Made by a program: the position numbers and the translations under genes
The notes under the pieces: generated by a model
What the model was told of the DNA's origin: nothing
What the model saw: the letters and a program-made list of their open reading frames with translations, nothing else
The model's database searches: none
Source: Flavobacterium okayamense
Lineage (GTDB): Bacteria; Bacteroidota; Bacteroidia; Flavobacteriales; Flavobacteriaceae
Length of the DNA stretch: 64,000 nt
Reading direction: 5' to 3'
NCBI RefSeq assembly: GCF_019702945.1
Contig: NZ_AP024749.1
Span: forward strand, 1,736,001 to 1,800,000
In this document: one piece after another, positions 1 through 64,000 of the stretch
Layout of the letters: every line of letters starts with the position of its first letter
Numbering within the stretch: the stretch's first letter is position 1

Positions 1-69
1 TCGGGTAATGATCAGGATTTTATAAAAACGTTACTCAAAGATTATAATTATTACACTCAAAACATGTAA
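1..69 (+). CDS. 3' end of an unidentified gene (partial)
   Basis: An open frame enters from the left edge and gives 22 residues ending ...YYTQNM followed by TAA at 67-69. It ends one base before the stop codon of the converging gene that starts the minus strand at 70. The composition (Asp, Lys, Tyr, Asn) fits a real C-terminus in this AT-rich genome, but the piece is too short to assign to a family. The tail-to-tail abutment is the main reason to believe it is a gene end. Confidence 0.4.
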   Translation, partial: SGNDQDFIKTLLKDYNYYTQNM

Positions 70-1845
70 TTATCGTGTTATGTATAAATATCCAGTTAAA
101 GCTTCTGGATAATCTGGGTCATTCAAATACAAAATATAGAAATAAGTTCCTTCAGGAGCTTCTTTATGTCCAATTCCTTCTTCGACATATCCTTTCCAAA
201 ATGGTTTAGAATTGTCGCCAACCCATAGTAGTTTACCCCAACGATTATAAACTTCTAGTTTAAAGTTTACAAAAATATCACGTAAACCATCAATGAAAAA
301 TTCATCGTTCATACCATCTTCATTGGCCGAGACAGCATTGTAGATTGTGGGCGGACAATTTTCGGTTAATAACTGAAATGAAGTAATTGAATAGCAACCA
401 AAATCGTTTTCAATTCTAATGAAAATATCTTTAGGTGTAGTAGTTGCTAAATAATTGGAAGTATTAAATAATTCATTTGTGTTTAATTCGGCATTTTCAA
501 AACTTTCAAAGAATGCTACATCTAAATCAGGATTATCGGTTACAAAGAACTCATAATTTGAAAAATCAAATAATCCACTAGTTAAGCCTAAATTACATGT
601 AAGTAAATTGTCTAATGGATTAAAAGAGGGTGAAATTAATTGTGTTATCTCAACATCAAATGTATTATTAGTCTCAACTAATTCAGTTTCAAAATTTGTA
701 TGATCTACATAGGCTGTTATTGTAAATATATCATTGAGATTTGTTGGTAATGTTAAAGTAATTGTTCCCGATTCGCTTCCGCCAATTGGTATTTCATTGA
801 TAGTCATTGAGCTTCCAATCAAAACTCCGTCGATATAAAAACCAATTGGTGTATTGGCTAGCAAAACTTCAGTACTATTAACATTATAAATTGTATAATC
901 TAAAGTAACCAGTCCAGAATCACAGCTCGTCGAGAAGTTATCGATAATAACAGTAGCGTCTGGTAATTGACTATTTAGTTTTGTAATTATTGCGTTAATC
1001 ATAACATAATCTTGATTAGATGCAAGAGAAATTTGAGCTTCGCTATCACCAATATTTATGTTGTTTTGTATGTCATAAATATCTAAATCCATATTATAAA
1101 GCGTGGTAGATCCTGTAACGCTATTGGTACTATTAAAGGCATTGTTTGAAGGATTTAATGGTGGATTACTTAAAATTGACCCGTTAATTTGTAAAGTCTC
1201 TCCATTAGCAATTCCAACATCTCCTTCCCAAGCTATAAATCCTATTTTTGCACCTACATCGTCAATGACATTTAAGCTATCCAAAGTAATATCAATAGAA
1301 TTTGGAACAGCTTGTAAACCATCATAAATGTTGAGTTGGTTTAGAGGTAAACTATTGTTTTCATAAACAACTAGGATTGCCCAACCAGCAAAGTTAGTTC
1401 TGTTTTGAAAATATTGATTGATAAAACTTGTTACATCTAAATCACTTAATGTATAAGTTCCATTTCCAGTTGCTTGTACTTGATTAGTAATATCTGCAAA
1501 GGCACTAAAATGTGGCCATCCACTACTTGTTTGAATTATAGAAAAAGTTCTTTCAGCTGTAATAGGTATTCCGTTTAAAACAACATCAAAATCTCCAGTT
1601 CCGCAACCAGCCCAATAAAGATATGCACGTTCTATTATATCATCTGAGGCTAAATTTAAATCTGCCGAAGAGCTTGTAAGTATTGTAGGAGTAGACATAA
1701 ATGAATTTTCATTTGTGTTTAATGTATTTCCAACAAATGTAAAATCATATCTACCATTTATTTGTGTATAAAGTGAAATGTCTTGTCCTAAAGTCATTTG
1801 ACCGAAACATGTAATAAAAATAATTAGACAGATTTTTTTTATCAT
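70..1845 (-). CDS. T9SS type B surface protein (gliding motility-associated C-terminal domain)
   Basis: Secreted or cell-surface protein of 591 residues. Residues 1-21 are a signal peptide (MIKK, hydrophobic core, cut after ...LGQ). The middle, roughly 295-400, resembles a CARDB/Ig-like fold that ends in an ELVETNNTFDV stretch typical of that family. Residues 499-591 are a gliding-motility-associated/CHU_C type C-terminal domain: a variant of the usual PNGDGxND motif (SANEDGMND), then VYNRWGKLLW, then GTYFYILYL. By family knowledge this domain directs export through T9SS and anchoring at the surface. It is transcribed divergently from the polysaccharide locus. The cargo function is unknown; adhesion is only a guess. 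Confidence 0.85.
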   Translation of the reverse strand: MIKKICLIIFITCFGQMTLGQDISLYTQINGRYDFTFVGNTLNTNENSFMSTPTILTSSSADLNLASDDIIERAYLYWAGCGTGDFDVVLNGIPITAERTFSIIQTSSGWPHFSAFADITNQVQATGNGTYTLSDLDVTSFINQYFQNRTNFAGWAILVVYENNSLPLNQLNIYDGLQAVPNSIDITLDSLNVIDDVGAKIGFIAWEGDVGIANGETLQINGSILSNPPLNPSNNAFNSTNSVTGSTTLYNMDLDIYDIQNNINIGDSEAQISLASNQDYVMINAIITKLNSQLPDATVIIDNFSTSCDSGLVTLDYTIYNVNSTEVLLANTPIGFYIDGVLIGSSMTINEIPIGGSESGTITLTLPTNLNDIFTITAYVDHTNFETELVETNNTFDVEITQLISPSFNPLDNLLTCNLGLTSGLFDFSNYEFFVTDNPDLDVAFFESFENAELNTNELFNTSNYLATTTPKDIFIRIENDFGCYSITSFQLLTENCPPTIYNAVSANEDGMNDEFFIDGLRDIFVNFKLEVYNRWGKLLWVGDNSKPFWKGYVEEGIGHKEAPEGTYFYILYLNDPDYPEALTGYLYITR

Positions 1846-1951
1846 TTAAACTTGAATAATTTTCTCGAATATACTAAATAAAATAATATTTTGAATAATT
1901 CGTTTTAGTAGTCAGTTAAAAATTAGTATTTTCACAAGCAAAATAGACTAC

Positions 1952-2932
1952 TTGAAGAAGCATTCTGTAAGACTTTATAACAAAGAAGATTACCACAAAT
2001 GGAACGAATTTGTTGCTAATGCAAAAAATGCAACATTTTTATTTCATCGTGAGTTTATGGAATATCATCAAGATAGATTTCAAGATTTTTCATTAGTTGT
2101 TTTGGATGAAAATGAAAAAATAAAAGCACTTTTGCCAGCAAATAGAGTAGAAGAATCTGTTTTTTCACATCAAGGCTTGACTTATGGAGGACTTGTGGTT
2201 AGTCAAAAAACGAAATTGCCTGATTTTATTTTACTTTTTCAAGAGGTTTTAAAGTTTTTAAATCAGAATCAAATACAGAATTTAGACATAAAGATTTTAC
2301 CGTTAATTTATTCTAATTTTCTTTCCGATGAATTAGAATACTTGGCTTTCTTATGTAAAGCCGAATTAACAAGGAAAGATACATTGTCAGTTATCGATTT
2401 AACTGCGAATTTTAAATATTCACATGGAAGGAAGCAAGAAGTTTTAAAAGCTAAAGCTTTAGGTTTTGAGATTAAAGAAGTAAACAGCTTCGATGCTTTT
2501 TGGAATGAAATATTAATTCCGAATTTGAATGAAAAGCACCAAGCAAAACCCGTTCATTCTCTTACTGAAATTACTCTGTTGAAAGAAAAATTTCCAAAAA
2601 ACATTCGTCAGTTTAATGTCTATTTAGAAAATAAAATTGTGGCTGGAACTACAATTTTTGAAACAGAAACAGTAGCTCATTCGCAATATATTTCGGGTAA
2701 AGCAAATGCTGAAACTAATTTAAGTCTAGATTTTTTACATCATTATTTGATTACAAACGTTTTTAAGGGTAAAAAATATTTCGACTTTGGAATTTCAAAT
2801 GAGAATCAAGGTCAGAATATCAACAAAGGATTACTTTTTTGGAAAGAAAGCTTTGGTGCAAGAACACTTACGCAAAGCTTTTATCGATTTGATACTAAAA
2901 GTTATGAGAAATTAAATTCAGTATTATTATGA
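1952..2932 (+). CDS. FemAB/GNAT-like acyltransferase of the polysaccharide locus
   Basis: 326-residue cytoplasmic protein with a FemAB-like GNAT architecture. The N-terminal part has the pattern [23 protein letters not shown] second lobe at about 155-290 ends in [19 protein letters not shown], which is typical of GNAT/FemAB proteins in surface-sugar clusters. The start is a TTG codon: the conserved opening would be lost at the next ATG (residue 36), so TTG is preferred. It overlaps the following aminotransferase by 4 bases (ATGA), which implies translational coupling. Inference: it may acylate the amino sugar made by that aminotransferase, in place of the hexapeptide-type FdtC transferase. 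A peptide-ligase-like role cannot be excluded. Confidence 0.75.
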
Positions 2933-4029
2933 TAAAATTTCTCGATTTACATAAATTAAACCAACCTTTTGAAGCTGAATTCAAAGAAAAGTTCCAATCT
3001 TTTTTAGATAATGGTTGGTACATCTTAGGAAACGAAGTAAACCAATTTGAAGAGAATTTTGCTAAGTATTGTAGTTCAAAACATTGCATTGGCGTTGGGA
3101 ACGGTTTAGACGCTTTAGTCCTTATTTTTAAAGCCTATGTTGAATTAGGCCAACTTCAAAAAGGAGATGAGGTTATAGTTCCCGCAAATACATACATAGC
3201 TTCAATCTTAGCCGTTTTACAAGCCGATTTAGTTCCAGTTTTGGTCGAGCCAAGTTTGGAAACATACAACATCAATCCTGATTTAATTGAAGAGAAGATT
3301 TCTCCAAAAACCAAAGTCATTTTACCGGTTCATTTATATGGTCAATCGAGTGAAATGGATAAAATTTCAGAAATTGCTCAAAAGTATAATTTAATTGTTG
3401 TTGAAGATGCAGCGCAAGCACATGGAATAAAATTTACAGGAAATTATGTAAAAGCTTTCAGCTTTTATCCGGGAAAGAATTTAGGTTGTTTAGGCGATGG
3501 CGGAGCAGTAGTTACTGACGATGATAAATTAGCAGAAATTATCAGAATGCTTCGTAATTATGGCTCGAAAGTAAAATATGAAAATGATTTTATAGGAGTA
3601 AATTCAAGATTAGACGAAATTCAAGCAGCTTTTTTAAATATAAAATTACCGCATTTAGATGCTGAAAATGAAAAACGTAGCGCTATTGCAAATCGTTATT
3701 TGTCTGAAATAAAAAATGATAAAATTACTTTACCGAATTTGTCATTGCGAGGAACGAAGCAATCTCATAATCATGTATTTCATTTATTTGTTATTCGAAC
3801 AGAAAAAAGAACTGATTTACAAAATTATTTAAAAGAAAATGGAATTGAAACCATGATTCATTATCCAATTCCACCTCATAAACAAAATGCATTGAGTTCT
3901 TGGAATGGCTTGTCATTTCCAATTACAGAGAAAATTCATAATGAAGTATTGAGTTTGCCTTTAAATGGAGTTTTAACTGATGATGAGGTTTCGAAAATTA
4001 TTAAAGTTTTGAACGAATGGACATCATAA
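2929..4029 (+). CDS. DegT/DnrJ/EryC1/StrS sugar aminotransferase, FdtB-like
   Basis: 366-residue PLP-dependent aminotransferase that converts a 3-keto-6-deoxy nucleotide sugar to the 3-amino sugar. Visible landmarks are GNGLDALVL (phosphate-binding region, about 58), [10 protein letters not shown] (Asp160, Gln163) and the Schiff-base lysine Lys183 in [18 protein letters not shown]. The C-terminus has the usual HVFHLFVIR and IHYPIPPH motifs. The FdtA-like cupin 2.5 kb downstream supports dTDP-3-amino-3,6-dideoxyhexose synthesis (Fuc3N or Qui3N type). Residues 271-281 read [11 protein letters not shown] and are encoded by a palindromic repeat (3741-3766) in a loop between beta strands. The gene overlaps its neighbours by 4 and 13 bases. 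Confidence 0.88.
3741..3766 (+). repeat. Palindromic repeat translated in frame inside the aminotransferase
   Basis: The segment has ATTGC near its left end and GCAAT near its right end, around AGGAACGA. It gives the peptide SLRGTKQS within the reading frame. From memory of Bacteroidota and other genomes, a GTCATTGCGAGGAACGAAGC-type element is a dispersed intergenic palindrome. Here it interrupts an enzyme without breaking the frame, in the region just before the conserved HVFHLFVIR strand. No other copy lies in this window, so its repeat status rests on recall. Confidence 0.65.
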
Positions 4030-5021
4030 TTAAATCTTTTAATCGTCCATATTACCTCGATAGATGTTTGTTTAGCATTCAAAAGCATTCTAAACATTCA
4101 TATACAAGAATTGTTGTTTTAGATGATGGAACTCCAAAACAATATTTAGATAAGATTCAAGAAAAATACCCTCATGTTGAAATTACTACATCAGATTTAT
4201 ACGATGACAAAAGTTCCAATTTAACTGATAGTTATAACGGAAAAATTCCAATTGATTTTTGGGTTGAATCGGCTAAAAATTCAAGCGATTATTTTTTATT
4301 ACTCGAAGATGATTTTTGGTTTACTAAAGATTTGAATTTTGAAGAATTAGAAAAAGAAATAATAAAAGATAATTTAGTTTTTTTAAAACTTTTTTGGTTG
4401 GGAAATCCAAAATTAACCAGTCAAAATATAATTGGGAATAGCACTTTTTACAATATAATAAAACCAAAATTATTTACTTGGAATACGTTTTGGTACAAAA
4501 AGATTTTTAAAACCTATGGTTTTCGATTTAATGATGTAATGAAGTTTTTAGGTTTTTATTCAACTAAAAGAAATTTAGCCTATTATCATATATATTCAGT
4601 AGCGGGTTCTATCTTTAAAAAGGAATATTTTGTTTCGCTTTGGAAAAATAACAATGGTAAAGTTGATGAAGGACTACAAATTCAAAATGCCTTAGAATAT
4701 TTAAAGGCTAATTCGAATTATAAAATAGCGCATTCTACAAAAGAATATTTTCAAACCGGATTTTCAACTGCAGCAACTTTAACTCATAAAAAATATGAAG
4801 GAATAAATCTTGATATTTTTAAAGTAAATAATTATTTAAATGAAGCTTGGTTTAATAATCAATTTGATGTTTTTTCAAGTTTACCAAAAGATATTAATGA
4901 ATTTGAGATTGAACAAATATTAAGCAATGCCGATGTAACTGGTAATCTATTTTCTGAATGGAAAAAATGGCATAATAATTTTAAAAATCAATACGAAAAA
5001 TTAGGTTGTAAAACAGAATGA
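4017..5021 (+). CDS. Glycosyltransferase, GT2-like (GT-A fold)
   Basis: 334 residues with no signal peptide. The N-terminus [20 protein letters not shown] followed by VVLDDGTPK is the nucleotide-sugar-binding start of a GT-A fold. LLLEDDFWF at about 96-104 is the DxD-like metal/nucleotide motif. It is expected to add one sugar to the lipid-linked repeat unit on the cytoplasmic face. Its ATG lies inside the last codons of the aminotransferase (13-base overlap) and its end overlaps the flippase start by 4 bases, so it is tightly coupled within the polysaccharide operon. Donor and acceptor cannot be told from the sequence. Confidence 0.75.
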
Positions 5022-6457
5022 GTCAACAAAGTTTTCATAGAATCATATTTAAAAACACTGGGCTGTTTGGTATTTCCCAATTTGTAAAGATTGTGGTTAA
5101 GTTAATTTCTAATAAAGTAGCTGCCATCTTTTTAGGAACTGCTGGAATAGGAATGATTGGTTTGCTTGAAAATATTTTAGCGCTTATTCAAGGTTTTACA
5201 AGTTTAGGAATTGCTTCAAGTAGTGTTAGGGAAGTTGCTGTATTAGATGGTGATTCTAAAAAAGAAAAACGACTTTTAAAAGTTTTATACCATTGGGCAA
5301 TAATTACTGGTTTTTTAGGATTTTTAGTAGCAATAATCTTTTCAAATTATATCAATAAGGAAGTTTTTGAGAACGAAAATCATTTGAATTGGGTTTTAGC
5401 ATTGAGTGTGTATTTTATTTTTAGCGCTATAACATCAATTCGATTATCAGTTTTACAAGCTAAAAAACAAGTGTCTAAAATTGTTCAGTTTCATATTGTT
5501 TCAGCTGTAATCACTGCAATTTTAGCAATTACGCTTTACTATTTTTTTCAAGAAGAAGGAATAATTCCAGTATTTATATTTTCATCGTTTTTTCAGTTTT
5601 TATTTAGCTTTTATTTAACTAGAAATATTCAAATTTCTAAAGATAAAATAAAGTTTAAAGAAGTTGTAAATGAGGGAATGCCGATGATTAAATTAGGTAT
5701 ACTTTTATCAATAAGTGCTATTTTCGGACAAATATGTTTTTACATAATCCGATGGTTTTTAAAAGAAAAATATTCGTTTGATACTTTGGGAATTTATCAA
5801 GTAAGTAATACTTTATTAGTTGGATATTTAGGTTTAGTTTTTTCAGCTATGGCAAATGATTATTATCCTAGGTTATGTAATTATGAAAACGATACTAAGC
5901 GATTGAATGATTTAGTAAACGATCAAACTGAAATGGCTTTATTAGTAGTTGTACCTGCTATTTTAATGTTATACTTAATAGCACCATTTTTAATTGAGTT
6001 GCTCTATTCTAAAGACTTTTTAGATGTTCTGAAAGTCTTAAAATTTGGATTGTTTGCAATAGTTTTAAAGGCAATTGTGTGGCCAATTGGCTTCATTCCA
6101 TTGATTAAAGGTAATAAATTACTTTATCTAAAACAAAACCTTTTAGGTGATGGAGTAAATGTAATTGCTTCAATTTTATTGTTTTATCAGTTTGGATTTT
6201 TAGGTCTAGGAATTGCAATGGTTACTATGTTTTTTATTTCAGGAATTTATAATTTTTACACTGCGAAATTGAATTATAATTTCCAATTTAGGAAGAACAC
6301 TTTACAAGTATTATTTGTTTCGTGCTTAATAGGCTTATTAGCGGTTTTAACAATTTTATTTACTGAGTTTTCAAACTTTAATTATTACATCATTTTACTC
6401 TTTATAGTTTCTGTACTATATTCATTTTTTACGATGAAAAATAAGTTAACAGTTTAG
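5018..6457 (+). CDS. O-antigen/polysaccharide flippase, Wzx family
   Basis: 479-residue integral membrane protein with about 12 hydrophobic segments spread over its full length, the usual size for Wzx/MATE-type lipid-linked oligosaccharide flippases. Features seen are an N-terminal F..S..VKI..KLISNKVAAIFLGTAGIGMIGL segment and YYPRL after the sixth or seventh helix, both familiar from Bacteroidota O-antigen translocases. By family knowledge it moves undecaprenyl-linked repeat units across the inner membrane. The ATGA overlap with the upstream glycosyltransferase places it in the same transcript. No Wzy polymerase or ligase is visible in this window. Confidence 0.85.
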   Translation: MSQQSFHRIIFKNTGLFGISQFVKIVVKLISNKVAAIFLGTAGIGMIGLLENILALIQGFTSLGIASSSVREVAVLDGDSKKEKRLLKVLYHWAIITGFLGFLVAIIFSNYINKEVFENENHLNWVLALSVYFIFSAITSIRLSVLQAKKQVSKIVQFHIVSAVITAILAITLYYFFQEEGIIPVFIFSSFFQFLFSFYLTRNIQISKDKIKFKEVVNEGMPMIKLGILLSISAIFGQICFYIIRWFLKEKYSFDTLGIYQVSNTLLVGYLGLVFSAMANDYYPRLCNYENDTKRLNDLVNDQTEMALLVVVPAILMLYLIAPFLIELLYSKDFLDVLKVLKFGLFAIVLKAIVWPIGFIPLIKGNKLLYLKQNLLGDGVNVIASILLFYQFGFLGLGIAMVTMFFISGIYNFYTAKLNYNFQFRKNTLQVLFVSCLIGLLAVLTILFTEFSNFNYYIILLFIVSVLYSFFTMKNKLTV

Positions 6458-6464
6458 CTTTTAT

Positions 6465-6472
6465 TACATTTG
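6465..6472 (+). promoter_or_regulatory. TAnnTTTG -7 promoter element upstream of the FdtA-like gene
   Basis: TACATTTG matches the Flavobacterium -7 consensus exactly and lies 21 bases before the ATG at 6494. No clear TTG -33 box is seen. A TTG codon at 6470 is part of this element, so transcription would start downstream of it. That argues for the ATG at 6494 as the true start. Confidence 0.55.
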
Positions 6473-6493
6473 TTTATCCGAAATAAAAAGACA

Positions 6494-6889
6494 ATGAATA
6501 TAGAACTTATCACTATTCCTAAAATTGAAGACCCAAGAGGTAATTTATCAGTTATTGAAAACGATATAGTTCCATTCGATATAAAACGTGTTTATTATTT
6601 GTACGATGTTCCAGCTGGTGCAGAGCGTGGTGGACATGCTCATAAAAAATTACAACAGTTTTTAGTGGCACTTTCAGGAAGCTTTGAAGTGGTTCTTAAT
6701 GATGGAAATGATGAGCAAATTATTACGCTGAATAAACCTTTTGAAGGAATACTTATCAAAAGTGGAATATGGCGAGAGTTAAAAAACTTTTCTTCAGGTG
6801 CAGTTTGCTTGGTAGTTGCTTCTGAAGTTTTTGATGAAGAGGATTATATTCGTGATTTTAAAGATTTTGTCGAATTTAAATCGATTTAA
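6494..6889 (+). CDS. FdtA/QdtA-like 3,4-ketoisomerase (WxcM-like cupin)
   Basis: 131-residue single-domain cupin. Landmarks are DPRGNLSVIE near the N-terminus, RVYYLYDVPAGAERGGHAHKKLQQF at about 32-56 with the catalytic/structural histidines, and LIKSGIWRELKNFS. These match the sugar 3,4-ketoisomerase (FdtA, QdtA) family. The reaction converts dTDP-4-keto-6-deoxyglucose to the 3-keto isomer, the substrate for the FdtB-like aminotransferase encoded upstream. The ATG is chosen over an in-frame TTG at 6470 because the latter lies within a promoter element and because 131 residues is the family's usual length. Its end overlaps the converging glycosyltransferase by 14 bases. Confidence 0.82.
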   Translation: MNIELITIPKIEDPRGNLSVIENDIVPFDIKRVYYLYDVPAGAERGGHAHKKLQQFLVALSGSFEVVLNDGNDEQIITLNKPFEGILIKSGIWRELKNFSSGAVCLVVASEVFDEEDYIRDFKDFVEFKSI

Positions 6890-7751
6890 TGTAAGCTTTA
6901 ATTATCAACTGAAATAAAGTAAAACTTAATTTCCATTCTCTAGCGGAAATAAACTTATGAAGCTCAAAGTACATCCTATTTATAACTAATCTGTTTTCTT
7001 TTTTTGAACTGTTTAGTTCTAAAATTTTATAAAAAATCTTTAAAGTAGATTGATGTAAAAATTTAGTTTGATTATTATTTTTTTTTAAAAATTGTGAGCT
7101 CAAAGAAGTTTGTATCTCTCTTTTTTCGGCTAAAACTTCATTTATGTACTCAAAATTATAATTTCTAGAAATTCTAACCCAAATATCTAAATCCTCATAG
7201 GCAAGAGATTCGTCATAACCACCAACTTTCTTTAAAACTTCAGTATTGTATATGGTTGCAATTGAACCTAACTTTACACTTCTACTAATTACCATTTCAT
7301 AAACATTTCCACTTTGTGGAAATTCATTTTCTTGAAAGTAAACATTAGTGATTTTTCCTTCTTTATCAATCAAATTAAAGTTTGCGTAAACAACAGCTAA
7401 ATCTTGAAATTGTGAATTTTCAAAAGCTTTGAGTTGGCTCGAAATACAATTGGGGAGTAAACGATCATCGGTAGCTAAATCTATAATGTAAGTTCCATTA
7501 GCTTTTTTTAGAGCATGATTAAAACTTTTTGTGTTACCTGAGTTAAAGCTATTTTTAATAAATAAAACTTCAGGATGATTGATCAACCATTTTTCTATTA
7601 AAACGACAGAATTATCACTACTAAAATCATCAACGATAATTAATTCAATATTTTTATAATCTTGGTTTATAACTGAATCTAAAGCTTCAATTACAAATTC
7701 CTCATGATTATAACATAAACATACAATGGTAACTAATGGTTGATGATGCAT
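6876..7751 (-). CDS. Family 2 glycosyltransferase
   Basis: 291 residues. PLVTIVCLCYNHEEFVIEAL starts a classic GT2 domain, followed by IELIIVDDFSSDNS (Asp pair) and IDLATDDRLLP as the DxD-like motif at about 95-105. YEDLDIWVRISR at about 170 is the acceptor-side ED motif. It should transfer a sugar from a nucleotide donor on the cytoplasmic face. It is convergent with the cupin gene and head-to-head with the next glycosyltransferase, so it forms its own small unit in the polysaccharide locus. Specificity is unknown. Confidence 0.85.
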   Translation of the reverse strand: MHHQPLVTIVCLCYNHEEFVIEALDSVINQDYKNIELIIVDDFSSDNSVVLIEKWLINHPEVLFIKNSFNSGNTKSFNHALKKANGTYIIDLATDDRLLPNCISSQLKAFENSQFQDLAVVYANFNLIDKEGKITNVYFQENEFPQSGNVYEMVISRSVKLGSIATIYNTEVLKKVGGYDESLAYEDLDIWVRISRNYNFEYINEVLAEKREIQTSLSSQFLKKNNNQTKFLHQSTLKIFYKILELNSSKKENRLVINRMYFELHKFISAREWKLSFTLFQLIIKAYIKSI

Positions 7752-7768
7752 TTATTGCTACAAAGTTT

Positions 7769-7776
7769 TATATTTG
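7769..7776 (+). promoter_or_regulatory. TAnnTTTG -7 promoter element for the GT4 gene
   Basis: TATATTTG matches the Flavobacterium -7 consensus. It lies in the divergent gap after the start of the minus-strand GT2 gene. If it is used, an ATG at 7736 cannot be the start of the plus-strand gene, and the GTG at 7799 becomes the best candidate. No TTG -33 box is found at normal spacing. Confidence 0.5.
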
Positions 7777-7798
7777 TTACGAATGTAAATATATCCAA

Positions 7799-8866
7799 GT
7801 GAATTCGCAAAATAAACCACGTAAGATTGCCATTGTGGCTTACAATTTAGAACCTGGTGGTTTAGCAAATGTTATTCAAAATGTATTTAAGATTTTACAA
7901 TCGGTTTCTTATTTTCAAGTTAAGTTAATATTGTTAGATGAACGGAAAGAAGTTCAAAACAAGAACATAGTAATTCTTTCTAATAATAAGTTTAAAAAGT
8001 ATTTTCAATTATTCAATTTACTTAATAATCATAAATGGGATTATATTATTGATTTAAGGTATCGAATAAACCCATTAACAGAGGTTTTAATTACAAAGTT
8101 TATTTATCCCAAAATTAAAACAATTTATAATGTACATAGTTCTAGATTACAAACCTATTTACCTAAAAATGTAACTTTAGTCAATTGGCTATATGGTACA
8201 AGTTATAAAATTGTTTGTGGAGCTAAAGGAAATGAAGATTTAGTTGTTGAAAAATACAATCTTAAAAATACTTGTACATTATACAATCCTATCGATATTA
8301 ATTTTATATCTGAAAAAGCTAATGAGCCAATAGAATTAGACTTTGAATATATTTTAGCGGTAGGAAGAGTAGAAGAAGTAAAGCAATTTGATTTGTTAAT
8401 TGAAGCCTATTCAAATTCCATTTTAGTTGATAGAAATATAAAATTAGTTATTGTAGGCGATGGTTCTCAGCTTTCTAAATGTAAAGAAAAAGTAAAACAA
8501 CTAAATCTAGAGGATAAAGTAATTTTTGAAGGCTTTTCAAAAAATCCTTACAAATACATGAAACAGGCTAAGTTTTTTGTTTTATCAAGTAAATACGAAG
8601 GTTTTGGCTTGGTTTTAGTAGAATCTTTAGCTTGTAGAACACCGGTAATAAGTTTCGATCTACAAACAGGGCCTAATGAAATTATTACGCATGAAGATAA
8701 TGGTTTGTTAGTTAAAAATCAAGATTTTGATGAGTTAATTAAAGCAATGAATTGTTTTGAAAATGAAAAAGACTTATACAATCATTGCAAGGCCAATTCA
8801 GTTAAAAGCATTTCTAAGTTTGCCATGGAAAATATTAAAAATGATTGGTTAAATCTCTTGAAATAA
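7799..8866 (+). CDS. Family 4 glycosyltransferase
   Basis: About 355 residues from a GTG start. An in-frame ATG at 7736 would add 21 residues, but it lies upstream of a good promoter element and inside the divergent gene. The N-terminus KIAIVAYNLEPGGLANVI is the GT4 acceptor-side Rossmann motif. The C-terminal half has ILAVGRVEEVKQFDLLIEA, LVIVGDGSQ and SSKYEGFGLVLVESLACRTPVIS, the E-x7-E region that binds the nucleotide donor. It resembles GT-B amylovoran/capsule-type transferases. It ends two bases before a converging GT4 gene. Confidence 0.82.
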   Translation: MNSQNKPRKIAIVAYNLEPGGLANVIQNVFKILQSVSYFQVKLILLDERKEVQNKNIVILSNNKFKKYFQLFNLLNNHKWDYIIDLRYRINPLTEVLITKFIYPKIKTIYNVHSSRLQTYLPKNVTLVNWLYGTSYKIVCGAKGNEDLVVEKYNLKNTCTLYNPIDINFISEKANEPIELDFEYILAVGRVEEVKQFDLLIEAYSNSILVDRNIKLVIVGDGSQLSKCKEKVKQLNLEDKVIFEGFSKNPYKYMKQAKFFVLSSKYEGFGLVLVESLACRTPVISFDLQTGPNEIITHEDNGLLVKNQDFDELIKAMNCFENEKDLYNHCKANSVKSISKFAMENIKNDWLNLLK

Positions 8867-8867
8867 A

Positions 8868-9968
8868 TTAAAAAAGTAATCTTTTGTAAATTTTCACTAA
8901 ATCTTTAAAATGTGATTCCATTGTTCTATCAGCTATAAATTTTTTGCCATTTTCAGCAAATTCATGTTTTAGGATATCCTCAATAAGTAATTTTTTTATT
9001 TGATTAGTTAACTCAGAAACATTTTCATGTGAAAATACTAATCCTGAATTGTATTTTAGAACTTCGTCTTTAACACCTACGAAATCAGAAATTATTACAG
9101 CTTTACCGTATGCATGTGCTTCTAAAACAACGTTTCCATAACCTTCTAAAATTTCACTTGGAAGTATAACAAATTTTGACTTTGAATAATAATACTCTAA
9201 TTCACTTTTTAATTTCTTACCAACTAAAGAAATGTTATTTTCTAACGAATTCTTTTTAATGAAATCTTCTATGTTTTTTTGCATAGTTCCTTCACCAACA
9301 AGTACTAGTTTTTCATTTGGAAATTCATTTAAAACTTCAGCAAAAGATTCAACCAACGTTAAAACTCCTTTACCTTTTTCTATTCTCCCAACATAAAGTA
9401 TAAATTCTTCATTATTTACAGATGTTTTATTTGTAACTAAAACGGGATTGTGTAGCGTTTCTCCTTTAAGTTTAAAGTTTTGTTTTACAGCTTCTGTTAG
9501 TTGATTTGATGGCGTTAAAAAATAACTTGTATGTTTATTAATTAATTCTTTATGGTATTTTCTTTTTGCAGAAATAAGAATATTATAAATAAAATTCTTT
9601 TTAGGATCTAGTTCGATAACATGAGTATTATTTTTGTTAAACTGATAATAATAATCTCGAAAAGAAAATAGAATTGGAATATTTTTATGTTTTGCATACT
9701 TCATAAAGTGTGGAGTAATTGGCGCGCCAATTCCAAAACAATGAATAAGATCAGGTTTGAAGGTGTCAATTATTCTCTTAATCTCAGAAGTAGTAGAGTA
9801 GTTGTAAAATTTCTGAATCCAGTTTGTTTTTTTTGATGCTCTCCCGTACCAATAAAATTCTATTTCTGAATAAATTGAGTGATTGTATTTTAAAAGTTCT
9901 ACTAAATAATTTTCAACACCACCTACAAGTAGATTTTGGCTAAAATTATTGATGAGTAAAACTTTCAT
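8868..9968 (-). CDS. Family 4 glycosyltransferase
   Basis: 366 residues with a GT-B fold. VLLINNF...GGVENYLVELL is the N-terminal acceptor domain start. The C-terminal domain has ILYVGRIEKGKGVLTLVESF, LVLVGEGTMQ and PSEILEGYGNVVLEAHAYGKAV, the donor-binding E-x7-E motif. It is cytoplasmic and probably acts in surface-glycan assembly. It is followed on the same strand by nothing for the locus (its 3' end meets a plus-strand GT4 gene), and its own start lies 6 bases after the end of the upstream GT2 gene, suggesting one transcript ftsE-GT2-GT4. Confidence 0.85.
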   Translation of the reverse strand: MKVLLINNFSQNLLVGGVENYLVELLKYNHSIYSEIEFYWYGRASKKTNWIQKFYNYSTTSEIKRIIDTFKPDLIHCFGIGAPITPHFMKYAKHKNIPILFSFRDYYYQFNKNNTHVIELDPKKNFIYNILISAKRKYHKELINKHTSYFLTPSNQLTEAVKQNFKLKGETLHNPVLVTNKTSVNNEEFILYVGRIEKGKGVLTLVESFAEVLNEFPNEKLVLVGEGTMQKNIEDFIKKNSLENNISLVGKKLKSELEYYYSKSKFVILPSEILEGYGNVVLEAHAYGKAVIISDFVGVKDEVLKYNSGLVFSHENVSELTNQIKKLLIEDILKHEFAENGKKFIADRTMESHFKDLVKIYKRLLF

Positions 9969-9974
9969 TCTATT

Positions 9975-10862
9975 TTATTTTGATGCCAATTTACAGAAAT
10001 ATCCTAATCGAAATACATTAAACCAAAACAATTTAGGATTGTTACCCGTTAAGTTTTTCTCAATAATAGGATTTAAAACGCTGTAGATTAATGAAATTGG
10101 TTTAACCAAATAATAAAGCTTTAATTTTTCAAACAAAGTTATCATTTTACTATGATTAGTATCAATTTTGTTCGTTGTGTATAAGAAAAACAGATTTTCT
10201 AAAGAGTGTTTGGTTTTATTGTAAAAAACAATATTACTATCAATATCGTCATGAATTACAGGATTTTCAATATGCTTTAATCTTGCATTTATCTTTTTTA
10301 ATTCAAATGAAAATAAAGTATCATCATGCCCATATTTTTTAAATGAATTATCAAATTTAACTTGATTAAAAATTTCTTTACGAATAAGTGTATTATTGAA
10401 TAGAAAACTTCGATATGGAGATTTATTACGTTGTTCAATACTTTGGTCTTCCATAAATTTTCCATATTTCCAACGCAAAGTTTGTTTTGGTGAAAATGGT
10501 TTTTCAGGATGAATTCTTCCGCCATAAACACCATCAAAATTTTCAAAACTATTTAAATAGTTTTTAATAAAATTTGGATTATCAATTTTGCAATCCCCAT
10601 CTAAAATTAATAATAAATCGTACTTGGATTTTTGTACTAGAATATTCTTGTTTTCACGATAACCAACGTTTTCTTTTAAAACAAAAAAACTGCAATGAGG
10701 CAATGAATTTATCTTTTCATTTTCAATGTTAAGCGTTGAATTTGAGGCATCGTCTTGTGTTAAAATTTCAAAATCAATATTACAAGAAATACATTGACTA
10801 TATAATTCTTCAACAAGAGGAAAAAGGTTGTAATTGTAAATTGTTATTAAAATAGAAAGCAT
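9975..10862 (-). CDS. Family 2 glycosyltransferase
   Basis: 295 residues. MLSILITIYNYNLFPLVEEL and FEILTQDDASN define the GT2 N-terminus. LLLILDGDCKI at about 88-98 is the DxD motif (here DGD). KKYGHDDTLFSFELKKI at about 180 supplies the acceptor-side DD. Its start codon directly follows the stop codon of ftsE with no spacer, so it is probably co-transcribed with and translationally linked to ftsE. That odd pairing may only reflect the position of ftsE at the edge of the sugar locus. Confidence 0.83.
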   Translation of the reverse strand: MLSILITIYNYNLFPLVEELYSQCISCNIDFEILTQDDASNSTLNIENEKINSLPHCSFFVLKENVGYRENKNILVQKSKYDLLLILDGDCKIDNPNFIKNYLNSFENFDGVYGGRIHPEKPFSPKQTLRWKYGKFMEDQSIEQRNKSPYRSFLFNNTLIRKEIFNQVKFDNSFKKYGHDDTLFSFELKKINARLKHIENPVIHDDIDSNIVFYNKTKHSLENLFFLYTTNKIDTNHSKMITLFEKLKLYYLVKPISLIYSVLNPIIEKNLTGNNPKLFWFNVFRLGYFCKLASK

Positions 10863-11546
10863 TTACACTGTTCTTTGTACAACTTCAAACACTTTACCTT
10901 CATCAAATTTTAAAGTTTTTGAAGGGTATTTTAATAATAAAGCATAATCGTGTGTTGCCATTACAATTGTTTTTCCGTTAGCATTAATCTTGCGTAAAAC
11001 TTCCATAACTTCAACACTTGTTTGTGGATCCAAGTTGCCTGTTGGTTCATCAGCTAAAATTAATTCTGGATCATTTAATAAAGCGCGTGCAATGGCAATT
11101 CGTTGTTGCTCTCCACCTGATAATTGATGTGGCATTTTAGTTTGGTAATTTATCATTCCAACTTTATCTAAAACTTCATCAATTTTCACATTCATTTCTT
11201 CTTTAGCGGTCCAGCCAGTAGCTTTTAAAACAAATAAAAGATTTTCCTTTACATTTCTATCAGGTAGTAGTTTAAAATCTTGAAAAACAACGCCTAATTT
11301 TCTTCTTAAATATGGGATATCTTTTTCTTTTAATTGTCGTAAATCATAATCTACAATGGTTCCATTGCCTTCCGTTAAAGGTAAATCAGCATACAATGTT
11401 TTAAGGAAACTACTTTTTCCAGCACCAGTTTTACCAATTAAATAAATGAACTCACCTCTGTTTACATCAATTGAAACGTTTGTTAACACAGGGTTTTTCT
11501 CTTGATAAATATTTGCTGATTGTAAAGATAAAATTGTAGACGACAT
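10863..11546 (-). CDS. ftsE: Cell division ATP-binding protein FtsE
   Basis: 227-residue ABC ATPase of FtsE size. Walker A is GKTGAGKSS (about 38-46), followed by the FtsE-like KTLYADLPL, the Q-loop VFQDFKLLPDRNV, the signature LSGGEQQR, Walker B LILADEPTGNLD and the H-loop ATHD. By family knowledge it partners with FtsX and controls peptidoglycan hydrolases at the septum. No ftsX is in this window, consistent with ftsE and ftsX being apart in many Bacteroidota. A near-consensus promoter (TTG, 19 bp, TACTTTTA; complement at 11570-11577) precedes it. LolD/MacB-type ATPases are the main alternative. Confidence 0.85.
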   Translation of the reverse strand: MSSTILSLQSANIYQEKNPVLTNVSIDVNRGEFIYLIGKTGAGKSSFLKTLYADLPLTEGNGTIVDYDLRQLKEKDIPYLRRKLGVVFQDFKLLPDRNVKENLLFVLKATGWTAKEEMNVKIDEVLDKVGMINYQTKMPHQLSGGEQQRIAIARALLNDPELILADEPTGNLDPQTSVEVMEVLRKINANGKTIVMATHDYALLLKYPSKTLKFDEGKVFEVVQRTV

Positions 11547-11693
11547 ATTTTATAAACAGATTTAAGTTGTAAAAGTAAGAACTTAATCATCGGTTACAAA
11601 ATTTTGTTACAAGAAAACATTTTCGTTAATAAATCTGTTTAAAAAAAGCACAATAATCTGTTAATAGCTTTCGTTATTACCATAAGGAAATAC

Positions 11694-11701
11694 TATCTTT
11701 G
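11694..11701 (+). promoter_or_regulatory. TAnnTTTG -7 promoter element for the TPR gene
   Basis: TATCTTTG matches the flavobacterial -7 consensus and lies 23 bases before the ATG at 11725. No convincing TTG -33 box is seen. The divergent ftsE promoter shares this 178-base gap. Confidence 0.55.
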
Positions 11702-11724
11702 AAGTCAATAAATCAATATACAAA

Positions 11725-14700
11725 ATGATAAAAGTATTTAGATTATCTCTTTTTTTACTTTCAGCAGTTCCTGCTGTATCTGTTGCTCAGCAATCGGCTA
11801 TTTACACTCACGATTTAAAAGAATTTGAAAAAGCACAAGCCTTATACAAAGACAAACAATACCAATCGGCTCAAATTATTTTTGAAAAGGTAAAAACTTC
11901 GACAAATAATCAAGAAGTACAAGCAGATTGTGCATACTATATTGCTAATTGTGCGATTCGTTTAAATCAGTTTGGTGCAGATGCTATGATTGAGCGTTTT
12001 GTGGAAGATTATCCAACAAGTACAAAGCAAAATCAGGCGTATATTGAAGTAGCACATTACTATTTTGGAGAAGGAAATTACCCTAAAGCGATTGAATGGT
12101 TTGATAAAGCAGATACATCAAGTATGTCGAATGCTGAAATGGAGCGTTATAACTTTCAAAAAGGATATGCATACTTTACTATTAAAAACAATAAAGAGGC
12201 GCAAAAATATCTTAATAAAGTCGTTAATTCTCAAACGTACGGAAGTCAAGCAAAATATTATTTAGGCTACATTTCGTATGAATCTGACGATTACAATAGT
12301 GCAAATCAGTACTTCGAACAAGTAAACGATAAAGACAAGTACAAAGAAAAAATGGGCTATTTTCAAGCGGATATGAATTTTAAGCTTGGAAATTTTCAAA
12401 AAGCGATCGATTTAGGTTTAGAACAACTACCAAAGTCGAGTGCAGCTGAAAAAAGTGAATTGTCTAAAATTATTGGTGAAAGTTATTTCAATTTAAAACA
12501 ATACGATAAAGCGCTTCCTTACCTTCAAGATTACAAAGGAAAAAAAGGAAAATGGAACAATACCGATTTTTACCAGTTAGGGTATACGTATTATAAAAAT
12601 GGAGATTACGAAAATGCAATCAGTCAGTTTAATAAAATTATCAACGGACAAGATAGCGTGGCACAAAATGCCTATTATCATTTAGCAGAATGTTATTTAA
12701 AAACGGATCGTAAGCAAGAAGCTTTAAATGCATTCAAAACGGCTTCTGAAATGGAATTTGATTTGAAAATTCAAGAAGATGCGTTTTTAAATTATGCAAA
12801 ATTGAGCTACGAGTTAGGAAATCCATACCAATCGGTTCCTGAAGTTCTAAATACGTATTTAGCAAAATATCCTAATACGCCTTACAAACAAGAAATCAAT
12901 AATTTATTAATTAGTTCGTATATCACTTCCAAAAATTATACAGAAGCATTAGCATTATTAGAAAAGAATAAAACGGCCGAAAATCGTTTGGCATACCAAA
13001 AAGTAGCTTTCTATAGAGGTTTAGAATTGTATACAGATGGCGATTATCAAGGCGCTTTCGATTTGTTCAAGAAATCTATTTCCGAAAATAAAGACCAAAA
13101 ATTCACAGCTCGTGCAACATTTTGGAAAGCAGAAACTGAATACAACCTTGACCAATACAATGAAGCAATGTTAAGCTTCAAACAATTCATGGGTTACAAT
13201 GAAGCAGCTTCAACACCTGAATATGCAAATGTGAATTATAATCTTGCCTATTCCTACTTCAAATTAAAAGAGTATGACAATGCAATTACTCACTTTACTG
13301 ATTATTTAAGCACGGTTAAAAATGATAATACACGTAAAACCGATGCTTATTTGCGTTTAGGTGATTGTAACTTTATTTCAGCTAAATATTGGCCAGCAAT
13401 GGATGCTTACAATAAAGCTATTGAAATGAATGGAGTTCATAGTGATTATGCGGCATTTCAAAAAGGAATTAGCTACGGATTTGTTGGTAGAAATGAAAAG
13501 AAAATTGAAGATTTAGAAGCATTTGCTAAAAAATATCCAAATTCTCAATATGCAGATGATGCTTTGTATGAATTAGGAAACACTTACACAAATGAAAATA
13601 ACGAACAAAAAGCAATTGGAACGTACGATAAGTTAATTGCGAACTATTCAAGTAGTTCATATAAATCGAAATCAATCTTAAAACAAGGTTTAATCTATTA
13701 CAACAATAACAAAAGCGAACCTGCTTTAGTGAAATTCAAAAAAGTTGCTGCGGATTTCCCAAACTCTCCAGAAGCTTTACAAGCGGTTGCAACAGCGCGT
13801 TTAATTTATGTAGATAACGGTCGCATCGATGAATATACCGAATGGGTTAAAACATTGAGTTATGTTGAGGTTTCAAATGCCGATTTAGATAATACAACAT
13901 ACGAATCTGCTGAGAAACAGTATTTAATGAACAATACAAAACAAGCGATTGCTGGATTTAGTAGTTATGTGGCTAAATTTCCGAATGGTTTACATGCTTT
14001 AAAAGCGAATTTCTACTTGGCACAATTGTACTTTGCTGATGGATTAGAAAGTAATTCGGTTAAACATTATGAGTTTGTTATCAATCAAGCACGTAACGAA
14101 TTTACAGAACAAGCATTAGCTCGTTTATGTCAAGTGCATTTAAAAGCGAAAGACTATCAAAATGCTATTCCGGTTTTAAAACGTTTAGAAACTGAAGCAG
14201 AGTTTCCTCAAAATGTAACGTATGCTCAATCAAACTTAATGAAAGCGTATTACGAAAAAGAAGATTATGCAAATGCGGTTGTTTATGCTGATAAAGTTTT
14301 AGCAAATGATAAGGTTGATGACAGAATTAAAAGTGATGCTCAAATTATCGTAGCGCGTTCGGCTATGAAAACGGATAACGAACCAAAAGCACGCCAAGCG
14401 TATGCCGATTTATTAAAAATCGCAAAAGGGGAATTAGCAGCTGAAGCATTGTTTTACGATGCTTATTTCAAAAATAAAGATGGAAAATTTGAAGATTCAA
14501 ATAAAATAGTTCAAAAAATAGCCAAAGATTATTCGGGTTATAAATACTACGGAGCAAAAGGTTTAGTGGTTATGGCTAAAAACTTCTACGGATTAAAAGA
14601 TAGTTTCCAAGCGACTTACATTTTAGAAAGTGTAATTAAAAACTTTACCGATTATCCTGATGTGGTGGAAGAAGCTAAAGCCGAATTAGAAAAAATCAAA

Positions 14701-14739
14701 GCTGAAGAAGCTAAGACTAATTCATCAATAACAAACTAA
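11725..14739 (+). CDS. Large secreted/periplasmic tetratricopeptide repeat protein
   Basis: 1004 residues with a signal peptide (MIKVFRLSLFLLSAVPAVSVAQ). Nearly the whole mature protein is TPR-like helical repeats, with recurring A.YYLGYISYESDDYNSA, AYYHLAECYLKTDRKQEA and DDALYELGNTYTNENNEQKA units and spacers rich in YPNS. By analogy such proteins are periplasmic or surface scaffolds for protein-protein contacts; no catalytic motif is seen. It is followed after 70 bases by an outer-membrane barrel gene in the same direction, and the two are probably one operon. The gap between them holds a short palindromic repeat. The function is not known. Confidence 0.82.
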   Translation: MIKVFRLSLFLLSAVPAVSVAQQSAIYTHDLKEFEKAQALYKDKQYQSAQIIFEKVKTSTNNQEVQADCAYYIANCAIRLNQFGADAMIERFVEDYPTSTKQNQAYIEVAHYYFGEGNYPKAIEWFDKADTSSMSNAEMERYNFQKGYAYFTIKNNKEAQKYLNKVVNSQTYGSQAKYYLGYISYESDDYNSANQYFEQVNDKDKYKEKMGYFQADMNFKLGNFQKAIDLGLEQLPKSSAAEKSELSKIIGESYFNLKQYDKALPYLQDYKGKKGKWNNTDFYQLGYTYYKNGDYENAISQFNKIINGQDSVAQNAYYHLAECYLKTDRKQEALNAFKTASEMEFDLKIQEDAFLNYAKLSYELGNPYQSVPEVLNTYLAKYPNTPYKQEINNLLISSYITSKNYTEALALLEKNKTAENRLAYQKVAFYRGLELYTDGDYQGAFDLFKKSISENKDQKFTARATFWKAETEYNLDQYNEAMLSFKQFMGYNEAASTPEYANVNYNLAYSYFKLKEYDNAITHFTDYLSTVKNDNTRKTDAYLRLGDCNFISAKYWPAMDAYNKAIEMNGVHSDYAAFQKGISYGFVGRNEKKIEDLEAFAKKYPNSQYADDALYELGNTYTNENNEQKAIGTYDKLIANYSSSSYKSKSILKQGLIYYNNNKSEPALVKFKKVAADFPNSPEALQAVATARLIYVDNGRIDEYTEWVKTLSYVEVSNADLDNTTYESAEKQYLMNNTKQAIAGFSSYVAKFPNGLHALKANFYLAQLYFADGLESNSVKHYEFVINQARNEFTEQALARLCQVHLKAKDYQNAIPVLKRLETEAEFPQNVTYAQSNLMKAYYEKEDYANAVVYADKVLANDKVDDRIKSDAQIIVARSAMKTDNEPKARQAYADLLKIAKGELAAEALFYDAYFKNKDGKFEDSNKIVQKIAKDYSGYKYYGAKGLVVMAKNFYGLKDSFQATYILESVIKNFTDYPDVVEEAKAELEKIKAEEAKTNSSITN

Positions 14740-14746
14740 TTTTTTT

Positions 14747-14768
14747 ACTTCGAGCGGAGTCGAGAAGT
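14747..14768. repeat. Short palindromic repeat, CTTCGAGCGGAGTCGAGAAG type
   Basis: The core runs CTTCGA, GCGGAG, TCGAGAAG and can fold on itself. A near-identical copy (one base different in the core) lies at 29381-29398, inside another repeat. Elements of this type are familiar intergenic palindromes in flavobacterial genomes (recall, not searched). Here it starts 8 bases after the TPR gene stop and could act as a processing or termination hairpin. Confidence 0.7.
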
Positions 14769-14809
14769 AAGTAAAACAAATTCTAAAATTGAAAATTCGT
14801 AATTCAAAA

Positions 14810-16570
14810 ATGAACATGAAGAATTTAAAAATATATTTCCCAATCGTTATCACAGCATTAGCTTCACAATTTTCATTCGGTCAAGAAGATGAAAACATTG
14901 GTTCTGAAGTTGTAAACGTTGTCAAGCCTTATACGCCAACAATTTCTGATGCTTTTAAAGTAAAGGAAACACCAGTTATTGACGATGAGGATAATACACA
15001 AAAAGAAGAAATTCAATACAATATTTTTTCATTTCCGGTAGCGTCAACCTTTACGCCTGCAAAAGGAAAAGCAGCTGGTGTAGATAAAGAGGAAAAAGAG
15101 CGCATTTTTAGTAATTATGCCACTTTAGGTGTTGGTAACTACGGAACAATTAATGGAGAATTATTTCTAACACACAATTTCGGTCGTGATAGTTATGTGG
15201 GCGGAATGATTCGTCATTTATCATCTCAAGGCGGAATTCAAGATGTAAAATTAGACGATAAATTTGCAACTACAGGTTTAGATGTAACTTATGGTTCGAG
15301 AAATCGTGATTTAAGTTGGAATGTTGATTTAGGAGTTAAAAACCAAGTGTATAATTGGTATGGATTGCCTTATGAAAACATCTTTTTTGACGATACTACG
15401 ATTGAAAATATAGAGGAAAAGCAAGTCTATAATACAATCGCATTAGGCGGTAAAATGGCAATGGAAAAAAGCTTTTTTAGCGAAGCGTCTATGCAATTTA
15501 AGCGTTTTTCAGATGATTTTGGTTCGGGAGAAAATCGTTTTTGGGTAAAACCAAATTTCGATTTTGAAGTAATGGATTATAAAGTAAATGCCGATTTTAT
15601 TATTGATTACGTTGGTGGTTCTTTCGATAGAATGTATGATGTAGATGCTGAATTAAAATACAGTAACATCATTTTTGGTACAAAACCTAATTTCTTGTAC
15701 CAACAAGATGATTTATCGGTGCAAATTGGAGCAGGAGTTTTCTATACAACAGGAAAATTAAACGATGAGACCGATAGTAAAATTTTTGTGTATCCAAATA
15801 TAAAAGCATCGTATAAAATAGTAGGCGACATTTTAATCGGTTATGCTGGAGCAGAAGGTGGTTTAAATCAAAACTCGTATGCCGATTTTGTAGACCAAAA
15901 TCCGTTTGTGTCTCCAACTCTTTTCATCGCACCAACAGACAATAAATATGATGTTTATGTTGGTTTAAAAGGAAAATTAGCAAGTTCTGTAGCATTTAAC
16001 ATTCGTGGTTCTTACAATTATGACGAAGGTAAACCAATGTTTACAAGTAATTCTTTCGATTTATCAGGAGCAAATACCGAAGGTTATGCGAATGGAAATT
16101 CATTCAATGTGTCTTATGATAATGTAAAAACGTTGAGCATTTTTGGAGAAATTAAAGCTGATTTTTCAAAAAGTGTAAGCTTAGCTTTAAACGGACAATA
16201 CAACAATTACAACACAGAATATGCTAAAGAAGCTTTTAACTTACCGCAATTAAAAATTGGAGCTAATTTAGATTTCGATATTACCGATAAATGGTATGCT
16301 GGAGCAAATATTTTCTTTGTTGGCGAACGTAAAGATATGATTACGGTTCAAGATGATTTAACAATCAACCCTGGAACTTTTACACAACAAGAAGTAACTT
16401 TAGATAGCTTCTTCGATTTAAATGCTCACATAGGTTACAATTACAATGATAGATTGACATTCTATTTAAAAGGAAACAACTTAGCGAACCAACAATACAA
16501 TCGTTGGGCTAACTTCCCAGTACAAGGAGTACAAGGAATGTTTGGGGCAAATTATAAGTTTGATTTTTAA
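14810..16570 (+). CDS. Outer-membrane beta-barrel protein (TonB-receptor-like barrel without plug)
   Basis: 586 residues from the ATG at 14810 (another ATG at 14816; a TTG at 14789 is less likely). The signal peptide is MKNLKIYFPIVITALASQFSFGQ. It is followed by SEVVNVVKPYTPTISDAFKVK and then alternating amphipathic strands rich in Gly, Asn and Tyr to a C-terminal ...GMFGANYKFDF with terminal Phe, as in outer-membrane barrels. The last 60 residues (FFDLNAHIGYNYNDRLTFYLKGNNLANQQY) match TonB-dependent receptor barrel ends. No plug domain is present, so energy-coupled transport is doubtful. It is probably co-transcribed with the TPR gene, and the two may form an envelope complex (inference). 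Confidence 0.75.
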   Translation: MNMKNLKIYFPIVITALASQFSFGQEDENIGSEVVNVVKPYTPTISDAFKVKETPVIDDEDNTQKEEIQYNIFSFPVASTFTPAKGKAAGVDKEEKERIFSNYATLGVGNYGTINGELFLTHNFGRDSYVGGMIRHLSSQGGIQDVKLDDKFATTGLDVTYGSRNRDLSWNVDLGVKNQVYNWYGLPYENIFFDDTTIENIEEKQVYNTIALGGKMAMEKSFFSEASMQFKRFSDDFGSGENRFWVKPNFDFEVMDYKVNADFIIDYVGGSFDRMYDVDAELKYSNIIFGTKPNFLYQQDDLSVQIGAGVFYTTGKLNDETDSKIFVYPNIKASYKIVGDILIGYAGAEGGLNQNSYADFVDQNPFVSPTLFIAPTDNKYDVYVGLKGKLASSVAFNIRGSYNYDEGKPMFTSNSFDLSGANTEGYANGNSFNVSYDNVKTLSIFGEIKADFSKSVSLALNGQYNNYNTEYAKEAFNLPQLKIGANLDFDITDKWYAGANIFFVGERKDMITVQDDLTINPGTFTQQEVTLDSFFDLNAHIGYNYNDRLTFYLKGNNLANQQYNRWANFPVQGVQGMFGANYKFDF

Positions 16571-16582
16571 TTTTTATTCTTA

Positions 16583-17002
16583 ATGACTAAAAAAAATATT
16601 GGTAAAAGAATATTTGCAGGATTTATAGATTATTTAATAGTTTATTTGTTAATGTTTGCCTTTGCATATTCTTTTGGTGAACCAAATGAGGAAGGTGGTT
16701 TTTCAGTAACTGGAATATTAGCACTGATGCCTTTTGTTTTTTGGTTTGTTATTATAGTATTATTAGAATCTGTTTATGGAGCAACAATTGGTAATTCATT
16801 AGTAGGATTAAAACCACAATCATTAATTTCAAGGAATGGTGAAGTTTCTTTAGGTCAATCTTTTAAAAGACATCTTTTAGATCCGATTGATATGTTTCCT
16901 TTTGGTTTAATTGGAATTATTACAATAAAAAATAGTGATAAAAATCAACGATTAGGTGATTTATGGGCAAATACAATTGTAGTTGAAATAAAAAGTAAAT
17001 GA
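16583..17002 (+). CDS. RDD family membrane protein
   Basis: 139 residues with two or three hydrophobic segments: one at about 12-30 after the family opening KRIFAGFIDYLIVYLL, one at about 45-65, and a third weaker one near 108-118. The loop YGATIGNSLVGLKPQ and the later QSFKRHLLDPIDMFPFG are typical of RDD proteins. Family function is poorly defined; some members act as ion antiporters. It starts 12 bases after the barrel gene and overlaps the next gene by 4 bases (ATGA), so it sits at the middle of a four-gene run. Confidence 0.75.
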   Translation: MTKKNIGKRIFAGFIDYLIVYLLMFAFAYSFGEPNEEGGFSVTGILALMPFVFWFVIIVLLESVYGATIGNSLVGLKPQSLISRNGEVSLGQSFKRHLLDPIDMFPFGLIGIITIKNSDKNQRLGDLWANTIVVEIKSK

Positions 17003-17448
17003 TTACCAAACCAAAAATCCATTCCCATTACATTCAATTGCTCGAAGAGAAAATCAAAAAGCTACGTTTTCAAATTAATGATTTAGCGGAAGATGCACAA
17101 AACGATGCGAAAGGTTCTGCAGGCGATAAGCACGAAACCGCTTTGTCGATGATGCATCTCGAGCAAGAAAAACTCAACCAAAAACTAAAAGAAAATTTAG
17201 AGCAATTAGCACTTTTAGAGTCCATCGATAGTTCCAAACAAAATACAATTGTCGCTTTAGGTAGTTTAATAATTACCGATAAGTTTACCTTTTATATTTC
17301 ATCTGCTTTACCAAAAATAACAATCGATAATCAAGAAATTATCGCTTTATCATTACAATCACCACTTGGCTTAGCCATGAAAGGAAAAACCAAAAAAGAT
17401 TCCTTTTCCTTTAACGGAATCCATTACACCATTCAAGAAATTTATTAG
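16999..17448 (+). CDS. GreA/GreB-like coiled-coil protein
   Basis: 149 residues. Residues about 8-75 are a charged, heptad-rich coiled coil (LEEKIKKLRFQINDLAEDAQND, then ALSMMHLEQEKLNQKLKENLEQL). The C-terminal part carries ALGSLIITD and SPLGLAMKGKTKKDSFSFNG, which echoes the GreA/GreB C-terminal SPLGRALLGK..GD motif. It is therefore likely a Gre-fold protein that could bind the RNA polymerase secondary channel. Homologues are often labelled 3-oxoacyl-ACP synthase in databases, a name the sequence does not support. The acidic tip residues of true GreA are not obvious, so transcript cleavage is uncertain. Confidence 0.65.
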   Translation: MITKPKIHSHYIQLLEEKIKKLRFQINDLAEDAQNDAKGSAGDKHETALSMMHLEQEKLNQKLKENLEQLALLESIDSSKQNTIVALGSLIITDKFTFYISSALPKITIDNQEIIALSLQSPLGLAMKGKTKKDSFSFNGIHYTIQEIY

Positions 17449-17739
17449 TTTTAAAAGTTGGTTCTGCTTGCAGAAATAACTATAAAAGTGAAAAACGCAT
17501 TTCTTTTGTTACTTTTCTTTATGCGAGTAAAGAAAAGTTATGATTACAATCTCAAACTTTTCTACACTAAAAAACTGTAATTTAATTTCAATTTAAAATA
17601 AATTTTAAATATAAAGTTTAAAATTGTAATTAAAAATAAGTATATGGTTTAAAATTAATACTTAAAAGCGCAACTTTGCTTCATAATAAAAAGTAAAAAA
17701 CATTCTGAATTCTAAATTCATAATTCTAAATTAAAAAAT
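17449..17739. other. Intergenic region between the GreA-like gene and asnB
   Basis: 291 bases without a gene. It holds a perfect hairpin repeat at 17511-17538, a long AT-only tract, a weak promoter-like CAACTTTG at 17671-17678 and, just before the asnB ATG, two copies of AATTCTAAATT. No RNA gene is recognised. Confidence 0.5.
17509..17540. repeat. Hairpin repeat, ACTTTTCTTT stem
   Basis: ACTTTTCTTT (17511-17520) pairs perfectly with AAAGAAAAGT (17529-17538) around an 8-base loop. The preceding TTTCTTTTGTTAC resembles TTTCTTTTGGTTCG before the hairpin at 19574-19597, so the two are members of one family. Similar elements are common between genes in flavobacterial genomes (recall). Confidence 0.7.
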
Positions 17740-19404
17740 ATGTGTGGAATTGTATGTGCCTTTGATGTAAAGCAAAAAACAGAAACTCTAAGACCTCAAG
17801 TATTAGAAATGTCGAAAAAAATCCGTCATCGCGGACCCGATTGGAGTGGTGTTTTTAGTAATGATAAAGCAATTATGGCGCATGAGCGCTTGGCAATTGT
17901 TGATCCAGCTTCTGGAAAACAACCTTTATTTACAAAAGATAAAAGTTTGGTTTTAGCAGCCAATGGCGAAATATACAACCACAGAGAATTACGCAAACAA
18001 TTTGAAGGAAAATTCGAATTTCAAACAGAAAGTGATTGCGAAGTAATTTTAGCATTATATCAAGCAAAAGGAACAAGTTTTGTAGATGAATTAAATGGAA
18101 TCTTCGGATTTGCGATTTACGATGTTGAAAAAGACGAATATTTCATCGCTCGCGACCACATGGGAATTATTCCATTGTATATTGGTTGGGATCAATTTGG
18201 AACGTTTTATGTAGCATCCGAATTAAAAGCATTAGAAGGCTATTGTACAAAAATTGAATTATTTCCACCAGGTCATTTCATGTCTAGTAAAGACGGCGAA
18301 TTGGTAAAATGGTACAACCGCGAATGGACAGAGTTTGACGCTGTAAAAGAAAATGAAACAAGTATTCAAGAATTGAAAGAAGCACTTGAAGCAGCAGTTC
18401 ATCGTCAATTAATGAGTGATGTTCCTTATGGTGTTTTACTTTCGGGAGGTTTAGACTCTTCTATCACTTCTGCAATTGCTAAAAAGTTTGCCAGTCGAAG
18501 AATTGAAAATGATGATAAATCAGAAGCTTGGTATCCTCAATTGCACTCTTTTGCCGTTGGTTTAGAAGGTTCTCCAGACTTGGCAGCTGCAAAAAAAGTA
18601 GCCGATCATATCGGGACTATTCATCACGAAATTAAATTTACGATTCAAGAAGGCTTAGATGCCATTCGCGATGTAATTTATAACATTGAAACATACGATG
18701 TAACAACTATTAGAGCTTCAACGCCTATGTATTTAATGGCTCGTGTTATAAAATCGATGGGAATTAAAATGGTACTTTCTGGTGAAGGCTCAGATGAATT
18801 GTTTGGAGGCTATTTATATTTCCATAAAGCACCAAATTCAAAAGAATTTCACGAAGAAACTGTTCGTAAGTTGAGCAAATTACATATGTACGATTGTTTA
18901 CGTGCTAATAAAAGCCTAGCCGCTTGGGGAATTGAAGGACGTGTACCATTCTTAGATAAAGAATTTATGGATGTAGCTATGCGAATTAATCCACAAGATA
19001 AAATGATTAATGGTGAAAGAATGGAGAAATGGGTATTGCGTAAAGCTTTTGAAGAAATGTTACCAGAAAGCGTGGCTTGGCGTCAAAAAGAACAATTTAG
19101 TGATGGTGTAGGGTATAGTTGGATTGATACATTAAAAGAAATGGTTGCCAAAGAAGTCTCTGATGAGCAATTGGCGAATGCAAAATTTAGATTTCCAATT
19201 CAAACGCCAACTTCAAAAGAAGAGTATTATTACCGTTCTATATTTGCAGAACATTTTCCAAGCGATGCAGCGGCTTTAAGTGTACCACAAGAGGCAAGTG
19301 TGGCTTGTAGTACAAAAGTGGCACTGGAATGGGATGAGGCGTTTAAAAACTTAAATGATCCTTCAGGTAGAGCAGTAGCAAAAGTTCACGTAGAGGCTTA
19401 TTAG
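17740..19404 (+). CDS. asnB: Asparagine synthetase B, glutamine-hydrolysing
   Basis: 554 residues, the normal AsnB length. Cys2 directly after Met (MCGIVCAFD) is the glutaminase nucleophile. KIRHRGPDWSG and ANGEIYNHRELR follow in the class II amidotransferase domain. The synthetase domain has the ATP pyrophosphatase P-loop LLSGGLDSSITSA at about 230-243 and LSGEGSDELFGGY at about 345. It makes asparagine from aspartate, glutamine and ATP in the cytoplasm. It stands alone, with a strong terminator at 19637-19672 and a repeat-rich 3' region. The high similarity of the N-terminus to E. coli-type AsnB makes the call firm. Confidence 0.95.
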   Translation: MCGIVCAFDVKQKTETLRPQVLEMSKKIRHRGPDWSGVFSNDKAIMAHERLAIVDPASGKQPLFTKDKSLVLAANGEIYNHRELRKQFEGKFEFQTESDCEVILALYQAKGTSFVDELNGIFGFAIYDVEKDEYFIARDHMGIIPLYIGWDQFGTFYVASELKALEGYCTKIELFPPGHFMSSKDGELVKWYNREWTEFDAVKENETSIQELKEALEAAVHRQLMSDVPYGVLLSGGLDSSITSAIAKKFASRRIENDDKSEAWYPQLHSFAVGLEGSPDLAAAKKVADHIGTIHHEIKFTIQEGLDAIRDVIYNIETYDVTTIRASTPMYLMARVIKSMGIKMVLSGEGSDELFGGYLYFHKAPNSKEFHEETVRKLSKLHMYDCLRANKSLAAWGIEGRVPFLDKEFMDVAMRINPQDKMINGERMEKWVLRKAFEEMLPESVAWRQKEQFSDGVGYSWIDTLKEMVAKEVSDEQLANAKFRFPIQTPTSKEEYYYRSIFAEHFPSDAAALSVPQEASVACSTKVALEWDEAFKNLNDPSGRAVAKVHVEAY

Positions 19405-19425
19405 ATTTCTTATAATCGTGTTTTG

Positions 19426-19548
19426 ATTGCAAAGCTTTGCTTTGCAATTCTTTTACGCAGAATAGTTTGGAAAAGCTATGAGATTCAGGACAAAGTCCGC
19501 AGAGTTTTCCAAACGGTTTTATCATAGATAAAAATTCCTCGTAAAAGA
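19426..19548. repeat. Nested palindromic element
   Basis: Several inverted repeats are stacked. ATTGCAAAG (19426-19434) pairs with CTTTGCAAT (19440-19448). TCTTTTACG (19449-19457) pairs with CGTAAAAGA (19540-19548). Inside it GTTTGGAAAA (19465-19474) pairs with TTTTCCAAAC (19505-19514), which encloses GGAC-AAA-GTCC (19488-19498). The concentric arrangement suggests a structured RNA or a non-autonomous mobile repeat. No matching element was recognised by name. Confidence 0.65.
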
Positions 19549-19573
19549 AGAAAATGTCTTTTCTTTTGGTTCG

Positions 19574-19597
19574 TTTTCTTTGGACAAGCAAAGAAAA
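19574..19597. repeat. Hairpin repeat, TTTTCTTTG stem
   Basis: TTTTCTTTG (19574-19582) pairs perfectly with CAAAGAAAA (19589-19597) around GACAAG. Flanks and stem resemble the repeat at 17509-17540, so asnB is bracketed by two members of the same family. Confidence 0.7.
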
Positions 19598-19636
19598 TGA
19601 ATAAAACTTATTTCAAAAATCCGATATTGTATTATT

Positions 19637-19672
19637 AAATGTCTTTTTCAAATATGAAAAAGACATTTTTAT
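19637..19672 (+). terminator. Intrinsic terminator downstream of asnB
   Basis: A 14-bp perfect stem, AAATGTCTTTTTCA (19637-19650) with its complement at 19655-19668, encloses a 4-base AATA loop and runs into a T-rich tract. It lies 230 bases after the asnB stop, beyond the palindromic repeats. Confidence 0.7.
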
Positions 19673-19845
19673 ATTGGATTTAAGCCACTTTTACAAAAAT
19701 CCATTTTTGCAGTAGGTAAAAAAATGATAAAAATTCAATTTAAAGCTATTTTTAATCGATTTAAGACACTTTTTAGAAATTAACAAATGTTGATAACTTT
19801 AGATTATTTTGTGTCTAATTTTTAAACATTCTCTCTCTAATTAAT

Positions 19846-19853
19846 TATATTTG
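19846..19853 (+). promoter_or_regulatory. TAnnTTTG -7 promoter element for gyrB
   Basis: TATATTTG matches the flavobacterial -7 consensus and lies 38 bases before the gyrB ATG. A TTG upstream (19809-19811) is too far away to be a normal -33 box. Confidence 0.55.
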
Positions 19854-19888
19854 TTTGTTAACAACAAGTTGATATTATAAGCATTTAA

Positions 19889-21832
<1,944 letters not shown>

Positions 21833-21843
21833 TATATAAAAGA

Positions 21844-21876
21844 AAAGGTGTCGATTATCGACACCTTTCTTTTTTT
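21844..21876 (+). terminator. Intrinsic terminator downstream of gyrB
   Basis: AAAGGTGTCGA pairs with TCGACACCTTT (11-bp stem, 3-base loop, 21844-21868), followed by CTTTTTTT. It starts 12 bases after the gyrB stop. Confidence 0.9.
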
Positions 21877-21932
21877 ATATTATTTAAGTACTTTTTTAGA
21901 GTATTTTTTATAAAAAGCTCATTTTCATTTGG

Positions 21933-21940
21933 TAAATTTG
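21933..21940 (+). promoter_or_regulatory. TAnnTTTG -7 promoter element for mdh
   Basis: TAAATTTG matches the -7 consensus and lies 54 bases before the mdh ATG, giving a leader of about 45-50 bases. No TTG is seen at normal -33 spacing. Confidence 0.55.
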
Positions 21941-21994
21941 CAAACATTAATTTAGAATTCAATAAACATTAATAATTAAAAAACTATAAACACA

Positions 21995-22927
21995 ATGAAA
22001 GTAACTATTGTTGGTGCGGGTAATGTAGGTGCAACATGTGCTGATGTTATTTCGTACAGAGGAATTGCAAGCGAAGTAGTATTGATTGATATTAAAGAAG
22101 GTTTTGCTGAAGGTAAAGCTATGGATATCATGCAATGTGCAACTACTACTGGCTTTAATACAAAAGTTGTTGGAAGTACAAATGATTATACGAAAACAGC
22201 AGGAAGTGATGTAGTGGTAATTACATCTGGAATCCCAAGAAAGCCGGGTATGACTCGTGAAGAGTTAATTGGTATCAATGCTGGAATTGTAAAATCTGTT
22301 TCTGATAATGTATTAGCACATTCTCCAAATGCAATCATTGTAGTAGTTTCAAATCCAATGGATACGATGACTTATTTAGCGTTAAAAGCGACAGGATTGC
22401 CTAAAAATAGAGTAATCGGTATGGGTGGTGCTTTAGATAGTTCTCGTTTTAAATATTTCTTATCACAAGCTTTAGATAAACCATCAAATGATATTCAAGG
22501 TATGGTTATTGGAGGTCATGGAGATACAACAATGATTCCTTTAACAAGATTGGCTTCTTACAACGGTTCGCCAATTTCTAATTTCATGTCGCAAGAAGAA
22601 ATGGATAAAGTAGCTGCTGATACTATGGTTGGTGGTGCAACGTTAACTAAATTGTTAGGAACATCAGCTTGGTATGCGCCAGGTGCATCTGTTGCGTATT
22701 TAGTTGATTCAATATTAAACGATCAAAAACGTATGATTCCTTGTTCGGTAATGTTGGAAGGAGAATATGGACAAAATGATATTTGTATAGGAGTACCTTG
22801 TATCATTGGTAAAAATGGCGTTGAAGAAATTGTTGATATTAAATTAAACGAAGCTGAAAAAGCTTTATTTGAGAAAAGTGCTGATGCTGTTCGTAATATG
22901 AACGAAGCACTTAGTTCAGTATTATAG
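21995..22927 (+). CDS. mdh: Malate dehydrogenase
   Basis: 310 residues, LDH-like (MDH type III) form. The Rossmann motif GAGNVGATCA (7-16) is followed by LIDIKEG (the Asp that selects NAD). TSGIPRKPGMTREEL carries the active-site loop with the malate-selective arginines. VVSNPMDTMTYL and GGHGDTTMIPL hold the catalytic Asp/His relay. It interconverts malate and oxaloacetate in the citric acid cycle. It is monocistronic, between its own promoter element and a perfect-palindrome terminator. The arginine in the mobile loop argues against lactate dehydrogenase. Confidence 0.95.
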   Translation: MKVTIVGAGNVGATCADVISYRGIASEVVLIDIKEGFAEGKAMDIMQCATTTGFNTKVVGSTNDYTKTAGSDVVVITSGIPRKPGMTREELIGINAGIVKSVSDNVLAHSPNAIIVVVSNPMDTMTYLALKATGLPKNRVIGMGGALDSSRFKYFLSQALDKPSNDIQGMVIGGHGDTTMIPLTRLASYNGSPISNFMSQEEMDKVAADTMVGGATLTKLLGTSAWYAPGASVAYLVDSILNDQKRMIPCSVMLEGEYGQNDICIGVPCIIGKNGVEEIVDIKLNEAEKALFEKSADAVRNMNEALSSVL

Positions 22928-22947
22928 TATATATTTTACATCAATTG

Positions 22948-22977
22948 AAACTGCCAAATTAATTTGGCAGTTTTTTT
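22948..22977 (+). terminator. Intrinsic terminator downstream of mdh
   Basis: AAACTGCCAAATT is directly followed by its perfect inverse AATTTGGCAGTTT (22948-22973) and a T run. In RNA it folds as an 11-bp stem with a 4-base loop. It lies 20 bases after the stop. Confidence 0.9.
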
Positions 22978-23033
22978 ATGTTCAGATTTCAACAAAAAAA
23001 CTACAAAAAAATCAATTTTATTGCTTAATAAAA

Positions 23034-23064
23034 TTGGTTAATCCTATTGTAAATTATATATTTG
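23034..23064 (+). promoter_or_regulatory. Full consensus flavobacterial promoter for secDF
   Basis: TTG at 23034-23036, a 20-base spacer and TATATTTG at 23057-23064 match the published Flavobacterium sigma factor consensus (TTG, about 19 bp, TAnnTTTG). This is the best two-part match in the window. The start codon is 45 bases downstream. Confidence 0.7.
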
Positions 23065-23108
23065 TCCGTTTTTATAAAAATAACAGAATAATTAATATTT
23101 AAGTAGTA

Positions 23109-26039
23109 ATGCAGAATAGAGGATTAATTAAGTTTTTCGCAATCATATTTGCTTTGGTATGTATTTACCAATTATCGTTTACTTTCGTTGCAAATAAAAT
23201 TGAGAAGGATGCTAAGGCTTTTGCAAATGGTGACTTCAAAAAAGAAGTTTCGTATTTAGATTCAATTTCTAAAGAGAAGGTGTTTTTAGGTCAAACTTAC
23301 GCAGACGTAAGAAACAATCAAATTAACAAAGGTCTTGACTTAGAAGGTGGTATTAATGTTATCCTTCAAATTTCAGTTAATGATATTTTAAAAGGTTTAG
23401 CAAATGGTTCGAAAAACCCAGCTTTTAACAAAGCTTTAGCTGATGCAAAACAAAATCAACAAGGAAATCAAGATTATATTGATGCTTTTTTCAAAGAAGC
23501 TAATGCTGCAAATGTGAAATTGGCAGATGCTGAAATCTTCGGAAATAGAACTTTAGATGATGTTATTAAATTTGACATGACTAATGCTCAAGTTGAACCA
23601 ATTATCAAACAAAAAGTTCAAGAATCTGTAGAATCTGCTTTTAAAGTATTACGTGAGCGTATCGATAAATTTGGAGTTACACAGCCAAACATTCAATTAT
23701 TAGGGAATTCTGGAAGAATTTTAGTAGAGTTACCAGGAGCTAAAGACGTTGATCGTATTAAGAAATTATTACAATCTACAGCTCAATTAGAATTTTGGGA
23801 AACATACAAAGGTGAAGAATTAGGTAGTTTCTTAGTTGCTGCTAATGAGCAATTAAAAAAGACAGAGGTTAAAGAAGAAACTGAAGTTGCAGAAGCAGCA
23901 ACAGGGATTGACTCTTTATTAACAGATAAAACAGATTCTACTAAAGTTCAAGTTAACCCTTTATTTGATAAAATAGTAATGCCAGGACAACAAGGATCTC
24001 CTTACATTGCTTATTTTAATACAAAGGATACTGCAAAAGTAAATTCTTACTTAAATAGAAGTGATATACGCTCATTATTGCCTTCTGAATTAGCAAATGT
24101 TAAATTCGCTTGGGGAAAAATTAATGAAAAGTCACCAGAAATGGTTGAATTGTATGCACTTAAGGGTAATAGAGATAATGTTGCCCCATTAAGTGGTGGT
24201 GTGATTGTTGATGCTCGTGATACATTTGATCAACTAGGTAAGCCAGCTGTTTCAATGCAAATGAATGGAAACGGTGCAAAGAAATGGGAAGAAATTACAG
24301 GAGCTGTCTCTCAACAAGGAAATGCAATTGCAATTGTATTAGATAATATTGTATATTCTGCACCAGGTGTTAGTAGAGGTGCTATTTCTGGAGGACAATC
24401 TGAAATTTCAGGTAGTTTTACGGTTAATGAAACAAAAGATTTAGCAAACATTTTAAGAGCAGGTAAATTGCCAGCTTCTGCAGAGATTGTTCAGTCTGAT
24501 GTTGTTGGACCATCTTTAGGACAAGAAGCTATTGATAATGGTTTAATTTCATTCATCATAGGTTTCTCATTGGTATTATTATGGATGGTAGTTTACTATG
24601 GTAAGGCAGGTTTCTATGCTAACTTAGCTTTATTGGTAAACATCTTATTTATATTTGGAATTTTAGCTTCATTTGGTGCTGTATTAACATTACCTGGTAT
24701 TGCTGGTATCGTTTTAACAATAGGTATGGCGGTAGATGCTAACGTAATTATTTACGAGCGTGCTAAAGAAGAGTTAGATTCAGGGAAAACAGTTGAAGAG
24801 GCAGTTGGTTATGCATATACATGGAAAGGTGCCATGTCATCAATTGTTGATGCTAACGTTACTACATTAATTACTGCAATTATTTTATTTGTATTTGGAA
24901 CAGGACCAATTAAAGGTTTTGCAACTACATTAATTATTGGTGTTGTAACTTCTGTATTTACTGCGGTGTTTATTACAAGATTAATGTTAGAATGGAGTTT
25001 AAGTAGAAATGAAAATATTTCTTTTTCAACGTCAATTACTAAAAACTGGTTTAAAAACTTAAATTTTGATTTCTTAGGAAAACGTAAAATTGCTTATGTA
25101 ATTTCTGCAATCTTAATTGTATTAAGTATAGTTTCAATTGCAACTAAAGGATTAAATCAAGGAGTTGATTTCTTAGGAGGTAGAACTTACCAAGTACGTT
25201 TTGAAAAACCAGTAGTAGCTTCTGAAGTTTCTAAAGATTTATCAGCTGTGTTCGAAGGAGCAGGAGCTGAAGCTAAAACTTTTGGTAATGATAACCAGTT
25301 GAAAATTACTACGAAATATAAAGTTGACGAAGAGGGAGAAGGTATTGATAAAGAAGTAAATCAAAAATTATACGATGGATTAAAGAAATATTTACCATCA
25401 GATTTAACTTATGAGCAGTTTGTTACTTCTTACGAAGGAAAAGAGTTTGGTGTTATGCAAGCTTCTAAAGTTTCGGGTACAATTTCAAAAGATATTAAGA
25501 CTAACTCTTTATGGGCAGTTTTAGGTTCTTTATTAGTTGTGTTTGTTTACTTAATGATTTCATTCCGTAAATGGCAATTTGGTTTAGGTGCTGTTGTAGC
25601 TGTAATGCACGATGTTATCATTGTTTTAGGAATTTTCTCATTCTTCTATACAATCTTACCATTTAATATGGAGATAGATCAAGCATTTATTGCAGCTATC
25701 TTAACGGTTATTGGTTATTCATTAAATGATACAGTAATTGTATTTGACCGTGTAAGAGAGTATTTAGATTATAATTCTTCATCTGATTTTAAAGGATTAG
25801 TAAATAAAGCATTGAACTCTACTTTAAGTAGAACAATTAATACATCTGCAACTACGTTAGTTGTATTAATTGCAATCTTCATCTTTGGTGGAGAAACTAT
25901 TAGAGGGTTTGTGTTTGCAATCTTAGTAGGTATCTTAGTTGGTACATATTCATCATTATTCGTTGCAACTCCTGTAATGAATGATACTATGAGTGATAAA
26001 GAAGCTAAGAAAATGGCAGAATTCAAAAAAGAAGATTAA
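23109..26039 (+). CDS. secDF: Protein translocase subunit SecDF (fused SecD and SecF)
   Basis: 976-residue inner-membrane protein. An N-terminal helix (about 8-28) is followed by the periplasmic P1 region, with DLEGGINVILQI at about 77 and a long insert. The SecD membrane part has GIVLTIGMAVDANVIIYERAKEE (D-x3-Y motif). The SecF half starts near 640 with FDFLGKRKIAYVIS and LNQGVDFLGGRTYQVRF, and contains VIGYSLNDTVIVFDRVRE. About 12 membrane segments are visible. It uses the proton gradient to pull secreted proteins through SecYEG. Fusion of SecD and SecF is usual in Bacteroidota. It is monocistronic, with a consensus promoter and a strong terminator. Confidence 0.96.
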   Translation: MQNRGLIKFFAIIFALVCIYQLSFTFVANKIEKDAKAFANGDFKKEVSYLDSISKEKVFLGQTYADVRNNQINKGLDLEGGINVILQISVNDILKGLANGSKNPAFNKALADAKQNQQGNQDYIDAFFKEANAANVKLADAEIFGNRTLDDVIKFDMTNAQVEPIIKQKVQESVESAFKVLRERIDKFGVTQPNIQLLGNSGRILVELPGAKDVDRIKKLLQSTAQLEFWETYKGEELGSFLVAANEQLKKTEVKEETEVAEAATGIDSLLTDKTDSTKVQVNPLFDKIVMPGQQGSPYIAYFNTKDTAKVNSYLNRSDIRSLLPSELANVKFAWGKINEKSPEMVELYALKGNRDNVAPLSGGVIVDARDTFDQLGKPAVSMQMNGNGAKKWEEITGAVSQQGNAIAIVLDNIVYSAPGVSRGAISGGQSEISGSFTVNETKDLANILRAGKLPASAEIVQSDVVGPSLGQEAIDNGLISFIIGFSLVLLWMVVYYGKAGFYANLALLVNILFIFGILASFGAVLTLPGIAGIVLTIGMAVDANVIIYERAKEELDSGKTVEEAVGYAYTWKGAMSSIVDANVTTLITAIILFVFGTGPIKGFATTLIIGVVTSVFTAVFITRLMLEWSLSRNENISFSTSITKNWFKNLNFDFLGKRKIAYVISAILIVLSIVSIATKGLNQGVDFLGGRTYQVRFEKPVVASEVSKDLSAVFEGAGAEAKTFGNDNQLKITTKYKVDEEGEGIDKEVNQKLYDGLKKYLPSDLTYEQFVTSYEGKEFGVMQASKVSGTISKDIKTNSLWAVLGSLLVVFVYLMISFRKWQFGLGAVVAVMHDVIIVLGIFSFFYTILPFNMEIDQAFIAAILTVIGYSLNDTVIVFDRVREYLDYNSSSDFKGLVNKALNSTLSRTINTSATTLVVLIAIFIFGGETIRGFVFAILVGILVGTYSSLFVATPVMNDTMSDKEAKKMAEFKKED

Positions 26040-26057
26040 TTTCGATTTTAATATTTT

Positions 26058-26089
26058 AAAAAGTCCTGATGAAGATCAGGACTTTTTTT
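26058..26089 (+). terminator. Intrinsic terminator downstream of secDF
   Basis: AAAAAGTCCTGAT pairs with ATCAGGACTTTTT (13-bp stem, GAAG tetraloop), followed by more T residues. It starts 19 bases after the stop. Confidence 0.92.
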
Positions 26090-26118
26090 ATATCTTTTAT
26101 TTTTAAAAACTTTTGACT

Positions 26119-26571
26119 ATGCGTTTATTAATTTTTATGTTATTTCTAGTTTTCGTTTCATGTAATAAGAACGTGAAATCAAATGATTTTTTTAGAGATT
26201 TTGAAGACAATCGTTGGCCTTTTAATCAAGATGTTGAGTTCGATTTTACAATTGATCAAGGAGAAGAATTATGGTTGCATTTTGGCCATATTTATGATTA
26301 CGATTACGATATGATTCCTATCGAAATGGAAATCACTAAAACGGAAGGAGATTTGAATAAAATGTTTGTTATTGAAAAATTAAAAGTCAAAAATGTTAAT
26401 GGTGGTGATTCAGGTGAATGTCTAGGAGATATTTGCGATTATTATCAAAAGGTAAATCTTAAAGATTTAGAACCTGGAAAATATCATATAGTATTAAGAA
26501 ATAAATCAGATTTACCGTATTTACCAAATGTTTTAGGAATTGGTTATCAAATCAGAAAACCAAATCAATAA
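26119..26571 (+). CDS. Small lipoprotein of unknown function
   Basis: 150 residues from the ATG at 26119 (a TTG two codons upstream is less likely). MRLLIFMLFLVFVSCNKN is a type II signal peptide with a lipobox-like VFVSC. The mature part has no recognised domain, although FDFTIDQGEELWLHFGHIYDYDYDMIPI suggests a beta sandwich. Proteins of this look accompany gliding lipoproteins (GldH-like: a lipoprotein of about 155 residues with a similar F...W.F spacing), so GldH is a candidate identity, unproven. It is followed by a bidirectional terminator. Confidence 0.55.
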   Translation: MRLLIFMLFLVFVSCNKNVKSNDFFRDFEDNRWPFNQDVEFDFTIDQGEELWLHFGHIYDYDYDMIPIEMEITKTEGDLNKMFVIEKLKVKNVNGGDSGECLGDICDYYQKVNLKDLEPGKYHIVLRNKSDLPYLPNVLGIGYQIRKPNQ

Positions 26572-26603
26572 AAAAAGCCGCTCAATTGAGCGGCTTTTTT
26601 TTA
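26571..26603. terminator. Bidirectional terminator between the lipoprotein gene and lgt
   Basis: A perfect 15+15 palindrome, AAAAAAGCCGCTCAA with its inverse (26571-26600), lies exactly between two convergent stop codons and carries A and T runs on both sides, so it can serve both genes. Confidence 0.92.
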
Positions 26604-27533
26604 TTCTACTTTTTTGGCTTTTACAATAAAGTAAATCCCAGCTATTATAAACGGTATACTTAACCATTGTCCTGTAGAGAAAACTCCAAGAGCATTTTCA
26701 AACCCTCCTTGACTTTCTTTTACATATTCTACAAAGAAACGAACGGTCCAAAGTAAGACTAGGAAAACACCAAATAAGTAACCTAATTTTTGACGTGTTT
26801 CTGTTTTCCAGTATAAATAAAATAAAATAGCAAACACAAAAACGTATCCAATTGCTTCATATAATTGTGCAGGATAACGATACGGAATTGAATTTAATAT
26901 TTCAACAAATTGTGGATTGCTTTTAACAGCATTAAAAGCTTGATCTACATCAGGAATTTGAGTTAGTTTTGTTACTTCATAACTATTTAGAGTGTCTTCT
27001 CCACGAATGAATTTTGTAGCTAAAAAGCTTGATTCAGATGTGGGTTTTCCAATAATTTCAGAATTAAAAAAGTTTCCTAGACGTACAAATATAGCTCCAA
27101 GTGAAACAGGAATTACAATTCGGTCTAAAATCCATAAAATGGGCTTTTTAATAATATTTTTACTGTAATACCACATTACAAGAATTATAGATATTGCAGC
27201 TCCATGACTTGCTAATCCTGCAAAACCAGTAAATTTCCAACCTTCAGCGGTTTCTTTAATTGGAAGTAAAATTTCAAGAGGATGATCTTTAAAGTAATCC
27301 CAATCATAGAAAAATACATGACCTAAACGAGCTCCAATTAATGTCGCTAAAACAGTATATAAAAAAAGTTTGTCTAATTTTTCTAAAGATTCTTCTTCAC
27401 GTTCATAAATAGCTTTCATAACGTACCAACCTAATCCAAAGGCTACTACAAACATTAAACTATAGAAACGAACATTAATAATTCCTAAATCTATTCCTTC
27501 AGAAGGATTCCAAATCATGGCTAAAAAACGCAT
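26601..27533 (-). CDS. lgt: Prolipoprotein diacylglyceryl transferase
   Basis: 310-residue inner-membrane enzyme with about seven hydrophobic segments. The family signature is visible as RLGNFFNSEIIGKPT at about 156-170, with the upstream ARLGHVFFYDWDYF and GLASHGAAISIIL helices that contain the essential Arg and His. It transfers a diacylglyceryl group from phosphatidylglycerol to the lipobox cysteine, the first step for the many lipoproteins in this window. The loop between 165 and 225 is long, as in Bacteroidota Lgt. It precedes yidD on the transcript map in the same orientation after an 80-base gap. Confidence 0.93.
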   Translation of the reverse strand: MRFLAMIWNPSEGIDLGIINVRFYSLMFVVAFGLGWYVMKAIYEREEESLEKLDKLFLYTVLATLIGARLGHVFFYDWDYFKDHPLEILLPIKETAEGWKFTGFAGLASHGAAISIILVMWYYSKNIIKKPILWILDRIVIPVSLGAIFVRLGNFFNSEIIGKPTSESSFLATKFIRGEDTLNSYEVTKLTQIPDVDQAFNAVKSNPQFVEILNSIPYRYPAQLYEAIGYVFVFAILFYLYWKTETRQKLGYLFGVFLVLLWTVRFFVEYVKESQGGFENALGVFSTGQWLSIPFIIAGIYFIVKAKKVE

Positions 27534-27612
27534 ATTAAATTGTTATTTAAGGCTAAAAATAAGTATAATAGTTGGGAAACTTGTTAAAAATAAGTAAACT
27601 TTTATTAGATTT

Positions 27613-27843
27613 TTAGGGAACAGGATCGTAACCGCTTCCTCCCCAAGGATGACAACTAAATATGCGCTTTATTGCAAGCCAACCGCCTTTAAAAACGCCG
27701 TGTTTTTTTAGGGCTTCAGCAGTATAATGTGAGCATGTAGGTGAGTAGCGACAAGTTGCCGGTGTGTAAGGTGAAATGGCTACTTGGTAAAATCGAACTA
27801 AGAAAATAAAAGGATAGGCTAATATTTTTGTTATCGTTTTCAA
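27613..27843 (-). CDS. yidD: Membrane protein insertion efficiency factor YidD
   Basis: 76 residues. The family hallmark is complete: [21 protein letters not shown], then [17 protein letters not shown], then the C-terminal [13 protein letters not shown]. An amphipathic N-terminal helix ([15 protein letters not shown]) lets it sit on the inner membrane, where it assists YidC-dependent insertion. It starts one base after the cysS stop codon, so the two are almost certainly co-transcribed. Usual neighbours rnpA and yidC are absent here. Confidence 0.93.
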
Positions 27844-27844
27844 A

Positions 27845-29332
27845 TTAATTTACTGTAAAAGAAGTGCCTTCTTTTCCATCTTTAAGTTGAATTCCTAAAG
27901 CTAAAAGTCTATCGCGAATTTCATCAGACAATGCCCAGTTTTTATTAGCCCTTGCTTCGTTTCGCATTTCGATTAACATGTTTACAACACCATCTAATTT
28001 ATTGGTATTTGAACTTGAAGATTCAGAATCGAAATTCAAACCTAAAACATCTACTAAGAAATCTGAGAAAGTCGATTTTAATATTGCCAAATCATTTTCT
28101 GTAACGGTTTCTTTTCCTTCTTTAATTAGATTGATAAAACGAACACCTTCAAATAATTGTGCAATTAAAATAGGTGAATTAAAATCGTCATTCATGGCAT
28201 CGTAACAAGATTGCTTCCATGAAGTTATATCTAAACTTGAATTTGCTGAAGCTGAAAGATTCGCAAGATTTTTATAAGCCTCACTCATTCGGTTAAAACC
28301 TTTTTCACTGGCAAGCATAGCTTCGTTAGAAATATCTAAAACACTTCTATAGTGAGCTTGTAAAAAACAAAAACGTACAATATTAGGATGGAATGGTTTT
28401 TCAAAGAAATCGTTGTTTCCGTTGACTAATTCCATTGGTAAAATATAATTACCAGTCGATTTACTCATGCGTAAACCATTCATAGTAAGCATATTCGTAT
28501 GCATCCAATAACGAACAGGCGAATGTCCGTAACCAGCTTTTGCTTGAGCAACTTCACATTCATGATGCGGGAATTTTAAATCCATTCCACCACCGTGAAT
28601 ATCAAAAGTTTCACCTAAGTATTTTGTACTCATTGCAGTACACTCTAAATGCCAACCCGGAAAACCAGCGCCCCAAGGTGAATTCCAACGCATAATGTGT
28701 TGTGGCGATGCATTTTTCCAAAGTGCAAAATCTTGAGGATTCTTCTTTTCAGTTTGTCCGTCTAAATCTCGTGTATTGGCTAAAAGTTCTTCAATGTTGC
28801 GATTACTTAACTCTCCGTAATTTAAACCTTTTGCATTATAGGCTTGAACGTCAAAATAAACCGAACCATTACTTTCGTAAGCAAAACCCAATTCAATTAG
28901 CTTTTCAGTTAATTCAATTTGCTCTAAAATATGTCCGGTTGCTGTTGGTTCAATAGTAGGAGGAAGAAAATTAAAAGTATCTAAAACTTTATGGAAATCA
29001 ACCGTATATTTTTGAACAATTTCCATTGGCTCTAGTTTTTCCAATTTCGATTGTTTTACAAAACGATCGTTTTCTACATTCCCATCATCTGTTAAATGTC
29101 CTGCATCCGTAATATTTCTTACATAACGAACATTGTAACCTAAATGTGATAAGTAGCGGTAAATTACATCAAAACTCATAAAAGTTCTAACATTTCCAAG
29201 GTGAACATTACTGTAAACTGTAGGTCCACAAACATACATTCCAATTCTTCCTTCATGAAGTGGCTTAAAATCTTGTTTGTCGCTCGTTAATGTATTGTAA
29301 ACTTTAAGTTGTTGGTTTTGATATAATTTCAT
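27845..29332 (-). CDS. cysS: Cysteinyl-tRNA synthetase
   Basis: 495-residue class I synthetase. [20 protein letters not shown] contains the zinc-binding Cys and the HIGH-type HLGN motif at about 33-50. [14 protein letters not shown] and [15 protein letters not shown] give the other zinc ligands. The KMSKS loop is [10 protein letters not shown] at about 291-300. The C-terminal helical domain ends in [16 protein letters not shown] sequence ([17 protein letters not shown]). It charges tRNA-Cys. A composite palindromic repeat lies 13 bases upstream of its start, so its promoter is either inside or beyond that element. Confidence 0.95.
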
Positions 29333-29344
29333 TTTGTTTTTTGA

Positions 29345-29428
29345 AGCTTTTCCTGCTTTCCGCTATATCTTTTTTGTCAGTTCGAGCGAAGTCGAGAACA
29401 AAAAAGGATGTCGCTTCAATCAGGGCTA
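29345..29428. repeat. Composite repeat: one palindrome nested in another
   Basis: Outer arms read CCTGCTTTCCGCTATATC...TTTTTTGT on the left and ACAAAAAAGGAT...CAATCAGGGCTAA on the right, pairing as ATCTTTTTTGT against ACAAAAAAGGAT. Between them sits a copy (29381-29398) of the TTCGAGCGAAGTCGAGAA element also found near 14750. The outer end motif resembles the CCCGCTATC...ATCGGGGCTAA ends at 40551-40592. It appears that one repeat type has landed in the loop of another. Confidence 0.65.
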
Positions 29429-29472
29429 ATTTTCTTTAAGAATAATATTTTACTTTAACAATTAGATTTAAA

Positions 29473-30144
29473 CTAAAATTGAGTTTCCAATTTTATATAA
29501 TCTAAAAATTCTCTACGTACTTTTTCTTCTTTAAATTTTCCGCCAAATTCAGCAGTAACTGTACTACTTTCAATGTCTTTAATTCCTCTTGAATTAACAC
29601 ATAAATGTTTGGCATCCATAACACATGCTACATCTTCAGTACCTAAAACTTTTTGTAATTCTTGAACAATTTGTATTGTCAAACGTTCTTGTACTTGAGG
29701 TCTTTTAGCATAATAATCAACTATTCTATTCATTTTAGAAAGACCTACAACAGTACCATTTGAAATGTAAGCAACATGCGCACGACCAATAATGGGTAAT
29801 AAATGGTGCTCACAAGTAGAATAAACAACAATGTTTTTTTCAACTAGCATTTCACCATATTTGTATTTGTTATCAAATGTAGATGAACCCGGTTTTTTAT
29901 CAGGATGAAGCCCTCCAAAAATATCTTTAACAAACATTTTTGCAACACGATTAGGAGTTCCTTTTAAACTATCGTCAGTTAAATCTAAACCTAAAGTATT
30001 TAAAATATTTTCTACGTCTTTCTTTATAGACTCAATCTTTTCGTCATCAGTTAAATCAAAAGCATCTGAACGTAAAGGAGTTTCAGCACTAGTTGCGATA
30101 TGATTATTACCTAATTCTTCGTGTAAATCCTCGTTATGACTCAT
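29473..30144 (-). CDS. folE: GTP cyclohydrolase I (type IA)
   Basis: 223 residues. After a variable N-terminal 45 residues the catalytic core shows KMFVKDIFGGL, then VYSTCEHHLLPIIGRAHVAYI with zinc ligands Cys and His at about 110-115, LSKMNRIVDYYAKRPQVQERL, and VMDAKHLCVNSRGIKD with the second zinc Cys at about 181. It converts GTP to 7,8-dihydroneopterin triphosphate, the first step to folate and other pterins. It acts as a homodecamer in the cytoplasm. It is transcribed in the same direction as cysS but is separated from it by 140 bases of mostly repeat DNA, so it probably has its own transcript. Confidence 0.95.
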   Translation of the reverse strand: MSHNEDLHEELGNNHIATSAETPLRSDAFDLTDDEKIESIKKDVENILNTLGLDLTDDSLKGTPNRVAKMFVKDIFGGLHPDKKPGSSTFDNKYKYGEMLVEKNIVVYSTCEHHLLPIIGRAHVAYISNGTVVGLSKMNRIVDYYAKRPQVQERLTIQIVQELQKVLGTEDVACVMDAKHLCVNSRGIKDIESSTVTAEFGGKFKEEKVRREFLDYIKLETQF

Positions 30145-30297
30145 AGTATAATTCTTGCAATTTTTGAAGATGCAAAGATAATTAATAAACTTTAAAAATG
30201 TGATGCCTTTGTAAAATAATAAAAATGTAATAAAATAACAGATATTGTTATAAATGTTAATTATTAAGAAAAGAGCCGTCTAATTTTATTTTATTGT

Positions 30298-30305
30298 TAA
30301 ATTTG
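30298..30305 (+). promoter_or_regulatory. TAnnTTTG -7 promoter element for the adhesin operon
   Basis: TAAATTTG matches the -7 consensus and lies 38 bases before the ATG at 30344. It probably drives both the small secreted protein and the giant adhesin, whose coding regions are separated by only 8 bases. Confidence 0.55.
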
Positions 30306-30343
30306 TTGATTATACTAAACCAAAACAAAAATAAATTAACAAA

Positions 30344-30739
30344 ATGAAAAAGTATTTACTACTCTTATTACTAATGTCAACTCTTTTTGGTTTTTCTCAG
30401 GAAGAAAAGTCTTTATTAGACTTTATATCTCTTAATGAAAAACAATCCAAAAATGATTTACTAGTTGAGATGAAATGGGATTTTTCTGAATTTAATAAAT
30501 CAAATGATCATTTTTTTATTGAAATTATTCCTATTCAAGATTGTTGGAATAGACTTGAAGCTGAAATGTTAAATGAAGGATTCGAAATTGTTATAGATAA
30601 TAAAAATAAATTATTAGAAGATAATTTGATTATTAGTCACTTAAAATTAAAAGCAAAGTGTTTTAAATATAGAGTTGGTTCAAAAAAAACTCATGAAAAA
30701 AAATCTGATTGGTCATTTTATACTTTCGTAAACCTTTAA
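30344..30739 (+). CDS. Small secreted protein upstream of the giant adhesin
   Basis: 131 residues with a clear signal peptide (MKKYLLLLLLMSTLFGFSQ). The mature part of about 112 residues is charged, with no recognised domain; two cysteines (near 67 and 106) could form a disulphide. Its stop codon lies 8 bases before the adhesin ATG, so both are on one message. Inference: it may be a periplasmic chaperone or a surface partner of the adhesin. No sequence motif proves this. Confidence 0.65.
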   Translation: MKKYLLLLLLMSTLFGFSQEEKSLLDFISLNEKQSKNDLLVEMKWDFSEFNKSNDHFFIEIIPIQDCWNRLEAEMLNEGFEIVIDNKNKLLEDNLIISHLKLKAKCFKYRVGSKKTHEKKSDWSFYTFVNL

Positions 30740-30747
30740 CTATTGAG

Positions 30748-33700
30748 ATGAAAAAAATTTTACTTACATTATTATTATTTAGCTCAGTGTTGTTGTTTTC
30801 ACAATCTCCTACTTGTGAAAGTGCTTCGGCTATTTGTTCTGGGCAAGGTGGTCCTTATAATAATACTAACAATACCACGCCTGGTGGAAATTCATCAGGT
30901 TATGGAACGGTAAACTGCTTGTTTTCAACTCCTTATCCGGCATGGTTTTATATGCAAGTAGGAGTTTCTGGTTCTATGGATTTTACTTTAGTACAAACTG
31001 TATCATCAGGAAATCCAGATGTTGACTTTGCCTTATGGGGGCCATTTACTTCATTAAATAATTATTGTGACAATTTATATGGATATTCTGCAGGCTATAC
31101 TGGTCCAAATAATGTAGTAGATTGTAGTTATTCTGGTTCTGCTACTGAGACAATAAATATTCCTGGTGCTACTGCAGGTCAGTATTATATATTACTGGTT
31201 ACTAATTATGGTCAACAACCTGGTTCTTATACGATTAATCAAACAGGAGGTACAGGTTCATTGAGTTGTGAAATAGTTTGTGGTGTAGACTTAGGTCCAG
31301 ATCAACAGTTTTGTAATTCAACCATTACGAGTTACACGATGACTGCTGAATTTAATCAAGCTCCTACAACTGTTGGTACACCTACTTATTCATGGTATTT
31401 AGGTGGGGTTTTACAAGGAACAACTACGACTAATCAATATACTGCTAACCAAGAAGGTACTTGGACAGTAGAAGTTATTCGTCCAGGTTGTTCAGATGTA
31501 GCCACAGATGACATTGAAATTTTATTCGATTCCGAGCCGATATTAAATTCACCACCTCCGATTTCTGGATGTGCTCCTTTTGATTTAACGTCAATTATAC
31601 CGGGATTATTATCACCTGCAAATCCAGCGGATTATGTTGTTTATTTTTATGAGGATATAAATGATGCTTTTACAGGGAGTTCTAATTATATAGCAACACC
31701 TACGAGTTATACTCCAGGTTTTACAGATATTTTTATTCGTGTAGAGAATAATGGTAATCCTACATGTTATAATGTTGATGAGATTTTACAATTGATAATA
31801 GATTGCGCATCACCGTGTAGTTTAACACTAACTTCTGCTGTTTCTTCAGATGCTCAAACAATTTGTTTAACAGATGCACTTGATGATATTATCTTCACTG
31901 CAGGAGGAGATGCGACAGATGTTGTTGTTACAAGTGGTTCATTTCCAACAGGAGTGACTGGAGTTTATAATGCTGGGACTTATACTGTATCGGGTACACC
32001 TACTCAAACGGGTAGTTTTGCTGTAACCATTTCTACAGTTGGTTGTGCAACAAACATAACACACGATATTACTATTGTAGTAAATGAGCCTTCAGATGCA
32101 GGGTTAGATGGAAACACTACAGTATGTGATAATGACACTAATGTTATTGATTTGTATGCATTAATATCAGGAGAACAAACAGGTGGTGTTTGGACACAAA
32201 CATCAGGTGTAGGAGGTACTTTTGATGCTACTGCTGGGACATATACACCGGCTTTAGGAGCAACGACTTCAACTTTTGAATATACGATTACTGGAGCTGC
32301 ACCATGTCCAGATGATGTGAGTGTTGCAACAATAACAATAGTACCTCAAGCAAATGCTGGTACAGATGGCGCTACCACAACGTGTGAGAGTAGTTCAACA
32401 GCAATAGATTTATTTTCATTGCTTACAGGAGCACAAACAGGTGGAACTTGGACCCAAACTTCTGGAACAGGAGGTACATTTAATGCTGGGGCAGGAACGT
32501 ATACACCAGCGTTAGGCGCCACGACTTCTACATTTGAGTATACTATTACAGGTACGCCACCGTGTGTGGATGATGTGAGTGTAGTTACAGTTACTATTAC
32601 AGCAACACCAGATGCAGGTAATGATAATTCAATAACATTATGTAGCACTAGTTCTTCTGTAGATTTATTTACAGTATTATTAGGTTCACCAGATTTAGGC
32701 GGGACTTGGTCGCCAGCCTTAGCAAGTGGAACAGGAGTTTTTGATCCGGCAGTAGACACAGCAGGTGTTTATACATATACGATAGATATTCCAGGATGTA
32801 CCATTGCATCAGCAGCTATAACTGTTACAATTAATGCGCAACCCGACGCGGGATTAGATGGGGCTACCACAGTTTGTGATAGTGATACAACAGCCATAGA
32901 TTTGTTTGCTTTACTTACAGGAGCGCAAACAGGAGGAGTTTGGACACAGACTTCAGGAACAGGTGGAGTGTTTAATGCAGCAGCAGGAACTTATACACCA
33001 GCTTCAGGAGCAACTACATCTACTTTTGAATACACACTAACAGGTGTAGCACCATGTGTAGATGATATGAGTGTGGTTACCGTAAACATCAACGCACAAC
33101 CTGATGCAGGGTTAGATGGCGGAGTTACCATATGTGATAACGATACGAATGTTATTGATTTATTCTCGTTAATCACAGGAGAACAAACAGGTGGCGTTTG
33201 GACACAAACTTCAGGTACTGGTGGGACGTTTGATGCAGCAGCAGGAACTTATACGCCAGCTTCAGGGGCAACGACATCAACATTTGAATATACACTAACA
33301 GGAGTAGCACCATGTATTGATGATGTAAGTGTAGCTACTATAACAATAAATGCACAACCCGATGCTGGATTAGACGGAAATACAACGATTTGTGATAACG
33401 ATACAGCAGCAGTTGATTTATTTGCTTTACTTACAGGAGCGCAAACAGGTGGAGTTTGGACACAGACTTCAGGAACAGGTGGAGTGTTTAATGCAGCAGC
33501 AGGAACATATACACCAGCACCTGGAGCGACGACATCAACATTTGAATACACACTAACAGGTGTAGCACCATGTGTAGATGATATGAGTGTGGTTACCGTA
33601 AACATCAACGCACAACCTGATGCAGGGTTAGATGGCGGAGTTACCATATGTGATAACGATACGAATGTTATTGATTTATTCTCGTTAATCACAGGAGAAC

Positions 33701-36700
33701 AATCAGGAGGAGTTTGGACACAGACCTCAGGAACTGGTGGAGTATTTAATGCAGTAGCAGGAACGTACACACCAGCACCAGGAGCAACAACATCTACATT
33801 TGAATATACACTAACAGGAGTAGCGCCTTGTGTTGATGATGTAAGTGTAGCTACTATAACAATAAATGCACAACCTGATGCGGGATTAGATGGTTCAACA
33901 TCGGTTTGTGATAGTGATACAACAACAATAGATTTATTTGCTTTACTTACAGGAGCGCAAACAGGTGGCGTTTGGACACAGACATCAGGAACAGGAGGAG
34001 TATTTGATGCAGCAGCAGGAACTTATACACCAGCCTCAGGGGCAACGACATCAACATTTGAATATACACTAACAGGAGTAGCACCATGTGTTGATGATAC
34101 AAGTATAGTAACAGTTACTATTACAGCACAACCCGACGCAGGATTAGACGGAAACACAACGGTTTGTGATAATGATACAACAACAGTTGATTTATTTACT
34201 TTACTTACAGGAGCGCAAACAGGAGGAGTTTGGACACAGACCTCAGGAACAGGTGGAGTATTTAATGCAGCAGCAGGAACTTATACTCCAGCTTCAGGAG
34301 CAACGACATCTACATTTGAGTATACTCTAACAGGTGTAGCACCGTGTATAGATGATACAAGCGTAGTGACGATAAATATCAACGCACAACCTGATGCAGG
34401 GTTAGATGGAGCAACAACAGTTTGTGATAACGATACGAATGTTATTGATTTATTCTCGTTAATCACAGGAGAACAATCAGGTGGCGTTTGGACACAAACA
34501 TCAGGAACAGGCGGAGTATTTGATGCAGTAGCAGGAACGTACACACCAGCACCTGGAGCAACATCATCTACATTTGAATATACACTAACAGGAGTAGCGC
34601 CTTGTATTGACGATGTAAGTGTAGCTACTATAACAATAAATGCACAACCCGATGCTGGATTAGACGGAAACACAACAGTTTGTGATAACGATACAACAAC
34701 AATTAATTTATTTGCTTTACTTACAGGAGCGCAAACAGGAGGAGTTTGGACACAGACCTCAGGAACAGGAGGAGTGTTCGATGCAGCAGCAGGAACTTAT
34801 ACGCCAGCTTCAGGGGCAACGACATCAACATTTGAATATACACTAACAGGTGTAGCGCCATGTATAGATGATACAAGCGTAGTTACGATAAACATTAACG
34901 CACAGCCCGATGCAGGATTAGATGGGGCTATCACAGTTTGTGAGAGTGATACAGCAGTGATTGATTTATATGCTTTAATATCAGGTGAGCAAGCAGGAGG
35001 TGTTTGGACACAAACTTCAGGAACAGGAGGAGTATTTGATGCAGTAGCAGGAACGTATACACCAGCACCTGGAGCAACGACTTCAACATTTGAGTATACA
35101 CTAACAGGCGTAGCGCCATGTATAGATGATACGAGTGTGGTTACAATTACAGTCAATCCTGATGCTGAAATAACTTTAATGACTGATATTACAACAACAG
35201 ATCAAGAGTTATGTCAAGGTACAGCTATCTCAACTATAGAGTATGAATTATCTAATGGAGCCACTGGAGTTATTGTTGCAGGTTTACCAGCAGGTATAAC
35301 TTACACCATCAACGGTAATATAGTTACTATTTCAGGAACGCCTACAGATTTAGTTGGCGTATATAATTATTCAGTTACTACAACAGGAGGTTGTTCGAGT
35401 GATATGGAAAGCGGTAGTATTGAAATAACAAATGGAGTATTACCGACTTTTGATCCAATGCCAGATATTTGTGAAGGAAGTGGATATTCATTACCGACAA
35501 CATCAACAAATGGTATTACAGGAAGTTGGTCTCCAGCTTTTGATAATACACAAACAATGATGTATACTTTCACTCCTGATGCTGGACAATGTGCAATACC
35601 AACAACAGCTACAGTAACTATTATTGAAAAACCTGTATTATCAATAAATAATCCATTGCCAATAACTTTATGTGATGGAGAGTTTTTACATGTAGACTGG
35701 ACAAGTAATGTAGCGGGTACTACCTTAACGTATACGGCTTCTAGCAATAATGTTACTTATCCTAGTAATGGAGATCAAAGTACATTAGATCAAGTTTTAT
35801 CATTAATAAATTCGGATCAGATAGGCGATATTACGATAACAATTACCCCTTTTGCTAATGGCTGTTCAGGAGATGCGATACAAGTACCAGTTCGAATCAA
35901 TCCAAATCCGGTTATAAGTTCTGTTTCAGTAGATCAGAATACGATTTGTTCAGGCAATGAAGTTACTTTTACTGTAACGAGTAATTTAGGAGGAACGACT
36001 TACGATTGGTCGGTAATAAATAATACCGGAGTTACTGTTGTGGGAGGCGTTACAAGTGGAACGATAACTACAGGTACATTAATGTTAGTATTAGAGAACT
36101 CTACACCTGGATTATCAGGAACAATAGAAGTTGATTTTACACCTTATAGAGATGGATGTCCAGGAGCGACAGTAGTGAGTGAAGTAATTACTGTTAATCC
36201 TATTCCGGGAGTTCCAAACGGATTACCAGAATATTACATATGTGATGGAGAAGCTACGCCGATGAGTATCACTTCAGATCCATTTGTAGCGGGGACAGAA
36301 TTGATATATGATGTTGTAGATTATTATAATGTAACGGGATATAGTTCAGGCGGACCATTACCGGAGCCATTATTAATAGAGGATGTTTTAACATTAACAG
36401 ATTCCTATGTTCAAGGTTATGTGGTTTACCGCATTTGGGCTACATTAAATGGATGTGATGGAGAGTATAGAGACTTTACGGTTTATGTAAATCCTAATCC
36501 ACAACCGGTTTTAACAGATGGTGCGATATGTGTTAATGATATAGGAACAGTTTTCCAAACGTATTGGTTAACAGTTGAAGGATTACCAGGGACAAATTAT
36601 CAGTATACATGGTATGAGTCATCAGATCCAGTTAATCCTATTGCAATAACAGGAGTTCCAAGTTTAGAGGTAGCTGTAGCGGGTAGTTATTATGTAGTGG

Positions 36701-37251
36701 TAAGAGATTTAAGTTCAACGGACACTTCATGTGAGGGTACTTCAAACACAGTAAGTGTAATAGAGACCAATCCAGCGACAAGTTTTATCACAACGGTAAC
36801 TGATGCATTTAGTGATAACGCAACAGTTGTTGTTACGGTAACAGGAGGAAATGGTATGTTATTGTATCAGATAGATGGTGGAGCATTCCAAGAATCGAAT
36901 GTGTTTACAGGAGTAAGTGCAGGAGAACATGTTATTACGGTTATCGATTCACAAGGGTGTACTTATTTACAAGAGACAGTATTGGTGATAGATTATCCAA
37001 ACTTCTTTACACCAAATGGAGATGGATATAATGATACATGGAATATAATAGGTTTAAACCAACCAGAGGCGAAGTTGTACATTTTTGATAGATACGGTAA
37101 GTTAATCAAGCAATTAAGTACAGTAGGACCGGGTTGGGATGGAACGTATAATGGTGAGCAATTACCATCGACAGATTACTGGTTTAGTTTAGAATATTTA
37201 GAAAACGGAGTAGCTAAAGAGTTTAAGGCACACTTCGCAATGAAAAGATAA
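30748..37251 (+). CDS. Giant T9SS type B adhesin with twelve internal repeats
   Basis: 2167 residues from the ATG at 30748; an in-frame ATG at 30709 lies inside the upstream gene and lacks a signal peptide. The order is: signal peptide 1-19; a Cys-rich PPC-like domain to about 170; Ig-like spacers; twelve repeats at 448-1471, mostly of 86 residues; PKD/Ig-like domains with recurrent Cys; an SprB-like repeat near 2010-2085 (YQIDGGAFQESNVFTGVSAG); and a C-terminal gliding-motility sorting domain at 2085-2167 (FFTPNGDGYNDTW, IFDRYGKL, PSTDYWFSLEY). It should be exported by T9SS and tethered at the surface, plausibly for adhesion or gliding. Thr, Gly and Ala dominate and basic residues are scarce, as in other surface adhesins. 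Confidence 0.92.
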   Translation: MKKILLTLLLFSSVLLFSQSPTCESASAICSGQGGPYNNTNNTTPGGNSSGYGTVNCLFSTPYPAWFYMQVGVSGSMDFTLVQTVSSGNPDVDFALWGPFTSLNNYCDNLYGYSAGYTGPNNVVDCSYSGSATETINIPGATAGQYYILLVTNYGQQPGSYTINQTGGTGSLSCEIVCGVDLGPDQQFCNSTITSYTMTAEFNQAPTTVGTPTYSWYLGGVLQGTTTTNQYTANQEGTWTVEVIRPGCSDVATDDIEILFDSEPILNSPPPISGCAPFDLTSIIPGLLSPANPADYVVYFYEDINDAFTGSSNYIATPTSYTPGFTDIFIRVENNGNPTCYNVDEILQLIIDCASPCSLTLTSAVSSDAQTICLTDALDDIIFTAGGDATDVVVTSGSFPTGVTGVYNAGTYTVSGTPTQTGSFAVTISTVGCATNITHDITIVVNEPSDAGLDGNTTVCDNDTNVIDLYALISGEQTGGVWTQTSGVGGTFDATAGTYTPALGATTSTFEYTITGAAPCPDDVSVATITIVPQANAGTDGATTTCESSSTAIDLFSLLTGAQTGGTWTQTSGTGGTFNAGAGTYTPALGATTSTFEYTITGTPPCVDDVSVVTVTITATPDAGNDNSITLCSTSSSVDLFTVLLGSPDLGGTWSPALASGTGVFDPAVDTAGVYTYTIDIPGCTIASAAITVTINAQPDAGLDGATTVCDSDTTAIDLFALLTGAQTGGVWTQTSGTGGVFNAAAGTYTPASGATTSTFEYTLTGVAPCVDDMSVVTVNINAQPDAGLDGGVTICDNDTNVIDLFSLITGEQTGGVWTQTSGTGGTFDAAAGTYTPASGATTSTFEYTLTGVAPCIDDVSVATITINAQPDAGLDGNTTICDNDTAAVDLFALLTGAQTGGVWTQTSGTGGVFNAAAGTYTPAPGATTSTFEYTLTGVAPCVDDMSVVTVNINAQPDAGLDGGVTICDNDTNVIDLFSLITGEQSGGVWTQTSGTGGVFNAVAGTYTPAPGATTSTFEYTLTGVAPCVDDVSVATITINAQPDAGLDGSTSVCDSDTTTIDLFALLTGAQTGGVWTQTSGTGGVFDAAAGTYTPASGATTSTFEYTLTGVAPCVDDTSIVTVTITAQPDAGLDGNTTVCDNDTTTVDLFTLLTGAQTGGVWTQTSGTGGVFNAAAGTYTPASGATTSTFEYTLTGVAPCIDDTSVVTININAQPDAGLDGATTVCDNDTNVIDLFSLITGEQSGGVWTQTSGTGGVFDAVAGTYTPAPGATSSTFEYTLTGVAPCIDDVSVATITINAQPDAGLDGNTTVCDNDTTTINLFALLTGAQTGGVWTQTSGTGGVFDAAAGTYTPASGATTSTFEYTLTGVAPCIDDTSVVTININAQPDAGLDGAITVCESDTAVIDLYALISGEQAGGVWTQTSGTGGVFDAVAGTYTPAPGATTSTFEYTLTGVAPCIDDTSVVTITVNPDAEITLMTDITTTDQELCQGTAISTIEYELSNGATGVIVAGLPAGITYTINGNIVTISGTPTDLVGVYNYSVTTTGGCSSDMESGSIEITNGVLPTFDPMPDICEGSGYSLPTTSTNGITGSWSPAFDNTQTMMYTFTPDAGQCAIPTTATVTIIEKPVLSINNPLPITLCDGEFLHVDWTSNVAGTTLTYTASSNNVTYPSNGDQSTLDQVLSLINSDQIGDITITITPFANGCSGDAIQVPVRINPNPVISSVSVDQNTICSGNEVTFTVTSNLGGTTYDWSVINNTGVTVVGGVTSGTITTGTLMLVLENSTPGLSGTIEVDFTPYRDGCPGATVVSEVITVNPIPGVPNGLPEYYICDGEATPMSITSDPFVAGTELIYDVVDYYNVTGYSSGGPLPEPLLIEDVLTLTDSYVQGYVVYRIWATLNGCDGEYRDFTVYVNPNPQPVLTDGAICVNDIGTVFQTYWLTVEGLPGTNYQYTWYESSDPVNPIAITGVPSLEVAVAGSYYVVVRDLSSTDTSCEGTSNTVSVIETNPATSFITTVTDAFSDNATVVVTVTGGNGMLLYQIDGGAFQESNVFTGVSAGEHVITVIDSQGCTYLQETVLVIDYPNFFTPNGDGYNDTWNIIGLNQPEAKLYIFDRYGKLIKQLSTVGPGWDGTYNGEQLPSTDYWFSLEYLENGVAKEFKAHFAMKR
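32089..35160 (+). repeat. Array of twelve 258-bp coding repeats (one shortened to 234 bp)
   Basis: Units start at 32089, 32347, 32605 (the divergent 234-bp unit), 32839 and then every 258 bp to 34903, ending at 35160. Each encodes a unit with PDAGLDG, a VCD or ICD cysteine, a DLF.L.TG.Q segment, GGVWTQTSGTGGVF, TYTPA.GATTSTFEYTLTG and APC.DD. Two sub-types alternate: one with DLFALLTGAQ and one with DLFSLITGEQ. Bases 33025-33186 are identical to 33541-33702 (162 bp, offset 516), which marks recent duplication or gene conversion of a two-unit block. Confidence 0.95.
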
Positions 37252-37267
37252 TAAACAGAATTTATCC

Positions 37268-37306
37268 AAAAAAAAATCCCCACTATTTAAGTGGGGATTT
37301 TTTTAT
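37268..37306. terminator. Bidirectional terminator between the adhesin and aminotransferase genes
   Basis: AAATCCCCAC pairs with GTGGGGATTT around a 7-base loop, flanked by an A run and a T run. It separates two convergent genes. Confidence 0.92.
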
Positions 37307-37318
37307 TAATTTTAAAAA

Positions 37319-38509
37319 TTATCCCTTGTAAACTGATAAAGCTTCTTTTAAAACCTGAACTGATTTTATTAAGTCTTCTTTCTTTAAAACATAAGCAATT
37401 CTAACTTCATCTAGACCAACACCAGGAGTCGAATAAAATCCAGCTGCTGGTGCAACCATTACAGTTTCGCCATTATAATTAAAATTTTCTAATAACCATT
37501 GTGCAAAATCATCTGCATTTTTTACGGGTAATTTAGCAATACAATAGAAGGCTCCTTTAGGTACTGCAACTTTAACACCTGGAATTTTATTTAGTTCGTT
37601 AACTAAAGTATCTCTACGGTCTTTATATTCAGTAATAACCTCATCAAAATACGATTGAGGAGTTTCTAAAGCAGCTTCACTGGCAATTTGAGCATAAGTT
37701 GGCGGACTTAAACGTGCTTGTGCAAACTTCATGGCTGTAGCCATAACTTCTTTATTTTTAGAAACAATACACCCAATTCTTGCACCACACATACTATATC
37801 TTTTCGAGACAGAATCAATCATAATTGCATTTTCTTCAATTCCCGGAACGTTCATTACTGAATAGTGTTTAAAACCATCATAAGTAAACTCACGATATAC
37901 TTCATCAGCAATTAGAAATAAATCATGCTTTTTCACAATTTCAGCAAGCTTTAGAATCTCCTCTTGAGAATATAAATATCCTGTTGGGTTTCCGGGGTTA
38001 CAAATTAAAATAGCTTTTGTTTTAGCAGTAATAAGCTTTTCAAATGCCTCGATTGGAGGTAAAGCAAAGCCATCTTCAATTGATGACATTACAGGAACAA
38101 CTTTTACCCCAGAAGCAGTAGAAAATCCATTATAATTTGCATAAAAGGGTTCAGGAATAATAATTTCATCATCTGTATCCATTGTACTTCCCATAGCAAA
38201 CAGTAATGCTTCTGAGCCTCCAGTTGTAATAATAATATCTTGATTGTCTATTGGTAAACCATGATTTTTATAATATTCTGAAAGCTTGTTTCTATAACTT
38301 TCAAATCCTGCGGAGTGTGAATACTCTAAAACCTCAATATTTGCATTTTTTACAGCACTAATTGCTGATTCAGGAGTTTTAATATCTGGTTGACCAATAT
38401 TTAAATGATAAACTTTATGACCTTTCTTTTTTGCTCCTTCAGCAAACGGAACAAGTTTTCTAATTGGTGATTCGGGCATTGCTAACCCTTTTTTGGAAAT
38501 TTTTGGCAT
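37319..38509 (-). CDS. PLP-dependent class I/II aminotransferase
   Basis: 396 residues from the ATG at 38509; a TTG at 38533 would add eight residues and is unlikely. Fold type I markers are KVYHLNIGQPDI (substrate recognition), TTGGSEALLFAMG (phosphate loop), LICNPGNPTGYLYSQEE with the Asn that contacts PLP, LIADEVYREF and the Schiff-base lysine in IDSVSKRYSMCGARIG. The C-terminal VRIAYVLKKEDL carries the carboxylate-binding Arg. It probably acts on aspartate or an aromatic or branched amino acid; the exact substrate cannot be set from sequence alone. It is a single-gene unit, convergent with the adhesin. Confidence 0.88.
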   Translation of the reverse strand: MPKISKKGLAMPESPIRKLVPFAEGAKKKGHKVYHLNIGQPDIKTPESAISAVKNANIEVLEYSHSAGFESYRNKLSEYYKNHGLPIDNQDIIITTGGSEALLFAMGSTMDTDDEIIIPEPFYANYNGFSTASGVKVVPVMSSIEDGFALPPIEAFEKLITAKTKAILICNPGNPTGYLYSQEEILKLAEIVKKHDLFLIADEVYREFTYDGFKHYSVMNVPGIEENAIMIDSVSKRYSMCGARIGCIVSKNKEVMATAMKFAQARLSPPTYAQIASEAALETPQSYFDEVITEYKDRRDTLVNELNKIPGVKVAVPKGAFYCIAKLPVKNADDFAQWLLENFNYNGETVMVAPAAGFYSTPGVGLDEVRIAYVLKKEDLIKSVQVLKEALSVYKG

Positions 38510-38636
38510 AATCAAGTTTGTTTGAAAGTACAAAATTGCACTTTTTTAAATAAATGGAAAAAATAAATGTTTTAAAAATGTTAAATGAAATCAATAATTT
38601 GATAAAATTTCCTACATTTAAGTACAAACTTTTAAA

Positions 38637-39962
38637 ATGATAACAATTTTACACATAAGAGTGTTGTTTTTTTTATTTTGGGTTACTTTATCCTTCTCTC
38701 AACTAAATTGGAATTCAAATAAAGATAAAATTGTAATACCTTTTGAATTAACCGATAATTTAATAATTGTTGATGTAGTTATAAATGAAGTTGATCTTAA
38801 AATGATTCTAGATACAGGTTCCGAAAGAAATTTATTATTTAGTTTTCCAGAAAATGATAGTATAGAGTTTTATAGTCCTAAGTTGATTAAGGTAAAGGGG
38901 CTGGGTTACGGAGAAAGTTTAGAAGCTGTAATATCTTCAGATAACAAGTTCACAATTAAAAATGAAAGCTTAGTAGACTCTAATTTTGAAATTTTATTGA
39001 TTACTAATCAAAATATTGGACTAATAAATAAATTAGGAGTTCCAATTAATGGAATTATAGGCTCTTCTTTTTTTAAAGATTATCTTTTAGAGATAAAATA
39101 TTCAAGTAAAAAAATTGTTATTTATAAAAAAAGAACTTCTAAAATAAATAAACGATATAAATCAAAAAAAATTGACTTGATTCAATATAAACCCTATATA
39201 AATTTAAAAATATCTAATAATAGTAAGGTAAGTGAGTTTAACCTTTTATTTGACACAGGACTAAGTGATGGGTTATGGCTATTTGAAAATGATACAATTG
39301 AATCTTCAAATAAATTTTTTAATGATGTATTAGGTAAAGGTTTAGGTGGAGATATTAATGGAAAAAAATCAAGAGTTGAAGAACTTTATATTGATACATT
39401 TAATTTAAAAGACGCATTAGTCTCTTACCCTGATAGTATATCTGTAAAAAGTTTGGAACTTTTTAAAAATAGAAATGGTTCTTTGGGAGGAGAAATAATA
39501 AAAAGGTTCGATTGGTTTTTGGATTATCAAAATTCATTATTTTTTTACAAAAAGAACTCAAATTTTAATGACCCGTTTAATTATAATATGTCAGGAATTG
39601 AAGTTCAACACGATGGTGTTGAATGGGTTAAAGAAGTTAAACGAACCAATGAAAGCTCTGTTTACAATAATGTTGATGCACTTGAATATGTATATAATAA
39701 TTCAGATTTAAAAAATGCACATAGTTTTAAATTAAAAAATATATATAATATTTATTCTGTAAGAGAAAATTCTCCCGCTTATTTAGCTGGTGTTCGAGAA
39801 GGAGATAAAATTGTTTCTATAAATAACAAGAACGCATATTCGTTTACACTACAAAAGATAAATGATTTATTTCAATCTGAAGAAGGTAAAAAAATAAAAT
39901 TAGAAGTGGAACGAGAAGGTGAAATTTTAGAGTTTGAATTTTATCTTGAAAAAATATTATAA
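38637..39962 (+). CDS. Retropepsin-like aspartyl protease with two DTG lobes and a C-terminal PDZ domain
   Basis: 441 residues with an N-terminal signal peptide (to about 21). The first lobe has MILDTGSERNLLF (Asp59) and ends with GIIGSSFFKDYLLEIKY (about 139-155). The second has LLFDTGLSDGLWLF (Asp206) and GGEIIKRFDWFLDYQNSLFF (about 282-302). Residues about 365-441 form a PDZ domain (SVRENSPAYLAGVREGDKIVSINN). Two DTG motifs in one chain suggest a pseudo-dimeric, pepsin-like active site. It is probably a periplasmic or surface protease; the substrate is unknown. A PDZ domain attached to a retropepsin-like domain is a known Bacteroidota combination. Confidence 0.82.
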   Translation: MITILHIRVLFFLFWVTLSFSQLNWNSNKDKIVIPFELTDNLIIVDVVINEVDLKMILDTGSERNLLFSFPENDSIEFYSPKLIKVKGLGYGESLEAVISSDNKFTIKNESLVDSNFEILLITNQNIGLINKLGVPINGIIGSSFFKDYLLEIKYSSKKIVIYKKRTSKINKRYKSKKIDLIQYKPYINLKISNNSKVSEFNLLFDTGLSDGLWLFENDTIESSNKFFNDVLGKGLGGDINGKKSRVEELYIDTFNLKDALVSYPDSISVKSLELFKNRNGSLGGEIIKRFDWFLDYQNSLFFYKKNSNFNDPFNYNMSGIEVQHDGVEWVKEVKRTNESSVYNNVDALEYVYNNSDLKNAHSFKLKNIYNIYSVRENSPAYLAGVREGDKIVSINNKNAYSFTLQKINDLFQSEEGKKIKLEVEREGEILEFEFYLEKIL

Positions 39963-39963
39963 C

Positions 39964-39995
39964 AAAAAAAGCGCTCAAGTTGAGCGCTTTTTTTA
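39964..39995. terminator. Bidirectional terminator between the protease and DUF1573 genes
   Basis: AAAAAAAGCGCTCAA faces TTGAGCGCTTTTTTT in an almost perfect palindrome between convergent genes. It overlaps the stop codon of the minus-strand gene by a few bases. Confidence 0.92.
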
Positions 39996-40382
39996 TTTAT
40001 CTTTCTTTATCACCGTTCCTTTTATTCGTAATGGAATTACACCATTAGGTTTATTTGTTGCATTAGTTTCAACCGTTATTGTTTTACTAATCGGGCCAGG
40101 ATTCATATTATATTTTACAATAATTTTATCACTTTTTCCAGGTAATATGGGTTCAGCAGGTTTTGTAGGAACTGTACAACCACAACTTGATTTTACATCT
40201 TTAATAATTAGAGGCGCATCACCAGTATTTGTAAAAACAAACTCGCGAACACCATCATCTTCTCCTTTAACAACTTCACCATAATTAATGGTTTCGGTTT
40301 TAAACTCAATTTTCGGGCCATCTTGAGCAAATGCAAAGAATCCAACTAAAAATATAAAAACACTAAGTAATTTTTTCATCAT
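39993..40382 (-). CDS. DUF1573 family secreted protein
   Basis: 129 residues. The signal peptide (MMKKLLSVFIFLVGFFAFAQ) is followed by one Ig-like DUF1573 domain with the family hallmarks INYGEVVKGEDDGVREFVFTNTGDAPLII and VKSSCGCTVPTKPAEPILPGKS. The CGC motif is highly conserved in the family; its role is not established. It is expected in the periplasm or at the outer membrane. Two Met codons at the start make 40382 or 40379 equally possible. A near-consensus promoter lies just upstream. Confidence 0.88.
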   Translation of the reverse strand: MMKKLLSVFIFLVGFFAFAQDGPKIEFKTETINYGEVVKGEDDGVREFVFTNTGDAPLIIKDVKSSCGCTVPTKPAEPILPGKSDKIIVKYNMNPGPISKTITVETNATNKPNGVIPLRIKGTVIKKDK

Positions 40383-40406
40383 TTTTAAAATTAATAGGTT
40401 ATCGTA

Positions 40407-40435
40407 AAAATATATACTTTAAATACGTTTAACAA
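40407..40435 (-). promoter_or_regulatory. Near-consensus promoter for the DUF1573 gene
   Basis: Reading the minus strand, TTG (complement of 40433-40435), an 18-base spacer and TATATTTT (complement of 40407-40414) match the flavobacterial consensus with one mismatch. It lies about 25 bases before the start. Confidence 0.5.
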
Positions 40436-40469
40436 GCAATTTAACTTTTTTTATTTTGGCATATATCGT

Positions 40470-40477
40470 TACTTTTG
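40470..40477 (+). promoter_or_regulatory. TAnnTTTG -7 promoter element, candidate for valS
   Basis: TACTTTTG matches the -7 consensus. If it is the valS promoter, the leader is about 205 bases long and contains the whole inverted-repeat element and the heptad repeats. A promoter after the element was not found. Confidence 0.45.
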
Positions 40478-40502
40478 CATAAAATTTACAAAAAGTGTAC
40501 CA

Positions 40503-40606
40503 AAATAGTTTTTCGCAGCGAGTCTGCAGTTTGTATTTGTAAACCTTATTCCCGCTATCACTTGCACACGGTGCTTGTTCTATCGGGGCTAAGCGGTAAA
40601 CTATTT
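40503..40606. repeat. 104-bp element with 9-bp terminal inverted repeats
   Basis: AAATAGTTT (40503-40511) and AAACTATTT (40598-40606) are perfect inverse ends. The interior has CCCGCTATC and ATCGGGGCTAA, which face each other, and GCAC...GTGC near the centre (40564-40574). It has the size and shape of a miniature inverted-repeat element, but no target-site duplication is evident. Part of its interior resembles the composite repeat upstream of cysS. Confidence 0.6.
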
Positions 40607-40652
40607 AACTTTTGTAAACAAATTAATAATATTTTAGAATTTAGAGTTTAAA

Positions 40653-40687
40653 ACATCTAACATCTAATATCTAACATCTAACATAAA
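40653..40687 (+). repeat. Five tandem 7-bp units abutting the valS start
   Basis: ACATCTA, ACATCTA, ATATCTA, ACATCTA and ACATAAA run directly into ATG at 40688. Such a tandem array in the translation start region could change length by slippage and alter expression, but that is inference. Confidence 0.75.
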
Positions 40688-43315
40688 ATGATTCCAGCTC
40701 AATTTGATGCCAAACAAGTAGAAAAGAAATGGTACGACTATTGGATGAAAAACAAGTATTTCCATTCAACGCCCGACCATAGAACACCATATACAATTGT
40801 AATTCCGCCACCAAACGTAACAGGAGTGTTACACATGGGACACATGTTAAACAATACTATTCAAGATGTATTAATTCGTCGTGCGCGTTTAAAAGGATTC
40901 AACGCTTGTTGGGTTCCGGGAACGGATCACGCTTCGATTGCAACTGAAGCAAAAGTTGTAGCTAAATTAAAATCGGAAGGAATAAATAAATCCGATTTAT
41001 CTCGTGAAGAGTTTTTAAAACACGCTTTCGATTGGACTGAAAAATATGGTGGAACTATCTTAGAGCAATTAAAACAATTAGGTTGTTCTTGCGATTGGGA
41101 CAGAACCAAGTTTACTATGGACGAAGACATGAGTGCTTCAGTAATCAAATCGTTTGTTGATTTATACAACAAAGGCATGATTTATCGCGGTTACCGTATG
41201 GTAAACTGGGATCCAGAAGCAAAAACAACGTTGTCTGATGAAGAAGTTATTTACGAAGAAAGACAAGGAAAATTATACCACTTAAAATACCAAATTGAAG
41301 GAAGTAATGAGTTTGTAACGATTGCTACCACTCGTCCTGAAACTATTTTAGGTGACACTGCAATTTGTATTCATCCTGAAGACGAACGTTATTTCCATTT
41401 AAAAGGTAAAAAAGCCATTGTTCCTATTTGTAACCGAGTAATTCCTATTATTTTCGATGAATATGTTGATATGGAATTTGGTACAGGATGTTTAAAAGTT
41501 ACGCCTGCTCACGATGTGAATGATAAAACGTTAGGAGATAAACACGGTTTAGAAATCATCGATATTTTCAACGAAGACGCTACTTTAAATTCGTTTGGTT
41601 TACATTACGAAGGTAAAGACCGTTTTGATGTTCGTAAGGAAATCGAGAAAGAATTAGAAACTATTGACGCTTTAGCAAAAGTAGAAACGCACGTAAATAA
41701 CGTTGGAACTTCTGAAAGAACAAAAGCGGTAATCGAACCAAGATTATCGGATCAATGGTTCTTGAAAATGGACGAGTTGGTAAAACCAGCTATCAAAGCG
41801 GTTTTAGAGTCGGATGACATTAAATTACATCCATCTCGTTTTAATAATACGTATGCGCATTGGTTAAACAATATCCGCGATTGGAATATTTCGCGTCAGT
41901 TATGGTGGGGACAACAAATTCCGGCTTATTATTATGGCGATGGAAAAGAAGATTTCGTAGTTGCTGAGAATATTGAAGATGCTTTAGCATTAGCAAAAGA
42001 AAAAACTGGAAACTCAGCACTGTCAGCTGAACACTTGCGTCAGGACCCTGATGCGCTTGATACATGGTTCTCCTCTTGGTTATGGCCAATATCGGTTTTT
42101 GGTGGAATGATGGATCCTGAAAATGAGGAATTCAAATATTACTATCCTACAAATGATTTAGTTACAGGACCAGATATTTTATTCTTCTGGGTGGCGCGTA
42201 TGATTATTGCAGGTTATGAATACACAGGAGAAAAACCATTTTCAAATGTATACTTAACAGGTTTAGTGCGTGATAAACAAGGACGTAAAATGTCTAAATC
42301 GTTAGGAAATTCACCAGAACCACTTGGTTTAATTGAAAAATTTGGAGCTGATGGTGTTCGAGTAGGATTATTATTAAGTGCTTCTGCAGGAAACGATATC
42401 TTATTTGATGAAGAATTATGTAATCAAGGAAAAGGATTCTCTAATAAAATTTGGAATGCTTTCCGTTTGATTAAAGGTTGGGAAGTTGCTAACATTGCAC
42501 AACCAGAATCTTCAAAAGTAGCAATCGAATGGTACGAAGCTAAGCTTCAAAAGACTTTAGCTGAAATTGAAGACAACTTCGAGAAATATAGAATTTCTGA
42601 TGCGTTAATGGCCATTTATAAATTGGTTTGGGACGATTTCTGTTCGTGGTTCTTAGAAATGATTAAACCGGGTTACCAACAACCAATTGATAGAACAACT
42701 TTCGATAAAGCTATCGAAATGTTAGAAGCAAATTTGAAGTTGTTGCATCCGTTTATGCCATTCTTAACAGAGGAAATTTGGCAACATATTGCAGAAAGAA
42801 CTCCGGAAGAAGCTTTAATTGTTGCTTCTTGGCCAGAAATGAAATCTTTTGATGAAAAATTAATTGCTGATTTCGATTTTGCTACCGAAGTTATTTCTGG
42901 AATTAGAACGATTCGAAAAGATAAAAACATTTCGTTCAAAGAAACTATTGAATTGAAAGTGGTGAACAATGAAAAAGCTTCAACGCATTTCGATTCAGTG
43001 ATTATGAAATTAGGTAACGTAGTAGATTTAGTTTATGTTGATGAAAAAGTAAACGGCGCGTTATCGTATCGTGTAAAATCGAATGAATATTTTATTCCAG
43101 TAGGAGGAAATGTTGATTTAGATGCTGAAATCGCTAAATTAGAAGAAGAATTAAAATACACACAAGGATTCTTACGCTCAGTGCAAGGGAAACTTTCAAA
43201 TGAAAAATTTGTTAGCGGAGCACCAGAGCAAGTAATTGCAAACGAACGCAAAAAAGAAGCCGATGCTTTAGCGAAAATTGCCACTTTAGAACAAAGTTTA
43301 GCAAGTTTAAAATAG
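40688..43315 (+). CDS. valS: Valyl-tRNA synthetase
   Basis: 875-residue class I synthetase. [21 protein letters not shown] holds the HIGH-type motif (about 38-58). [16 protein letters not shown] and the editing (CP1) domain with [17 protein letters not shown] follow. [18 protein letters not shown] is the KMSKS loop at about 530-547. The anticodon-binding domain and the C-terminal coiled-coil arm ([28 protein letters not shown]) are complete. The final coiled coil and the [11 protein letters not shown] sequence separate it from IleS and LeuS. It charges tRNA-Val in the cytoplasm. Confidence 0.96.
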
Positions 43316-43332
43316 TATTTTAATAAGTATTA

Positions 43333-43367
43333 AAAAAAATCCCGATTTTAATTCGGGATTTTTTGTT
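43333..43367. terminator. Terminator downstream of valS
   Basis: AAATCCCGA pairs with TCGGGATTT around a 7-base loop, with A and T runs on the two sides. It ends valS and can also stop minus-strand transcripts that come out of the cassette-like array. Confidence 0.9.
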
Positions 43368-43380
43368 TTAATATTGTGAG

Positions 43381-43396
43381 TAGCCATTGTTAAAGG
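43381..43396 (-). repeat. Cassette boundary D: CCATT-GTTAAAG site
   Basis: The plus strand reads CCATTGTTAAAGG. The GTTAAAG arm (43389-43395) is the inverse of CTTTAAC (43917-43923) on the other side of the 162-residue gene. The CCATTGTT core is shared with site B at 44772-44779. Confidence 0.55.
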
Positions 43397-43402
43397 TAAT
43401 TT

Positions 43403-43891
43403 CTATTTGATAATCAAATAATCAACAAGTAATAAAAATAAAATTGATCCTGAGATTATATAATGACTCAAACTGAGTTCATGATTTTTTCTAAGTTGAA
43501 TAAATAGAAAAATCGAGAAAGTAATCGACGCTATTAATAATACTATAACTCCAAAGAGTAAGTAAAAATTGTCGATTTGATTTTTCGAAATTGTATTGAA
43601 GAGAACAATCGAAAGCGTCAAAGTATATATCAACCAAGAAATGATACCAAGCAACCAGCCATAAATATTTCGCTTCAATATTAGAACTGCAGCGGCGAAT
43701 GCTAAGGATGAAACAACGAAACTGAAATGATAGTTTTTAACTAGTTTCCAGTAAGAGACATTATCACCTAACATTTTTTTTAGTTCAACTATATAATGGT
43801 ATAGAGTAGTAGTTATTATGCAAAATACTGCCACTGAAAACAGAAGTTGAAAAATAGCTAGAATCTTTTCAGTTTTACTAATACTATTCAT
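43403..43891 (-). CDS. Hypothetical membrane protein (third cassette gene)
   Basis: 162 residues with four hydrophobic segments (about 10-30, 50-66, 73-95 and 108-130) and a possible fifth at the C-terminus (ILFLLLVDYLII). No family was recognised. It should be an inner-membrane protein. The gene is bounded by CTTTAAC/GTTAAAG inverse arms and follows a 165-base structured spacer. It lies downstream of two other small orphan genes on the same strand and may depend on a promoter at 45301. Confidence 0.6.
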   Translation of the reverse strand: MNSISKTEKILAIFQLLFSVAVFCIITTTLYHYIVELKKMLGDNVSYWKLVKNYHFSFVVSSLAFAAAVLILKRNIYGWLLGIISWLIYTLTLSIVLFNTISKNQIDNFYLLFGVIVLLIASITFSIFLFIQLRKNHELSLSHYIISGSILFLLLVDYLIIK

Positions 43892-43916
43892 TTGAAGATG
43901 ATGTTCATGAAAATTT

Positions 43917-44081
43917 CTTTAACGTTGTGTGACTAAAGAAAGTGACGTAAGCCACAACTAAGCCAAACCAAAAATAGACAAAATTTAGAAAATTAGTAGC
44001 CTCGAGCACAAACTGCGAACTGATGAAACAATTTTCGGAATATTCCTGATCTAGCCGTTACTTGTAATCGCTGTTGTAGGT
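43917..44081 (-). repeat. Cassette boundary C: long structured spacer
   Basis: 165 bases between two small genes. At one end CTTTAACGTTGTG leads to an inverted pair GTTGTG (43924-43929) and CACAAC (43953-43958). At the other, GTTGTAGGT (44073-44081) is the inverse of ACCTACAAC at 44764-44772 beyond the neighbouring gene. The middle has the palindrome GGAATATTCC (44036-44045). Its general shape recalls long attC-type sites, and similar spacers are familiar from flavobacterial genomes (recall). Confidence 0.55.
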
Positions 44082-44084
44082 TGT

Positions 44085-44747
44085 TTATTTTAATCCTTGT
44101 TGTGTCAATTTTCCTAAAATATAGGTCTCGCCAGAATCAAATCCACAGCCAATGTAAATTTCATTTGAAGACTTGATTATATTTTCTTTATAAGTTTCTA
44201 TATTTTCTAAAATTATTAAGTTTAAAATACCATTGTATATTAAAACTTCTAATTCACCGTTTAGTTCAACATTTGAAGATTTTATTATTTCAAAATAACT
44301 TGGAATCATATACATTTTTGGGAGATAAATAGGTTCAACATTCCAATCTTCAGAATCTTCCATTGGTGATATTATTGAACCGCTTAAATAAATTGTAATG
44401 TATTCTTTGTTATTATCAATAGATGTAAAAATCCCAAAATAAAGACCTTTAATATCATTGGGTAAATAATTTTCTTTAAGAACTTTTTTGGTAAAACTAT
44501 TAAATTCATTAATAAGTTTTTCAAGTTCAGATTCTGTTATCAGGTTTTTATTATCAAAATTTAAGAGTTTTTTTATTTCATTTATTCCATTCTGTATAGA
44601 AACTTTGTTTTTAATTTGTTTTTTTAACAAACTATCAACTAATTCCCATTCAATCTCTCTATTTTCTATTAGGATTTTTCTAGTTTGATTTTGGCTGTTG
44701 GAAATAAGTCCAAACAACGAACAGATAAGTATTAATATTTTTTTCAC
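44085..44747 (-). CDS. Hypothetical secreted protein (second cassette gene)
   Basis: 220 residues from a GTG start; the GTG is supported by an immediate signal peptide (KKILILICSLFGLISNSQNQ). The mature part is Lys/Asn/Ile rich with one Cys near the C-terminus and no known domain. The gene is flanked by GTTGTAGGT and ACCTACAAC, inverse copies of each other, which lie 3 bases past its stop and 17 bases before its start. Location is probably periplasmic or surface. No function can be given. Confidence 0.6.
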   Translation of the reverse strand: MKKILILICSLFGLISNSQNQTRKILIENREIEWELVDSLLKKQIKNKVSIQNGINEIKKLLNFDNKNLITESELEKLINEFNSFTKKVLKENYLPNDIKGLYFGIFTSIDNNKEYITIYLSGSIISPMEDSEDWNVEPIYLPKMYMIPSYFEIIKSSNVELNGELEVLIYNGILNLIILENIETYKENIIKSSNEIYIGCGFDSGETYILGKLTQQGLK

Positions 44748-44763
44748 GATTTATTTTTAAATT

Positions 44764-44786
44764 ACCTACAACCATTGTTGTAGTGC
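44764..44786 (-). repeat. Cassette boundary B: perfect hairpin CTACAAC-CATT-GTTGTAG
   Basis: CTACAAC (44766-44772) and GTTGTAG (44777-44783) form a 7-bp stem with a CATT loop. The outer bases differ on the two sides: AC before the left arm belongs to the 220-residue gene's pair of arms, and TGC after the right arm belongs to the 153-residue gene's pair. This hybrid make-up is what recombination between two cassette ends would leave. Confidence 0.65.
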
Positions 44787-44787
44787 G

Positions 44788-45249
44788 TTATTTTTCTAAA
44801 TTATTTACGATTTCAACAAATTCTTCATAGCTGTCCGCTGGTGGATTTTCATACTGAACATATCCAAGATTTGTGTCAAAATATTTTTTCATTTCAATCA
44901 GACATTGGTCTTCGTTTTCAGTATTCAAATTTCCACTCATTTCAGCATTTCTTGAAATTCCGAAAATCATTGTTCCATCTTCATTGTAAAAAATCATTCC
45001 GTGTTTATTCAAGTTTTTCTCGTCAGTATTTCTCCAATAAATTCTATTTGGGTAATTTTCATTTTTCTCAAGAAAAGACATTAACTCATCAGTATTTTCA
45101 AATTCGTGAGTCGGATTATCAGAGTATTCAGGAATCAAATATTCACTCGAACTTTCTTTTCTGTTTGGTAGAAAATGATTCAAAAAATCATCTGCTAATT
45201 TTTTCGACCGAGTCTTTTTAATCACGTATATGTCGGCTAAATATCCCAT
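44788..45249 (-). CDS. Hypothetical cytoplasmic protein (first cassette gene)
   Basis: 153 residues, acidic, with no signal peptide or membrane segment. It opens MGYLADIYVIKKTRSKKLADDFLNHF and contains RIYWRNTD and MIFYNEDGTMIFGISRN. No family was recognised. The gene sits exactly between GCACTACAAC (45261-45270) and GTTGTAGTGC (44777-44786), 10-base perfect inverse arms, one base from its stop and 11 bases from its start. It is first in the array and is preceded by a promoter element and a second hairpin. Function unknown. Confidence 0.65.
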   Translation of the reverse strand: MGYLADIYVIKKTRSKKLADDFLNHFLPNRKESSSEYLIPEYSDNPTHEFENTDELMSFLEKNENYPNRIYWRNTDEKNLNKHGMIFYNEDGTMIFGISRNAEMSGNLNTENEDQCLIEMKKYFDTNLGYVQYENPPADSYEEFVEIVNNLEK

Positions 45250-45260
45250 TTTGTTTTAAT

Positions 45261-45296
45261 GCACTACAACCTGTTTATATGAGCTATAAACTAACG
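45261..45296 (-). repeat. Cassette boundary A: leading site with hairpin
   Basis: GCACTACAAC (45261-45270) is the inverse of the arm after the first cassette gene. Next to it GTTTATA (45273-45279) and TATAAAC (45285-45291) form a perfect 7-bp stem with a TGAGC loop. In the minus-strand direction this lies between the promoter element and the first gene, the place where an integron has its attI site. Confidence 0.6.
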
Positions 45297-45300
45297 TTTT

Positions 45301-45308
45301 CAAATATA
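45301..45308 (-). promoter_or_regulatory. TAnnTTTG -7 promoter element reading into the cassette-like array
   Basis: The complement reads TATATTTG. Transcription would start just before boundary site A and run through the three small genes. No TTG -33 box at normal spacing was found. In position it matches a cassette promoter. Confidence 0.5.
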
Positions 45309-45365
45309 TTAAAAAATTGTGTAAATTATAAAACACCACATTAGTTTCAATGAAATTTTATAAAC

Positions 45366-45400
45366 AAAAAAATCCCAAGCTAATGCTCGGGATTTTTTTA
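45366..45400 (-). terminator. Terminator at the end of the envelope operon
   Basis: ATCCC and GGGAT with inner AGC and GCT pair (one mismatch, TAAT loop), with A and T runs on either side. It closes the minus-strand operon that ends at 45398 and separates it from the cassette-like array. Confidence 0.85.
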
Positions 45401-46513
45401 TTGAATTGGTATCATCATACTACCCGCTAATTCTTCCGCTCTCATTTCTATTTCTTTTTGGACTTCTTTTATTTGTCGTTCATATTCTTTCCTACAAGCT
45501 GAACCTGATTGGTGTGGCGGACATTTTTTGCGTTTTTCTCTGAGCATCGAAATTTCGTTTTGTTTGTCTTTCAACCAACTTACAATATTATCCACTCGGT
45601 TTTGACCACTTGGTAAATGGTAATCCATTTTAATGACTTTATAATCATTGGTGTTAATTCCCCATTTGTCAATAGTTTGTAAATCAATTAATTTTAAAAC
45701 ATTGTTATCGATTTCGGTTACGGCTAAAAATTGTTGTTTTTTCTCTAACACATTTTTAAAGATTCCAACACCAAATCCCATAATAGGAACTGCAGTAGGA
45801 ATTTGTGCTTCTTGCTTGGCAAACCAAAAGGTAATGGTTTTTTCTACGCCTTTTTCGTTAATAAATTTACCCGTATACGGTTCTAAATTGTTATTGTTAT
45901 ACGTATAATTAGAATTTGCTTTGGTAGAATTTAAAACTTCTAAATTTTTCAAATGTGTTTCAGTAATTACTTCCGAAAAGTTCATTCCTGAAGGCGCTTC
46001 AATACATATTTTTCCTTGTTGTGAATTGGTTACATACACTAACCAATCGCCTTTTGCATTTCGAATTAAAAAATCAATTTTGTATTGCTGTAAATACGGA
46101 TTATTTTTTAGAGGTAGAAACAAAGGATTATTCGTAATATCAACCCCATGAACATACATTGAGTTGTCATTACTATTCACTTTATATCGGAATGTTCCCG
46201 AATGTTCGCCTAATTTTGAGAATTGCTCAATTTCATAATTAAACTTAAAGATTCCGTTTACTTGTAAAGGATTCGCTTGAATACTTGGTTTTAAATCAAT
46301 GTATTTCGAATCGTCAAAAGGAGTTCCTTGATCTAAAATGGGAATATCTTGCGGTTTTCCAGCAAAATGCCAAGAAACTTTCATTTCGTGTTGTAAATGA
46401 AGGGGCACATCATTATTTAAATTCACATCAAACGGATTAGGAATAACTCCTGTAACCATTCCTAATGCGGTTACAGAAGCCAATCCAATCGCTATTTTTA
46501 CGCCTAGTTTCAT
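45398..46513 (-). CDS. Hypothetical exported protein with C-terminal coiled coil
   Basis: 371 residues. The N-terminus MKLGVKIAIGLASVTALGMVTGV is a signal peptide or membrane anchor. The body is beta-rich with no recognised domain. The last 60 residues (VSWLKDKQNEISMLREKRKK, then CRKEYERQIKEVQKEIEMRAEEL) are strongly heptad-like and hold two Cys. It is the last gene of the OmpA-like operon, starting 6 bases after the previous stop. Inference: an envelope protein working with the OmpA-like protein. Confidence 0.65.
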   Translation of the reverse strand: MKLGVKIAIGLASVTALGMVTGVIPNPFDVNLNNDVPLHLQHEMKVSWHFAGKPQDIPILDQGTPFDDSKYIDLKPSIQANPLQVNGIFKFNYEIEQFSKLGEHSGTFRYKVNSNDNSMYVHGVDITNNPLFLPLKNNPYLQQYKIDFLIRNAKGDWLVYVTNSQQGKICIEAPSGMNFSEVITETHLKNLEVLNSTKANSNYTYNNNNLEPYTGKFINEKGVEKTITFWFAKQEAQIPTAVPIMGFGVGIFKNVLEKKQQFLAVTEIDNNVLKLIDLQTIDKWGINTNDYKVIKMDYHLPSGQNRVDNIVSWLKDKQNEISMLREKRKKCPPHQSGSACRKEYERQIKEVQKEIEMRAEELAGSMMIPIQ

Positions 46514-46519
46514 GTGTTA

Positions 46520-47776
46520 CTATTTTAAAGTTTGAAATTCTACGCGTCTATTTTGTGCTTTTCCTTCAGCAGAAGTATTATCGGCAACAGGTTCGTTTTC
46601 ACCTCTTCCTTGATACATAAAACGCGATTTGTTTAAACCTTTACTATCAATAAAATAATTCATTACCGCTGCTGCTCTCGATTTTGAAAGCGTCATGTTT
46701 TTAACAGCATCGCCATCACTATCGGTATGTCCAATAATGTTTAATCGGATAGTGATGTCGTCTTGTAATACTTTAGCCATTTTATCTAAAAACGCATACG
46801 ATTCTTTTTTTAGTTTATCTGAACCTGAATCGAATAGAATTTTAGTTGTTGAAAATCCACCTTTTAATAACATCGAACGAATGTCTTCTCCTTCTTCCGT
46901 AATTTTTACATTTGATATAGCCACAATGTGTTTTTCTTTTGGATCGGTTCCTTTTAAGTAAAATTGAATATAATTTCCAAAGTTGTTACTCAAAAACGAA
47001 GGTAAATCGATAGCTTTTTCGTTATCTATATAAACGCGTAATCTTGTTTTGTTTACCACAATTGTAAAATGCGTAGTTGTATTGAATTTTTCTTGCATTT
47101 TAAACGGAATGTTGTTGTCGATTTTTCCGTTTGTTTTACCCCAATTTTGAACATTTATTTGATTGCAAATGTTGGAGCCTTTCCACAATGAAAATCCAAA
47201 TTTCCCACCATTTTTAGGTTTACTTAGCGTAGATTCATTAGAAAAGATCAATCCGAAATTGGAACCCGAAAGTCCTTTGTAGTCTAAGTTTTCAGTAACT
47301 AAATCAAATTCTAATGCATAATTTTCTGGTAATTTAGAAGTTTTAGCGATGTAAGTTCCACTTGGATTCAATTTGAAGGCTTTTTCGCCATTTACTTTTA
47401 TGATTTCTCCACCCGAATTAGTATTCCAATTTACAGGAAAATCACCGTAAGCATCCTGTTTGAAATTATCAGAAAATAGCACTTGTCCATTAGGGAAAAA
47501 ACTGCTTCCAGTTACAATTTCATTTCCAGAATTACTTGTTGAACCTTCTTCATTTGATTTCTTTTTTGAAGATTTTTTCTCTTTTTTAGTAGACTTTTCC
47601 TCAAAAACTTCGTCTAAAGCTTCATCTGTTTTCTTTTCGGTTTCTTTTTCTACACGTTTTTCAACGGTGCGTTCAGCTGCTCTTTCAGCTTTCTTTTTTA
47701 GTTTATCTAATAGTTGCGCTTGTGAAAAACTGAAACTTAATAAAGCGATGATGGTAAATAGATATTTTGTTTTCAT
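46520..47776 (-). CDS. OmpA family outer-membrane protein
   Basis: 418 residues. The signal peptide ends ...FSFSQAQ. Residues about 22-75 are a highly charged helix (KLKKKAERAAERTVEKRVEK, then repeated EK and KKS blocks), likely a coiled coil in the periplasm. The middle, about 85-290, looks like a jelly-roll (concanavalin-like) domain with FNTTTHFTIVVNKTRLRVYID. The C-terminal OmpA domain (about 300-418) has LNIIGHTDSDGDAVKNMTLS, SRAAAVMNYF and the peptidoglycan-binding NRRVEF. It tethers the outer membrane to peptidoglycan. The charged N-terminal helix is unusual for OmpA proteins. Confidence 0.85.
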   Translation of the reverse strand: MKTKYLFTIIALLSFSFSQAQLLDKLKKKAERAAERTVEKRVEKETEKKTDEALDEVFEEKSTKKEKKSSKKKSNEEGSTSNSGNEIVTGSSFFPNGQVLFSDNFKQDAYGDFPVNWNTNSGGEIIKVNGEKAFKLNPSGTYIAKTSKLPENYALEFDLVTENLDYKGLSGSNFGLIFSNESTLSKPKNGGKFGFSLWKGSNICNQINVQNWGKTNGKIDNNIPFKMQEKFNTTTHFTIVVNKTRLRVYIDNEKAIDLPSFLSNNFGNYIQFYLKGTDPKEKHIVAISNVKITEEGEDIRSMLLKGGFSTTKILFDSGSDKLKKESYAFLDKMAKVLQDDITIRLNIIGHTDSDGDAVKNMTLSKSRAAAVMNYFIDSKGLNKSRFMYQGRGENEPVADNTSAEGKAQNRRVEFQTLK

Positions 47777-47817
47777 GTTATCAGATTTTAATAATGAATT
47801 AGTTTAAAGTTGATTTC

Positions 47818-48594
47818 TTAATAAGAGATTTCTTGATAGGTTACATTTTTAATCATAGACGGATTAACGTCGGTATTATAGCGTATTTCACTAGTGATTA
47901 AATTATTATTAGCATCGTAGCTATTATTGTAATGATGCTCAATTATGTCGGATGAAATTAGATCTTCATAACGCGTCATGGTAATTGGTTTTTGACTCAG
48001 GAAAAATAAATCTTGATAGAAGTTTTCTGCAAAATATGAATCCATAATCGCTAAAACAGGTTGTGAATTCATAAAATAATTGAAAGCTTTTCCATCTTCA
48101 TAAGTAACTTCAAAAGCAGTAGTACTAGAAAAATAATAATATTCTAAATTATTACCTGAATCAAACTTCCATGTGTAAGGGAAATTATATTTATAAGTAT
48201 TGGTAACGCTATTATAATCGATGTTATACTCGGTATTTCCACTAGTTGAAACGGCAATTATTTTGGATAAAAATCCGTTGGTGTATTCTGCCTGATAATT
48301 GCGATCATCACCTGTAGAAGGTTCTTCAATTCTTAGATTTGTAAGTTGGTTTTGCGAATTATAATTACAGGTATAAATAATTTGCGAATTATTTGAAAAT
48401 GTTCTTGTTACTGTTTCAATTAAAAGCTGATTGTTATAGGTAATGTCTAATGTTTGATAAGATGCCGTTGCGGTTGGAAATTCAATTTCAACTTGTGTTG
48501 GAAGTAGCATCGTTTTTTTGTCATCGTCTTTACTACAACTCATCATCAAAATACTTATAAATAAAAGGCTGGATTTTAGAATATAATTTTTCAT
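47818..48594 (-). CDS. Lipoprotein, paralogue of the upstream gene
   Basis: 258 residues. Type II signal peptide MKNYILKSSLLFISILMMSCSKDDDKK with lipobox ending in Cys. The mature part is a run of short beta hairpins (LDITYNNQLLIETVTRTF, QIIYTCNYNSQNQLTNLRIE, YQAEYTNGFLSKIIAVS) like YD/RHS-type or DUF4595-type repeats. It shares this layout and the SCSxDDxKK start with the next gene upstream (48599-49354), 4 bases away, so the pair arose by tandem duplication. It is probably surface or periplasmic; function unknown. Confidence 0.75.
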   Translation of the reverse strand: MKNYILKSSLLFISILMMSCSKDDDKKTMLLPTQVEIEFPTATASYQTLDITYNNQLLIETVTRTFSNNSQIIYTCNYNSQNQLTNLRIEEPSTGDDRNYQAEYTNGFLSKIIAVSTSGNTEYNIDYNSVTNTYKYNFPYTWKFDSGNNLEYYYFSSTTAFEVTYEDGKAFNYFMNSQPVLAIMDSYFAENFYQDLFFLSQKPITMTRYEDLISSDIIEHHYNNSYDANNNLITSEIRYNTDVNPSMIKNVTYQEISY

Positions 48595-48598
48595 GATT

Positions 48599-49354
48599 TT
48601 ATAAATTTCTTGATTGATAGGTAATATCTATTTGGCTTCCGCCTCCAACAAAATTGTAGATAACAGAAGTTATATTTCCGTTGGTATCTCTATTGTTTAC
48701 TACATCAAAATCTTGAACTCCAAAAGCAAAATGATTGATTTGTTTTTGACTGAAGAAATAAAACAAATGACCATTATTAAATAACGCTAAATCAAATTGT
48801 AAAGCAATTTGAGGAGAGACATGTTCAAAAATTCCCTTTTCAGTTCCATCAAGAGTTATAGTTAAATCAGAAGTATAAAAAGTACTAGAATAAACAGTGG
48901 CGTTATTTGTATTATCCAATTGAACAGAACTGGTGTCACCGCCATCTACAATACTGTAAGTATTTGTTGTTGCATTATAATTTATTGTAAAAGTTTCAGT
49001 TGAACCATCAGTTTCATCAGTAATTGATGTTAATATACCGCTAGAATTGTAGCTAAATGTTCGTACATCTGGTCCAGATAAAAAGCCTGAATTAGTAACA
49101 CTTGTAATTCTACCATTTGTATATGAATATTCCTTTGTTTTAGTACCTTGATTGTCAACTAAAACGATTTGAGATATTAAATTGTCATTATTGTAGCTAA
49201 AAGTTATAGTTTTATCATTTACACTATTATTGTAATCTGTAAACTCAATGTTTGTTGGAAAATTACCTTTTTTATTATCATCATTGCTACATGAAAAAAG
49301 TAATGTAAGAATACACAATGTAAGAAGAGATTTGATTGTTTTCATAATTGTCAT
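48599..49354 (-). CDS. Lipoprotein with hairpin repeats
   Basis: 251 residues. The signal peptide runs to LLFSCSNDDNKK, a lipobox Cys followed by acidic residues that often mark surface export in Bacteroidota. The mature part has hairpin repeats (TITFSYNNDNLISQIVLVD, TKEYSYTNGRITSVT, TFSYNSSGILTSITDET). Its ATG overlaps the stop of a 51-residue ORF by 4 bases, which supports 49354 as the start over the second Met at 49345. It forms an operon with its paralogue and the OmpA-like gene. Confidence 0.75.
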   Translation of the reverse strand: MTIMKTIKSLLTLCILTLLFSCSNDDNKKGNFPTNIEFTDYNNSVNDKTITFSYNNDNLISQIVLVDNQGTKTKEYSYTNGRITSVTNSGFLSGPDVRTFSYNSSGILTSITDETDGSTETFTINYNATTNTYSIVDGGDTSSVQLDNTNNATVYSSTFYTSDLTITLDGTEKGIFEHVSPQIALQFDLALFNNGHLFYFFSQKQINHFAFGVQDFDVVNNRDTNGNITSVIYNFVGGGSQIDITYQSRNL

Positions 49355-49506
49355 TTTTTAAATTTTGTTTTTTTAATGATTTTGTTTTTGTGAATAATGT
49401 TTAGTTCATAATCGCCTTTTTTAAGGTGATTAATGTTGAGTAAAATTTTTTGCGAAGGATGTTGCTCCAAATGTGTCTCATAATTAAATTTCTTTTTCGC
49501 AGGCAT
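49351..49506 (-). CDS. Small basic protein of 51 residues
   Basis: ATG at 49506 and TGA at 49351-49353 give MPAKKKFNYETHLEQHPSQK, continuing with ILLNINHLKKGDYELNIIHKN and a lysine-rich end. It is not a fragment of a neighbour. The evidence for a real gene is: a -7 promoter element 21 bases upstream, a 4-base ATGA overlap with the lipoprotein gene, and a sensible amphipathic pattern (LKKGDYELNIIHKNKII reads as two beta strands). It is predicted cytoplasmic and strongly basic. Function unknown; it may be a translational leader for the operon. Confidence 0.6.
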   Translation of the reverse strand: MPAKKKFNYETHLEQHPSQKILLNINHLKKGDYELNIIHKNKIIKKTKFKK

Positions 49507-49526
49507 TTTATTTCATTTTGTTGAGA

Positions 49527-49534
49527 CAAAGTTA
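49527..49534 (-). promoter_or_regulatory. TAnnTTTG -7 promoter element for the envelope operon
   Basis: The complement reads TAACTTTG, an exact -7 match, 20 bases before the 51-residue ORF. It makes that ORF the first gene of the operon down to 45398. Confidence 0.5.
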
Positions 49535-49600
49535 TTCGCGAACACAAGAAAGCAGTAGGAGAGATGTAACCATTATATGGAAATATGTAACATCAATAAA

Positions 49601-49623
49601 AAAGCCTCTAAAATAGAGGCTTT
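49601..49623 (-). terminator. Terminator downstream of the hybrid two-component gene
   Basis: AAAGCCTCTA pairs with TAGAGGCTTT (10-bp stem, 3-base loop). On the minus strand it is followed by a T run, so it ends the gene at 49649. Confidence 0.88.
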
Positions 49624-49648
49624 GAGAAGTTTTTTAAAAAGTAAAATG

Positions 49649-52414
49649 TTACTTTTTTTGATAATCGGAAGGCGATACATGATACATTTCTTTAAAACAT
49701 TTAGAGAAATATCCCACATCATTAAACCCGACATTATACGCAATTTCCGACACGCTTAGTTTTTCATTTTTCAACAAATCAGCTGCCATTTTTAAACGCT
49801 CGTTTCTTATGAATTCTGTTGCAGAAACTCCAAATAGTGATTTTAATTTTCGATGCAATTGCATACGACTTATATGCATTTCTTCAGCAAAAGTTTCTGC
49901 ATTAAATTCCGAATTAGGAATTGCCGTTTCTAAAACTGTTTCTAATTTGGTAATGAATTTTTCATCAACGGAATTAATAACAACTTCTGTTGGTTTTAAA
50001 ATTAATTCCTGACTATAGCGCTCTTGTAGTTTTTTACGTTCTTGAATTTGTTGGGAAACCGTTGCTTTTAAAACCTCATGATTAAATGGTTTGGTTAAAA
50101 AGGCATCTGCTGTATTTTGTAAGGCTTTTAAATGCGCCTCTTCTGAAGTCTTAGCGGTTACTAATATCACAGGAATAAACGATGTTAATTCGTTAGACTT
50201 TATTTGCTTGGTAAACTCAAATCCATCCATTTCTGGCATCATTACATCCGAGATAATACAATCGGGAATTTCTTTTTGAGCTAATTTCAAGGCTTCTTTT
50301 CCGTTAGACGCTTCTAAAATTTGATAATTGGATGAAAAAATATCCTTTATTACTTCTCGAATTGAAGCATTATCATCGACTAAAAGTAAAATTGGTAATT
50401 CAGTATTTGAAGTAACTTCAATTGGAGTAGAAGTTTCAGAAATTACTTCAATATTTTCATTAATTACAATAGCATTTGTGATGTCTTTTTTCAAAGGTAT
50501 TTCAACCGTAAAACTAATTTGTTGGTTGTTAAAATTGGTTTTAATAGTGCCATTATACAATTCAACTAAGTCTTTAACCAATGCTAAACCAATTCCAAAG
50601 CCAGAAATTGCATTATCTTTTTGGTAAAAACGCTCGAATAGTTTTTTGTAATCTGCTTCTTTTAATTGGTTATTGAAATTTCGAACTTGTATAATTAAAT
50701 TTTGATTTTCTTTTTTGGTAACAAAGTCAATAGGTTTGCCTTCTTCATTGTATTTGAAAGCATTATCTAAAAGATTAGTTGTAATTTTTGTAATGATATC
50801 TTTGTCGAAATGAGATTCAAAATCTAAATTTTCAATTGTAGAAGTAAATTCTTGGTTTTCGTCTTTTGCTTTGAAAGAAAAAGGTTCAACTATCGAATGA
50901 AAGAAATGTTGAAGATTTCCTTTTTTTAAGATAATTTGAAGTTTTCCACTATCAATTTTAGATAATTCTAATAGTTGATCAACTAGTTCCAACATTCGAT
51001 TCGCACTGTTGTCAATTAATTGAAGTTGTTTATTTTGTTCTTCGTTTGAAATATTGTTTTGTAATTGTTGAACTGGACTTTTAATTAACGTTAGAGGCGT
51101 TCTAAATTCGTGGGAAATATTAGCAAAAAAGCGCGATTTAAGTTCGTTTAATTCGTTTAGTTTTTGAGCGGTTTTTATTTTATTACGATAACCTAAAAAT
51201 AAGAATAATCCGCTGACTAATAATAGAACAGCAATGGCGATGTAAATGTATTTTTGCTTTTCAGAAAGTTCGTTTTTCGTTTTTAAAAGTTCAATTTCTT
51301 GTTCTTTTTTTTCGGTTTGATATTTGATTTCTAAATCGCTAAAAAGTTGGTTGTTCGTTTTTTGTTCTAAACTATCTCTATAGGTAACATAATTTTCAAG
51401 TGCTTGATATGCTAAATCATTCTCATTTCTTGACTTGTAAATATCTGATAGATAGTAGTATGAATTTGAAATTATACTGTAATCAATGTTTTTTTCATTC
51501 TTTAAAATTTGAATTACTGCGTTATAATTTTTAATTGCTTCTTCATATTTTTTAATTTCATATAAAAAACTTGCGTAAGCCCAATAAGCTCTTATTAAAG
51601 CATTGTTATCATTAAATGTTTTACTTTTTTCAATAAATTCTTTGTAATATTTGGTAGCTAAATCATTTCGATTTATTTTTCGATATAAAGAAGCGTAAGC
51701 CCAATAAGTATCACTAAATTCTTTTACTATTTTATTTTCAAAGAAATATTTATTAGCATCGTCATAAAATTTTAAAGCGGTTTCTATTTCAGGATTTTCG
51801 CTTTCTACAAAAGTAGAACCATAGTAAAGTCCAGATACATGCATTTCAGTTAATGAGTTAGATGATTTTGCTAATTCATAAGCTTTTTTAAAGTAATCTT
51901 TAGCTTTACCATATTTTTTATTGTTGGCAGGATTATATCCTCTTAACATCATTAAGCCTATGTTTTGCATTGCTCTTATTTGTACATCATTTATAAATTT
52001 ATTGGCTTCGCTAATTGAGTCAATATAAAAGTATTTTGCAATGGCCTTGTCGTCCTCGTATTTAGAATAATGAATGTTTGCTAAAATATTATTAGCTTCA
52101 AGAAAGTTTGTAATTTCTTCTTTTGTGGCGTAATTCTTTTTAATTATTTCTTCAATCAAAGAGATTGATTGGTCAAACATTTTTAGTTTGTAGTAAACTT
52201 TAGCTTTGTAAACTTTAGCTTTATCTTGAGCAGTGGATTCATTTTTCTGTTTGGCAAATGTAAAGAGTTTATCCGCTGAAATTAGCGCTAAATCATATTT
52301 CATTTCATTGAATGAAGACTCAAAATTTTGGCTATAAATATCAATTGAATCATTTTGAATTTGAGCAATTGAAAATGTACTGAAACAGAAAATTAAAAAG
52401 ACTGCTAATCTCAT
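49649..52414 (-). CDS. Hybrid two-component regulator: TPR sensor, histidine kinase, receiver, AraC-type DNA-binding domain
   Basis: 921 residues that combine sensor and regulator in one chain. Order: signal peptide (to ...FSIAQ), a TPR-rich periplasmic sensor to about 375, one membrane helix (YIYIAIAVLLLVSGLFLFLG) at about 390-410, a HisKA H-box in ANISHEFRTPLTLIK, an HATPase domain with N-box LLDNAFKYN and GFGIGLALV, a receiver with LLLVDDNAS and phospho-acceptor Asp in ISDVMMPEMDG, and a C-terminal AraC helix-turn-helix pair (NAETFAEEMHISRMQLHRKL, then VSEIAYNVGFNDVGYFSKCF). All catalytic residues seem intact. It probably senses an envelope signal and may control the divergent or adjacent envelope genes (inference). 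Confidence 0.92.
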   Translation of the reverse strand: MRLAVFLIFCFSTFSIAQIQNDSIDIYSQNFESSFNEMKYDLALISADKLFTFAKQKNESTAQDKAKVYKAKVYYKLKMFDQSISLIEEIIKKNYATKEEITNFLEANNILANIHYSKYEDDKAIAKYFYIDSISEANKFINDVQIRAMQNIGLMMLRGYNPANNKKYGKAKDYFKKAYELAKSSNSLTEMHVSGLYYGSTFVESENPEIETALKFYDDANKYFFENKIVKEFSDTYWAYASLYRKINRNDLATKYYKEFIEKSKTFNDNNALIRAYWAYASFLYEIKKYEEAIKNYNAVIQILKNEKNIDYSIISNSYYYLSDIYKSRNENDLAYQALENYVTYRDSLEQKTNNQLFSDLEIKYQTEKKEQEIELLKTKNELSEKQKYIYIAIAVLLLVSGLFLFLGYRNKIKTAQKLNELNELKSRFFANISHEFRTPLTLIKSPVQQLQNNISNEEQNKQLQLIDNSANRMLELVDQLLELSKIDSGKLQIILKKGNLQHFFHSIVEPFSFKAKDENQEFTSTIENLDFESHFDKDIITKITTNLLDNAFKYNEEGKPIDFVTKKENQNLIIQVRNFNNQLKEADYKKLFERFYQKDNAISGFGIGLALVKDLVELYNGTIKTNFNNQQISFTVEIPLKKDITNAIVINENIEVISETSTPIEVTSNTELPILLLVDDNASIREVIKDIFSSNYQILEASNGKEALKLAQKEIPDCIISDVMMPEMDGFEFTKQIKSNELTSFIPVILVTAKTSEEAHLKALQNTADAFLTKPFNHEVLKATVSQQIQERKKLQERYSQELILKPTEVVINSVDEKFITKLETVLETAIPNSEFNAETFAEEMHISRMQLHRKLKSLFGVSATEFIRNERLKMAADLLKNEKLSVSEIAYNVGFNDVGYFSKCFKEMYHVSPSDYQKK

Positions 52415-52495
52415 AAAATTAAATTTATAACAATACTACAATTATTCTTTTATAATTTAACAAAACAATGTAACATTTTAGGGTTACAATATTTA

Positions 52496-52527
52496 AAAAA
52501 AAATCCCGAGTATATCTCGGGATTTTG
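52496..52527 (-). terminator. Terminator downstream of hpf
   Basis: AAATCCCGAG pairs with CTCGGGATTT around TATAT; on the minus strand a T run follows. It lies 6 bases after the hpf stop. Confidence 0.9.
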
Positions 52528-52532
52528 AATTA

Positions 52533-52847
52533 TTAATGTGCTTTTATTTTTTCCTTTTCGGTTGTAAGCTGTCTTTTCATTTTATGTAAGGCGTCATAAA
52601 ATGCTTTTTCGGGAGTATCACCATTTGAAGTAACAGCAATTGGATTTTTTTTCTCAATTCGAGCTTCAATTACACATCTTTTATCATTTTTTCCACCTTT
52701 ATCTCCATTTTCGTCTTCTAAATGGACTTCAATTCGTGTTACTAATTCATCGAAACGAGCTAAATCTTTTCTAATTTCTTCCTCAAAAAAATCATTCATT
52801 CTTTTGTGGCCTTCAATATTCTTGTCTGTATTAATTTGAACTAGCAT
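52533..52847 (-). CDS. hpf: Ribosome hibernation-promoting factor, short HPF/RaiA type
   Basis: 104 residues with the HPF/RaiA fold: MLVQINTDKNIEGHKRMNDF is the first strand and helix, followed by ITRIEVHLEDENG-like VTRIEVHLEDENGDKGGKND, then CVIEARIEKKNPIAVTSNGDTPEKAFYDALHKMKRQL. By family knowledge it binds the small ribosomal subunit in stationary phase and promotes inactive dimers. Length places it with short HPF or YfiA/RaiA, without the long C-terminal domain. It stands as a single gene with its own terminator. Confidence 0.88.
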   Translation of the reverse strand: MLVQINTDKNIEGHKRMNDFFEEEIRKDLARFDELVTRIEVHLEDENGDKGGKNDKRCVIEARIEKKNPIAVTSNGDTPEKAFYDALHKMKRQLTTEKEKIKAH

Positions 52848-52935
52848 AATTTTTTAGTTTTTTAATTATACTTAAAGTTACGAAATTTCTTTCAAATTTG
52901 TGTAATGAATAATACAAAGTATTGTTAAAAATTTT

Positions 52936-54924
52936 CTATATTTTTTCTTGTAGCGCCTGAATTTCGTCTCGCAATTTTGCAGCTTGCATAAAGTCTAAAT
53001 CTTTTGCTGCTTTTTCCATGGCTTTACGTTTTTCGCGAATTTTCTTTTCTATTTCTGGTTTAGACAAATATTCACTTTCAGGTTCTGCCGCTTTTAAAAC
53101 TTGGTTTTCATAATATTGTGTCGATACAGAATTACCTCTTAATGCATTTCCTAAACTTTTATTCAAAGCTTTCGGAACCAAATTATTTTCTTTATTATAA
53201 TTAATTTGCTTCTCACGACGATAATTGGTTTCGTCAATCGTTCGTTGCATAGAATTGGTAATTTTATCAGCATACATAATGGCTTTTCCATTTACGTTTC
53301 GAGCCGCACGACCAACGGTTTGCGTTAACGAGCGTTGACTACGTAAAAAACCTTCTTTGTCGGCATCGATAATAGCTACTAATGAAACTTCGGGTAAATC
53401 TAAACCTTCACGTAATAAATTAACTCCGATTAAAACATCGAATAAACCTTTACGTAAATCTTGCATAATTTCAACGCGTTCCAAAGTGTCAATATCACTA
53501 TGAACGTAGCGACAACGAATAGCAACTTTGGTTAAATATTTCGCTAATTCTTCCGCCATTCTTTTTGTTAAAGTAGTAACCAGCACACGTTCGTCAACTT
53601 CAACTCTTTGTTGAATTTCTTCAATTAAATCATCAATTTGGTTTAAACTAGGACGTACTTCTATAATTGGATCAAGTAAACCTGTTGGGCGAATTACTTG
53701 TTCTACATAAATACCTTCCGTTTTCTTTAATTCATAATCAGCAGGAGTTGCCGAAACATAAATTACCTGATTTTGTAAGCTTTCAAATTCTTCAAACTTC
53801 AATGGTCGGTTGTCCATAGCAGCTGGTAATCGGAAACCATATTCTACTAAGTTCTCTTTTCTACTTCTATCGCCTCCATACATCGCATGAACTTGGGAAA
53901 TAGTAACGTGACTTTCATCCACAACCATTAAATAATCATCTGGAAAATAATCTAACAAACAGAAAGGTCGAGTTCCTGGCGCTCTTCCGTCTAAATAACG
54001 TGAATAGTTTTCAATTCCAGAACAGTAGCCTAATTCGCGAATCATTTCCAAATCGAAATTGGTTCGTTCCTCTAATCGTTTTGCTTCGAGATGTTTGCCG
54101 ATTTCTTTGAAATAATCTACTTGTTTGACCATGTCTTGCTGTATTTCCCAAATTGCCTTTTGAAGAACATCTGGAGAAGTCACAAACATATTCGCTGGAT
54201 AAATGTTTAGTTTCTCATAGCGTTCCAAAACCTGAGAAGTTTTGGCATCAAAAGCTTCAATTTCTTCAATTTCATCACCAAAAAAGTGAATTCGGAAAGG
54301 TTCATCAGCATAGCTTGGGAAAATTTCTACAGTATCTCCTTTAATTCTGAAAGTTCCCGGAGTGAATTCGGCTTCCGTTCGCGCATACAAACTCTGAACC
54401 AAACGATGTAATAATTTGGTACGCGAAATTTCCTGACCATTATCTAATGAAATGACATTTTTTTGAAACTCCACTGGATTTCCTATACCATACAAACACG
54501 AAACGGAAGCAACTACTAAAACATCTCTTCGACCCGAAAGTAGAGCAGAAGTAGTGCTCAACCTCATTTTTTCTAATTCATCATTAATTGATAAATCTTT
54601 TTCAATATAGGTTCCTGTAACAGGAATATACGCTTCGGGTTGGTAATAGTCGTAATAGGATACAAAATATTCAACCGCATTATTTGGAAAAAACTGTTTA
54701 AATTCTGAATACAATTGGGCTGCTAGTGTTTTGTTGTGTGCCAAAACTAGTGTAGGGCGTTGTACTTCTTGAATAACATTTGCAACAGTAAACGTTTTAC
54801 CAGAACCCGTTACACCTAGAAGGGTTTGGTACTTTTCCTCATTTAAAATTCCTTCTGATAGTTTTTTAATAGCTTGAGGCTGATCTCCAGTTGGACTGTA
54901 TTCGGATACGACTTGAAATTTCAT
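52936..54924 (-). CDS. uvrB: Excinuclease ABC subunit B
   Basis: 662 residues, the standard UvrB length. Walker A is LGVTGSGKTFTVANV at about 36-50. The beta-hairpin region YYDYYQPEAYIP at about 92-103 inserts between DNA strands. Helicase motifs VDESHVTI, YVSATPADYEL and QTVGRAARNV follow. The C-terminal UVR domain (EKKIREKRKAMEKAAKDLDF, LRDEIQALQEK) binds UvrC. It verifies damage in nucleotide excision repair. It is transcribed divergently from a small secreted-protein gene. Confidence 0.96.
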   Translation of the reverse strand: MKFQVVSEYSPTGDQPQAIKKLSEGILNEEKYQTLLGVTGSGKTFTVANVIQEVQRPTLVLAHNKTLAAQLYSEFKQFFPNNAVEYFVSYYDYYQPEAYIPVTGTYIEKDLSINDELEKMRLSTTSALLSGRRDVLVVASVSCLYGIGNPVEFQKNVISLDNGQEISRTKLLHRLVQSLYARTEAEFTPGTFRIKGDTVEIFPSYADEPFRIHFFGDEIEEIEAFDAKTSQVLERYEKLNIYPANMFVTSPDVLQKAIWEIQQDMVKQVDYFKEIGKHLEAKRLEERTNFDLEMIRELGYCSGIENYSRYLDGRAPGTRPFCLLDYFPDDYLMVVDESHVTISQVHAMYGGDRSRKENLVEYGFRLPAAMDNRPLKFEEFESLQNQVIYVSATPADYELKKTEGIYVEQVIRPTGLLDPIIEVRPSLNQIDDLIEEIQQRVEVDERVLVTTLTKRMAEELAKYLTKVAIRCRYVHSDIDTLERVEIMQDLRKGLFDVLIGVNLLREGLDLPEVSLVAIIDADKEGFLRSQRSLTQTVGRAARNVNGKAIMYADKITNSMQRTIDETNYRREKQINYNKENNLVPKALNKSLGNALRGNSVSTQYYENQVLKAAEPESEYLSKPEIEKKIREKRKAMEKAAKDLDFMQAAKLRDEIQALQEKI

Positions 54925-55038
54925 TTAGAATTGTTGCAAATTTTAGAAGCAATAAAGTTACAAAGTTTATTACGAATTGTAATTAAATTTCCAATAGATT
55001 TGGCATTGTTATTGTTTGTCTGTTCAAAACTTTATGTC

Positions 55039-55428
55039 ATGAAAACTTTTATTTTAAATTTATTTTTCTTTTTCTCAATTACTATTTACTCACAAGAGTT
55101 TGTTGGAGAGTACTCTTATAAAAGTGAACCAGTAAATGCCGGACCTATTATTTATAACTTAAAATTAAACGAAGATTTTAGATACGAAATCAACATTCAT
55201 AGAAGAATTAACCGAGAATTAGGACCAGATGAATATTTTAAGGGAGTAGGAACTTGGAAACAAGTAAATAATAAAATTATTTTTTATCCTGAATTATGTG
55301 GTGAAAAGAATGAGATTGATATGACAAGTGTAACTGCTCGGTTTGATATTAAGAAAAAGGATGAATTGTTATTTTATTCAAAAAGAAAGATGAGTTGGGG
55401 ATTAAATGTTGGTATGAAGAAAGGGTAA
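55039..55428 (+). CDS. Small secreted protein of unknown function
   Basis: 129 residues from the ATG at 55039. An in-frame ATG at 54874 would place 55 extra residues in front of the signal peptide and run into uvrB, so it is rejected. Signal peptide MKTFILNLFFFFSITIYSQ. The mature part begins EFVGEYSYKSEPVNAGPIIYNLKLNEDFRYEI and has GTWKQVNNKIIFYPEL, the pattern of a lipocalin-like or META-type small barrel used in stress or copper-response proteins. No family is certain. Confidence 0.65.
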   Translation: MKTFILNLFFFFSITIYSQEFVGEYSYKSEPVNAGPIIYNLKLNEDFRYEINIHRRINRELGPDEYFKGVGTWKQVNNKIIFYPELCGEKNEIDMTSVTARFDIKKKDELLFYSKRKMSWGLNVGMKKG

Positions 55429-55463
55429 AAAGTTATATTTTTAGGGTATATCAAATAAAATTT

Positions 55464-55471
55464 TATATTTG
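55464..55471 (+). promoter_or_regulatory. TAnnTTTG -7 promoter element for the M28 peptidase gene
   Basis: TATATTTG matches the -7 consensus and lies 28 bases before the ATG at 55500, which also argues against a longer reading from 55395. Confidence 0.6.
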
Positions 55472-55499
55472 TAACACCCACAATCTAAACTTAACCAAA

Positions 55500-56669
55500 A
55501 TGAAGAAAATTACTCTTTTCGTATTATTTTTAAGTTGTAACTTATTTTCACAGAGTTTTATTCAATCGTATGCTGATGTTGCAAATCAAACTTCTCAAGC
55601 AAATATTACAGCGCATTTAACGGAATTTGAAAACCTTGGAGTAAAAAGGAGAGGTACTCAACCATTGGAAGATACATACAACTGGTTAAGAAATGAGTAT
55701 TTAAGTTACGGATATGTAGCAGGTCAATTACAAGAAGATACTTATTTAAATGCTGGTTTTACATGTAAAAATTTAATTGTTACAAAAGTAGGTTCAGTTT
55801 ATCCAAACTCTTATGTTATTATTTGTGGTCATTATGATACAATTGTTGGAACAGGAACTAACGACAACGGTAGTGGAACAGTTTCAATACTTGAAGTAGC
55901 ACGATTATTACAAAATATTGATACAGAATATTCTATAAAATTCATTCACTTCAGTGGTGAAGAAGATGGCTTAGTTGGAAGTAATCATTATGTGAATAAT
56001 GTTGTAAATGCTACAACTCCTAAAATGGATATAAAGCTAGTTTTTAATTTGGATGAAGTAGGAGGAATAGCTGGAGTTACCAACAATACTATTACTTGTG
56101 AGAGAGATACAGGTTCTCCAACTTCAAATAATGCAGCTTCAAATACGATTACTAATGAATTAATTACTTGTGTTGGTTTGTATTCGCCTTTGAATACAAG
56201 TTTATCATATGCGTATGCTTCTGATTACATGCCTTTTGAAGACAATAATGAAGTAATTACAGGATTTTATGAAACTAACGAATCTTCTCATCCGCACTCA
56301 TCGACGGATTTATTAGTAAATATGGATCCAGTCTACAATTATAATGTAGCAAAAGCTGCCGTAGGAGCAATGTTACATTTTGCAATTGCAACTACAAGTT
56401 TATCTAATTCAAGTTTTGACAATGATTTTAATATTAGTTTTTTTCCTAATCCAACTCAAGATTATTTAAGTATTAATTTTGGGGAGTTTACTGGAAAAAA
56501 CACTAAAGTTTCGATTTATGATATTAATGGTAAACAAGTTGAATTCAAACATTATTCGTCGCCTAAAATAATTGAAGTTTTAGATTTTTGCCAATTTGAA
56601 AAAGGTATTTATTTGGTTCAAATGGAATCTGATGGTAAAGAAATTTCAAGAAAAATTGTAAAAAATTAA
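55500..56669 (+). CDS. Secreted M28 family zinc aminopeptidase with T9SS type A sorting domain
   Basis: 389 residues. The signal peptide ends ...CNLFSQ (about 17). The M28 core has ICGHYDTIVGTGTNDNGSGT with zinc ligands His111 and Asp122 and the activating Asp113, FSGEEDGLVGS with catalytic Glu154, LVFNLDEVGGI with Asp185, and SSHPHSSTD with the last His. The C-terminal 80 residues (SFFPNPTQDYLSINF, VSIYDINGKQV, KGIYLVQM, KIVKN) are a type A sorting domain, so the enzyme is exported by T9SS. It overlaps the converging thiamine pyrophosphokinase gene by 4 bases. Confidence 0.92.
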   Translation: MKKITLFVLFLSCNLFSQSFIQSYADVANQTSQANITAHLTEFENLGVKRRGTQPLEDTYNWLRNEYLSYGYVAGQLQEDTYLNAGFTCKNLIVTKVGSVYPNSYVIICGHYDTIVGTGTNDNGSGTVSILEVARLLQNIDTEYSIKFIHFSGEEDGLVGSNHYVNNVVNATTPKMDIKLVFNLDEVGGIAGVTNNTITCERDTGSPTSNNAASNTITNELITCVGLYSPLNTSLSYAYASDYMPFEDNNEVITGFYETNESSHPHSSTDLLVNMDPVYNYNVAKAAVGAMLHFAIATTSLSNSSFDNDFNISFFPNPTQDYLSINFGEFTGKNTKVSIYDINGKQVEFKHYSSPKIIEVLDFCQFEKGIYLVQMESDGKEISRKIVKN

Positions 56670-57328
56670 TCCCAACATTCCATTAAGAGTAAATCGCCTT
56701 CTTGATGTTTAATTACAACAATGCCATCTTCAGCAACATGATTGCTACTACTTGTTCGGTAACCTAAAGTTAAATTGTCATCTTGAAGTGGGTAAAATAA
56801 ATTTTGTGAATGAACCCCAGATACATTCCCAATAGGAATAAGAGATATTTTAGTGTCTTTTGGATACCATTTTTCGAAACGATTGGGTAATAAAAATATT
56901 TTAGAATGATCGTCTAGAATTACAATTTTTAAATCATTTCGAAATCGTACAATGTTGGTAATATTTGTTATGGTGTGGTCGGCTCTTTTACCTGTTGCCC
57001 AAATAATATTTACGGCTTTATGGCCTCTTTCAATTAGAAAATCTAATGCTTTTTCTAAATCGGTTTTGTTTTGATCTGGAGTATAAACAATTTCAAGTGG
57101 AAATTGTTTTTCTAAATATACCTCAGGATTGAAATCTCTATCAAAATCACCTAAAATAACATCCACCTTAATATCCAATTCTAAAACCCGTTCAATTGCG
57201 GAATCTAAGACAACCACAAATGGAGACCATTCTAGTAATTGTCCCATTAATTCTTGGCTACATGATGCGCCGTTTGCTATGATTAAAGCTGGTTCTTGGT
57301 CGTCACGGACGATATGATGAGAAGACAT
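56666..57328 (-). CDS. Thiamine pyrophosphokinase
   Basis: 220 residues of the TPK (ThiN) family. Motifs: ALIIANGASCS, VVVLDSAIERVLEL, VDVILGDFDRDFNPE (metal-binding DFD), YTPDQNKTDLEKALDFLIE (ATP/thiamine site, DxxKTD), and WATGKRADHTITNI. The C-terminal beta-sandwich has KISLIPIGNVSGV and LGYRTSSSNH. It makes thiamine diphosphate from thiamine and ATP. It lies 39 bases after the DUF4249 gene on the same strand and may be read through from that pair. No thiamine riboswitch was seen upstream, so regulation by thiamine is not indicated. Confidence 0.88.
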   Translation of the reverse strand: MSSHHIVRDDQEPALIIANGASCSQELMGQLLEWSPFVVVLDSAIERVLELDIKVDVILGDFDRDFNPEVYLEKQFPLEIVYTPDQNKTDLEKALDFLIERGHKAVNIIWATGKRADHTITNITNIVRFRNDLKIVILDDHSKIFLLPNRFEKWYPKDTKISLIPIGNVSGVHSQNLFYPLQDDNLTLGYRTSSSNHVAEDGIVVIKHQEGDLLLMECWD

Positions 57329-57367
57329 TTTATGTTTAATAATTTAGAATTACGAATTTACTAATTA

Positions 57368-58207
57368 TTATTCAACTGTATAAGTCATGGTATCTGTTTC
57401 TGATAACCTAAAAAAGCCTAGAGCGTAATTGTCAAAATTTGTTTGATTGATAATATTTCCTCTTACAGTTGCTGGAGGTGTTTGAAATGGACTTCCGCCA
57501 TTTGTTGCAGCAACGCCAAGTAAAATATTCATGTAATTATAATACGTTTCAGAAATGCCATGTAATGTAAAAGTAACTTCATTTCCGGCTTCTAAATCTT
57601 CATTTGTATACAACCCAAACATTTGATTTCCTTGAAAGAACTCATCTGAAATAACATCATATTCTGGTAAAGCTGTAATTGAAGTATTGAATTGAATAAG
57701 ATAAAAATTATTTTCAAAGGGAACATCGTCATAGAAAAACTTGACTTCAATTTCATCACCTGTAAAACCACCCTCGTTGTCTTGTTCTACAGAATCTATA
57801 GTTGGAGCTGCAAGTAAAGTTTCTGAAGCTGTGTACGTTTCACCATTTACAATTACAGTTAAAGTATAATTTTGATTAATTTCAGACACAAAATTTGGAC
57901 AAAAATATTCTCCAGAATTAGGAATTTCCACAAAATTAAACACATCATTATTTCCATTAGTTATAAAAACGGTAGCTCCAGTTACAAAAGGAATTGTATT
58001 TTCATAAAAATCAGTCGTGGTTGTCAATTTTATAGTTTGTTCATTTCCTAATGTTCCTTTTTGCCATTTTAACGAGGCATCAATCACTAATTTTGGTTCA
58101 GCAGTTTCTAAATCAATATCTACAACATCTTCACAACTAATTAAACTTATAATTGCGAAGAAAAGAATTAAAAATGTAGTCGCTATTTTAATTATAACTT
58201 TTATCAT
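57368..58207 (-). CDS. DUF4249 family lipoprotein
   Basis: 279 residues. The signal peptide LILFFAIISLISCEDVVDI has a lipobox Cys followed by acidic residues. The mature part starts DLETAEPKLVIDASL, the DUF4249 opening, and is beta-rich throughout with NEQTIKLTTTTDFYENTIPFVTGATVFI. Members of the family are encoded with TonB receptors and are thought to cap them as SusD-like surface lipoproteins. It starts 2 bases after the TonB receptor gene, so the pair is one unit. Confidence 0.88.
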   Translation of the reverse strand: MIKVIIKIATTFLILFFAIISLISCEDVVDIDLETAEPKLVIDASLKWQKGTLGNEQTIKLTTTTDFYENTIPFVTGATVFITNGNNDVFNFVEIPNSGEYFCPNFVSEINQNYTLTVIVNGETYTASETLLAAPTIDSVEQDNEGGFTGDEIEVKFFYDDVPFENNFYLIQFNTSITALPEYDVISDEFFQGNQMFGLYTNEDLEAGNEVTFTLHGISETYYNYMNILLGVAATNGGSPFQTPPATVRGNIINQTNFDNYALGFFRLSETDTMTYTVE

Positions 58208-58209
58208 GA

Positions 58210-60588
58210 TTAAAATTTAAAATTATAAGTTACACTTGGAACAATCCCGAAAATTGAAAGTCGAACTGCTTCATTATTGCCAGAATCTTGGTTTTGTCTA
58301 AAGCTTATAGATGCTGCATTTCGTCTGTTATACAAATTATAAATTCCAAAAACCCATTCGCCATACCAACTGCGATTCTTATTTTTTTCTGGAATTAATG
58401 TTGCTGAAATGTCTAAACGATGATAAGTAGGCAATCTGTTTTCATTACGTAATCCATACGTAGGAACAGTTATGCCTTGGTATTGGTATTGTCCATTAGG
58501 ATACGTAACAGGTTGTCCACTTTGAAGTGTAAAAATACTTCCAAAACTCCATTTTTCGTTGAGTTTGTACATTCCAGTTACAGAAAGGTTATGAAGTTTA
58601 TCCCAACCTGTTTTGTACCAATTACCATTATTAATTCCTGTTTCGATTTCAGATCTTCCTTCCGTTTTTTGTTCAGAACGCGAAATAGTATAAGAAACCC
58701 AACCATTTAATTTTCCATTGTTTTTTCGGGCTAAAATTTCAAGTCCATAAGCTCGAGCTACGCCATTTAGCACAACTTGTTCAATATCGTCATTTGCAAT
58801 TAAATCTGCACCATCTATATAATCTAGTCGGTTTTTAACTTTTTTATAAAAAGTCTCAACTTCTAGAGAATAATCTCCATTTTTAATATTTTGAAAATAC
58901 CCTAAGGCAACTTGATCTAAAATTTGTGGTTTTAAATAATCATCACTTGGTGCCCAAACATCTAGTGGAGTAGGAGATTGTGTATTAGAAATTAGATGAA
59001 GGTATTGTGCCATTCTATTGTAACTTGCTTTTAATGAACTGTTTTCATTTAAAGTATAAGCAATTGAAAATCGTGGCTCTAAGTTTCCAAATTGTGAAAT
59101 AATTTTATTTTTACCATATTGTTTTGTACCAATAGGAGTAGCTTTCTCATAGATTTGAAAGTCTTCATTAAAAACTACAGCTTTATTGTTTTCATACAGA
59201 TTTATTTCTTCATTACCCAATCGGTAAAATTTGCTAAAACGAAAACCATAGTTTAAAGCGATTTTATTAGATAGCTTCTGTTCAATATCGATATATAAAG
59301 AAGGTTCGAAAGCGTATTTTTTAGCCAATTGATCTGGATTAATACCTGAAGAATCATCTGTTGGTTCTATTTTTCCAGGATTAAAGTCATAATATACTGC
59401 ATTTGCTCCATAATATAGTTTTGTTTTATCATTCAAATAGTGCTTAAAATCGTACTTAATGTTGTAATTTTTAATGCCACTATTCCAATCAAATCCCACA
59501 AAATCTAAAGTCAATCCATAATAATAATCGCTGTAAATTAAGGATAGGTTAGAGAATAATTTATCAGTAAATAAATGATTCCATCGTAAGTTAAATACTG
59601 AATTACCATAAGTATTTACAAAACTTTCGTTCAAACTAAAAACATCTCTACCGAAATAACCCGATAAATATAAACTGTTATTTTCATTGAAATTGTAGCT
59701 TAGTTTAGTATTTAAATCGTAGAAGTAAGCAGAGTTTTTATTATCAGTTAATTTTAAGAATAAATGAGCATATGAACTTCTTCCGGCAAAAAGAAACGAA
59801 CCTTTATCTTTTTTGATTGGCCCTTCGGCTAAAAGTCTACTTGAAATTAATCCTATTCCTCCATTCATGTGAAATTTCGAATTATTTCCGTCTTTTTGAT
59901 AAATCTCTAATACTGAAGCAACTCTACCACCAAATCTTGCCGGAATTCCACCTTTATATAATTTGATATCTTTTATAGCATCGGTATTGAATACTGAAAA
60001 GAATCCAAATAAATGTGAAGTATTGAAAAGTGTGGCTTCATCTAAAAGTACCAAATTTTGATCAGCCGCACCACCACGTACGTTAAATCCCGACTGACCT
60101 TCACCCGCATTTGTAACTCCCGGAAGCGTTAAAATAGATTTTATTACATCGGTTTCTCCTAATACAACTGGCATTTGTTTTATGGATGCAGTTGTAATTT
60201 TATTTACACTCATTTCTGGCGTAGAAACTTTCACTTTGTAAGGGTTATCTGTTAGTATAACTTCTTCAAGTTCTTCAAGGTTTTCTTTTAGGACAAAATT
60301 TAACTTAATGTTTTCATTTAAATTGATTTCTGAACGAATATCAGAAAACCCTATATAGCTAACTAATAAATTGTAATTTCCTTTAGGAAGTGTTAAAGAA
60401 TAAAAGCCATATTCATTTGTAGTTGTTCCAGTTTGTAATTCTGGAATTATTATGTTTACACCTATTAATGTCTCGCCAGATAAACTGTCTTTCACAACAC
60501 CACTAAGAGTAAATTTATCTTGGGAAAATGAAGAATTTATGATAAAAAGTAGAATGAAAATATAAAAATGTTTTCTTTTTCTAAACAT
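58210..60588 (-). CDS. TonB-dependent receptor with carboxypeptidase-like domain
   Basis: 792-residue outer-membrane transporter. The signal peptide is followed by a carboxypeptidase regulatory-like domain (FTLSGVVKDSLSGETLIGVN, YGFYSLTLPKGNYNLLVSYIGF; about 24-105). The plug has MPVVLGETDVIKSILTLPGV, GFNVRGGAADQNLVLLDEA and GGIPARFGGRVASVLEIY. The 22-stranded barrel ends ...SVTYNFKF with a terminal Phe. It imports an unknown substrate using TonB energy, together with the DUF4249 lipoprotein. It has the layout of the FecA-like receptors that go with DUF4249. The substrate could not be deduced. Confidence 0.92.
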   Translation of the reverse strand: MFRKRKHFYIFILLFIINSSFSQDKFTLSGVVKDSLSGETLIGVNIIIPELQTGTTTNEYGFYSLTLPKGNYNLLVSYIGFSDIRSEINLNENIKLNFVLKENLEELEEVILTDNPYKVKVSTPEMSVNKITTASIKQMPVVLGETDVIKSILTLPGVTNAGEGQSGFNVRGGAADQNLVLLDEATLFNTSHLFGFFSVFNTDAIKDIKLYKGGIPARFGGRVASVLEIYQKDGNNSKFHMNGGIGLISSRLLAEGPIKKDKGSFLFAGRSSYAHLFLKLTDNKNSAYFYDLNTKLSYNFNENNSLYLSGYFGRDVFSLNESFVNTYGNSVFNLRWNHLFTDKLFSNLSLIYSDYYYGLTLDFVGFDWNSGIKNYNIKYDFKHYLNDKTKLYYGANAVYYDFNPGKIEPTDDSSGINPDQLAKKYAFEPSLYIDIEQKLSNKIALNYGFRFSKFYRLGNEEINLYENNKAVVFNEDFQIYEKATPIGTKQYGKNKIISQFGNLEPRFSIAYTLNENSSLKASYNRMAQYLHLISNTQSPTPLDVWAPSDDYLKPQILDQVALGYFQNIKNGDYSLEVETFYKKVKNRLDYIDGADLIANDDIEQVVLNGVARAYGLEILARKNNGKLNGWVSYTISRSEQKTEGRSEIETGINNGNWYKTGWDKLHNLSVTGMYKLNEKWSFGSIFTLQSGQPVTYPNGQYQYQGITVPTYGLRNENRLPTYHRLDISATLIPEKNKNRSWYGEWVFGIYNLYNRRNAASISFRQNQDSGNNEAVRLSIFGIVPSVTYNFKF

Positions 60589-60640
60589 GGTATATTATTT
60601 GATATACAAAGTTGACGATTAATCTTGAATTTTGTTTCAT

Positions 60641-60679
60641 TACATTTGTTAATCATTGGTTAATTTATAGATACTTTTG
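60641..60679 (+). promoter_or_regulatory. Two TAnnTTTG -7 elements ahead of the 219-residue secreted-protein gene
   Basis: TACATTTG (60641-60648) and TACTTTTG (60672-60679) both match the -7 consensus. For the second, a TTG at 60646-60648 lies 23 bases upstream, which is acceptable -33 spacing. Both would start transcripts before the ATG at 60711. Confidence 0.5.
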
Positions 60680-60710
60680 TAGTATTTATATAGATTTGTT
60701 AAAATTTGAG

Positions 60711-61367
60711 ATGAAGATATTTACAAACATATTTTTTCTTTTTTTCATTGTTTCTTCAATCGCACAGATTGACAAGAAAAATGTTCCTCTTAAATTAAAG
60801 TTGGACAATCCATTTAAAGAAACGCCTGCTGATCAATCTAATTTACCCTCATTAGAGTTTAAAAGTATTTTTGATACCGAAAACAAACCTAATCGCTATT
60901 CAATTTTGCCAAAAACTGAAGAGAAAACTAAAAGTATATTAGATACCTCTACTGATTTTAAAAATCCAGGAGACGAAATAAAAAATAAATTAAATAATGA
61001 AATAGAAAAAGAAGGAAATTGGAATGACGTATTCTTTGGAAAATTCATTGTTAAGACTTCCTCAATAAAAATTAAGACAAGAGATTTTGCAGATCCGGAT
61101 GGTGATAGAATTAGGTTCTTCTTAAATAAAGATGTTATGTATTTGAATGAATTACTTGAAGCAAATTTTAAAACCTATGTTTTGAATTTGAAAGAAGGAG
61201 ATAATGCAATTGATATTATGGCACTTAATCAAGGTTTAGCAGGACCAAATACAGCGTTTTTTGCTATTTATGATGAAAATGATAATCTAATTACTTCAAA
61301 TGAGTGGAATTTAAAAACAGGTGTTTCTGCAAAATTCCTCATTGAATATCGTAAACCTATGAGATAA
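60711..61367 (+). CDS. Hypothetical secreted protein
   Basis: 218 residues from the ATG at 60711; the longer reading from 60612 includes promoter elements and has no signal peptide. MKIFTNIFFLFFIVSSIAQ is the signal peptide. An acidic, Lys/Asn-rich linker (about 25-95) leads to a globular C-terminal half with DPDGDRIRFFLNKDVMYLNELLEANFKTYVLNL and NAIDIMALNQGLAGPNTAFFAIYDE, which looks like a beta-sandwich with a possible calcium loop (DPDGD). No named family was recognised. It is monocistronic and convergent with isocitrate dehydrogenase. Confidence 0.7.
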   Translation: MKIFTNIFFLFFIVSSIAQIDKKNVPLKLKLDNPFKETPADQSNLPSLEFKSIFDTENKPNRYSILPKTEEKTKSILDTSTDFKNPGDEIKNKLNNEIEKEGNWNDVFFGKFIVKTSSIKIKTRDFADPDGDRIRFFLNKDVMYLNELLEANFKTYVLNLKEGDNAIDIMALNQGLAGPNTAFFAIYDENDNLITSNEWNLKTGVSAKFLIEYRKPMR

Positions 61368-61369
61368 AT

Positions 61370-61401
61370 AAAAAAGGCTTTCAAAATGAAAGCCTTTTTT
61401 A
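61370..61401. terminator. Bidirectional terminator between the secreted-protein gene and isocitrate dehydrogenase
   Basis: AAAAAAGGCTTTC pairs with GAAAGCCTTTTTT (13-bp stem, AAAAT loop) between convergent genes. Confidence 0.93.
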
Positions 61402-61420
61402 TTGTTAAACTAAGTTACTC

Positions 61421-63658
<2,238 letters not shown>

Positions 63659-63684
63659 TTAGACATAATAATTTACAAGCCACG

Positions 63685-63692
63685 CAAATATA
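63685..63692 (-). promoter_or_regulatory. TAnnTTTG -7 promoter element for isocitrate dehydrogenase
   Basis: The complement reads TATATTTG and lies 41 bases before the start codon. No TTG was found at normal -33 spacing. Confidence 0.55.
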
Positions 63693-63811
63693 AGAAAATA
63701 ATGAGGATTTATTAATGACGCTTGTTGGCTATATGGTATTATTTAAGAATTGATAAAAAAAGGATTTCATTTTAAGAATTTAATAATTTTTGCTTAAAAT
63801 TTTTATAAATA

Positions 63812-63844
63812 AAAAAAGGTTGAACTATATGTCCAACCTTTTTT
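63812..63844 (-). terminator. Terminator downstream of rplS
   Basis: AAGGTTG and CAACCTT pair, with an inner AC/GT pair and one mismatch, around TATAT; A and T runs flank it. On the minus strand it follows the rplS stop by 20 bases. Confidence 0.85.
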
Positions 63845-63863
63845 ATGAATTTTAAAGTGAAGA

Positions 63864-64000
63864 TTAATATCTTCTTTCTTTAATTTTAGCTTTTTTACCA
63901 GTAAGTTCTCTGAAGTAGAAAATACGAGCTCTACGAACTTTACCTCTTTGGTTAACTTCAATTTTTTGTAATGCTGGCATGTTAACAGGGAAGATACGCT
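63864..64000 (-). CDS. rplS: Ribosomal protein L19 (3' end, partial)
   Basis: The last 44 residues read [20 protein letters not shown] and then [20 protein letters not shown] before ERRY and TAA. The pattern FP...P.I.KIEV..RGKVRRA..YYLRE..GK.ARIKER is specific to bacterial L19, a large-subunit protein at the subunit interface. The gene runs off the right edge of the window. It is followed by an intrinsic terminator, so it is the last gene of its operon. Confidence 0.93.

Follow-up and report, generated by a model that had tools for sequence, protein, structure and literature searches.

A small, probably decayed gene cassette array in Flavobacterium okayamense and a candidate integron-like system of Bacteroidota

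The locus

The stretch of DNA analysed here (the window; 64,000 nt, G000:C1:1736001-1800000) is part of the 2.78-Mb single-contig genome of Flavobacterium okayamense. At 43.38–45.28 kb it contains three short minus-strand genes encoding 153, 220 and 162 aa, each enclosed by inverted ends (10, 9 and 7 bp, respectively; Table 1), and the block is flanked by the valS terminator on one side and by the terminator of another minus-strand gene on the other. The initial annotation had placed each gene within a perfect inverted end pair, and all three pairs are found at their places; the pairs are real, but their length had been set too short, as pairing resumes past one unpaired position. In the region 43316–45400 we counted three inverted pairs that begin with GTT, are 9 bp or longer and have cassette-like spacing, compared with a mean of 0.23 and a maximum of 3 in 200 dinucleotide shuffles, so that the observed number was reached at least once; for pairs of at least 7 bp the corresponding values are 6 observed, mean 2.3 and maximum 10. 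Taken from the window alone the end pairs are suggestive, and the proof comes from other genomes.

Table 1. Features of the three-gene block (window coordinates)
Feature	Position	Strand	Remark
Promoter-like box TATATTTG	45301..45308	-	resembles TAnnTTTG; points into the array
Possible relic attI-like entry site TATAAACAG (CATATAAACAG-GTT)	45271..45279	-	by eye; abuts the GTT of cassette 1
Cassette 1, end pair GTTGTAGTGC/GCACTACAAC	45270..44777		one minus-strand ORF of 153 aa inside
R' (5' end) of cassette 1: GTTGTAGTGC-A-TTA	45257..45270	-	
Cassette 1 gene, 153 aa	44788..45249	-	ORF; homologues
R'' (3' end) of cassette 1: TAACGCACTACAAC	44777..44790	-	
AATG, probably what is left of the site following cassette 1	44773..44776	-	site mostly deleted
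Cassette 2, end pair GTTGTAGGT/ACCTACAAC	44772..44073		one minus-strand ORF of 220 aa (GTG start) inside
R' (5' end) of cassette 2: GTTGTAGGT-AA-TTTA	44758..44772	-	
Cassette 2 gene, 220 aa	44085..44747	-	GTG start; 210-aa form also on record
R'' (3' end) of cassette 2: TAAACAACCTACAAC	44073..44087	-	
Sole full attC-like site left in the window	43918..44078	-	hybrid of two site subfamilies
L'' arm of the full site: A-GCGATTACAAGTAACGGC	44054..44072	-	TACAAGTA type
L' arm, spacer and GTT of the full site: GTCACTTTCTTTAGTCACACAACGTT	43921..43946	-	TTTCTTTA type
Cassette 3, end pair GTTAAAG/CTTTAAC	43923..43389		one minus-strand ORF of 162 aa inside
R' (5' end) of cassette 3: GTTAAAGAAATTTTC	43909..43923	-	
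Cassette 3 gene, 162 aa	43403..43891	-	ORF; without Pfam family
R'' (3' end) of cassette 3: GAAATTACCTTTAAC	43389..43403	-	
AATGGCTACTC, probably the cut-off beginning of the site following cassette 3	43378..43388	-	adjoins the valS terminator

None of the three proteins has a Pfam match above the curated cut-off. The 153-aa protein has 116 homologues (E ≤ 0.001, 93–45% identity); the named ones are scattered among Kordia, Tenacibaculum, Fulvitalea, Psychroserpens and other Bacteroidota, and one is labelled as a Limnohabitans MAG. In Psychroserpens the gene is bounded by GTTGTGGTGC and GACACCACAAC, and a long palindrome comes next; among 10 genome loci of this gene inspected by eye, cassette ends were seen in 3 (L023, L024, L030) and none in 6, with one locus cut off. 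For the 220-aa protein, the two entries from this genome aside, we found 7 homologues, 6 on short ENA contigs and one in Flavobacterium sp. 102 (56% identity). The stretch 3' of its gene has counterparts at two further places in this genome and, among the 199 genomes of the genus, in 10 others, a few of which match by short pieces, maybe by chance. No exact empty site was found in relatives, the flanking (downstream) 371-aa gene occurring only in this genome among 40 searched. Comparison of the whole 1.9-kb block with 60 relatives revealed 8 besides this genome that match, each over short pieces only.

Distribution of the sites

In our reading, the true site is an element of about 130–160 nt behind each gene, of which the window keeps one copy and two short remnants. 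A model of this ~130-nt site, termed R1, was derived from an alignment of 15 sites that included the window's own. R1 identified 16 places in this genome at E ≤ 1, 12 of them at E < 1e-4, and 7 of these 12 form the main cluster of the genome, on the minus strand within 10 kb (1,817,919–1,827,918). The initial annotation had named a lack of similar sites elsewhere in the genome as evidence against itself; the 12 places speak otherwise, while a search with its literal string would have suggested such a lack, CCATTGTTGTAG with at most one mismatch being found at 21 places versus 23 for the reversed control, i.e. without enrichment.

Within the genus, R1 sites are present in 82 of 199 Flavobacterium genomes (at most 17 candidates scored per genome), and within the phylum in 43 of 395 genomes (30 of 170 genera). 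The stretches fetched for closer analysis contain 134 sites in 15 groups, with a single strand per group in all 10 groups that have at least two sites; these 134 were used out of 150 matches, the 16 omitted being the weakest (E > 0.002) and some of them lying on the opposite strand, and 7 of the 134 are without AAC or GTT at the expected place. Flavobacterium sp. IMCC34852 (G142) carries 52 sites on one strand in 33.9 kb, and all 51 intervals between them are shorter than 1.5 kb. In 103 of 111 cassettes the longest ORF is encoded by the strand of the array. The consensus of the Bacteroidota -7 promoter box is TAnnTTTG, and a box of this kind, on the same strand as the array, occurs within 52 of the 60 array sites that were aligned and within 91 of the full set of 134; TTG, as a -33 element at the usual distance from the box, accompanies only 5 of the 52.

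Cassette ends

The 5' end of each of 112 cassettes was compared with the reverse complement of its 3' end. Pairing over at least 5 bases beyond GTT was found in 97 of them, compared with a mean of 11.5 and a maximum of 23 in 2,000 within-array permutations; pairing across a site, i.e. between two neighbouring cassettes, amounts to 1.31 bases versus 1.15 for random pairs. Agreement between a cassette's own ends is high at positions 4–9 (102–107 of 112), lower at position 10 (79 of 112) and absent at position 11 (0 of 112), after which it resumes at positions 12–15 (105, 98, 97 and 81 of 112) and falls to chance level beyond. At position 11 the 5' end carries A in 128 of 130 cases, and the position faces C in 100 of the 112 pairs, which gives the end pattern GTT-N7-A-N4. 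The initial annotation had remarked that the core departs from strict GTTRRRY, and indeed only 2 of 130 cores fit that consensus; the core reads GTTR and is variable thereafter, its GTT being imposed by the way the cores were located.

The ends of cassette 1, which stands outside the 112-cassette counts, keep the half-site rule (GTTGTAGTGC-A-TTA versus GTTGTAGTGC-G-TTA); those of cassette 2 keep it too, with position 10 additionally unpaired, and cassette 3 deviates more. Elsewhere in this genome the own-end test was passed by 2 of 6 pairs in the main cluster and by 0 of 1 in another cluster, perhaps owing to sites missed there.

The folded site

The inner part of the site (L arm) was analysed on 60 of the 134 sites, chosen by hand, with a structure drawn by eye from the same alignment; one site subfamily may carry an extra base in this arm. 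In the proposed stem of 16 base pairs, 93.4% of cells are paired, double changes number 243 and the covariation is 0.611, compared with 30–42% paired, 43–59 double changes and a covariation of 0.067–0.113 in controls with the partner slid by 1–3 columns. None of 500 shuffles reached the observed value in four of five measures; the number of pair types is not above shuffles (376 of 500 reach it). Two positions inside the stem are unpaired, A.C in 60 of 60 sites and T.G in 48 of 60. Read outwards from the centre, the L arm exhibits the pattern G-T-T-N7-A-N4, the same as that of the R arm. We therefore read the site as a pair of putative like half-sites of 15 bp (R and L), connected by an asymmetric spacer (about 1 versus 5 nt).

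The initial annotation had proposed to fold the sites as single strands. The window site does not fold better than its shuffles (z +1.05), whereas its relative in G032 folds well (z -4.45), as does the Psychroserpens site (z -3.52); together with the covariation on 60 sites, these identify the imperfect palindrome R''-L''-L'-R' in the relatives.

Cassettes as copied units

Ten pairs of like cassettes were checked in IMCC34852, 6 of them identical over 447–642 nt and 4 alike at 97.5–99.8%. Exact identity stops 2–9 nt before and 4–7 nt after the point where GTT begins. Past the downstream GTT, the next 100 nt are 24–39% alike; ahead of the upstream GTT, the figure for 100 nt is 29–87%, with high values where the preceding site is of the same family. 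In 3 of the 10 pairs it reaches 81–87%, as would be expected for preceding sites of one family. One cassette of this genome recurs in G090, at 92% over 657 columns; from GTT on, 58 of 60 nt agree, and before it 18 of 60. These boundaries suggest that cassettes would move as units from GTT to GTT.

Recombinase and candidate entry site

In the relatives, arrays lie downstream of, and on the same strand as, a tyrosine recombinase of ~347 aa. Among the listed pairs within 12 kb, the site closest to a recombinase lies downstream of it and on its strand in all 18 cases (13 of 13 and 5 of 5), in a comparison that used 123 of 150 listed site matches (hand count) and 115 listed recombinase matches; its phylum part drew on 46 of about 70 and 25 of about 100 such matches. 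The recombinase matches left out are mostly second pieces of the same genes. Among the 20 top recombinase loci, 7 have a site within 1.5 kb, and in one of these (L063) it is exceptional in lying upstream on the opposite strand. Recombinase and sites co-occur in the genus (66/50/16/67, p 1e-7): 16 of 82 site-bearing genomes are without a close recombinase (E < 1e-25) and 50 of 116 genomes with the recombinase show no site.

The recombinase has an N-terminal stretch of its own, about 60 residues long. For its catalytic part (residues 68–341) the closest structures and profiles include XerA and archaeal XerC-like proteins (5hxy, 4a8e; NF040815). The insertion that IntI typically has before patch III is absent: in the alignment with 2a3v, 20 query residues (249–268) stand where IntI4 has 62 (180–241). 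No protein from the 199 genus genomes scores above the TIGR02249 cut-off (265 bits). The AlphaFold model has a mean pLDDT of 81.6 and a pTM of 0.50.

In 8 of 14 recombinase 3' flanks the first cassette start with its own pairing (9–10 bp) lies 89–104 nt past the stop codon. A regular expression of the TATA...AGTT type matches 89–129 nt past the stop in 11 flanks, which were aligned (11 of 14 recombinases, with L106, L105 and L051 left out); TATA, A and GTT are imposed by the pattern, whereas it does not dictate the constant spacing or the C that stands at -3 from the first GTT in all 11. The sequence TATANRCNA-GTT, about 90–130 nt behind the recombinase stop, is likely to be the entry site.

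State of the window array

The single full site of the window matches R1 with 119 bits (E 4.1e-25), being one of the 15 sites from which the model was built, and has no Rfam match at the gathering score. It is a hybrid, with the L'' arm from one subfamily and the L' arm from another. The other two sites are cut to a few bases: the AATG after cassette 1 is paralleled by AAC-AATGG, which also starts full sites elsewhere (L104:7523, L104:9155, L107:81), and the initial annotation's observation that two junctions share CCATTGTT would be explained by short site remnants, AATG behind cassette 1 and AATGGCTA behind cassette 3. Ahead of cassette 1, TATAAACAG differs by eye from TATANRCNA-GTT in its last base alone, which is suggestive of a relic attI-like entry site.

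The initial annotation had also advised a search for a tyrosine recombinase elsewhere. Such an enzyme is linked to the arrays of relatives, but the N-terminal domain of the recombinase has no match in this genome, where the best integron-integrase match (9.3e-20) falls within a weak group of the genus. The window thus resembles an old array that would have lost its recombinase and whose hairpins are being deleted; with the recombinase gone, two of three sites cut to a few bases and the third a hybrid, its cassettes are probably stranded. CALIN elements are defined by at least two attC sites within 4 kb and no intI (PMC9668308). By that measure the window offers one full site and two remnants, and the main cluster 7 sites within 10 kb, in a genome in which the N-terminal domain of the recombinase was not detected.

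Proposed mechanism and alternatives

The initial annotation had suggested mobile cassettes moved by a site-specific recombinase at folded sites, as in integrons. This idea is borne out by the relatives, with their arrays, linked recombinase, likely entry site, covarying arms and copies bounded at the cores, and we are confident that the three genes in the window form a small array of cassettes, now decayed, that belongs to an integron-like system found in Bacteroidota. In relatives, the full system comprises the recombinase, a likely entry site and a row of same-strand cassettes, each usually with one gene and a site. The cassette would be excised as a circle, in which its 5' end (GTT-N7-A-N4) would meet its 3' end (N4-C-N7-AAC); a single folded strand would then form the two half-sites, the A.C mismatch in each would mark strand and polarity, and the recombinase would link this folded DNA to the entry site, with the exchange between G and TT. 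That the system works like an integron is a step from sequence to reaction, which we infer.

The broader proposal, to which we give fair but clearly lower confidence, is that Bacteroidota possess a separate integron lineage of their own, with a recombinase that lacks the IntI insertion, has an N-terminal domain of its own and reads folded sites of two like 15-bp half-sites, each with its A.C mismatch. As only the two ends of one cassette pair, the full R arm would exist solely in the free circle, and the balance would tip towards integration and away from excision after a cassette had entered an array. Most sites also direct a promoter-like box toward the next cassette. The main competitor is a classical integron (IntI with attC, here in its CALIN form) that has merely diverged, which we regard as doubtful. 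Judging from profile matches, IntI-type proteins do exist elsewhere in the phylum: NF011946 (E ≤ 1e-40) has matches in 107 of 395 phylum genomes, most of them to IntI-like proteins of full length, none of them above the cut-off, all but that of G255 outside the class and none in this genus. The failure of TIGR02249 in the genus, the missing insertion and the rarity of GTTRRRY among the cores all argue against a classical integron here, as does the lack of R1 sites at 11 IntI-type loci, though R1 may miss classical attC; R1 matches in NF011946-bearing genomes were checked at L206 and L207. As a yardstick for own-end pairing in classical arrays, 11 IntI-type loci and 9 upstream stretches (L215 left out) were scanned; only G261 has a clean GTTAGAC site, and one further chained match (L213) was taken for chance. 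The ends at the G261 site pair over up to 13 nt, so we do not regard long R pairing as a unique mark of the present system.

Two further explanations were weighed. The recombinase could be a housekeeping or unrelated enzyme found near arrays by chance, with XerC/XerD or an enzyme acting in trans moving the cassettes; this we hold to be improbable, given the uniform orientation of the 18 nearest listed pairs, the constant spacing and the invariant C at -3 in the aligned 3' flanks. Still less credible, to the point of being nearly negligible, is a dispersed repeat family (MITE-like or an RNA gene) that happens to lie between small genes. The sites are indeed dispersed, structured, intergenic repeats, but identity in the duplicated units spans gene and site together, the two ends of each unit pair with one another, the compared pairs all keep one order and strand with respect to the recombinase, and the window site is missed by Rfam. 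A decayed integron-like array remains our preferred reading of the window.

Comparison with known systems

To our knowledge, integrons have been thought nearly absent in this group, and our search of open-access literature by title and abstract (outside which lie preprints and most subscription papers) found, among the papers listed, no description of such arrays in Flavobacterium or Bacteroidia. The IntegronFinder 2.0 paper mentions that only In0 elements had been found earlier in Bacteroidetes and reports one complete integron, in Salinibacter ruber, and a review lists Bacteroidota among the phyla with integrons (PMC8618304). The 52-site array in Flavobacterium would imply that neither the core nor the recombinase sought by standard searches is the right one. 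Integron function is described as depending on the IntI insertion (PMC8138268), which is absent here; the system would offer a natural test of what integron recombination strictly requires. It would also be a possible vehicle for orphan genes common to distant Bacteroidota.

Like integrons (IntI, attI and attC, chromosomal or CALIN), the system combines a recombinase, a likely entry site and a same-strand array of mostly one-gene cassettes, and it shares with them a GTT core with mutually complementary cassette ends, an imperfect hairpin site, duplicated cassettes and toxin-antitoxin genes. The folded site and the arrays of single genes in one orientation agree with the integron definition and the entry site is likely; the IntI insertion and the GTTRRRY core are lacking. 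Besides the extra N-terminal domain of the recombinase, the differences include an R arm whose pairing extends across some 15 positions, interrupted by a fixed mismatch at 11, and A.C mismatches in both arms, apparently in place of the extrahelical bases of classical attC, which together with an unpaired spacer set strand choice and efficiency (PMC2727003). In contrast to the present recombinase, XerA and the archaeal XerC-like proteins are not known to have the added stretch of ~60 residues or to sit at cassette arrays. Finally, the recombinase here is transcribed towards its array, unlike in the typical integron; the same layout is known from Treponema, whose elements are nevertheless described as integrons with intI genes (PMC3607928).

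Results and Discussion

Most of the attC-like sites carry a box, TAnnTTTG, which occurs on the array strand (the strand of the cassettes) in 52 of the 60 aligned array sites, mostly at site positions 71–77; the opposite strand of these sites yields 3 occurrences, mononucleotide shuffles give 4.4, and among all 134 sites used the box is present in 91. It is a -7 promoter-like box, located in the hairpin loop and directed towards the cassette that follows. At the usual distance from the box, the array sites show no -33 element.

The N-terminal domain of the recombinase has no match in the window's own genome (G000), which possesses additional site clusters (see table). L105:1067-2812 (genome G179) encodes a form of the recombinase with 581 aa; on visual inspection, the small domain seems to be repeated along its long N-terminal half. 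The site model R1 gave no match (E<=1) at the Flavo-1 RNA of the window.

Features in the window, its genome and stretch L106 (genome G028)
Feature	Position	Strand	Remarks
ParE/ParD	L106 2352-2896 and 5763-6451 (joint with HigB pair)	array	immediately beyond last clear site
HigB + HTH partner	L106 2352-2896 and 5763-6451 (joint with ParE/ParD)	non-array	between two sites
Flavo-1 RNA (Rfam)	window 29345-29431	-	69.4 bits
Additional site clusters	G000:C1:1817919-1827918, 2098776-2099628, 2386158-2387291		window's own genome

A short site of classical appearance (~60 nt, GTTAGAC core) was observed in a genome from another class of the phylum (G261:C1, L203:1210-3712), downstream of an IntI-type gene and on its strand. 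Toxin-antitoxin cassettes occur in large classical integrons, and the ParE/ParD and HigB/HTH pairs of L106 recall them.
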